This document shows positions 1 through 29,849 of a stretch of 29,849 bases of DNA, one piece after another (position 1 is the stretch's first letter; every line of letters starts with the position of its first letter). A program made the position numbers and the translations under genes. The DNA lies in IMG/VR virus record IMGVR_UViG_3300042455_001598, positions 1 to 29,849 of that record; one strand, 5' to 3'. The stretch is from a virus. Below the pieces are notes generated by a model that had not been told where the DNA came from, did not search any database, and saw only the letters and a program-made list of their open reading frames with translations.

Positions 1-2
1 TT

Positions 3-962
3 GCCTTCGCAGGGATGGACCTCCAGGCCCTGACGGCATCCGGTCAGGCATCGTCGGCGGAGATCCTGGCGGCGGCGGAGGCGGTGAAGGATGCCGCCCT
101 GGCGGTGGAGCAAGAGAAGAAGCCTGCCACCCTCAGTGACGCGGTCGACGAGTACCTCGCCAACGAGACCACGCCGAAGATTCCCACGGCATTCGCTCCC
201 CTGGATCGGATCTGTGGGGGCGGGCTCCCCGTTGGAGGGCTGTCGGTGTTCGCGGCCCCCCCGAGCGTCGGCAAGAGTGCCCTGGCCCTCCAGGCCTGTA
301 TAGGGGCCCTCGACATGGATCCCAACCTCCGGGTGGTCTGGTGCATGGGTGAAATGACGATGGAGGCCATGGCCCGGCGGGCAACGTGCCACTGGTCGAC
401 CCGCTACGGGCAGCGTCCGGTTTCGATGGAGAGCGCTGAGCGTCGGTCGGAAACAGCCATCGGATCGTCTGCCACGCTCAAGATGAAAATCGGTGATCGG
501 CTCCAGCTGGTGGCCCCGCCGCTGTCGATCGGCAAGATCGAGGACTCGGTGGTCGAGTCCGGGGCCCGGCTCCTGGTCATCGACTACATCCAGTTGGTCG
601 AGATGGAGGCCGCCGACCGGCGAGCGGAGATCGACGGGGTGGTGAAGCGGATCCGCCGGCTGTCGCTCGAGCGGAACGTCGCGGTGTTGGCGATCTCCAA
701 CATCTCCAAGGGGGTCGGGGCCGACACGCGGATCGGCTCGATCGGCAAGGAAAGCTCCGAGCTCGACTTCGCGGCCGACCTCCTGCTCCTCGGGGATCCG
801 GACCTCGAGCGTGACCAGGACGGGAACCGGCTGGTTCGCTGGATGTGCAAGAAAAACCGGCACGGTCCATGTGAGGACATCATCACCAAGTTCGACGGAC
901 AGCTTCAGACGTTCAGTGACGCTCAGGTTTCGCCCGTAGACGACTTTTCGACCTGGAGGTAA
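3..962 (+). CDS. Replicative DNA helicase, DnaB-type RecA-like ATPase domain (probably cut at the left edge)
   Basis: This is a hexameric DnaB/DnaB-like helicase that would unwind the phage replication fork using ATP. Counting from the first ATG (position 15), the Walker A loop P-P-S-V-G-K-S is at about residues 82-88 and the Walker B/DnaB signature L-L-V-I-D-Y-I-Q is at about 186-193. The stretch K-I-P-T-A-F-A-P-L-D before it is the usual entry to the RecA core. Only about 55 residues precede the core, while full DnaB proteins have a separate N-terminal primase-binding domain. The frame is open to the window edge, so the gene probably starts outside; the ATG at 15 has no clear ribosome site. 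It ends 3 bp before the winged-helix gene, so the two form a replication operon. A helicase-only protein starting at 15 is the alternative. Confidence 0.88.
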   Translation, partial: AFAGMDLQALTASGQASSAEILAAAEAVKDAALAVEQEKKPATLSDAVDEYLANETTPKIPTAFAPLDRICGGGLPVGGLSVFAAPPSVGKSALALQACIGALDMDPNLRVVWCMGEMTMEAMARRATCHWSTRYGQRPVSMESAERRSETAIGSSATLKMKIGDRLQLVAPPLSIGKIEDSVVESGARLLVIDYIQLVEMEAADRRAEIDGVVKRIRRLSLERNVAVLAISNISKGVGADTRIGSIGKESSELDFAADLLLLGDPDLERDQDGNRLVRWMCKKNRHGPCEDIITKFDGQLQTFSDAQVSPVDDFSTWR

Positions 963-965
963 TCG

Positions 966-1424
966 GTGCCATCTGAGAAGCCAAAAGCCGTCAGCGGCGA
1001 AATGCGGAGGCGACACGAGGCGATCGTGCGGAGCGGCATCCTCTCAACAGTCCGCTCCGAGGGTCGGCTGGTGTTCGTCGTGGCCCTCGTCTGGGCCGAC
1101 TACAAAAAATGCACGTTCACTATGTCGTGCCGAGGGGCCGCGGCGCTGGCTGGCGTCCAAGTCAATTCGATCCGCCGGGGGCTCAAGCAACTCGTCGAAG
1201 CCGGCATCCTGGAGCAGGGCCCAAACAAGGGCGGCCGAGGCCAGTACCGTTTCAATTCCCCACCTTCGGGGGCGCACACACCGGGTGACCGGGGGCGCAC
1301 ACCCCCGGTGTCCGGGGCGCACACCGGGGGTGACCGGGGGCGCACACCGGGGGTGTGCGCAGCGCACACCGGGGGTGACCCCTATCCCTCAATACTCCTC
1401 AAGGATTCCTCAAAGAATCCTTGA
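966..1424 (+). CDS. Winged-helix replication-initiation-like protein with repeat-encoded tail
   Basis: The gene starts with GTG 3 bp after the helicase stop and encodes 152 residues. Residues about 15-100 resemble the winged-helix domains found in phage replication proteins (lambda O N-terminus or DnaD-like): a helix, then C-R-G-A-A-A-L-A-G-V as first helix of the HTH, N-S-I-R-R-G-L-K-Q-L as recognition helix, and a G-R-G-Q-Y-R-F wing. From about residue 101 the protein becomes a degenerate G-A-H-T-x-G-D repeat, which is the translation of the tandem DNA repeats described separately. The position next to the helicase and the origin-like repeats inside the gene suggest an initiator that binds its own gene and loads the helicase. 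The fold is fairly convincing; the initiator role is inferred. It could instead be a local transcription regulator. Confidence 0.7.
   Translation: MPSEKPKAVSGEMRRRHEAIVRSGILSTVRSEGRLVFVVALVWADYKKCTFTMSCRGAAALAGVQVNSIRRGLKQLVEAGILEQGPNKGGRGQYRFNSPPSGAHTPGDRGRTPPVSGAHTGGDRGRTPGVCAAHTGGDPYPSILLKDSSKNP
1268..1380 (+). repeat. Five tandem 22-23 bp direct repeats (iteron-like, candidate replication origin)
   Basis: Five head-to-tail copies lie at about 1268-1290, 1291-1313, 1314-1335, 1336-1358 and 1359-1380, with core GCGCACACCGGGGGTGACC and small changes between copies. The copies alternate between endings GGTGACC and GGTGTSC. Around the fourth copy the sequence forms a perfect palindrome, 9 bp arms 1340-1348 and 1352-1360 with a 3 base loop. 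The repeats lie inside the 3' end of the winged-helix gene, as iterons do inside lambda O. The repeat structure is seen directly; the origin role is inference. Confidence 0.7.
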
Positions 1425-1425
1425 G
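1398..1425 (+). terminator. Perfect 11 bp stem-loop at the end of the replication operon
   Basis: Arms 1398-1408 (CTCAAGGATTC) and 1415-1425 (GAATCCTTGAG) are exact complements with a 6 base loop. The right arm contains the stop codon of the winged-helix gene. There is no T-run after it, so it may be a Rho-dependent or mRNA-stabilising hairpin rather than a classic intrinsic terminator. Confidence 0.45.
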
Positions 1426-1546
1426 AGGTTTCCGACCCGGCCCCGGCCAGGAGGCCGTTGCCGGGTCCACCTCGGCAAGGACAGTTGCCCACCGCCACCC
1501 CTCGGCTACGTTCGACCCAGTTCCCTTTCCCCACGGAGGATTTCCC

Positions 1547-1906
1547 ATGCGACGGATCGTAATCGCGGTAGCCCTGTCCCTGATCGCCACCTCGGCCCAC
1601 GCCGGCCCCTGGAAGCGCTCGGTGACCACGACCAGGGCGAGCACCTGCACCGGCGGCAACTGCTCGACGGCTTCGACCCGGACGGTGACACGCGGGGCCC
1701 AGGGCCACGCCGAGGCGATGGCGGCCAGCGGCTCGATGGTGCATGCCGCAAGCCACGGCAGCACCTACGAGGGTGTCGGCGTGGGCCCGACGCCGGCCGC
1801 GGCTCTCGGGGCGTGTTGCAACAACGGCGGCGCGGTGCTCGAGGAGGGCACGGCCCTCGGCCGCGATGGCCGGTGGTATGCCTGCCGGCGCTACAGCCTG
1901 CGGTGA
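1547..1906 (+). CDS. Small secreted protein, function unknown
   Basis: The product has 119 residues starting at ATG 1547, which has the ribosome site ACGGAGGA at 1532-1539; the longer open frame upstream to 1421 lacks one. Residues 1-19 form a clear Sec signal peptide: M-R-R, a hydrophobic core, then cleavage after A-H-A. The mature part is rich in Thr, Ser, Gly and Ala, has a C-T-G-G-N-C pair, a later C-C pair and a C-terminal R-W-Y-A-C-R-R-Y motif, so disulfides are likely outside the cytoplasm. I do not recognise a characterised family, though the A-x-x-H-A-E-A...Y-E-G-V-G pattern looks familiar from short planctomycete exported proteins. It is followed by a 146 bp non-coding gap and a second exported protein. 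Confidence 0.72.
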   Translation: MRRIVIAVALSLIATSAHAGPWKRSVTTTRASTCTGGNCSTASTRTVTRGAQGHAEAMAASGSMVHAASHGSTYEGVGVGPTPAAALGACCNNGGAVLEEGTALGRDGRWYACRRYSLR

Positions 1907-1968
1907 ACGACAACGGCACCAATCATCCAAGGCCAATTGGCCCTCGGGCAGGATCCCTTCGGGGAAAT

Positions 1969-1985
1969 GCGGGTTCGATTCCCGC
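1969..1985 (+). other. tRNA T-arm-like hairpin in a non-coding gap
   Basis: The gap between the two secreted-protein genes contains a textbook T-arm: stem GCGGG, loop TTCGATT, stem CCCGC. Just before it is a UUCG hairpin (TCCC-TTCG-GGGA, 1954-1965). The seven bases after the arm can pair imperfectly (one mismatch, one G-U) with 1916-1922. However, I could not build an anticodon arm, and no CCA end follows. The core GGTTCGATTCC recurs at about 2026-2036 without a stem. It could be a decayed tRNA or an attachment-site remnant. Confidence 0.3.
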
Positions 1986-2052
1986 TTGGCGTCCTTGCGG
2001 TGTGGTGCGTCACGACGGCGGCCACGGTTCGATTCCTCGAAAGGATTCTCTG

Positions 2053-2415
2053 ATGCGTTTTCTCTCGACGTTGGTAGCGGTGGCGGCTCTGGCTCTCGTC
2101 GGTGCTTCCGGCGAGGGGGCGATGGCTCCGCGGAAGGCTCCGGTCCCAGCGGTGATCCCGAAGACCAGCCTGTTTCGCGGCTGGGTGACGGTGACTCTCG
2201 GCGGCAAAACCCATTCCGGCTACGCCGACTGGCGGGGCTTTCCAGACTCGGTGCCGACCAACGACCCGACCACATGGGTGTTCGTCGGCAGCGGATCGTC
2301 GTGGCGTCTGCTGTCGCAAGCGGAGTTGCGGGGTGCGACGGTCAGGCTGGTGCAGCTCGACATGGGCTACTCCAACGGGCCGTACAAGCCTGGGACAAAG
2401 GCGACGGGGATGTGA
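2053..2415 (+). CDS. Small exported protein, function unknown
   Basis: The product has 120 residues. The ATG at 2053 has AAAGGA at about 2040-2045 with a usual spacing, and the longer open frame upstream is only a shadow across the previous gene. Residues 1-24 form a signal peptide (M-R-F-L, hydrophobic core, A-S-G-E-G-A). The mature part is compact and rich in beta-forming residues (G-W-V-T-V-T-L-G-G-K, W-V-F-V-G-S-G-S-S-W-R-L-L), without cysteines, suggesting a small periplasmic or envelope-surface domain. No family is recognised. Its stop overlaps the GTG start of the next gene (GTGA at 2412-2415), so the two are translationally coupled. With the preceding exported protein it may form a small envelope-acting pair, which is only inferred from adjacency. 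Confidence 0.68.
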   Translation: MRFLSTLVAVAALALVGASGEGAMAPRKAPVPAVIPKTSLFRGWVTVTLGGKTHSGYADWRGFPDSVPTNDPTTWVFVGSGSSWRLLSQAELRGATVRLVQLDMGYSNGPYKPGTKATGM

Positions 2416-2618
2416 AGAAACCACGCGACCTTCGGCACCGCGGATCGATTCGCGGCGAGGCCCAGCCGCTGGAGGCGTCTGTGGAAGTGCCGATTGCGGA
2501 CGGCATCAAGGGCCAGCCGCAAGAGTGGCGCAAGGCCGCGAAGTGGCTCAGGCAAGTGGCGGATTGGTGGGATTATCTGGCGGATCAACAGGAAGCGGCA
2601 ACGCCGCGGGAGGGGTGA
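2412..2618 (+). CDS. Small charged hypothetical protein
   Basis: The product is 68 residues from GTG 2412, overlapping the previous stop by four bases. The protein is soluble and charged, with a predicted amphipathic helix near the C-terminus (W-R-K-A-A-K-W-L-R-Q-V-A-D-W-W-D-Y-L) that is notably Trp-rich. No known domain is seen. Its stop abuts the GTG start of the next gene with no gap, which supports real translation of the chain of small genes. The start is chosen on the overlap pattern, since the frame stays open further upstream. Confidence 0.55.
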   Translation: MKKPRDLRHRGSIRGEAQPLEASVEVPIADGIKGQPQEWRKAAKWLRQVADWWDYLADQQEAATPREG

Positions 2619-3971
2619 GTGACTTGGTGCAAGGACACAGCAAGGGACGCCGCCGTCCGAGCGGCCGAGGACAACCGGACGGAGCCGCTGCCGACGCTGG
2701 CCGAGGCGATTGCGGCACCGTTTGCCTGCACGTCGTGCGGCGGCTTCGGCATGGATCACCGATGCCGGGAATCGTGCAAGGAGTGCGACGGATCGGGGCG
2801 GGCGATGTTCCCGAAAAGTGGTTCGGCATCATCGGCGGTGGATCAGGAAAACAAGGGTAACGGCATGCGCACGGAGCGGGTGACGCTGGAGGTCACCTCC
2901 GCTCACGACGAGCGGCTGGCTGACTGCATCGTCGAATCAATCGGAGATTGTCTATTGCACGGCGAATCCGTCCGCGTCGTCGAGGAGCCCTTGTCTGACG
3001 CATGGGCGCAAAGGCTGAACCGCCTCACCGCCGAGCGTGACGCCGCTATCCGCGAGCGGGACGAGGCGAAAGCCCGCGTTGCCGAACTGGAGACACGAAC
3101 ATCAACCCCCGGTGAAGGTTCGTGCGCCGCGCCGGCCGCGGCGGTGACGCAGCCTTGGCAAAAGGCCACCCTCAACCAAGCCGTGAGCATCATTGTCGAT
3201 GGTGGCGACTGGGGGCGTGGCAACGACATGGACCACGGCAAGCTCGGCGCGGCAGTCATTTGGGCCGACAAGGAGATCGACCGGCTTTCCCGCGAGTTGA
3301 AGGAATACGCAAAACAGTTGGCGGCCTATGAGCTTGAGAAGCGGAGTGCGTCGATGCGGGGCGTCAACTGCTTTGCCACACCGGCCGCGAGCGGCGGCGG
3401 GGAGCACAAGGTCACGGAAGGCGATTGTCTTTCCACGGTCAGGGATGCGGGTGGCAGGCCGATGCCAAAGGGTCCAGCGCCTGGATTGGTCGCCAAGCAG
3501 GCCGCGAGCTGCGGCAACCGACCGGAAACTCCGGTGAGTTCGACGCAGGCCGCGAGCGGCGGCGGTGAGGGGGAGCCGGTGGCGTGGGCTCGTAGATTTC
3601 ACGAATGCTACGAGCGGCTCGCTCCTCAGTTCGGGTACGAAACGCGCAAAGACACTCGCATTTTCGACCCTGAAAGCCAAAACGGAAAGCTCATGTGCGC
3701 CGTTATGGAGTCGATTGTTTGCGGGGCCGCCCCGCCGCAGCCGCGCGGGTGGCTGACGGAGGAGGAGAGGGACCTGATCGCCGGGATCACGGACGATGAC
3801 GAGTACACCGAGGATGGCCAGAACATCGCCAAGGCCCTTCTCGCCCGCTCGTCGCCGCCGGAGGTGGTGCTCGATGCTTTTCCCACCGATGAAACTGGCG
3901 AGTTTTTTTCTCGGCGTGACGTTATCAAAGCCCTCGCCGCGGCGGGCGTGGCGGTGAAGGAAACAATTTGA
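2619..3971 (+). CDS. Mosaic hypothetical protein with DnaJ-like zinc finger and AASGGGE linkers
   Basis: The product has 450 residues from GTG 2619, directly after the preceding stop. Residues about 37-63 carry C-T-S-C-G-G-F-G and C-K-E-C-D-G-S-G, the CxxCxGxG pattern of DnaJ-type zinc fingers. A coiled-coil-like segment (about 125-165) follows. The rest consists of short modules separated by near-identical A-A-S-G-G-G-E linkers (about residues 256-262 and 311-317) and by P-A-A-A or Q-A-A-S variants. The E-P-V-A-W-A motif after the second linker is common in phage accessory proteins. An internal ATG at 2864 could start a shorter form. I recognise no enzymatic function; it may be a fusion of several small accessory ORFs, which the repeated linker DNA would explain. 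Confidence 0.6.
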   Translation: MTWCKDTARDAAVRAAEDNRTEPLPTLAEAIAAPFACTSCGGFGMDHRCRESCKECDGSGRAMFPKSGSASSAVDQENKGNGMRTERVTLEVTSAHDERLADCIVESIGDCLLHGESVRVVEEPLSDAWAQRLNRLTAERDAAIRERDEAKARVAELETRTSTPGEGSCAAPAAAVTQPWQKATLNQAVSIIVDGGDWGRGNDMDHGKLGAAVIWADKEIDRLSRELKEYAKQLAAYELEKRSASMRGVNCFATPAASGGGEHKVTEGDCLSTVRDAGGRPMPKGPAPGLVAKQAASCGNRPETPVSSTQAASGGGEGEPVAWARRFHECYERLAPQFGYETRKDTRIFDPESQNGKLMCAVMESIVCGAAPPQPRGWLTEEERDLIAGITDDDEYTEDGQNIAKALLARSSPPEVVLDAFPTDETGEFFSRRDVIKALAAAGVAVKETI

Positions 3972-4019
3972 CCATGTTGCGCGTGTGCGCAAGAAGGTCG
4001 CAACCAAGAGGGCAAACAG

Positions 4020-4226
4020 ATGCTGATTGAGATCACACAAAAAGAAATCGATGCTTTTTACGGTGCGGATTCCAACTTCTCGGCCATGCGGCACGGAAGG
4101 CCAAAGCCGCCAGACGCCGAGTGCGACGAGCTTTCGACCGTCTTTCGTGCGCTGACAAAACGGATTGAAAAGGCGAAGAAGGAAGCCGCCGTCGGCGTGG
4201 CGGTGAAGGAGGTGGGGCGTGACTGA
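4020..4226 (+). CDS. Small hypothetical protein sharing its C-terminal tail with its neighbour
   Basis: The product has 68 residues from ATG 4020, with AAGAGGG upstream at about 4007-4013. It is mostly helical and charged (T-K-R-I-E-K-A-K-K-E). It ends in G-V-A-V-K-E-V-G-R-D, while the preceding gene ends in G-V-A-V-K-E-T-I, and the 17 bp DNA encoding this is identical (3945-3961 and 4194-4210). The second copy also supplies the AAGGAGG-like ribosome site for the next gene. The 48 bp gap upstream holds a perfect TTGCGC-GTGT-GCGCAA hairpin at 3977-3992. No known family. Confidence 0.55.
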   Translation: MLIEITQKEIDAFYGADSNFSAMRHGRPKPPDAECDELSTVFRALTKRIEKAKKEAAVGVAVKEVGRD

Positions 4227-4641
4227 TCGACGAACACCCGACGCAACGCTGATCGAGGCCGTGCGAATCCTGTCGCGCACGATCAACACCGAGGACGGCG
4301 TGATCGCCGCGTGTGTCGTTGAGGTGGCGACGCGGCTGGCAGAGTTGGTCGAGGAACGGCGGTCTATCTCGACGCTGCTTCAGAAGGTCGAGAGCCTGGA
4401 GGCAGAGAACAATCGGCTCCGCGAGGAGCGGATGACCGTTGACGAGCGTGAAGCAATCGAAATGTCGCTTGCGCTTGAATGGCCGCATACCAGTGAGCAG
4501 TGGCAGGCGTTGGCCCGGTGCCTAGGCCCGGTGTGCAAAGTGCCCGCAAACAAGTACAAGGCAGCCATTCATGCTTTCCTTGCACGGCAGCCGCTGCCGC
4601 CGGGGCCGGAGGGGGCAAAACCCGAGTTGCCCACCGACTGA
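4219..4641 (+). CDS. Coiled-coil hypothetical protein
   Basis: The product has 140 residues from GTG 4219, overlapping the previous stop by eight bases and preceded by GAAGGAGG at 4205-4212. Residues about 5-45 are helical (L-I-E-A-V-R-I-L-S-R-T-I). Residues about 48-75 form a leucine-rich heptad stretch ending in L-E-A-E-N-N-R-L-R-E-E-R, a strong coiled coil. The C-terminal half (E-W-P-H-T-S-E-Q-W...) looks like a small globular domain. The N-terminal pattern of an initial T-P-D-A-T-L-I-E-A followed by an alternating helix resembles short accessory phage proteins of unknown role. It precedes a RusA resolvase, so a DNA-metabolism context is possible but not shown. Confidence 0.6.
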   Translation: MTDRRTPDATLIEAVRILSRTINTEDGVIAACVVEVATRLAELVEERRSISTLLQKVESLEAENNRLREERMTVDEREAIEMSLALEWPHTSEQWQALARCLGPVCKVPANKYKAAIHAFLARQPLPPGPEGAKPELPTD

Positions 4642-4660
4642 TCGTCCGTACCGTGGGGCC

Positions 4661-5080
4661 ATGCCATGGACCACGCTCGAGATCACCGGCCGACCTGTCC
4701 CCCAGCCGCGCCACCGCGCGACCCGGGGCGGCCGGATGTACCTGCCGAGCTCGGCACCGATCCGAGCGTTCAAGCGGCAGGTGGTCACCGCTGCGGTGAA
4801 GCGGTTCACCAAGCCCATCACCGGCCCGGTGGTGGTCGAGATCACCGCCATGTTCCAACGGCCCCCGTCCCATCTGACGGGCCGCGGTGAGCTCCGGAAG
4901 GGAGCCCCGGTGTTCCCAGGCCGCAACCTCGGGGACGTCGACAACCTCGCCAAAGGGGCCCTCGACGCGCTGACCGGCATCGCCTGGGACGACGACAGCC
5001 AGGTGGTCGACCTCCGGGTGGCCAAGCAGTGGGCCAACATCGACCGGATGACGATCGCGATTTCCCCCCGGGAGGTCTGA
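4661..5080 (+). CDS. rusA: RusA-family Holliday-junction resolvase (crossover junction endodeoxyribonuclease)
   Basis: RusA dimers cut Holliday junctions symmetrically and resolve branched phage DNA before packaging. The product has 139 residues, close to the 120-140 usual for the family. The diagnostic segment is clear: G-D-V-D-N-L-A-K at 91-98, which holds two metal-binding aspartates (92 and 94) and the conserved lysine 98, then L-D-A-L-T-G and the acidic cluster W-D-D-D-S-Q-V at 109-115. The early P-V-P-Q-P-R-H-R-A-T is also typical. ATG 4661 is the first in-frame start giving a full-length family member; the ribosome site is weak. It lies 4 bp before the next small gene. Confidence 0.92.
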   Translation: MPWTTLEITGRPVPQPRHRATRGGRMYLPSSAPIRAFKRQVVTAAVKRFTKPITGPVVVEITAMFQRPPSHLTGRGELRKGAPVFPGRNLGDVDNLAKGALDALTGIAWDDDSQVVDLRVAKQWANIDRMTIAISPREV

Positions 5081-5083
5081 CAC

Positions 5084-5380
5084 ATGGCCGCTCGAGGTGA
5101 CCGCGTCCGGTTGACGCCCGATCAAGAGCGGATCATCCGGGACGCCCACGCGCGGGGCCTGACCCAGGACGATGCCGCCTGGCTGGCTGGCGTCTCGAGA
5201 CGGCTCCTGGTCACCCGCCTGGCCGACCAGCTGGCCGACGTCCACTGGGGGCAGGGCCGAGGACGCAAGGCCAGAGCCGATCCCAGCCAGGAGGAGATCG
5301 AGCGGCTGAAGGCGGAGATCCGGGACCGCAACGGCCACACGCCGCCGCCCTCCGACTTCACCGATACTCTCGGGTGGTGA
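5084..5380 (+). CDS. Small putative helix-turn-helix protein
   Basis: The product has 98 residues from ATG 5084, preceded by GGGAGG at about 5069-5075. Residues about 10-50 fit a helix-turn-helix: L-T-P-D-Q-E-R-I-I-R-D-A-H, then G-L-T-Q-D-D-A-A-W-L-A-G-V-S-R-R-L-L, where the G-L-T-Q...A-G-V-S pattern is typical of HTH turn and recognition helices. The C-terminus is charged with a Pro-rich end (T-P-P-P-S-D-F). Its place between a resolvase and the first virion-like genes would suit a late-gene regulator, but that is inference. Its stop overlaps the next start by four bases. Confidence 0.6.
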   Translation: MAARGDRVRLTPDQERIIRDAHARGLTQDDAAWLAGVSRRLLVTRLADQLADVHWGQGRGRKARADPSQEEIERLKAEIRDRNGHTPPPSDFTDTLGW

Positions 5381-5712
5381 ACCATGGCCAGACCATGGCA
5401 GACGCATCCCAGACTCCCGGCGCGGTCGACCTCGGCTTCCGCCGCGGCGACGAGTTCCGCCGCGTCCTCACGGTCAATCTCAACCTGACCGGCTACACGC
5501 TCACCTGGGAGATCTTCGGTCTCCGGGATGACGGCGTGAAGCTCTCGGGCTCCCTGTCGTTCTCGACACCGCCCCACGCTGTCGCCCTGATCATCACCGA
5601 GGCCCAGACCGGGACGCTGGCCGTCGGAACCTACGGGTGGCGGGCCATCTGGATCGCCACGGGGTCGATCCAGAGGACATTCCTCCAGGGCGTGTGTGAG
5701 GTGACCCGGTGA
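5377..5712 (+). CDS. Beta-rich phage structural/adaptor protein
   Basis: The product has 111 residues from GTG 5377 (GTGA overlap with the previous stop); ATG 5395 is an alternative start. The sequence R-R-G-D-E-F-R-R-V...[11 protein letters not shown]...G-T-Y-G-W-R-A-I-W reads as an immunoglobulin-like beta sandwich of the type found beside tail fibres and baseplates, where a field begins x-R-G-D-x-F and contains L-T-G-Y. It is directly coupled to the collagen-like protein, so it probably joins or decorates a fibre. Family assignment is by pattern and genomic position only. Confidence 0.55.
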
Positions 5713-6368
5713 CCGACATCAGCGTCTCCATCGTCGACGACCCGGTCTCCGTCTCCGTGAGCAACGCCCCCGGCCCCTCGGGGGCTTCGTCGTTCTTCCA
5801 GGGCATGGCCGCCGCCTGGCCCCCGACGGCAACGCCCACCGCCGGCTGGATCTACACGCTCCCTGATCCCGTCCCAGCCGGCACACCAGCGGGATTCTTG
5901 GCCGGTTACGGGGCTCAGTGGGACGGGCTGGCATGGGTGAATATTGGCCCTGTGCGGGGCCCTGCGGGGCCCGCCGGCCCCCAGGGTGTAGCCGGCCCCG
6001 CCGGCTCCCCTGGTGTGGCAGGAGCTCAGGGACCGCAGGGCAACACCGGAGCAGCTGGCCCAGCCGGCGCGGCTGGTGTCGCTGGCCCGGCTGGCGCTCA
6101 AGGCCCCCAAGGCCCTGCAGGTGTGGCCGGGGCCGCAGGCGCGACCGGCCCGACTGGTCCGGCTGGAGCTTCTGCGCCTTCATACTCGCGCCGCTTCGCG
6201 TGGTCATCGCCCTACTCCTACTCTGGCCGCGCCGCCGCCAGTTCCGCTACCTCCGCATCGGTTTGGACGATCAAGCGATCGCAGGTTTCGGCCGCTGGCG
6301 CGATCACCGCAACGCTCACGGCTACAAATGTCGCATGGGATGACTACGCCACCGCCTCTTATTCGTGA
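5709..6368 (+). CDS. Collagen-like fibre protein
   Basis: The product has 219 residues from GTG 5709 (GTGA overlap). Residues about 84-155 are an uninterrupted run of about 24 Gly-X-Y triplets (G-P-A, G-P-Q, G-V-A and so on), so a collagen-like triple helix is expected and the protein should be a trimer. The N-terminal 80 residues form a beta-rich head likely to attach to the virion, including a W-I-Y-T-L-P-D-P...[10 protein letters not shown] segment common in phage fibre heads. The C-terminal 60 residues are Ser/Ala/Tyr-rich and probably trimerise or bind receptor. Bacteriophage collagen-like proteins are usually tail fibres or capsid fibres; which one this is cannot be told. Confidence 0.82.
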
Positions 6369-6661
6369 GCGATATGAAATCAAACGCAATCATCGAATCG
6401 GACGGCAAGGCATATCCGGCGTGGGATGTGTCGCTGGCAATTACCCAGCGACTTCAGTCTGACGGCACGGAACCAATCTCGTTTAGCCTCCAGTGTGTGC
6501 CTGTTCGTATTAACGATCATGGCGCAAGAGAGACGCTCGATAGCGCTGCGGTTCTGTTCGTGCGCGGACGCGAGAGCGAGATAACAGACCCGCGAGAGCA
6601 GGCCGCGTTTTTCGCTGTGCAATCTGCCGTGGTGGACTTCCTCCGCTCAAAGGGGCTTTGA
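6365..6661 (+). CDS. Hypothetical protein in the fibre module
   Basis: The product has 98 residues from GTG 6365 (GTGA overlap with the collagen-like gene); ATG 6374 is an alternative. It is an alpha/beta-looking soluble protein ([24 protein letters not shown]) ending in a helix. Its base composition is visibly less GC-rich than the flanking head genes, a feature it shares with the following fibre gene, suggesting the pair arrived together. No family is recognised; it could be a fibre chaperone or a small virion protein. Confidence 0.6.
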
Positions 6662-7885
6662 ATGGCGACTTACTTCGCTCGCGCGAGCGGAAACATTAAC
6701 GGCGCGATTTGGGCGACGACGCCAACCGGAACGGCGGCAACCGCTACGTTTACGGCAGCGGACGTTCTGTGCGCGAATGGCATTTCAACAATCGCCATCA
6801 ACGTCAACACGACCGTCGCTCAGATTCGCAATGACGCTTTCAACGACGGAACCAACACTGCTACGGCTGGCGGCGCGTTTTCGCTGGCGTCTGGCGTGAC
6901 GCTGAACGCGAATCTGATCTCCCAGAACACCATATTGATGTCGATCTCTTCCGCAGGGACATACACCATAAATGGGTCCGTGACTTGCAGCGGATCGGCA
7001 GCGTGTGTCAATCAGACGGCAGGCACTCTACATATTACTGGGTCCGTGTCGTCAGCCCTCGGCACTTCCGGCGTCGGCAGCGCGGTTAGTTTTGGGCCCG
7101 GGGCATCGGCTCTGATCGTAACAGGCAACGTCACTGGATTGACGGGCGGCGGTGCGATCTTTATCCCTGGCGGCAGCGGCGCGATCGACATCACTGGAGA
7201 TGTCACGGGCGGAACTACTGGCCCTGGTGTCGCCTTTAACACAGGCTCCGCAAGTGTCACGATAACCGGGACGGTTTCCGGCGGTTCGGGATCTGCTGCT
7301 GGCGTCAACGCGGGATCAGGAACGTCCCCAACCCTAACTATCAACGGGACGGCAGTTGGTGGAGTCGGTGGTGTTGGCCTGTTAGCCGGGGCCGTCGGAA
7401 CATTTGCTGTGACGAGGGCCAAGGGCTCCTCAACTCAGGTCGGAGTGGCCGCAGGCACCGGATCAGGTGTCACCCTCACTGAGGTGGAATACGCGGACAA
7501 CGGATTTTCGCCCACCTCTGGAATCATCAGGTTTGCGACGACGACAGCCAATGTGGCTCTGGTCCAAATGGTCGGAGGGTCAACGGCAGGTTCAAAGAAA
7601 ACGCTCGTTGACCCGATCTCGACTGGTTTCTATCCAGCAACCGGAGACGTTCGCAGCGGCACCTCTTACGCTGGCGGGACTCGCGTCGGAACGCTCGCGG
7701 TTCCTGCCGCTTCGCTGGTCGCCGCTGGGGTCGCGGTCGATGCCACGACCGGGACGGCAGCGATCACATCAGCGGCGATCCAGTCGGCGTGTTCGTCGGC
7801 GCTGACAGCGTTTGCAAGCGGAAGGCTGGCTGATGTGGCGACAACCGCCACGACAGGGCAGCAGATCGCAGACGCTACGTTCTAA
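6662..7885 (+). CDS. Beta-repeat fibre or tail-spike-like protein
   Basis: The product has 407 residues, starting one base after the previous stop. Residues about 90-250 are dense in short strands separated by Gly, Ser, Thr and Asn (I-T-G-S-V, V-T-G-N-V, I-T-G-D-V, I-T-G-T-V), a periodic I/V-T-G-x-V pattern of about 20-30 residues that suggests a beta-solenoid. Near the C-terminus, G-D-V-R-S-G-T-S-Y-A-G-G...G-T-L-A-V-P-A-A resembles a motif I associate with phage fibre ends. There are almost no charged residues in the repeat region. It is probably a receptor-binding or decorative fibre; no enzyme motif is seen. Composition is less GC-rich than the neighbours, consistent with horizontal exchange of host-range genes. 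Confidence 0.7.
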   Translation: MATYFARASGNINGAIWATTPTGTAATATFTAADVLCANGISTIAINVNTTVAQIRNDAFNDGTNTATAGGAFSLASGVTLNANLISQNTILMSISSAGTYTINGSVTCSGSAACVNQTAGTLHITGSVSSALGTSGVGSAVSFGPGASALIVTGNVTGLTGGGAIFIPGGSGAIDITGDVTGGTTGPGVAFNTGSASVTITGTVSGGSGSAAGVNAGSGTSPTLTINGTAVGGVGGVGLLAGAVGTFAVTRAKGSSTQVGVAAGTGSGVTLTEVEYADNGFSPTSGIIRFATTTANVALVQMVGGSTAGSKKTLVDPISTGFYPATGDVRSGTSYAGGTRVGTLAVPAASLVAAGVAVDATTGTAAITSAAIQSACSSALTAFASGRLADVATTATTGQQIADATF

Positions 7886-7906
7886 TTCGACGCCGTTGGA
7901 GATGTG

Positions 7907-8206
7907 ATGCCATCGAAGATTCCCTCCTGGCGACCCAAGCGGATGCAGGTGACGACCAGGCCGACGAAGGAAGTCGCCCACTACCAGACATCCGATTGGC
8001 GAGCCCGACGGACGCGGATCCTGCTGAGAGACGCGATGCGGTGCCACGAGTGCCGCCGAGCCGTGAGCGGACGCCAAGCCCATGTTGATCACCTGATCCC
8101 CCTCGAGGAAGGCGGGACGGATGACGACGCAAACCTCCGGACGATGTGTGAGCGGTGCCATGGGCGGAAGACCCGGGCGGAGCAGAGGCGGCGGGGAGTG
8201 AACTGA
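7907..8206 (+). CDS. HNH endonuclease (packaging-associated type)
   Basis: The product has 99 residues from ATG 7907 (GTG 7904 is also possible). It has the full small HNH layout: C-H-E-C zinc pair, then H-V-D-H-L-I-P-L with the catalytic histidine, an Asn in D-D-A-N-L-R-T-M, and C-E-R-C-H closing the zinc site. HK97-like and other cos phages carry such an HNH protein next to the terminase, where it assists cos cleavage (established for HK97 gp74-type proteins). Its place two genes before the small terminase fits that role. Confidence 0.88.
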   Translation: MPSKIPSWRPKRMQVTTRPTKEVAHYQTSDWRARRTRILLRDAMRCHECRRAVSGRQAHVDHLIPLEEGGTDDDANLRTMCERCHGRKTRAEQRRRGVN

Positions 8207-8266
8207 AAAAAGCGAGTTGCCCACGGAGAAAAAGAAGAGAGAACGGCCACCCACAAGGAGGTGGCC

Positions 8267-9256
8267 ATGCGTGTCTCGGCTTGTCAGTGCTGCGGGGAAT
8301 CGATCAATGCAGGGGCTCGCGGCCCCGTCCCGATCAAGTGCGGCCCGTGCCTCGGGCGACGACGACCAGGCGGGCCGCCACTGCCGAAGAAGGAGCGGCC
8401 GAGGAAGACGCCAGAGGAGCGGATCAGGAGCGATCGTTTCACGTTCGTCCCCGGGAGAGTAGAGACGCCGTGTGGTCACTGCGGAAAGGCTCTATGGATC
8501 ACTCCCAAGCTATTCGCCGAGCAGCAGCGCCACTACTGCGGGAGAGAGTGCCGAGGTCTTGCCGATCGCCATGCAGTACCTCACCGATTCCAGTGCGTCC
8601 GGTGTGGGAAACAATGCTCGATCCAAGGCAACCCGAGGCAGAAGCACAAGGGGCTCTACTGCTCACGGAAGTGCGCTGGCGTTGTCAACGGGGAAAAAAG
8701 GAGATCTATCGACAGGCTTTCAAGCGATCTCGGTGACTGGTTCATTTCCTGGGACGGGCAGAGACAAGACCAGAGAGACTGCTCCCATTGCAAGAAGCCT
8801 TTCGGATGCCGAAACAGAAGTCGTCGCAAGTACTGCAACGAATGCATGGTCAGCAGGAAAGCTATCGGCTGCATCGACTGCTCAGGTGATCGAGAGGAAG
8901 GACGAAGGAGATGCGTGAAATGCCATACCGAACGTCGTCGAAGGATTCATCGAGCGAACGGAAACCATAGGAAGAGGTGCCGGCACTACGGAGTGCCATT
9001 CGATTCAACGGTCACGCGGCTCAAGGTCTGCCAGAGGGATAAGTGGATTTGCCAGATATGTGGAGTGAAGACGCGAATGGTCGCATGCCTCAAGAAGCCA
9101 CACGACGACGAAGCAACACTCGACCACATCGTCCCACTCCAACGGAAGACGAAGGGCCACACATGGGACAACGTCCAGTGCGCCTGCAGGCGATGTAACT
9201 GCTACATCAAGCGAGACCGCTCCGTCGTTTGCCAGATGAGGCTCCCTGTGGCTTAA
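8267..9256 (+). CDS. HNH nuclease with five zinc-ribbon-like repeats
   Basis: The product has 329 residues. ATG 8267 follows a perfect AAGGAGG (8255-8261); GTG 8261 overlaps that site and is rejected. Five Cys-pair units run in order at about residues 6-28, 69-95, 110-136, 172-193 and 202-219, each C-x2-C...C-x2/3-C. A C-terminal HNH domain follows: C-Q-I-C at 262-265, L-D-H at 285-287, Asn 302 and C-R-R-C at 307-310. The protein is very basic. The tandem ribbons probably give sequence-specific DNA binding and the HNH cuts, an arrangement like a free-standing homing endonuclease or a second packaging nuclease. It is less GC-rich than the flanking genes, consistent with recent arrival. Confidence 0.8.
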   Translation: MRVSACQCCGESINAGARGPVPIKCGPCLGRRRPGGPPLPKKERPRKTPEERIRSDRFTFVPGRVETPCGHCGKALWITPKLFAEQQRHYCGRECRGLADRHAVPHRFQCVRCGKQCSIQGNPRQKHKGLYCSRKCAGVVNGEKRRSIDRLSSDLGDWFISWDGQRQDQRDCSHCKKPFGCRNRSRRKYCNECMVSRKAIGCIDCSGDREEGRRRCVKCHTERRRRIHRANGNHRKRCRHYGVPFDSTVTRLKVCQRDKWICQICGVKTRMVACLKKPHDDEATLDHIVPLQRKTKGHTWDNVQCACRRCNCYIKRDRSVVCQMRLPVA

Positions 9257-9298
9257 AAAAACGATGGGTGGCAAAGCGGAAAAAGTAAAAAATTAACC

Positions 9299-9341
9299 CA
9301 AAACCCCAGGCCTTGCCTGCGTGTGCGTCCTGCGGGTTTTG
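9299..9341 (+). terminator. Terminator-like inverted repeat between HNH gene and small terminase
   Basis: CAAAACCCCAGG (9299-9310) pairs with CCTGCGGGTTTTG (9329-9341) with one bulged base. This A-tract/GC/T-tract layout suits a bidirectional intrinsic terminator. The gap 9257-9360 also has an A-rich stretch at about 9280-9296. Because a cos site is expected near HNH and small-terminase genes, a packaging-site role is the main alternative. Confidence 0.5.
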
Positions 9342-9360
9342 AAAATCCTGGAGAGGTCAG

Positions 9361-9840
9361 ATGGGATCGCGTGGCCCTGCCCCGAAGCCGTCAAGTGAGC
9401 GTTCCGCGATCGGTCGGAACACCCTCCGCCGCAAGGTCCGCGCGCCAAAGCCGACCGCGGTGGCGATGCCGGCAAGCGTGAAGGCCGACAGGGTGGCCGC
9501 CGGTTACTGGAAGGCCCACGCCCCGGCGCTGATCACCGCGCGCCGGTTGCGGCCCGACTTGGCGGAAGCCTTCGGCCTCTGCTGCCTGCTGAAATCCGAG
9601 ATGGACGCCATGGCCGTCGAGCTCTCCACCCAGGAGCGGACGACCACGACGGAGAAGGGGGCCTACGCCAACCCTCTGGTCAAGATCCTGAGAGACACGA
9701 GGCGCGACTGGCTTGCCCTGGCGAGAGACTTCGGTATGACCGCTGCATCCGATGCCCGCATTCCGCAGGACGCCCCCGATGTCGAAGAGTCCAAAGAGGA
9801 CGCCGCGCTCCGCCTCCTCACCGTCCCGAAGCGATCGTGA
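9361..9840 (+). CDS. terS: Phage terminase small subunit, P27 family
   Basis: The small terminase recognises the packaging site and delivers DNA to the large subunit. The product has 159 residues, and the start M-G-S-R-G-P-A-P-K-P is the hallmark of the P27 family. The central region is helical (A-A-G-Y-W-K-A-H-A-P-A-L, with L-x-P-D-L-A-E-A-F after it), and T-E-K-G-A-Y-A-N-P-L-V-K-I-L-R matches the conserved family segment that precedes a last helix. ATG 9361 is preceded by GGAGAGG at about 9350-9356. The 3' end overlaps the large subunit gene. Confidence 0.9.
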   Translation: MGSRGPAPKPSSERSAIGRNTLRRKVRAPKPTAVAMPASVKADRVAAGYWKAHAPALITARRLRPDLAEAFGLCCLLKSEMDAMAVELSTQERTTTTEKGAYANPLVKILRDTRRDWLALARDFGMTAASDARIPQDAPDVEESKEDAALRLLTVPKRS

Positions 9841-11398
9841 CCGGCCCGAGTGGGTCGAGGGCTACCACTTCGACGCCGCTGCCGCTGATCGCCCTTGCCA
9901 GTTCGTCGAGACGCTCTGCCGCGTCCCGTCTCGAGACGGTGGACCGGCCGAGCCCATGCGGTTGATCGAGTGGCAGAGGGAGCGAGTCATCCGGCCCCTG
10001 TTCGGATGGAAACGGGAGGACGGTCGGCTCCGCTACCGCCGCGGGTGTGTCTTCGTCCCGAAGAAAAACGGGAAGAGTTTCCTGATGGCGGCGGTGGCCC
10101 AGTACCTCCTCTGTGGTCATGCCCCGATCTCCGACGTTTACCTCGCCGCCGTCGACCGGCTCCAGGCCCGAGAGATTTACCGGGTGGTCGCCAAGTTCAT
10201 CAGCGCTTCCCCGCAGCTGTCGAAGCTCCTCGAGGTGATCGACTCAAAGTCCCTGATCAGGAACCGCGATCACGGGAACGTCTTGCGGTGTTTGTCGGCC
10301 GACGCATACCGGAACGAAGGCTTGAACGGCAGCGTGATCATCGACGAGATCCACGCCCACAAGTCCGACCAACTGATCAGCGCCCTGACCTACGCCACGC
10401 GCGCCACACCCAACGGCGTGATCCTGGCAATCTCGACGGCTGGAGACAACCGGAACAGCGTTGGCTACCAGTGGTGGCGGGACGCCGAGCTCGTCCTGGC
10501 CGACCCGAAGTCCAACCCGTCTTTCATGGGCGTGATCTACGCGGCCGACCCCGAGGATCCGCGAGGGTTCGGGGATCCCGCCGTGTGGCGCGAGGCCAAC
10601 CCGTCGATGGGTGTGACGTTCCAAGAGGACGAGTTCGCGGCCGACTATCAGGACGCCTTGACCGATCCGCGGAAGATGGGCCGCTGGCTTCGGTATTCCT
10701 TGAATTGCTGGACGGAAAAGGACGCCCGCTGGTGGCACGGGGACGAGTTCACCAAATGCCAAGCCGATCCGGTCGAGCCCCTCGAGGGCCGCTCCTGTTG
10801 GGTCGGGCTCGACCTGGCTGATCACGACGATCTGACGGCGGCGGTGTTTCTGTTCCGATCCGCCGACGGCAGCTTCGACGCCGAGCTCCTGGCGTGGGTT
10901 CCCGAGGAAGGGATGATCGAGCGAGAGAAGCGGGACAACGTCCCGTATTCCTCCTGGGTGCGGGATGGCTGGCTTCGCGTCACCGAGGGGAGCCGGATCG
11001 ACCAGGAGCGAGTCCATTCCGACATCATGGCTTTCCTCGAGGGCCACGAGTGCCGCGGGGTCGGCGGTGATCCGTGGCACCTCGACTGGATCGCCACGCG
11101 GATGCAGGCCGACGGTCTCGATGTCCACAAGGTCAGGCAGTCGATCGGCTACCTGACAGGCCCCGCCAAGATGCTCGAAGACCTCGTGAAGACCGGCCGA
11201 CTGCGTTACCGATCCCCGATCATGTCCTGGGCATCGAACAATGTCTGTATCTGGGAGGACATGAACGGCAACATCCGCCCCGACAAGGCGAAGAGTTCCG
11301 AGAAGGTCGACCCCATATTCGCCCTCATCAACGCCCTCGCCCTGGCCTCCACCGACGCCGAGCCCGAGGGCGGGACGTTCGCCCTCACGGCCCTGTAA
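9779..11398 (+). CDS. terL: Phage terminase large subunit, HK97-like (ATPase/nuclease)
   Basis: This is the packaging motor: the ATPase pumps DNA into the prohead and the nuclease cuts the concatemer. From ATG 9779 the product has 539 residues. Walker A is V-P-K-K-N-G-K-S at 93-100 and Walker B is S-V-I-I-D-E at 185-190, with the catalytic Glu. The C-terminal RNase H-like nuclease has G-L-D-L-A-D at 343-348 and an acidic D-P-I-F-A-L-I-N-A-L near the end. The frame also has ATG 9752; both starts overlap the small-subunit gene, by 62 or 89 bases, and no later start codon precedes the conserved region. Confidence 0.95.
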   Translation: MSKSPKRTPRSASSPSRSDRDRPEWVEGYHFDAAAADRPCQFVETLCRVPSRDGGPAEPMRLIEWQRERVIRPLFGWKREDGRLRYRRGCVFVPKKNGKSFLMAAVAQYLLCGHAPISDVYLAAVDRLQAREIYRVVAKFISASPQLSKLLEVIDSKSLIRNRDHGNVLRCLSADAYRNEGLNGSVIIDEIHAHKSDQLISALTYATRATPNGVILAISTAGDNRNSVGYQWWRDAELVLADPKSNPSFMGVIYAADPEDPRGFGDPAVWREANPSMGVTFQEDEFAADYQDALTDPRKMGRWLRYSLNCWTEKDARWWHGDEFTKCQADPVEPLEGRSCWVGLDLADHDDLTAAVFLFRSADGSFDAELLAWVPEEGMIEREKRDNVPYSSWVRDGWLRVTEGSRIDQERVHSDIMAFLEGHECRGVGGDPWHLDWIATRMQADGLDVHKVRQSIGYLTGPAKMLEDLVKTGRLRYRSPIMSWASNNVCIWEDMNGNIRPDKAKSSEKVDPIFALINALALASTDAEPEGGTFALTAL

Positions 11399-11434
11399 CT
11401 TCACCGCCACGGGCCCGCCCTGTCCCATGCTGCC

Positions 11435-12856
11435 ATGGGACTATTCGACCTCATTCCGTTCGCGCGATCCCGGCCCCAGCCCACGCCCCCGGCGGTGGAG
11501 CTGCGCGGCCTGTCCGATGGCTCCGGGCCCTGGTCGGCGTGGATCTCTCCCGACGCGGTGACGCCCGAGGTTGCCGTGAGAACCACGGCCATTCTGTCGT
11601 GTGTGCGGTTCCTGAGTCAGGCCGTCGCCTCGATGCCACCGCGGGTGATCCGCACCACGCCCGATGGGCGGAAGTCTGCGGCCGTCGACCTCCCCTGCTA
11701 TTCGGTTCTCACCGATCGGCCCAACTCGACCCAGTCGCTCTACGAATGGATCGAATCGACGATCTATCACACCGCCCTCTGGGGCAACGGATACTCCCGG
11801 ATTGTCCCCGGTGTCGACGGTGGCTTCTGCTCTGCCCTCGAGCTCCTCCACCCGAGCCGAATGGATCCGCGGCGGATGTCCGACGGCTCGATCGGTTACC
11901 GATACCTGTACCCAAACGGATCCGGGCCCCAGGGCCAGACCGGCTGGGTGAACTTCAGCCAGGACGAGATCCTGCACGTTCGCTGGATTTCGGATAACGG
12001 GATTCGAGGCTTGGTTCCCTCGACGCTCTGCAATACGAGCGTGGCCCTGGCGAGAGAGTTAGACATCGCGGCCCGGGCCTTTTGGAGCAACGGGGCCCGG
12101 CCCGACATCGTCATCGAGACCGAAGAGACCCTGAACCAGCCGGCAATCGACGCCTTCCGTCAGCAGTGGCGGGAGATCTACGGCGGATCCCGCAACCGCG
12201 GCGGGGCCGCGATCCTCCCCAAGAAATCCAAGTTGGTCGCGATCGAATCGAACAGCAACGAAGCCTCCGAGTTCAGCCAGCTGCGGCGCGATGTCACCGC
12301 GGAGTGCGCCACGATCTACGGGGTTCCCGGCTCCCTCGTCGGAGTCCGCGAGGCGATGAAGTACGCCACCACGGAACAGGAGCATCTGTCGGCCCAGGTG
12401 TGGTGCCTGACTCCCTGGGAGATGCGTCTCGAGGGAGCGGTGAACCGCACCATCCTGTCGCCGGTGGTGAGTGGCCCGCAGTACGCCGGGTGCAAGTACC
12501 GCGTCGACAACCGCGGTCTCCTCCGCGGTGACAGCGCCGCCCGCGGGGCCCTCTATGACGTCCTCGCGAAATGGGGCGCAATGACGCCCGCCGAGATGCG
12601 TGACCTCGAGGACTTCCCCGAGCTCGACGAACCCGCCGCGAAGGAAACCTACATCCAGTCTGGCTTCGTCCCGCTCCGTGAGGCGGCCGACTCCTCGCTC
12701 TCCGAGGCTCAGGTCTCCAGCCTCCTGGCCGTCCTGGCCGCCGTATCCGCGGGGACGCTGGCCGCCCCTGCGGCCGAGGCCGTCATCGCCGCGGCTTACC
12801 CGACCCTGTCCGATTCCGCGGCCACCATTGTCGCCGGTGCAAGGGGGACCACATGA
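11435..12856 (+). CDS. Portal protein, HK97 family
   Basis: The portal is a dodecameric ring at one capsid vertex through which DNA enters and leaves. The product has 473 residues, in the family's range. Recognisable features are the N-terminal M-G-L-F-D-L-I, A-V-R-T-T-A-I-L-S-C-V-R-F-L-S-Q, S-L-Y-E-W-I-E-S, A-L-W-G-N-G-Y-S, E-I-L-H-V-R-W and, near the end, M-T-P-A-E-M-R-D-L-E-D-F-P. It follows the large terminase by 36 bases and overlaps the protease start (ATGA). The Ala-rich C-terminus (about 425-470) is low-complexity. Confidence 0.94.
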   Translation: MGLFDLIPFARSRPQPTPPAVELRGLSDGSGPWSAWISPDAVTPEVAVRTTAILSCVRFLSQAVASMPPRVIRTTPDGRKSAAVDLPCYSVLTDRPNSTQSLYEWIESTIYHTALWGNGYSRIVPGVDGGFCSALELLHPSRMDPRRMSDGSIGYRYLYPNGSGPQGQTGWVNFSQDEILHVRWISDNGIRGLVPSTLCNTSVALARELDIAARAFWSNGARPDIVIETEETLNQPAIDAFRQQWREIYGGSRNRGGAAILPKKSKLVAIESNSNEASEFSQLRRDVTAECATIYGVPGSLVGVREAMKYATTEQEHLSAQVWCLTPWEMRLEGAVNRTILSPVVSGPQYAGCKYRVDNRGLLRGDSAARGALYDVLAKWGAMTPAEMRDLEDFPELDEPAAKETYIQSGFVPLREAADSSLSEAQVSSLLAVLAAVSAGTLAAPAAEAVIAAAYPTLSDSAATIVAGARGTT

Positions 12857-13587
12857 GCATCGAATACCGCACGCACGACGAGGCCGGTGACGAGATCGAG
12901 ACCCGGTTCCTGGTGGCCGACCTCGCCCCGGTTGGCGTGGAGGAGCGAGAGGACGGCCCGCCGACGATCTCTGGCATGGCCCCCCCGTGGGATTCCTGGA
13001 GCGAGGATCTCGGCTTCCGGGAGAAGTTCGACCGCGGGGCCTTCGCTGACGTCCTCAAGAGCCGATCGCTCGACGTCGTCCTGGCGTGGAATCACGACGA
13101 GTCCTTCCCCCTCGGACGGACAAAAAACAAGACGCTCGACCTGGCCGAAGGAGACAAAGGGCTCGACTACCGAGGCCGCCCGCCCCAGCCGTCGGGCCGT
13201 GTCGACGAGTACCTGACGCTGATCCGGGGCGGATACGTTGCCGGCAGCAGCTTCGCCTTCACGGTCCGGGCCGACCCGAAGCACGAGACATGGGCCACCG
13301 ACGAGCGTGGCAACATCACCCGCACCATCCACCGCGTCTCTGGCCTCTACGACGTTTCGGTGGTGACGCGCCCGGCTTACCCCCGCTCGACCGTCGCCCT
13401 CCGCCGTCGTGACCTGTTCGCTGCCGCCAACCTCACCGAGGCCGAGCGCCGGCAGATCGTCGAGCGTGAGGCCGACGACCAGGCCGACGCGATCCGCAAG
13501 GCCGCCGCCGATCGGAAGAAGCTCGACGCGCTGATCGGGGCCCGAGCGGCTTCCGCCCTCGCGAGGATGAAAGCCAATGGGCTCTGA
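12853..13587 (+). CDS. Prohead maturation protease, HK97 family
   Basis: This serine protease of the HK97/herpesvirus-assemblin fold trims scaffold and capsid N-termini during head maturation. The product has 244 residues. The likely catalytic His is in W-N-H-D-E (His 81) and the likely Ser in A-G-S-S-F-A-F (131-136). The family block L-Y-D-V-S-V-V-T-R-P-A-Y-P follows. The C-terminal 60 residues are a charged helix, possibly a scaffold-interacting tail. It is coupled to the portal gene by ATGA. Normally the capsid gene follows directly; here a 3.4 kb insertion intervenes. Confidence 0.93.
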   Translation: MSIEYRTHDEAGDEIETRFLVADLAPVGVEEREDGPPTISGMAPPWDSWSEDLGFREKFDRGAFADVLKSRSLDVVLAWNHDESFPLGRTKNKTLDLAEGDKGLDYRGRPPQPSGRVDEYLTLIRGGYVAGSSFAFTVRADPKHETWATDERGNITRTIHRVSGLYDVSVVTRPAYPRSTVALRRRDLFAAANLTEAERRQIVEREADDQADAIRKAAADRKKLDALIGARAASALARMKANGL

Positions 13588-13732
13588 CCACCGCTGCCGG
13601 TGTGGTGAACGGATGAAGATCCGCACCTCGAAGCGGAGCGGGGATTCCGCGGTTCAGTATCTGCGATGCACCTGCGGGGCAGCGGCCCGCGTGGCTGTTC
13701 CGGCCCGAGACCTGTGGAGACGCAAGAGATGA
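13577..13732 (+). CDS. 51-residue zinc-ribbon protein
   Basis: A short gene starts at ATG 13577, inside the end of the protease gene (11 bp overlap), and ends at 13732, overlapping the next start by four bases. The protein is basic and has C-R-C-G near the start and C-T-C-G about 26 residues later, the four-Cys layout of small zinc ribbons such as Mu Com or Ogr-like proteins, which regulate translation or transcription. Tight overlaps at both ends and the intact Cys pattern argue that it is real. The regulatory role is inferred. Confidence 0.7.
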   Translation: MGSDHRCRCGERMKIRTSKRSGDSAVQYLRCTCGAAARVAVPARDLWRRKR

Positions 13733-14088
13733 ACCCGGAACAGAAGCTCACCGCCGCCTGTCTGGCATTCGTCGCAAGCGCCCGGCTGAAGTCCGCCAAC
13801 GGTCTGACCGTCAGCGAGTTCGGCTCCCTCGTCGTCGAGCTCCTCCGCCTGGCCGTCACCGGCCTCGAGGAGATCCCGGCCGATGGCCCGGCAAAGAAGG
13901 CCTGGGCCCTCGGCGTGATCGGCAACCTGTTCGACACCGTCGCCGGTTTCGCGGTCCCGCTCTACCTCCAGCCCTTCTGGATCTTGGCCCGGCCGGCGGT
14001 TCGGGCCCTGGTGCTGGCCGCTGCCGGCGGGGCTCTCGAGCAGATCCTGACGCTCACCCGCGCCGCCGCCCCGGAGCCCGTCGCATGA
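13729..14088 (+). CDS. Small protein with hydrophobic C-terminal half (possible membrane protein)
   Basis: The product has 119 residues from ATG 13729 (ATGA overlap). Residues about 1-60 are helical and soluble. Residues about 65-108 contain two moderately hydrophobic stretches (W-A-L-G-V-I-G-N-L-F-D-T-V-A-G-F-A-V-P-L and A-V-R-A-L-V-L-A-A-A-G-G-A-L), which could form a hairpin in the membrane. It opens the run of membrane proteins around the papain-like peptidase, so a holin or accessory role is conceivable, but no family is recognised. A longer frame upstream is the zinc-ribbon shadow. Confidence 0.6.
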   Translation: MNPEQKLTAACLAFVASARLKSANGLTVSEFGSLVVELLRLAVTGLEEIPADGPAKKAWALGVIGNLFDTVAGFAVPLYLQPFWILARPAVRALVLAAAGGALEQILTLTRAAAPEPVA

Positions 14089-14723
14089 CGACCGCCCTCG
14101 TCCTCGCCGCCGCTGCGGTGGCCTACCTTCTCTGCACCCGCCCAGCGGTCGCGCCCGCGCTGCCGCAACTGCCGCCACTCTCGCCCATCATTCCGCCCGG
14201 CATCATGCCGTTGGGGATGCCAGGGGCAGCGGCAGGAGGCGGCGGCCCGCACCCGCTCACGCTCCTGGCGATCCTCGCCGCCGGCGCGATGATCGCGTTC
14301 TCGATTCGGGAAAATGGAACGCCGCCCCCCGCCCCCGGCCCCGCGCCGGTCGTCGGGCTCGATCTCCGGGGACGATTCGTCGGGCCGGACGCCGCGGCCG
14401 ATGCTGCCGTCACGGCCGCTCTGCTCGAGGAGTTGGCCGACAAGATCCAGTGGGACGGGCTTCCGCAGGATCAGGAAGGACGACCCAAGGAGCCGCGCCT
14501 CCGCACCGGGGCCGCGTTTGACGATCTGCGCCGCGCCGCTCGGGAGCTGCGGTGCGAAGGCGTGTCGCTCGGGGCTCGGCAGCCAGCGGTCAAGGATGAG
14601 ATCAAACGCTATCTCGATGCCGAAGTCGGCACCGACGGCGGGCCTGTGGACGCCAAGAAGCGGTCGGCTTGGGTGTACGCGTTCAAGAGCATCGCCCAGG
14701 CCGCACGGGAGGCGACCCGATGA
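14085..14723 (+). CDS. Membrane-anchored hypothetical protein
   Basis: The product has 212 residues, coupled to the genes on both sides by ATGA overlaps. Residues 1-17 are a short hydrophobic segment (T-A-L-V-L-A-A-A-A-V-A-Y-L-L), then a Pro-rich linker, then a second membrane segment at about 57-74 (L-T-L-L-A-I-L-A-A-G-A-M-I-A-F). Residues about 90-212 form a charged, probably globular domain with L-D-L-R-G-R-F-V-G-P-D and a helical end (A-W-V-Y-A-F-K-S-I). No known domain. Being directly before the papain-like peptidase suggests the two act in one membrane complex; this is inference. Confidence 0.62.
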   Translation: MTTALVLAAAAVAYLLCTRPAVAPALPQLPPLSPIIPPGIMPLGMPGAAAGGGGPHPLTLLAILAAGAMIAFSIRENGTPPPAPGPAPVVGLDLRGRFVGPDAAADAAVTAALLEELADKIQWDGLPQDQEGRPKEPRLRTGAAFDDLRRAARELRCEGVSLGARQPAVKDEIKRYLDAEVGTDGGPVDAKKRSAWVYAFKSIAQAAREATR

Positions 14724-15940
14724 CGCGCCGCCAGCAGATGTGGTCATGGTCCGCCGTCGGCTTCGTCGTCTTCGCGGCCATCCTCGGCGCGCTCGTCGAG
14801 CGGGCCACGCACCGGCTCGCCGCTGGGGTGGAAAGCCGGTTCGGCTACCGCCCCGACCCGGAAGGAACGCGGGAGTTCCTCTCCGAGTTGGATCGCCCGA
14901 CGTTCGCCGCAGCTGCCGGCGAGGCGATGGCCGAAGCCAAAGGCGTCGACACCTTCCTTTATCGCCACACGAACAAGGCTCACCAGTCGTTCTACGGGCT
15001 CCCGTGGAAGTCGTGGGACCAGGGCAACCACGGCTCCTGCGTCTCGTTTGCCTTTGGGCTCGGTAGCTACGCGGCTCAGTCGGTCGACTTCGTCGAGGGC
15101 CGGATGGCCCGCCCGCCCCCGGAAGTGAGCACGGAGCCGATCTACGGCGGAAGCAGGACAGCCGCGCGGCTCCCGCCGATCGGCCGCAACACCGGCGGGG
15201 ACGGCTCCTATGGTGGCGCTGCCGCCCGATGGATTTCGGGGAAGTGCAAAGACCCGACCGTCGGCGGCATCCTGTACCGCGAGAAGTACGGCTCCGTCGA
15301 TCTCACGACCTACTCGATCCCCCGGTCGATCGAGTGGGGCCGGGACGGTGTGCCGATCGCCCTCGCCCGCGAGGCGAACAAGGTCAAGGCGGTTGCGGTC
15401 GCTCAGGTCAACACCTGGGACGAGCTGTGCGCGGCGATCGAGCGCGGCTCGCCGGTGGTGCTGTGCAGCAACGTCGGCTATGGCCGGGCCGATCGCACGA
15501 TGCCCGTCAGGGACTCCGATGGCTTTCTTTCCAGGGGAACGCCTTGGAGTCACGCGATGCTGTGCTGGGCCGTCCGGCACCAGAAGAACGGCTCTCCGCG
15601 CGACGGCGGGCTGATCCAAAACTCGTGGTCGGAGAACTGGTGCAAGGGGCCGAAGTGGCCTGCCGACCAGCCCGACGGCTCCTTCTGGGCCAGCCGCGAG
15701 AACATCCAGGCCGCGCTCGACCAGGGCGACTGCTTCGCTATCGGCGGCGTCGACGGCTTCAAGTGGCGCGTCCTCGACAACGGCCAGTGGTTCGAGCCCG
15801 CCCCTGCGCCGGCAGAAGCGTCGGAGCCCGCTGAAATCAGCAGCGAAACGCTTCCGAGCGATTCACGAAAAATGCAAGTTTTTGCGAAATCTCCGCAACC
15901 CGCCCGCATCATCGCCAGCGTCTATTCCCTCGCCCCCTGA
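14720..15940 (+). CDS. Membrane-anchored papain-like cysteine peptidase (C1-type)
   Basis: The product has 406 residues from ATG 14720 (ATGA overlap). Residues about 8-26 are a membrane segment (M-W-S-W-S-A-V-G-F-V-V-F-A-A-I-L), placing the enzyme on the far side of the membrane or tethered to it. The catalytic core matches papain: Gln 101 (oxyanion hole) and Cys 107 in W-D-Q-G-N-H-G-S-C-V-S-F-A, spaced six apart as in papain Gln19/Cys25; His 278 in W-S-H-A-M; Asn 301 in Q-N-S-W-S. Residues after about 350 form a Pro/Ala/Glu-rich tail. All catalytic positions are intact, so it should be active. The substrate is unknown: phage prohead protein, host envelope protein or competing phage. A C1 peptidase within a head operon is unusual. 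Confidence 0.85.
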   Translation: MTRRQQMWSWSAVGFVVFAAILGALVERATHRLAAGVESRFGYRPDPEGTREFLSELDRPTFAAAAGEAMAEAKGVDTFLYRHTNKAHQSFYGLPWKSWDQGNHGSCVSFAFGLGSYAAQSVDFVEGRMARPPPEVSTEPIYGGSRTAARLPPIGRNTGGDGSYGGAAARWISGKCKDPTVGGILYREKYGSVDLTTYSIPRSIEWGRDGVPIALAREANKVKAVAVAQVNTWDELCAAIERGSPVVLCSNVGYGRADRTMPVRDSDGFLSRGTPWSHAMLCWAVRHQKNGSPRDGGLIQNSWSENWCKGPKWPADQPDGSFWASRENIQAALDQGDCFAIGGVDGFKWRVLDNGQWFEPAPAPAEASEPAEISSETLPSDSRKMQVFAKSPQPARIIASVYSLAP

Positions 15941-15947
15941 GGCCGCC

Positions 15948-16223
15948 ATGATCCTCGATCGCAAGCTCGTCTCCATCGTCCTCGTCGCCCTCGCCCTCGG
16001 CTGGTGGCTCGGCTCCTCGCCGTCGAGCCCGATCAACCCGACTCCGCAGCGTCCGGTCCTCGCCGCCGTCGGCCGGCTGGCCCGGATCGCCGCCCGGCTC
16101 GGGCTGTGGATGGCGATGGCTGCCGAGCCCGCACCTCCGCAGGCCGACGGCCGGCAGCTTGTTCACGCGCCGGCGGTTGATGCCGACGGGCACCGTGTCG
16201 TAGATCATGGGGAGGGCTGGTGA
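15948..16223 (+). CDS. Small single-span membrane protein
   Basis: The product has 91 residues from ATG 15948, seven bases after the peptidase stop. Residues 7-21 (L-V-S-I-V-L-V-A-L-A-L-G-W-W-L-G) form one membrane segment, followed by a Ser/Pro-rich linker and a basic helix (V-G-R-L-A-R-I-A-A-R-L-G-L-W-M-A-M) that may be amphipathic. Its last base overlaps the next start, ATG 16223, which uses the GGAGGG site in its 3' end. No family is recognised; its size and topology are those of small holin or antiholin-like proteins, but this is not evidence enough for a call. Confidence 0.6.
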   Translation: MILDRKLVSIVLVALALGWWLGSSPSSPINPTPQRPVLAAVGRLARIAARLGLWMAMAAEPAPPQADGRQLVHAPAVDADGHRVVDHGEGW

Positions 16224-16672
16224 TGAAGAACAGCAATCCAGCGGTGATCGACTGGCTCAATGTCATCGCCGCCGGATGCATTGTCGTGTCGCTCTTGGTC
16301 GGAGCGGCGGCCTTGGGGCTGTTCCCTTTTCAACAGCGACTCAGGCTCAGCGCCGCCATCGATCGGATCGACAAGATCGAAGCGAAGCTGGCCAACCATG
16401 ACCAGCGGCTCCAGTCGGCCGGGCTGATCCCAAGGACGTTGGCGGCTCTCGATCGCAAGGTCTCAGACCTCGATACGCGAGTCCGCTATCCGCGCTACGC
16501 CCGGCACTACGACGGTTGCCCGCAATGCCGCGGCGATGTGCCCAACGAAGAAGGCGGGCCGCCGTCGCTGTGCGAGGAAGGCTTCGAGGTCTGGAAGTCG
16601 GACATGCGGGCAGAGAAGGAGCGGCGATCGCCCGCTCCGGAGAAGCCCGCCGATGAAGGCACAACCCGATGA
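16223..16672 (+). CDS. Membrane protein with coiled coil and Cys-containing tail
   Basis: The product has 149 residues from ATG 16223, with GGAGGG at about 16210-16215; GTG 16220 is an alternative. Residues about 12-35 are a membrane span (N-V-I-A-A-G-C-I-V-V-S-L-L-V-G-A-A-A-L-G). Residues about 40-85 are a heptad-rich coiled coil (I-D-R-I-D-K-I-E-A-K-L...L-D-R-K-V-S-D-L-D-T-R-V), and then comes C-P-Q-C-R-G-D-V and a later Cys. An N-terminal span followed by a long coiled coil resembles inner-membrane spanins or holin partners, but is not diagnostic. It is coupled to the next gene by ATGA. Confidence 0.6.
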   Translation: MKNSNPAVIDWLNVIAAGCIVVSLLVGAAALGLFPFQQRLRLSAAIDRIDKIEAKLANHDQRLQSAGLIPRTLAALDRKVSDLDTRVRYPRYARHYDGCPQCRGDVPNEEGGPPSLCEEGFEVWKSDMRAEKERRSPAPEKPADEGTTR

Positions 16673-16932
16673 CCCTCTACCGCTCCCTCCTCGCCTTTCT
16701 CGCCAGCCTCTCCGCCGACCCGGCGGAGATCGACCGCGAGCCCCCACGCGCCGCCGCGGCCGTCGCCGCCGCTTACGCCAGCCTCGCCCCGGAGGTGGCT
16801 CCGACGCCGCCACCGGCACCGGCACCGGGGAAGTGTGGATGCGGGGGGAAATGCCAGGGCGGCATCTATCGGCCCGACGGACGGATCGAGATGCGATGTG
16901 AAAAGGACTGCCCGTGCGGGTGCCGGAAGTAA
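16669..16932 (+). CDS. Cys-rich small protein
   Basis: The product has 87 residues from ATG 16669 (ATGA overlap). A short hydrophobic N-terminus (L-Y-R-S-L-L-A-F-L-A-S-L) is followed by an Ala/Pro-rich linker and a compact C-terminal knot with seven cysteines: K-C-G-C-G-G-K-C-Q-G-G and C-E-K-D-C-P-C-G-C-R-K. This could bind metal or form disulfides outside the cytoplasm. It ends the membrane/peptidase cassette; a 97 bp gap with no clear promoter separates it from the capsid gene. Function unknown; similar small Cys-rich proteins seem common in this kind of phage. Confidence 0.65.
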   Translation: MTLYRSLLAFLASLSADPAEIDREPPRAAAAVAAAYASLAPEVAPTPPPAPAPGKCGCGGKCQGGIYRPDGRIEMRCEKDCPCGCRK

Positions 16933-17029
16933 GTCGGTTGTACGTTACCACCGGCAACTTCACCGACATCGGATTCTCCGTGATCGTGCGTCATCGTCGA
17001 CACCGCACACCGCCCCACGGAGATCCCCG

Positions 17030-18247
17030 ATGAATCCCGTCAGCAACCGCCGCAAGCTCCAGGACGAGGCATCGAAGATCCACACGGACATCGAGGCTCT
17101 CCGATCGGCCGCCCCCGAGAGCGACCAAGAGCAGGCCGACAACCTCGGCCGCCTCGGTGAGCTCGAAGCCCGGGCCGACTCCATCGCGGTCGAGCTCGAG
17201 CGGGAGAACGCGACCGACGCCCGGCTTGCCCGCCTCCGCACCGCTGCCAGCAACGTGGCCGAGCATCGAGGCTCCGACGATCCGGAGAAGGCGAAGGCCC
17301 AGCAGCTGGCCCAGTTCGGCGGTTCGCGATACTCCGACGAGGCCCGTCTGCTTCGGATCTCCCAGTACCTCCGCGGTCTCCGCGATGGCACGGTCCAGGC
17401 CCGGGCGCTCTCCGAGACCGGCTCTGCCGGGGCGGGGCCCGAGTTCAACCCGCCGACGGACCTGTACAACGAAATCGTGAACATCATCAACCGGCAGTCC
17501 ATCGGGGCCCAGCTGGCCACGACGATCGCGACGAACAGCCGGACGGTCGACGTTCCTAAGCTCGGCCTGGTGACCGCCGACTTCGTGGCCGAGAACACCG
17601 CGCCCACCGCGCAGGATCCGACGACGTCGAAGGTCTCGCTGACGGTGTTCGACGCGAAGGCCGAAGTCGACATCAGCAACAACCTCCTCGACGACTCGCC
17701 GCTCGATGTCGCCGGGTACGTCACGCAGGCCATCGGCAACGGCTTCGCGAAGTTCGCGGATACCGTCTGGCTCCAGGGCCATGTCGGCAACTCGATCGCC
17801 GGTCTTTACGCCGGAATCTCCGCTGGCCGGAAGGCCACCGTGGCGGCCGGCTCGGTGATCTCCGCGGCCAACGTTGGGACCGTCATCGGCTCGATCGATC
17901 CGATGGTCATGGGCGATTTCGCCTGGGTCGTCAGCGGTGCCGGCTGGGGCCAACTCCTCGCCCTCGAGGGGACGCGGTTCGTCCAGCCGATGGTCGGCGG
18001 CGGGGCTCCCATCCCGACCGTGTGGGGCGTGCCGGTCTACAAGTCGGACCTCCTCCCGGCCAACGTCCTCGCGGTCTACGGGGCGTTCAAGATGACGACC
18101 GCGATCGCCATGCGGAAGGAGCTCTCGGTCACGCCGCTCCGTGAGCTCAAGGCCCGCGAAAACCAGACGGTCTACCTCGCTCACGGCCGCTTCGGCCTGG
18201 CGAACCACGACCCGTCCTACGCCGGTGCCATCCTCCAGGGCACCTGA
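17030..18247 (+). CDS. Major capsid protein, HK97 fold
   Basis: The product has 405 residues from ATG 17030, with the ribosome site ACGGAGA at 17017-17023; the open frame upstream to 16835 is a shadow of the Cys-rich gene. Residues about 1-120 form a long charged helical region (R-R-K-L-Q-D-E-A-S-K-I, L-G-E-L-E-A-R-A-D-S-I), the delta/scaffold domain that the maturation protease removes. The capsid domain follows from about 140, with F-N-P-P-T-D-L-Y-N-E-I, A-E-V-D-I-S-N-N-L-L-D-D-S, A-D-T-V-W-L-Q-G, and V-W-G-V-P-V-Y-K-S near the end, all typical HK97-type positions. Confidence 0.95.
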   Translation: MNPVSNRRKLQDEASKIHTDIEALRSAAPESDQEQADNLGRLGELEARADSIAVELERENATDARLARLRTAASNVAEHRGSDDPEKAKAQQLAQFGGSRYSDEARLLRISQYLRGLRDGTVQARALSETGSAGAGPEFNPPTDLYNEIVNIINRQSIGAQLATTIATNSRTVDVPKLGLVTADFVAENTAPTAQDPTTSKVSLTVFDAKAEVDISNNLLDDSPLDVAGYVTQAIGNGFAKFADTVWLQGHVGNSIAGLYAGISAGRKATVAAGSVISAANVGTVIGSIDPMVMGDFAWVVSGAGWGQLLALEGTRFVQPMVGGGAPIPTVWGVPVYKSDLLPANVLAVYGAFKMTTAIAMRKELSVTPLRELKARENQTVYLAHGRFGLANHDPSYAGAILQGT

Positions 18248-18278
18248 TCCCCTGGCCCCTGACTCCCGCCCGTCTCCA

Positions 18279-18320
18279 GCGGCCGGGCGAGGCTCACCCC
18301 TCGCCCGGCCGCCCCCCTTT
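18279..18320 (+). terminator. Strong terminator hairpin after the capsid gene
   Basis: A perfect 14 bp stem (18279-18292 with 18299-18312; GCGGCCGGGCGAGG and its complement) has a 6 base loop, followed by a C-run and a short TTT. It lies in the 86 bp gap after the capsid stop. A site of partial termination or RNA processing here would let the capsid mRNA exceed that of the tail genes. Confidence 0.7.
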
Positions 18321-18333
18321 CCGGAGTTCTCCG

Positions 18334-18534
18334 ATGCCGACCGTCTCGATCAAGTTCCGCCAGGACTATGGCGACCACGCCGCCGGGGCCGTCGTCCAAC
18401 TCCCCGAGGCGATGGCCCGCCACCTCGTCGACTGCGGCCTGGCCACGTTCGTCGCCACCCCCGAGCCGGCGGAGCTTCCCGTCGAGCGAGCCGATGCCCC
18501 GAAGCCCAAGCACATCCAACGCGCCGCGAAGTGA
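18334..18534 (+). CDS. Small head-region protein (paralogue of the 20080 gene)
   Basis: The product has 66 residues from ATG 18334, with CGGAG upstream. It begins with V-S-I-K-F-R-Q-D-Y-G-D-H-A-A-G and A-M-A-R-H-L-V-D-C-G-L-A, a pattern of a beta strand, a G-D/A-G turn and an A-x-x-L-x-x-x-G helix. The same layout is repeated in the 46-residue gene at 20080. Similar small proteins sit between capsid and connector genes in many HK97-like phages; their role is not established. The Pro/Lys-rich tail is absent from the paralogue. Confidence 0.65.
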   Translation: MPTVSIKFRQDYGDHAAGAVVQLPEAMARHLVDCGLATFVATPEPAELPVERADAPKPKHIQRAAK

Positions 18535-18546
18535 TCCGGAGGGCCG

Positions 18547-19170
18547 ATGCTCAAGCTCCGCTCCCTGAAGCAACTCAACGAGCCTGAGGTCGAGCCCGTG
18601 TCCCTCGCGGCAGCGAAGGGCCAGGTCGGGCTGTTGCCAGAGCAGTCCGACGACGACGCTCTCCTGCTGCGGCTGATCTCCACCGGCCGCCGGCTGGTCG
18701 AGCAGCGCCTCGGGACGACGCTGGCAACTCGGCAGTTCCGGGCCACCATCGTCGGTGACCTCGACAACCACGGCCACCATCACGGCCTCTGGCATCACCA
18801 CTACCACCACCGCGACGAGCTCCGCATTCCGCTCCCGCCTCTCCTGGTGGACGGGACACACCCGCTGGCCATCACCGTGGGCGGAGTGGCGATCAACCCG
18901 GCCACCTACTCCATCGATTCCGACTCCACCCCGGCGGTGATCCGGTTCACCACCTGGCCGACGTTCGACGATGACGCCCCGCTCGTGGTGACGTTCTGGG
19001 CAGGGCCCCCCGCTGGCGGCCGGATCGAGCCCGCCGCCGAGTCCGTGATCCTGCTTTACGTCGCCCACGGGTTCAAGCACCGCGAGGGTGTGGTCCCCGG
19101 CAGCGTCAACGAGCTCCCCATGGGCATCGAGACGCTCCTGGCGTCGATCTCCATCACCGGAGCCTACTGA
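18547..19170 (+). CDS. Head-tail connector protein (gp6-like adaptor) with His-rich insertion
   Basis: The product has 207 residues from ATG 18547 (CGGAGGG at 18537-18543). The helix pattern V-S-L-A-A-A-K...D-D-D-A-L-L-L-R-L-I-S-T-G-R-R-L-V-E-Q-R-L-G-T-T-L resembles the HK97 gp6/SPP1 gp15 adaptor family, which binds the portal and starts the connector. A late block R-I-E-P-A-A-E-S-V-I-L-L-Y-V-A-H-G matches the family's last helix. Odd feature: residues 75-88 contain nine histidines in fourteen positions, an exposed loop probably able to bind metal. The stop overlaps the next start. Confidence 0.85.
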   Translation: MLKLRSLKQLNEPEVEPVSLAAAKGQVGLLPEQSDDDALLLRLISTGRRLVEQRLGTTLATRQFRATIVGDLDNHGHHHGLWHHHYHHRDELRIPLPPLLVDGTHPLAITVGGVAINPATYSIDSDSTPAVIRFTTWPTFDDDAPLVVTFWAGPPAGGRIEPAAESVILLYVAHGFKHREGVVPGSVNELPMGIETLLASISITGAY

Positions 19171-19511
19171 TGGGCGACCGCACCGCCGCCGGCAACAAGA
19201 CGCACACCTTCCGTTTCGAGCGGCCCGTCGAGACGCGGAACGCCGTCGGTGAGATCTCCTCGATCTCCTGGGTGAAGATCGCCCGCCGCCGGGGATCGAT
19301 CGAGCAGATCGGCTACAGCGAATCCCAGGACCAGGGCCAGACCTCCGGGCAGGCCTCCTACCTGATCGTGGTGCCATCGGTCCCAGGCCTCGACGGTTCA
19401 TCCCGGATCGTGTGGGAAAGCCGGCTCGGCCGGATCCTGGTGGTGTCCTCGGTCGTCGGGGATGACGCCGATCCCGAGCAGACGATCCAGGCCGCGGAGA
19501 AAAAGACATGA
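19170..19511 (+). CDS. Head closure / head-tail joining protein
   Basis: The product has 113 residues from ATG 19170 (overlap with the previous stop). The beta-rich sequence with F-R-F-E-R-P...I-S-W-V-K-I-A-R-R-R-G-S-I-E-Q and the block Y-L-I-V-V-P-S-V...R-I-V-W-E-S-R-L-G-R-I-L-V-V-S-S-V-V-G-D resembles the phage head-tail joining (SPP1 gp16-like) family, which closes the connector after packaging. Position directly after the gp6-like adaptor supports the call. It is coupled to the next gene by ATGA. Confidence 0.8.
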   Translation: MGDRTAAGNKTHTFRFERPVETRNAVGEISSISWVKIARRRGSIEQIGYSESQDQGQTSGQASYLIVVPSVPGLDGSSRIVWESRLGRILVVSSVVGDDADPEQTIQAAEKKT

Positions 19512-20062
19512 GCGCCCCTGGCCTGTTCTTCTCTGCGTTCTTTTCGGACAAGTCGAACAGGGACTTGGACGACCTGATCCGCGCGTTTGCCAAGCTCCCT
19601 GGATCGCTGGCCCGGAAGCACCTCAAGGCCGCTATCCGGCGATCGATCAAGCCCTTCACGCCGGCGCTCAAGGCCGCGACCCCGCGAGGGGCCACCGGCA
19701 ACCTACGGCGATCGGTGACGACCGTGGTGAAGTTCGGCACCAAGGTTTCCCGCGGAGGCGGGGAGGCTTTCCGCGGGACCGCCATGGGCATCGTCGGGTT
19801 TTCCCGCAAGGGAAAGAAGAAGAACCAGAAGGGGGACCACTCGGTCCTCGTCGAGCAAGGCAGCAAGCCGCGCCGCCGGAAGGGAATCCGGGGCAACTCC
19901 TTCAGCGCTGGCCAGGGCTCCACCGGCACGATGCCCCCGAAGCACATGCTCCGCGACACGCTCGCCTCCAAGCGGTCCGGCATCCTGTCGAACATGGAAA
20001 TCGAAATGGGTGTGAGCCTTGAGCGGGCCACCCAGGAAGCAGCCCGCCGCGCCGCACTCTGA
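19508..20062 (+). CDS. HK97 gp10-like tail completion protein
   Basis: The product has 184 residues from ATG 19508 (ATGA overlap). The family features are visible: R-K-H-L-K-A-A-I-R-R-S, T-P-R-G-A-T-G-N-L-R-R-S near residue 60, V-G-F-S-R, H-S-V-L-V-E-Q-G-S-K and P-P-K-H-M-L-R-D-T-L. This is the classical R/G-x-T-G-x-L-x-x-S...V-E-x-G...P-x-x-x-L-R pattern of HK97-gp10 proteins that attach the tail to the connector. The mid-part is unusually Lys-rich. Confidence 0.85.
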   Translation: MSAPGLFFSAFFSDKSNRDLDDLIRAFAKLPGSLARKHLKAAIRRSIKPFTPALKAATPRGATGNLRRSVTTVVKFGTKVSRGGGEAFRGTAMGIVGFSRKGKKKNQKGDHSVLVEQGSKPRRRKGIRGNSFSAGQGSTGTMPPKHMLRDTLASKRSGILSNMEIEMGVSLERATQEAARRAAL

Positions 20063-20079
20063 CCACCAGGAGATCCATC

Positions 20080-20220
20080 ATGGAATCCATCCTCGTCAAG
20101 TTCACCGCTCCCTGGGGCCCCTACGTACCCGGCGATGCCCTCTTCGTCGATGCCGCCCTCCTGGCCGAGCTCCTGGCCGCTGGCGTGATCGAGGCCGACC
20201 CGGCCGGGGAGGCTGAATGA
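20080..20220 (+). CDS. 46-residue small protein (paralogue of the 18334 gene)
   Basis: A short gene starts at ATG 20080, with CCAGGAGA at about 20066-20073, and ends at 20220, overlapping the next start by four bases (ATGA). The sequence I-L-V-K-F-T-A-P-W-G-P-Y-V-P-G-D-A and A-A-L-L-A-E-L-L-A-A-G-V-I follows the same strand, G-D turn, A-x-L-L-x-x-G-V layout as the product of 18334. Similarity is by pattern over about 35 residues, not a scored alignment. Function unknown; connector-region small protein. Confidence 0.65.
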   Translation: MESILVKFTAPWGPYVPGDALFVDAALLAELLAAGVIEADPAGEAE

Positions 20221-20612
20221 GTTCGCCCGAGGCATGGCTCAAGGCCACGATCGAGACCACCGCCGGGGCTCTGGCCTGGCCGGTGGCCGTGTCGGAATCC
20301 GCGGCCCTGCCGTTCGTCGTCTACTCCCGGGAATCGACCGAGCGGCCACTCCAGACGAGCGGCCTGACGGGCTTCGCGGATGGGGAGTTCACGCTCGAGG
20401 TGTGCGGGTCCACATGGACATCGGCCCGGACCGTGGCCGACGCCATCGTCGGTGCGGTCCAGAACTTCACCGGCACTGCCTATGGGGCCATCATCGACCA
20501 CGTGCACGTTGGGAGTGATCGAGACGGCACGGCCGTCTACCTCACCGATGGGCAGGATCTGCCGTCCTACTTCGTGATCGAGATCCAAATCTTCATCCGC
20601 TGGAGAGAATGA
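20217..20612 (+). CDS. Tail terminator-like protein (DUF3168 type)
   Basis: The product has 131 residues from ATG 20217 (ATGA overlap). The order W-P-V-A-V-S-E-S-A-A-L-P-F-V-V-Y-S, A-D-G-E-F-T-L-E-V, a helix with V-A-D-A-I-V-G-A-V-Q, and a late V-I-E-I-Q-I-F-I-R-W beta strand agrees with the tail-terminator family that caps the tail tube and binds the connector. Its place between the gp10-like gene and the tube candidates is the standard one. The family call is by pattern and position. Confidence 0.78.
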   Translation: MSSPEAWLKATIETTAGALAWPVAVSESAALPFVVYSRESTERPLQTSGLTGFADGEFTLEVCGSTWTSARTVADAIVGAVQNFTGTAYGAIIDHVHVGSDRDGTAVYLTDGQDLPSYFVIEIQIFIRWRE

Positions 20613-20613
20613 A

Positions 20614-20967
20614 ATGCCCGCAGTGCCCGCAGTGATCGACACGATGCAGGGGCTGACGTTCACTTTCAACTCCATCGAGTTCCGCGGCACGAACATCAAG
20701 CGGAAAGAGTCCCGCCCGCTCGTCGACGTTTCGGACTGCGCCCAGGCCGCCGACTCGCTGCGGGTGTATCAGGCCGAGCCGCTCAAAGATGGCGACGAAG
20801 TCAGCCTGGAATACTGGGGCAAGAACCCCCCGACCAAGGGCACCAAGTACGCGATCTCATGCTCCGGGCTGGCGATCACCGGCAACGCCTTCTGCACCGA
20901 TGTCGAAGAGGGCGGGGCCGTCGGTGAGTTCGTCAAGGGAACGGCCACCTTCAAGATCTCTGGCTGA
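20614..20967 (+). CDS. Tube-like tail protein A
   Basis: The product has 117 residues, starting one base after the previous stop. The protein is almost all beta-strand-like: T-F-T-F-N-S-I-E-F-R-G, D-E-V-S-L-E-Y-W-G-K, Y-A-I-S-C-S-G, and a C-terminal E-F-V-K-G-T-A-T-F-K-I-S-G with the V-x-G-x-x-x-F-x-x-x-G ending seen in tail tube folds. It occupies the major tail (tube) protein position between the terminator and the chaperones. A second tube-like gene follows, so one or both may build the tube. It is shorter than many tube proteins. Confidence 0.55.
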   Translation: MPAVPAVIDTMQGLTFTFNSIEFRGTNIKRKESRPLVDVSDCAQAADSLRVYQAEPLKDGDEVSLEYWGKNPPTKGTKYAISCSGLAITGNAFCTDVEEGGAVGEFVKGTATFKISG

Positions 20968-20981
20968 ATGGGAGACGGTCC

Positions 20982-21362
20982 ATGACCGCAATCCCATCTG
21001 CCCAAAACGTCTCCGTGTCGTTCGGCGGGGTCGCGCTCGGCGGGCTGATCGGATTCGACGAGCAATACTCCGCAGCGTCCCCGACTGACACCACCGGGGC
21101 CACCGCCACGATCGTCGGCAGCGGTGGCAACACGCGAGTGATCCGCCAGGTCGAGATCACCATGATCGAGCCAGGCTCGATCTCTTTCCGGTGTTGGGGG
21201 AATCCCCCCTTCGCCCGTTCCGACATCGGCCTCTCGGCAACGCTGTCGTTCACGATCGCCGGCACCACGACCAGCTGGCCCGCGCAACTGGCAAACGTCC
21301 AGCGTGTCGGCTCTGCCGGTGAACTGATCCAAGGTTCGTACCAGTTTCAATTCATGGGGTAA
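20982..21362 (+). CDS. Tube-like tail protein B
   Basis: The product has 126 residues from ATG 20982, 14 bases after the previous gene, with GGGAGA at about 20969-20974. Beta-rich: V-S-V-S-F-G-G-V-A-L-G-G, I-R-Q-V-E-I-T-M, S-A-T-L-S-F-T-I-A-G and the ending E-L-I-Q-G-S-Y-Q-F-Q-F-M-G, which parallels the ending of the previous protein (E-F-V-K-G-T-A-T-F-K-I-S-G). Together they look like diverged paralogues, one perhaps the tube and the other a decoration or tail-end variant. It immediately precedes the chaperone G gene. Confidence 0.55.
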   Translation: MTAIPSAQNVSVSFGGVALGGLIGFDEQYSAASPTDTTGATATIVGSGGNTRVIRQVEITMIEPGSISFRCWGNPPFARSDIGLSATLSFTIAGTTTSWPAQLANVQRVGSAGELIQGSYQFQFMG

Positions 21363-21364
21363 CC

Positions 21365-21727
21365 ATGCTGACCCGCGACGATCTCCTCGGCCTCGAGGCC
21401 AACAAGACTGCCCCCCCGACGCGGCTCCATGTCGCCGCGTGGGGCGGGGATGTCTTCCTCCTGGATCCGACCGCCCAGGCCTACGACGAGTGGTCGATGT
21501 TCTGTGAGGCCAACAAGGGCCAGCCGGCCCCGTGGCGCGCGAAGGTGGCATCGTTGCTCCTGTGCGACGAAGCAGGCAAGCGGCTGTTCACTGATGCCGA
21601 CGTCCCGACCCTAGCAGCGTGGAAGCCCGACGGGCTCCTCGAGGTGTGGAAGGTCGGGATCGAGCTCCTCAAGGTCGACGACACGGAGATCGAGGACCAG
21701 GCGGAAAAATCCGCGGCCAGCCCCTGA
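21365..21727 (+). CDS. Tail assembly chaperone G
   Basis: The product has 120 residues, starting two bases after the previous stop. It is the first ORF of the frameshifted chaperone pair between tube and tape measure genes; these proteins coat the tape measure protein and bring tube subunits. Helical segments M-L-T-R-D-D-L-L-G-L, W-R-A-K-V-A-S-L-L-L-C and a late charged tail (E-D-Q-A-E-K) fit the role. The frame ends at 21727; a -1 shift at about 21703-21709 joins it to the following frame. Assignment rests on place and the overlapping-frame architecture rather than sequence similarity. Confidence 0.75.
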   Translation: MLTRDDLLGLEANKTAPPTRLHVAAWGGDVFLLDPTAQAYDEWSMFCEANKGQPAPWRAKVASLLLCDEAGKRLFTDADVPTLAAWKPDGLLEVWKVGIELLKVDDTEIEDQAEKSAASP

Positions 21728-22038
21728 CCCTATTTCTCGGGAGGCTGGCCCTGGCTTGTCACGAGTGGGATGTCGAGGCGCTGTCGAAGCGGATCACGCT
21801 CCGACAGCTGAAATGGTGGATGGCCTTCTGGCGCGTCGAGCCCTTCGGTGACGAGTGGTCCAGGTCAGGGAAGTTGGCGGCGGTGACCGCGGCCGCGGCG
21901 GGATCGAAGGTCGAGCCTGACTTCGAGGAAAAGTTCCTGCCGAGCTATCGGGCCCCGGTTCAGACCGAAGAGGAGTTGAAAGCCCAGTTGCGACGGATCC
22001 CGTTCTTCGCAGCCCAAATGGAAGCCCAAGGAATCTGA
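21365..22038 (+). CDS. Tail assembly chaperone GT fusion produced by -1 ribosomal frameshift
   Basis: The T frame (open to the stop at 22038) overlaps the end of G and lacks a convincing start of its own; the ATG at 21619 would translate G sequence in the wrong frame. A -1 shift at G-GAA-AAA (21703-21709) gives about 114 G residues followed by I-R-G-Q-P-L-T-L-F-L-G-R-L-A-L-A-C and an about 100-residue T domain rich in charged helices (E-W-D-V-E-A-L-S-K-R, L-R-Q-L-K-W-W). Lambda G/GT and most siphophages make this fusion in a low ratio. The T part ends one base before the tape measure ATG. Confidence 0.78.
21703..21750 (+). promoter_or_regulatory. Programmed -1 frameshift signal: slippery heptamer plus stem-loop
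   Basis: The heptamer GGAAAAA (21703-21709, read as G GAA AAA in the G frame) is followed by a 5 base spacer and a perfect 8 bp stem, GGCCAGCC (21715-21722) with GGCTGGCC (21743-21750). The loop contains the G stop codon. This is the usual layout for tail-chaperone frameshifting. The P-site pairing after slipping (GAA to GGA) is imperfect, so efficiency should be low. Confidence 0.72.
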
Positions 22039-22039
22039 T

Positions 22040-23515
22040 ATGGCCGGCATCGGCAAAGTTTCCGCGATATTCACCGCCTCGAGCTCCGGGCTTTCCGCCG
22101 GTGTGTCGAAGGCGAGCTCCTCCCTGAAGGGGCTCCAGAAGGATGTTGCCGGGCTCCGCGGCGGCATGCAGCTGCTGAACGCGATCTCCGGGGCGCAGTT
22201 GCTCGGCTCCGTGGCGTCGACCGCCATGAGCTACGCCCGCTCCCTGGTGGGTGTGGGCCAGGCCCAAGCCGAGGTGATCGACTCCACCAGCAAGATGAGC
22301 GCCCGCCTCGGGATGACCTACTCTGAGCTTGCCGGCTTGGCCCACGCTGGCGACCTCGCCGGGGTCTCGATGGACGTCATCGGGAAGGCCGCGACCAAAG
22401 CCGATGTGGCATTCGTGAAGGCCGCCCAGGGCTCCGCAACCGCTCAGGCGGGGTTCTCGGCCATCGGCCTCTCGCTGGCCGATCTCCAGGGGAAGTCCTC
22501 TGCGGAGCGATTCTCCGCGATCACCGATGCCATCGCCGGGCTCCCGACCGAGGCAGAGCGGGCCGCCGCGGCGGTGAGGCTATTCGGCCGGGCCGGTGCC
22601 GAGATGCTCCCCCTGTTTGCCGGCGGGGCCGGATCAATCCGGGAGGCCACCGAGGAGGCGCAGCGGTTCGGGATGGCCCTCACCGGGGCCCAGGGCCGGG
22701 ACGTCGAGGCCATGAACGACTCGTTCAGCAAGGTCCACGCGGCCATCGGCGGCATCGTCAAGCAGATCACCGCCTACCTCGCCCCGTCGATTACCTCGAT
22801 CGCCACCACGTTCACCGACTTCGTCGGCTCGATGGGTGGAACCAACATCGGCCAGGCCATCGGGGAGGGCATCATCGAGGCCGCCCGCTACATGGCCGGC
22901 GTAGGCGATTTCCTGATCTCCGGGCTCACTGGTGTGTGGGAGTTCGTCGGCAGCATCGGGGCCATCTGGGGCAACGTGGCGGAGATGATCAGCCGATCGG
23001 CCTCCTACATGGCCGGCGTGGGTCGAGCCTGGACGGCGATGTTCCAGACCGTCCTGACCGGGGCGGTGGGAATCGTCGGCTTGTTCTCCAGCGCCGCGAA
23101 GGAGCTCTCCGAGAGGATCGCCGTCAGCGCCCGCGGGAACTTCGCCCTGGCCGGTGAGAACTTCTCCAACGCCTTCGGCTCGGGTGGCGGGGGCGGCGGG
23201 GCTGGCCCTCTGACGGCAGCCCTCGACGCGGCCCTGGCAAAGTCGAGGCTGTCGGCCGGGCAGATGGACGTTGCCAACAAGACGACCATTGCCGGCGGCG
23301 GGGTCGCCGCTGGTGTTGCTGCCGGTGTCACCGCCGTCAACCAGGAGCTCAAGGCCGTCGACTCCCGCTCGAAGGAAGGCATAGCAGAAATGTTCCGCCT
23401 GATGCGTGGCGAGACGGAAGACGCTGCGGAGCGGACGGCTCGGGCCACCGAGCGGATCGCTGACAACACCGAGGACATGGGCCTCGACATCGAGGAGCTC
23501 TCCTTCGCGGGATAA
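22040..23515 (+). CDS. Tail tape measure protein
   Basis: The product has 491 residues, starting two bases after the GT stop. It sets tail length and is ejected with the DNA. The sequence is mostly helical, rich in Ala, Gly and Ser, with repeated I-x-x-A/S patterns at the N-terminus (I-F-T-A-S-S-S-G-L-S-A-G), hydrophobic segments in the middle (L-V-G-V-G-Q-A, F-L-I-S-G-L-T-G-V-W-E-F-V-G-S-I-G-A-I-W-G), a Gly-rich linker near 390 and a charged C-terminal coil. At roughly 0.15 nm per residue the tail would be about 70-75 nm, short for a siphophage. Confidence 0.88.
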   Translation: MAGIGKVSAIFTASSSGLSAGVSKASSSLKGLQKDVAGLRGGMQLLNAISGAQLLGSVASTAMSYARSLVGVGQAQAEVIDSTSKMSARLGMTYSELAGLAHAGDLAGVSMDVIGKAATKADVAFVKAAQGSATAQAGFSAIGLSLADLQGKSSAERFSAITDAIAGLPTEAERAAAAVRLFGRAGAEMLPLFAGGAGSIREATEEAQRFGMALTGAQGRDVEAMNDSFSKVHAAIGGIVKQITAYLAPSITSIATTFTDFVGSMGGTNIGQAIGEGIIEAARYMAGVGDFLISGLTGVWEFVGSIGAIWGNVAEMISRSASYMAGVGRAWTAMFQTVLTGAVGIVGLFSSAAKELSERIAVSARGNFALAGENFSNAFGSGGGGGGAGPLTAALDAALAKSRLSAGQMDVANKTTIAGGGVAAGVAAGVTAVNQELKAVDSRSKEGIAEMFRLMRGETEDAAERTARATERIADNTEDMGLDIEELSFAG

Positions 23516-23518
23516 ATC

Positions 23519-24418
23519 ATGGCCGTCATCGCAACCAAGTACACGCCCAACAAAGCCTCCGGTGACGGTGAGTTTCGGCAGTCCCATAACCTGTCGGAAA
23601 CGTGGCTGGTGCGTGTCGATGCACCGCCGCCGACGACCAGCGTGGCCGCGATCCTCACGGCCCCCGGCGTGGCCTACGGCACGGCTCACCCGTCGTTCAC
23701 TTCGTGCAAGGCGATGAAGTGGAGTTACGCCGCGGCCGACGGCTCCGGTCTGCTGTGGGCTGTTACGGTTCAGTACTTCGTGCCGATCATCGACATCAAC
23801 CCGGCCAACGGGCTTCCGATGGATGTGTGGTCGGGCCGCGGGGTGAACGTCACCGTTCCGTTCTACAAAGAGCAGAACGGAAACATCCTGGTGAACAGCG
23901 CAGGCGACCCGCTCGAGGGGATGGAGCGCGATCTCTGCTACCGCGGATACTCGCTCGTCCGCTCTTACTCTTCGCTTGATCTTGCTGATGCCGCGATGAA
24001 TGCCGTAGTGAACAAGACCAACTCGGACAGTTGGCCAGTGTTTGCGTCCTACGGTCTTCCCGACACATGGAAATGTTCGATCTCCAACTTCTCCAAGAAG
24101 GTCGTCATCGTCAGTTCCGGAGCCACGCAAACCGCGGCCCGCTACTGGGAGGTGACTTACGAATTGGAGTACAAGGAAGAGACATGGCACTGCAAGCCTT
24201 GGGACATGGGGTTTAACCAGCGTGTCGGGGCCGACGGTGTTCCGACCGGCACCGGGACGAAGCGGGCCGCCATCCTCGGGGTCGAGGGTCGGCCGGTGAA
24301 ACAGCCCGTCGCCCTGGCCAACGGTGTCGCCCTCCCGCCGGGGACGCCTCCCGTGGCGCTCGACTTCGACCCGTACAAAAAGGCCGCATTCCGCACCGTG
24401 TTCGGAGACCCGGCATGA
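23519..24418 (+). CDS. Probable distal tail / tail-tip protein
   Basis: The product has 299 residues from ATG 23519, four bases after the tape measure gene. It is beta-rich with no membrane segment (W-S-Y-A-A-A-D-G, V-N-V-T-V-P-F-Y-K-E, Y-W-E-V-T-Y-E-L-E-Y), and its C-terminus has a Pro-rich stretch then F-D-P-Y-K-K-A-A-F. Position directly after the tape measure is that of the distal tail protein in siphophages. I cannot match a domain, so the call is from position. A longer N-terminal frame is not seen. The stop overlaps the next start (ATGA). Confidence 0.58.
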   Translation: MAVIATKYTPNKASGDGEFRQSHNLSETWLVRVDAPPPTTSVAAILTAPGVAYGTAHPSFTSCKAMKWSYAAADGSGLLWAVTVQYFVPIIDINPANGLPMDVWSGRGVNVTVPFYKEQNGNILVNSAGDPLEGMERDLCYRGYSLVRSYSSLDLADAAMNAVVNKTNSDSWPVFASYGLPDTWKCSISNFSKKVVIVSSGATQTAARYWEVTYELEYKEETWHCKPWDMGFNQRVGADGVPTGTGTKRAAILGVEGRPVKQPVALANGVALPPGTPPVALDFDPYKKAAFRTVFGDPA

Positions 24419-24750
24419 CGCGGAGAATCATCGGAGCATCCCGAGAGTCATGGGGCCGGATAGGCCGAGCCGTGCGCGGGGTCGAGAACAGCGGCCGGGG
24501 GGAGAAGATCGGCTCACCGCATGTCGGATCCGACGATGCCGACGCCGTCCTCTGCAAGACAACCGCGGCCTGGGCGAAGGGATCATCCGCCACGCTCCAG
24601 ATCTGGGCCGGCGCGCCGGGCAGCGAGACGAATACCGGCGTGACGCTCACGGCCTTCAACCGCTACGCCGCGATCGCCACGGCAAAGTTCTGTACGGTGA
24701 TGCTGCACCGGCACGGGTATTACTATGTCGTCGCAGCGGAGTGCTCGTGA
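24415..24750 (+). CDS. Hypothetical tail-region protein
   Basis: The product has 111 residues from ATG 24415 (ATGA overlap). The first about 35 residues are basic (R-R-I-I-G-A-S-R-E-S-W-G-R-I-G-R-A-V-R-G). The remainder is beta-like with T-L-Q-I-W-A-G-A-P-G-S-E and ends in H-G-Y-Y-Y-V-V-A-A-E-C. No signal peptide or membrane segment. Coupling at both ends places it in the tail operon. Function not recognised; a small baseplate or adhesin component is possible. Confidence 0.55.
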   Translation: MTRRIIGASRESWGRIGRAVRGVENSGRGEKIGSPHVGSDDADAVLCKTTAAWAKGSSATLQIWAGAPGSETNTGVTLTAFNRYAAIATAKFCTVMLHRHGYYYVVAAECS

Positions 24751-25580
24751 TGCTTGCCGAGATCCTCGCCAATCCTGTCGCGTGGCCGCTGTGGGCGGTG
24801 TTCCTGTTCGCGGTCACGATGTACCCGCTGGGGTTCATGCTGCCGGGGTGCGTGTGTTGCCAAAGCGGGGGAAACTGCACGACTTGCGGAACGCCTTCGC
24901 TTCCATACGAAGAGCAGTTCAGCCCGCACGGCAGAATGTGTTGTACGGGGACCGCGGCCCCTTCGATGACATTAAGGATAACGACGACAAGCGCGTCACA
25001 AATGACAACGGTATATAGAGACTTTCCCAATTCTGCAAATTATGACAAACACACGCGAACCTACTCATGTTCACAGCTAGACGGCGACTATGTCCTTCCT
25101 CTATCGAGAACGACGAACCCGTCCGATAGCACGGGCACAATGAGATGCCTATGGCAAATCCAGAGCGGAGCCGGAAGTCTCTACAGATCATTTACTGTTT
25201 CTCCAAGCAGCGGGTTCATCGCAGGGGCACCTCCGTACACGAACCCGCCTTACCCTCAGTGGTATATGTTCTGGACGCTCACTGCGTCTATACAGGTCGC
25301 GTCATTAACTCAACGATGCGCGGGGCCGCCTGCAACAGAAAGCTGCAACGCTGGAACGACAGCGACTACATACGCGCAATTTAACGCAAACTTCGGCGAT
25401 TCGTTGGCTCAGCCATCGTTCTTCATTAATGGCCCGCGGTCGACGCAAAGTTGTACGCCGCCGCCGATGGTGTTTAACAACTCGGTTTTGCTCAACGACC
25501 CCAACTATTCCCCGGAGTATCCATTCGGTGGCGGGGCCGGTTCGTTTGGGACTTGTGCCTACAGGGTGGAGATCGTCTGA
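24750..25580 (+). CDS. Membrane-anchored Cys-rich protein of unlike composition
   Basis: The product has 276 residues from ATG 24750 (1-base overlap with the previous stop; GTG 24747 is also possible). Residues about 11-33 are a membrane segment (V-A-W-P-L-W-A-V-F-L-F-A-V-T-M), directly followed by G-C-V-C-C, then C-T-T-C-G and C-C-T-G. The rest is Ser/Thr/Asn/Pro-rich, with Q-L-D-G-D-Y-V-L-P-L and several aromatic-Pro motifs (N-P-P-Y-P-Q-W-Y-M-F-W). The segment 24950-25450 is visibly less GC-rich and uses codons unlike its neighbours, so it is likely a recent import. It could be a surface or superinfection-exclusion protein, or an odd tail component. Confidence 0.62.
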   Translation: MLAEILANPVAWPLWAVFLFAVTMYPLGFMLPGCVCCQSGGNCTTCGTPSLPYEEQFSPHGRMCCTGTAAPSMTLRITTTSASQMTTVYRDFPNSANYDKHTRTYSCSQLDGDYVLPLSRTTNPSDSTGTMRCLWQIQSGAGSLYRSFTVSPSSGFIAGAPPYTNPPYPQWYMFWTLTASIQVASLTQRCAGPPATESCNAGTTATTYAQFNANFGDSLAQPSFFINGPRSTQSCTPPPMVFNNSVLLNDPNYSPEYPFGGGAGSFGTCAYRVEIV

Positions 25581-25882
25581 TGCTCTGCGACTACGGCGAC
25601 GATCTCACCTGCCGGGCCTGCGGCCATGTCGCCCTTCGGCTGCCGACCTACCGGGAATGCACGGCCACGCGGATCTACCTCCCCCGGCCGATGCTCGGTG
25701 ACGCTCTGGCGTGGCTCCTGACGGCGATCGGCATCACCGAGGACCGCGTGTCGTCCTGGCTCGGCGGGGCCGACTGCGGCTGTGCCAGCCGGCGGAAGTG
25801 GATGAACCGGGTCGGGGCCCTCGCTGTGGACCGGCTGGAACGGTGGCTGAATGCGTTCTCCCGGTTCGCCCTCGGCGGATAG
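25580..25882 (+). CDS. Small Cys-containing protein
   Basis: The product has 100 residues from ATG 25580 (overlap with the previous stop). The N-terminus has C-R-A-C-G-H-V, a zinc-knuckle-like pair, then Y-R-E-C. The middle (R-P-M-L-G-D-A-L-A-W-L-L-T-A-I-G-I-T-E) is helical; then comes G-A-D-C-G-C-A-S-R-R-K-W-M-N, a C-G-C motif that I have seen in short phage proteins, and a helical end. Cysteines could chelate one metal. Function unknown. It is followed by a strong AGGAGG ribosome site for the next gene. Confidence 0.6.
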   Translation: MLCDYGDDLTCRACGHVALRLPTYRECTATRIYLPRPMLGDALAWLLTAIGITEDRVSSWLGGADCGCASRRKWMNRVGALAVDRLERWLNAFSRFALGG

Positions 25883-25892
25883 GAGGTTGCCC

Positions 25893-26081
25893 ATGGCAGG
25901 GGGGAAGGCGAAGAAGAAGCCTGGACAAACTTGGTCCGGCCTGGATGAAGGCGACATCACCGGGGCCGAGGAGGCCGACGACGCCCAACTGATCGAGTTC
26001 GGCCGACGGTCCCAGGATCCGCCCACGGAACAGCCCGAGAAGAAGGAGCGCCGCCGATGCCCCCGAAAGCCGAAGCGGTGA
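25893..26081 (+). CDS. Short charged hypothetical protein
   Basis: The product has 62 residues from ATG 25893, with a strong AGGAGG at 25881-25886. The protein is highly charged, with basic ends (K-A-K-K-K-P-G, P-E-K-K-E-R-R-R-C-P-R-K) and an acidic middle, and is probably mostly disordered. Its last 25 bases overlap the next gene. No family recognised. Confidence 0.55.
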   Translation: MAGGKAKKKPGQTWSGLDEGDITGAEEADDAQLIEFGRRSQDPPTEQPEKKERRRCPRKPKR

Positions 26082-26329
26082 CGATCTCCCTGGCCGATGC
26101 CATCCGGGCATCGGTCCCGAAGTCTGCCCGTCCTGTCGCCCGCTGGTGGCACTCGCTCCCGCCGGATGTCCTTGAGGAGCTCAACGCCGTCCGGGATGAC
26201 CTGCGGCAAGGCCGACTCCCCAGCAACAAGAGCGCCGTGGCCCGGGCGATCGTCGAACACCTCCACGCCCGGGGCCTGTCCGAGGTCCGACAACAGGGAG
26301 TCCTCGCGTGGCTGAACGAAAAAGCCTGA
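26057..26329 (+). CDS. Small helical, possibly DNA-binding protein
   Basis: The product has 90 residues from ATG 26057 with AAGGAG at about 26043-26048, overlapping the previous gene by 25 bases. Helical throughout: W-W-H-S-L-P-P-D-V-L-E-E-L-N-A-V-R-D-D-L, then a turn and N-K-S-A-V-A-R-A-I-V-E-H-L-H-A-R-G-L-S, which resembles the helix-turn-helix of small transcription regulators or small terminase-like proteins. It overlaps the metallophosphoesterase gene by 22 bases, so the two may act together. The role is unproven. Confidence 0.55.
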   Translation: MPPKAEAVTISLADAIRASVPKSARPVARWWHSLPPDVLEELNAVRDDLRQGRLPSNKSAVARAIVEHLHARGLSEVRQQGVLAWLNEKA

Positions 26330-27510
26330 GGCACTCCGTCACCGAGTCCGTTGCCGCCGCCGCCACGAAGCCCGCCCCGGACGCGGAGCAGGTGTCGGAG
26401 CGCCGCGAGGGGGCCGAGCTCGAGTACCGCTCGACCTCCAAGACGATCCGCACCGTCGAGGATCTCCTTGAGCACATCGAGGCCGACATGGCCCGTTTCG
26501 AGGTGGCCGCCTCGGAGGCCACGAAGTGGGAGGTGGCCACCGTCGACCGCGACACCGGGAAGCCCGTCGTCACCGTCCTCCACCGGGTGTTCGTCCGGCT
26601 TCGCCCACGCGGTGGGCCCGCGGTGGCCGAGCTCGTCGCCGCGATGATCGCCGGGGCCGCTGCGGCCGGCAGCATCGGACGCCCGAAGGCGAAGGCCACG
26701 AAGGCCAGGCCCGGCCCCTGGCAAGTCCTCGTGGTTGCCGACACCCACTTCGCCAAATACGCCTGGTCACGCACCACCGGGGGCGATGACTACGATCTCG
26801 ACCACGCCGATCGGCTGGTCCGATCAGCCGGGCTCGGGCTCCTCGAGGCCGGGGACGCTCACCGCCCTGCTCGTCGGACGATCGCCTTTCTCGGTGACCT
26901 GTTCCACTACGACACCCCATCCGCGACCACGACCAGGGGAACGCAGCTCGAGCGAGACGGCCGACTCGAGCGGATGATCGCGACCGGCTCCTCCGCCCTG
27001 GTTGCCCTGGTCGAGCGATCCGCCGAGACCGCCCCGACCGACTGCGTCATCGTCCCGGGGAACCACGACGAGACGATGACCGCGTGGTTTCGGTTGCTGT
27101 TGCGGACTCACTTCGCGAAGGATCGCCGGGTGGTCGTGCATGACGTCTACACCCACCGGCAGTACCTCGAGCATCAAGGCAACCTGTTGGGCTTTGCTCA
27201 CGGAGACAAGGCCCGGGCCAAGCTCCCGGCGCTGATGACATTGGAGGCCCGGGAGGCATGGGCCCGGTGCCGCTACCGCGAGATCCACACCGGGCACCTC
27301 CACAAGCAGGCCGCCAAGATCCGCCGGGTGATCGACTCCGATGGGATCGACACCGTCGACGGCGTGGTGGTGCGAACCGCCCCGGCCCTGTGTCCCCCCG
27401 ATGACTGGCATTCCCAGGAGGGCTTCATCGGCAGTCGGCAGGCGATGGAGACATGGTTCTATCGGGCCGGCGGCGGGCTCGCCGGGATGCTGGTGGCAGA
27501 CGGGGGTTGA
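26308..27510 (+). CDS. Calcineurin-like metallophosphoesterase with added N-terminal domain
   Basis: The product has 400 residues from GTG 26308. The core has all metal-site motifs of the family: D-T-H at 145-147, G-D-L-F-H at 196-200, G-N-H-D-E at 251-255, H298 in F-A-H-G-D and G-H-L-H at 329-332. The enzyme would use two metal ions to cut phosphodiesters or phosphomonoesters; family members act as nucleases, nucleotidases or protein phosphatases. Residues about 1-135 form a separate helical/beta part (T-I-R-T-V-E-D-L-L-E-H-I...V-L-H-R-V-F-V-R-L) that I do not recognise. It is probably involved in nucleic acid processing. Confidence 0.85.
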   Translation: MAERKSLRHSVTESVAAAATKPAPDAEQVSERREGAELEYRSTSKTIRTVEDLLEHIEADMARFEVAASEATKWEVATVDRDTGKPVVTVLHRVFVRLRPRGGPAVAELVAAMIAGAAAAGSIGRPKAKATKARPGPWQVLVVADTHFAKYAWSRTTGGDDYDLDHADRLVRSAGLGLLEAGDAHRPARRTIAFLGDLFHYDTPSATTTRGTQLERDGRLERMIATGSSALVALVERSAETAPTDCVIVPGNHDETMTAWFRLLLRTHFAKDRRVVVHDVYTHRQYLEHQGNLLGFAHGDKARAKLPALMTLEAREAWARCRYREIHTGHLHKQAAKIRRVIDSDGIDTVDGVVVRTAPALCPPDDWHSQEGFIGSRQAMETWFYRAGGGLAGMLVADGG

Positions 27511-27540
27511 TCCGAGGCGATCGCGCGGGAGGGTGGTGGC

Positions 27541-28059
27541 ATGATCACCGAGGAAGAACTGGCAGAGATGGACCGCCGCATTCAGGGCACCGGCTCGGCC
27601 AACTGTTGGACCGGGACGAGCGGCAGCGTTGCCGCCATCGCGCGGCGGCTTGTGAACTTCATCAGGGAAGGGCGACCAGTGGAAGGGACCACATCCAAGT
27701 TCGGCACCGGGGCTGTTCGGAGCGACACGGCCGAGGCTTTCCGATTCGACCTGATCTCACCGATCGGCCTGCGGGAGGTCGCCAGGACTTGCGCCGAGGG
27801 GGCCGCCAAGTACGACGATTACAACTGGGAAAAGGGGATGCCGGTTCACGATCTCCTGAACCACGCGATCGCCCACATCTACCAATTCCTCTCGGGGGAT
27901 CGGAGCGAACCGCACCTCCCCCACGCCGCCTGGAATCTGCTCGCCGCCATTCACTCCGACGAGCTCTGGCCCGGCCTGAACGACGGAACGCTCCGCGGCC
28001 CGGGGTGTGTCGCCCCTACCCAGCCAGCCACCGCAGCAGCAGGGCCACCGGGATCGTGA
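27541..28059 (+). CDS. dATP/dGTP diphosphohydrolase-like protein
   Basis: The product has 172 residues from ATG 27541 (GAGGG upstream). From about residue 66 it matches the phage dATP/dGTP pyrophosphohydrolase N-terminal family: R-F-D-L-I-S-P, A-R-T-C-A-E-G-A-A-K-Y-D-D-Y-N-W-E-K-G, L-L-N-H-A-I-A-H-I-Y-Q-F-L and L-P-H-A-A-W-N-L-L-A-A-I-H. In phage S-2L and relatives such enzymes (MazZ) remove dATP or dGTP so that 2-aminoadenine can be used; many others occur without that chemistry. The last 22 residues are low-complexity, and the 3' end overlaps an antisense small ORF. Its partner enzymes PurZ and DpoZ are not in the window. Confidence 0.72.
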   Translation: MITEEELAEMDRRIQGTGSANCWTGTSGSVAAIARRLVNFIREGRPVEGTTSKFGTGAVRSDTAEAFRFDLISPIGLREVARTCAEGAAKYDDYNWEKGMPVHDLLNHAIAHIYQFLSGDRSEPHLPHAAWNLLAAIHSDELWPGLNDGTLRGPGCVAPTQPATAAAGPPGS

Positions 28060-28093
28060 TCGGCAGCCACGCGATTACCTGACGGGCCGTCAT
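28016..28093 (-). CDS. 25-residue hydrophobic micro-ORF coupled to the integrase
   Basis: On the minus strand the integrase stop TGA (28092-28090) overlaps an ATG at 28093 as ATGA. The ORF ends with TAG at 28018-28016. The product is M-T-A-R-Q, then a hydrophobic stretch of about 18 residues (V-I-A-W-L-P-I-T-I-P-V-A-L-L-L), then R-W-L-A-G, a likely single membrane span. The ORF lies antisense to the end of the diphosphohydrolase gene. Very short ORFs can be chance, but the exact stop/start coupling and hydrophobic core make it worth recording. Confidence 0.4.
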   Translation of the reverse strand: MTARQVIAWLPITIPVALLLRWLAG

Positions 28094-28998
28094 GGGGTCT
28101 CCTCCTCGATGAACGTGGCATCCTCCCCGAGATCGAGCCGGGGGAGGAAGTCTATCCCCGCCGCCTTCCCGACGATCCGATCGTCGAGGTAGTGGTCCCG
28201 CGTGATGTTCGCATCACTGTGGTCGAGGTGGCCCACGGCATCCCCGCCCGCCGCGGCAACGTAGGAGGCCGAGGCTTTCCGCAGGGCATGAAATCGCCGC
28301 TGCGGTACGCCGGCCTGATCGCACAGGATCCGCATCGAGTGATAGATCGACGTCGGCCGGTGGGGCCACGGCCAGACCAGATCGCCGGGGCATCGGCGGT
28401 GGAGCTCGAGCTCGGCCGCGAGGTCGGGGGTGATCTTTCGGGCTATGTCGCGCGTGTGGCCCTTCCTGGTGCCAGCCAGGAAGACGATCTCCTCCCCGCG
28501 GACATCCTTCCAGCGGAGGGCCATCAGTTCACCGATCCGGGCCCCCGTACACCAAGCCGAGTAGATCAACGTCGACCACCACCAGCCGGCCGGCAGGCCC
28601 GACAGGGTCCGCTGGCGCTTCCGGGCCGCCACGATCATCCGGCCCACCTCGGCGGCGGTGAAGCCGCGGGGGAGACGCTGAGCCTTCCTGATGGGCTTCA
28701 CGATGGGGAACTCGTTGATGAGCCGTTTACGGAATGCGTAGAGGGCGAGGCAGAGCAACTGTGTCCGGTCCTTCGCGATCGTCCCAGGGGAGGGCAGGCC
28801 ACGTTTCTCGCTGTGGACCGTCTTTGCCCTCCATGACAGGAATGCGGCGATCATGTCCTCCTCGAGGTCGTCGACCTCGGGCTCCCGTTTCAGGAAGTCC
28901 CGGAACCTGTCCAAGGTCGAGCCGTAGATCGCGACGGTTCGGTCGGAGAGCCCCTTCACCGGAGCGTATCGCTCGATCAGCAGTTGACGAAGCAGCAT
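28090..28998 (-). CDS. int: Tyrosine-recombinase integrase
   Basis: The product has 302 residues on the minus strand, with GAGGGG five bases before the ATG at 28998. It inserts and excises the phage genome at attP/attB. Residues about 1-95 form the core-binding domain (L-L-I-E-R-Y-A-P, L-D-R-F-R-D-F-L). Catalytic residues: Arg 154 in C-T-G-A-R-I-G-E-L, Lys 179 in T-R-K-G-H, His 237 and Arg 240 in F-H-A-L-R, His 260 in L-D-H-S-D and the nucleophile Tyr 270 in T-R-D-H-Y. All are intact. It lacks the N-terminal arm-binding domain of lambda Int, or has only a remnant, since the protein is about 300 residues. A micro-ORF follows it in the same direction. Confidence 0.95.
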   Translation of the reverse strand: MLLRQLLIERYAPVKGLSDRTVAIYGSTLDRFRDFLKREPEVDDLEEDMIAAFLSWRAKTVHSEKRGLPSPGTIAKDRTQLLCLALYAFRKRLINEFPIVKPIRKAQRLPRGFTAAEVGRMIVAARKRQRTLSGLPAGWWWSTLIYSAWCTGARIGELMALRWKDVRGEEIVFLAGTRKGHTRDIARKITPDLAAELELHRRCPGDLVWPWPHRPTSIYHSMRILCDQAGVPQRRFHALRKASASYVAAAGGDAVGHLDHSDANITRDHYLDDRIVGKAAGIDFLPRLDLGEDATFIEEETP

Positions 28999-29075
28999 GG
29001 CATCCCCTCAAGTGAATGGCATCCATGCCGTGTTTCCTCAGGGTAGCCCTAGTGAACATAGGTACAACCCCGCCA

Positions 29076-29103
29076 GTACGAGCGGAGCCCTCTCCGTTCG
29101 TAC
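29076..29103. repeat. 24+4 bp inverted repeat in the integrase-excisionase gap (attP/regulatory candidate)
   Basis: GTACGAGCGGAG (29076-29087) and CTCCGTTCGTAC (29092-29103) are complements at 11 of 12 positions with a 4 base centre. It lies in the 197 bp gap between int and the excisionase-like gene, together with GGCAT-CC-ATGCC (29018-29029), ACCCT-ATTC-AGGGT (29117-29130) and AGCGTG-TTGCC-CACGCT (29155-29171). Such clustering suits recombinase core and arm sites or divergent-promoter operators. Confidence 0.5.
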
Positions 29104-29195
29104 AAGTGCCCGACCAACCCTATTCAGGGTCGGCGGGCGAAGCCAATCGGTCGAAGCGTGTTGCCCACGCTCCGACCGTTGGCAATGCTTGGGGT

Positions 29196-29426
29196 ATGAA
29201 ACGCATGGGACTCCCAGGGCCGGAAGGCATCGACTGGCTTTGCACCGCTGACGCGGCCAAGTTGCTCGACATGAGCACCTCGGGCGTTCGCAAACTGGTT
29301 CAACGCGGCCAGATCTACGCAGCCAAGTTTGGCCGCGAGCTCGCCTTCTCCGCGAGAGATGTGAAGCGGATTGCCAAGCAACCGCACGCCGTTGGCGGGG
29401 TTCGCCAGGGCTTCAAGAAGAACTGA
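29196..29426 (+). CDS. Excisionase-like helix-turn-helix protein
   Basis: From ATG 29196 the product has 76 residues; the open frame back to 29016 lacks a plausible ribosome site and crosses the palindrome-rich gap. The core D-W-L-C-T-A-D-A-A-K-L-L-D-M-S-T-S-G-V-R-K-L-V-Q-R-G-Q-I-Y-A-A-K-F is the MerR-type winged-helix fold of phage excisionases (A-A-x-L-L...V-R-x-L-x-x-x-G-x-I). A basic tail follows. It is divergent from int across the putative attP region, the usual arrangement. It might instead be the repressor of the next promoter. Confidence 0.78.
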   Translation: MKRMGLPGPEGIDWLCTADAAKLLDMSTSGVRKLVQRGQIYAAKFGRELAFSARDVKRIAKQPHAVGGVRQGFKKN

Positions 29427-29429
29427 ACA

Positions 29430-29450
29430 GGCCGTTTCTCGGCCGTTTTC
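29430..29450 (+). terminator. Intrinsic terminator after the excisionase-like gene
   Basis: GGCCG (29430-29434), loop TTTCT, CGGCC (29440-29444), then GTTTTC and a C/T-rich run. It starts four bases after the excisionase stop. The stem is short but ends in TTTT. Confidence 0.6.
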
Positions 29451-29457
29451 CCCCTTT

Positions 29458-29473
29458 GTCCCGAATCCGGGAC
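29458..29473. promoter_or_regulatory. Operator-like palindrome O1 (GTCCC-N6-GGGAC)
   Basis: GTCCCGAATCCGGGAC is a palindrome, with GTCCCG and CGGGAC arms around four bases. It ends 7 bp before the -35 of the promoter at 29481. An identical GTCCC-N6-GGGAC element lies at 29522-29537. Confidence 0.55.
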
Positions 29474-29480
29474 GATGCTC

Positions 29481-29510
29481 TTGACAGTCTGCCCGAGCGT
29501 TTCATATCTT
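29481..29510 (+). promoter_or_regulatory. Sigma70-type promoter
   Basis: TTGACA (29481-29486) is a consensus -35, followed by an 18 bp spacer and TATCTT (29505-29510), a four-of-six -10. Transcription would start near 29517 and run to the right into the gene at 29701. Palindromes lie on both sides, so repressor control is likely. Confidence 0.6.
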
Positions 29511-29521
29511 CCGCCCAGTTC

Positions 29522-29537
29522 GTCCCTCACCTGGGAC
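29522..29537. promoter_or_regulatory. Operator-like palindrome O2 (GTCCC-N6-GGGAC)
   Basis: GTCCCTCACCTGGGAC has the same GTCCC and GGGAC half-sites and 6 bp spacing as O1 and covers the predicted early transcribed bases (about +5 to +20). The two sites are 64 bp apart start to start. Confidence 0.55.
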
Positions 29538-29629
29538 TGACGCAAGGCCATTGCGATGGCTTCGGATCAAGTGTCCACCTCGATTCCCCCGCGTTTTTCA
29601 GGGTGGACAGTTGGGCTGTCTGGGGTGGG

Positions 29630-29657
29630 TTGATCCCGCCCCCGGCTGGTCTATCTT
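29630..29657 (+). promoter_or_regulatory. Second putative promoter before the last gene
   Basis: TTGATC (29630-29635), a 16 bp spacer and TATCTT (29652-29657), which matches the -10 of the promoter at 29481 including the following CC. A GACAG-TTGGG-CTGTC palindrome (29606-29620) lies just upstream. Weaker than the first promoter. The 29427-29700 gap holds no gene, only these elements. Confidence 0.4.
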
Positions 29658-29700
29658 CCCTGAACTAGCTGAACGGAAGAACACCAACGGGGGCGAGGGG

Positions 29701-29849
29701 ATGTCGGACACGGGGACGAGGGCAACGGCAAGGAAGAGGGCGAAGCAGGCGGCAGCGGGGAAGAAGCCAGGGCGATTCGGGGGCGCGGCTCTGCCGTTCG
29801 ACCGGAGCCTGGCTCACCTCTGCTGGCAGATCGGGCTGAGCAACGAGCG
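29701..29849 (+). CDS. Start of a rightward, probably early, gene (cut at the right edge)
   Basis: ATG 29701 follows GCGAGGGG directly and the frame stays open to the window end, giving 49 full residues. The start is basic and disordered-looking (T-A-R-K-R-A-K-Q-A-A-A-G-K-K-P-G-R-F-G-G), then L-P-F-D-R-S-L-A-H-L-C-W-Q-I-G-L-S. Too little is present to assign a family. Its place behind regulated promoters suggests the first early gene. Confidence 0.5.
   Translation, partial: MSDTGTRATARKRAKQAAAGKKPGRFGGAALPFDRSLAHLCWQIGLSNE

Follow-up and report, generated by a model that had tools for sequence, protein, structure and literature searches.

The immunity regions of lambdoid phages consist of the CI repressor and its operators. 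The locus that we describe here is like them in two respects: a putative repressor gene and its cognate operators at an early promoter are apparently exchanged as one cassette, and the repressor mRNA is probably leaderless. It is unlike them in that there is neither a lambda-type HTH nor an S24 autocleavage domain, the protein being a single winged HTH of 76 aa, and in that two sites 64 bp apart bracket one promoter.

The sites of excisionases at att are direct repeats spaced by one turn (PMC7498355). Apl of phage 186 and Cox of P2 are, as the protein of this locus would be, small excisionase-type phage DNA-binding proteins that act at early promoters (PMC7498355). Nevertheless, their targets are direct repeats, located at att and between promoters, and neither of them is the immunity repressor of its phage (PMC7498355), whereas O1 and O2, the proposed operators of our locus, are inverted repeats, and our search of 20 records brought up no other repressor. 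CvkR represses type V-K CAST elements; it is of MerR type but no effector site can be recognized in it, its mRNA is leaderless and it binds a 15-nt inverted repeat in mobile-element promoters (PMC9938897). Our HTH protein resembles CvkR in being MerR-type, in its probably leaderless mRNA, in the inverted repeats that it would bind and in belonging to a mobile element; however, CvkR has around 17 kDa and a separate dimerisation domain (PMC9938897), while our protein is a bare 76-aa winged HTH with a short tail. Finally, BldC, RacA and GlnR (PDB 6ama, 5i44, 4r4e) are among the nearest solved folds to the model of the HTH protein. These are host regulators with an identity to it of only 14-25%, and BldC binds direct repeats cooperatively, unlike the inverted-repeat O1 and O2.

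The phage and its paired palindromes

The window, which means the whole stretch of DNA analysed, is the complete IMG/VR virus record IMGVR_UViG_3300042455_001598 (29,849 bases, G+C 60-71% per kb). By Pfam and PHROG searches it holds a DnaB-like helicase at its left end, a large terminase, a portal, a tape measure, a DNA-repair exonuclease, a dATP/dGTP diphosphohydrolase-like protein and a tyrosine integrase, and this gene set makes a temperate tailed phage very likely. The exonuclease gene (26308-27510) adjoins a gene for a 172-aa protein (27541-28059) with a dATP/dGTP diphosphohydrolase N-terminal domain (PF18909, E = 1.7e-17). The nearest catalogued genome match of the window is a Planctomycetaceae MAG, and an integrase relative at 79% identity (L127) sits in a Planctomycetaceae MAG, which suggests a planctomycete host group, although the L127 contig is short and therefore a binning error is possible. 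There were no tRNA genes in the window and seven loci. Regarding the GenBank phages, the only matches for the integrase were three faecal phage records without annotation (24-27% identity), and neither the HTH protein (searched against 50,697 phage records) nor the cassette DNA gave a match. The features of the right end of the window are the following:

28090 to 28998, minus strand: tyrosine integrase (PHROG phrog_1, E = 7e-31; Pfam PF00589, E = 1.1e-5)
29161 to 29189, plus strand: probable promoter of the HTH gene, TTGCCC-N17-AATGCT, 6 nt before the ATG (leaderless mRNA), backed by conservation
29196 to 29426, plus strand: HTH_17 protein of 76 aa (MerR/excisionase-like winged HTH; Pfam PF12728, E = 4.8e-7), the proposed repressor
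29455 to 29476, no strand: proposed operator O1, core GTCCCGAATCCGGGAC at 29458-29473, an exact palindrome in a 22-bp dyad
29481 to 29510, plus strand: predicted early promoter TTGACA-N18-TATCTT, a consensus match whose 18-bp spacer is kept in relatives
29519 to 29540, no strand: proposed operator O2, core GTCCCTCACCTGGGAC at 29522-29537, an exact palindrome
29701 to 29849, plus strand: gene that opens the rightward early operon, truncated after 149 bases where the record stops, no Pfam or PHROG match

The integrase and HTH genes are transcribed divergently. A dyad, GTACGAGCGGAG-ccct-CTCCGTTCGTAC, lies upstream of the integrase at 29076-29103; its GGAGCCCTCTCCG is invariant across all aligned close relatives, and it is a candidate integrase core site (attP).

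The original prediction was that two identical GTCCC-N6-GGGAC palindromes bracket a promoter, O1 ending 7 bp before a TTGACA and O2 covering about +5 to +20. Both palindromes are exact and lie at 29458-29473 and 29522-29537, as it had placed them, and the -35 (29481-29486) stands 7 bp past O1. The -10, TATCTT, is at 29505-29510 after the 18-bp spacer, and a start near 29517 puts O2 at about +6 to +21, with the centres of O1 and O2 at around -51 and +13 relative to the inferred start. A scan of the whole record for GTCCC-N6-GGGAC, which had been proposed as a check, found exact matches at 29458 and 29522 only. Palindrome-matrix scores are 28.6 and 24.8 for these two sites, whereas no other site in the record exceeds 11.6. 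In a promoter scan of 28990-29849, TTGACA-N18-TATCTT was the sole promoter-like site, where shuffles give 0.1. This promoter and that of the HTH gene are predicted from consensus matches backed by conservation.

A pair of N6 palindromes with the same half-site within 100 bp arises in 3.5% of shuffled windows, and such a pair (gap 0-12) with TTGACA between the sites in 0.5%, estimates which allow for the post-hoc choice of the half-site. In our reading of the sequences, the decisive argument for O1 and O2 being real is their conservation in relatives, over these chance estimates. As a signature across the collection, the GTCCC-N6-GGGAC pair returned 37 loci, among which 64-bp pairs with TTGAC in the interval occurred only in two relatives (L031 and L033) and in L025. 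The latter has TTGACC in the interval, and no HTH_17 cassette was recognised in its first 900 bases, the part inspected. Many of the remaining loci resemble arrays of repeats. Arrays of GTCCC-N6-GGGAC, with 59/76-bp spacing or as short tandem units, are also present in unrelated viral contigs (L017, L034, L037, L038; L022, L023; L003, L012, L030), where they are perhaps mobile-element ends or other regulators.

The gene at 29701 has a 150-aa homologue in L042. There the downstream operon encodes this protein, without a family match, an AAA_24 ATPase and a replication initiation protein, which fits an early lytic operon for replication/recombination. A second promoter-like sequence, TTGATC-N16-TATCTT, lies ahead of the 29701 gene at 29630-29657; it is 96-99% conserved across different operator cassettes and therefore probably outside the control of the HTH protein.

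Proposed operators and HTH gene in the relatives

An integrase scan gave 73 viral loci, 15 of them with 74-97% integrase identity. When the HTH alignment and the early gene served as queries in two further scans, no new contigs appeared, therefore the close family in the collection is probably exhausted. Wherever the contig permits, the gene order in the close relatives is integrase (minus strand), HTH gene (plus strand), intergenic promoter and early gene. All 8 distinct relatives, window included, have a promoter TTGAC[A/G/T]-N18-TA[T/C]nnT with a palindrome on each side; in all of them the O1-O2 distance is 63-65 bp centre to centre and the promoter spacer is exactly 18 bp, though the spacer sequence diverges. 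Thus the expectation that paired operators of a dimeric regulator flank an early promoter held in every close relative of sufficient length, with near-fixed geometry and with replication/recombination genes downstream. The half-sites, in contrast to the geometry, change, and we found these types:

i) GTCCC, in the window, L041 and L052.

ii) CTTCCCGC, in L040, L042 and L045.

iii) GTTCGAT, in L043 and L044.

iv) GTTaCGA, in L048, L049 and L053.

v) TTCGC, in L050 and L054.

Furthermore, O1 and O2 agree at 6.3 of 8 positions within the same phage and at 4.2 between different phages, a same-phage agreement reached in 14 of 40,320 permutations (p = 0.0003). The distances from O1 to the -35 and from the -10 to O2 vary oppositely (r = -0.80), so that their total is nearly constant (1,152/40,320 permutations, p = 0.029, without correction for shared ancestry), which is weak evidence that the O1-O2 distance itself matters. 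When six close-family records, window included, were each scanned with their own palindrome matrix, there were exactly two strong sites in each and nothing comparable elsewhere. No operator was seen at the HTH gene's own promoter in the window's clade. In L127, O1 is TTTGTGTCGCTGAACACAAA and O2 is imperfect.

Regarding covariation, phages with more similar HTH proteins also have more similar half-sites (Mantel r = 0.74, p = 0.001), but there is no such relation for the integrase (r = -0.11, p = 0.68); the correlation with the HTH is 0.74 when the integrase is controlled and 0.70 when the 18-bp spacer is controlled, the spacer itself correlating with the HTH at r = 0.59. Linkage alone would give some correlation, because the HTH gene and the operators are 30-110 bp apart, but it does not appear to explain the same symmetric change in four half-sites. 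The window and L044 share 97% identity upstream of the integrase and 98% from position 29601 to the right, but 44-69% in the HTH gene and operators that lie between. With L052 the pattern is reversed: the integrase gene is 75% and the HTH gene 77-88% identical and the GTCCC sites are the same, whereas beyond the cassette the sequence is unrelated (27-49%). From these patterns it follows that the cassette moves as a unit, the DNA flanking it being up to 97-99% identical where the cassette is 44-70% identical. By this comparison of sequences, the HTH gene and the operators are swapped together between related phages as a matched cassette. As in an immunity cassette, a gene for a DNA-binding protein adjoins operators at an early promoter, and their specificities covary and are exchanged together.

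For the repressor gene, the HTH gene at 29196 and the gene starting at 29701 had both been put forward. Only the former stands as the likely repressor, its alleles covarying with the half-sites and being exchanged with them. The 29701 gene, which lacks a family match, was rejected: its DNA stays 97-99% identical in L042 and L044 although the operators there differ, and therefore it is not the specificity factor.

The HTH protein scores 30.4 bits against the Pfam cut-off of 27 for its family and is 75-83 aa long in the close relatives. Its AlphaFold model is confident at residues 11-60, with pLDDT 82-89 in the winged-HTH core, while the tail is disordered and residues 65-76 are unreliable. Foldseek neighbours in the PDB were BldC, RacA, RdfS, Pukovnik Xis (4j2n) and GlnR, none below E = 0.001, therefore this is an assignment to a fold class only. 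In the recognition helix, Lys at residue 33 goes with the CCC half-site core (window, L052, L040), and the residue differs in alleles with other cores. L127, with half-site GTGnC, has Met33 and Ser36 and is otherwise identical through residue 57. Residue 33 is thus a candidate, from few cases, for setting half-site specificity. As for the gene's promoter, TTGCCCAC is invariant across all aligned close relatives and distant relatives have TTGAC-17-TAnnnT-6-ATG in the matching place, so that a leaderless mRNA is probable.

Most of the relatives at 40-50% integrase identity have an HTH gene of 74-96 aa in the same place. In this group a scan for palindrome pairs, limited to 45-85 bp, gave mostly noise, and the informative test was to compare the HTH promoter with the downstream promoter. 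In many of them one palindrome covers the -10 region of the HTH promoter and is repeated over the downstream promoter: TTTACCGAT types in L056, L085 and L090, TCTAACGCC types in L069, L070 and L073, AGTTGCG in L075 and L077, and ACTAACG in L096. None of 20,000 permutations reached the observed match between both promoters within a phage (14 non-redundant loci). The automatic search gave no convincing common site in L061, L063, L078, L082 and L100. L128, a phage fragment from the same MAG as L127, has an HTH gene of the distant type; the promoter of this gene carries GTAACGCCGGCGTTAC, and related GTTACC/GTAACG sites lie farther along, ahead of an early region of the window's family (both read by eye). 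Upstream of its integrase, an extra reading frame between the HTH gene and the early promoter is possibly a superinfection-exclusion or lysogenic conversion gene. Extra copies of cognate operators were seen in G015 (L140) at 13878-13926 and downstream of the HTH gene in L069 and L081; such copies suggest several repressed promoters.

A proposed immunity cassette and the alternatives

Given the observed sequence, conservation, geometry, cassette exchange and operator-HTH covariation, we think it likely, with some room for doubt, that O1 and O2 are the operators of an immunity (lysogeny) cassette, bound by the HTH protein of 29196 and shutting the early promoter. Binding, dimerisation, repression and immunity by this protein are predicted steps, and for immunity the basis is position and cassette exchange. 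The 76-aa winged-HTH protein would bind each palindrome as a dimer, and a dimer at O2 (about +6 to +21) together with one at O1, just upstream of the -35, would cap both edges of the RNA polymerase footprint, thus sterically shutting off the promoter that leads into the replication/recombination operon. O2 would be the blocking site and O1 a helper or loop partner. The two sites are about six helical turns apart, therefore their dimers may touch in a short loop; looping across the promoter is our guess, with which the 63-65 bp spacing is compatible. In a lysogen the prophage would be silent and phages with the same operator would be excluded, while phages with another cassette allele would be heteroimmune.

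No CI-like repressor was found elsewhere: in 20 records, some of them maybe incomplete, S24 gave no matches whatever and HTH_3 none that passed the cut-off, these being the two domains (HTH_3-type and S24 autocleavage) of a CI-type repressor. The lack of S24 also suggests that induction would not proceed by autocleavage. Some points speak against the immunity reading: the nearest families and folds, those of excisionases and BldC, bind direct repeats, the O2 of L127 is imperfect and no operator is seen at the HTH promoter of the clade.

The strongest alternative, which we consider rather unlikely, is that the HTH protein is an excisionase (recombination directionality factor) with a second function as regulator of the early promoter, lysogeny being kept otherwise. 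Its neighbours in sequence and fold (phrog_66, phrog_2655, Pukovnik Xis 4j2n and RdfS) are of this kind, its gene adjoins that of the integrase, and most close-family records have one HTH_17 gene only, so no separate excisionase is seen. However, O1 and O2 are inverted repeats, and not the direct repeats one turn apart at att of the excisionases (PMC7498355). The cognate sites are at the early promoter only, with none near the integrase or elsewhere, and the exchange of alleles with matched operators fits immunity better than excision. The HTH protein may also have a dual role as repressor and excisionase.

It is improbable that the HTH protein, instead of being a lysogenic repressor, activates the early promoter in the manner of MerR or controls it as a lytic regulator like Cro. 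Proteins of the MerR type often activate, and O1 at around -51 could in principle be an activator site, but O2 within the initially transcribed region is in a blocking position. Classic MerR-activated promoters have a spacer of 19-20 bp; here it has 18 bp, the -35 is close to the consensus, the operators lie outside the promoter and the protein has 76 aa without coiled coil or sensor. The distant relatives differ in this, their operator being placed in the spacer/-10 region and filling the -35/-10 spacer as in MerR promoters. A further point against this alternative is that the HTH_3/S24 search of the 20 records revealed no other repressor.

We give hardly any credence to the palindromes having nothing to do with the HTH gene, as host-regulator sites, RNA hairpins or chance repeats, since, although pairs of this form also occur in unrelated contigs and O2 could fold in the 5' leader, the half-sites change with the HTH allele in phages of near-identical backbone, and a hairpin or terminator was rejected because O1, with the same half-site as O2, is upstream and untranscribed from the early promoter and no T-run follows the palindrome.

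Meaning for the phage family

Among the papers searched, none dealt with how phages of planctomycetes control lysogeny. In this locus a likely repressor, its operators and their promoter could be identified from sequence alone, and they change as a unit between relatives. By eye, the relatives have roughly ten half-site types. We tentatively propose, as a possibility that we hold with less than even confidence, that they form a large natural set of orthogonal minimal repressor-operator pairs, in which a bare winged HTH of the excisionase type became an immunity repressor on inverted repeats and a few residues re-code its specificity. The same protein may serve as excisionase too, and if this is true it would be a one-protein lysogeny switch. 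The roles of the HTH_17/excisionase fold would thus be extended to an apparent immunity repressor, and the matched series of small repressors and operators would be natural material on the evolution of winged-HTH specificity.
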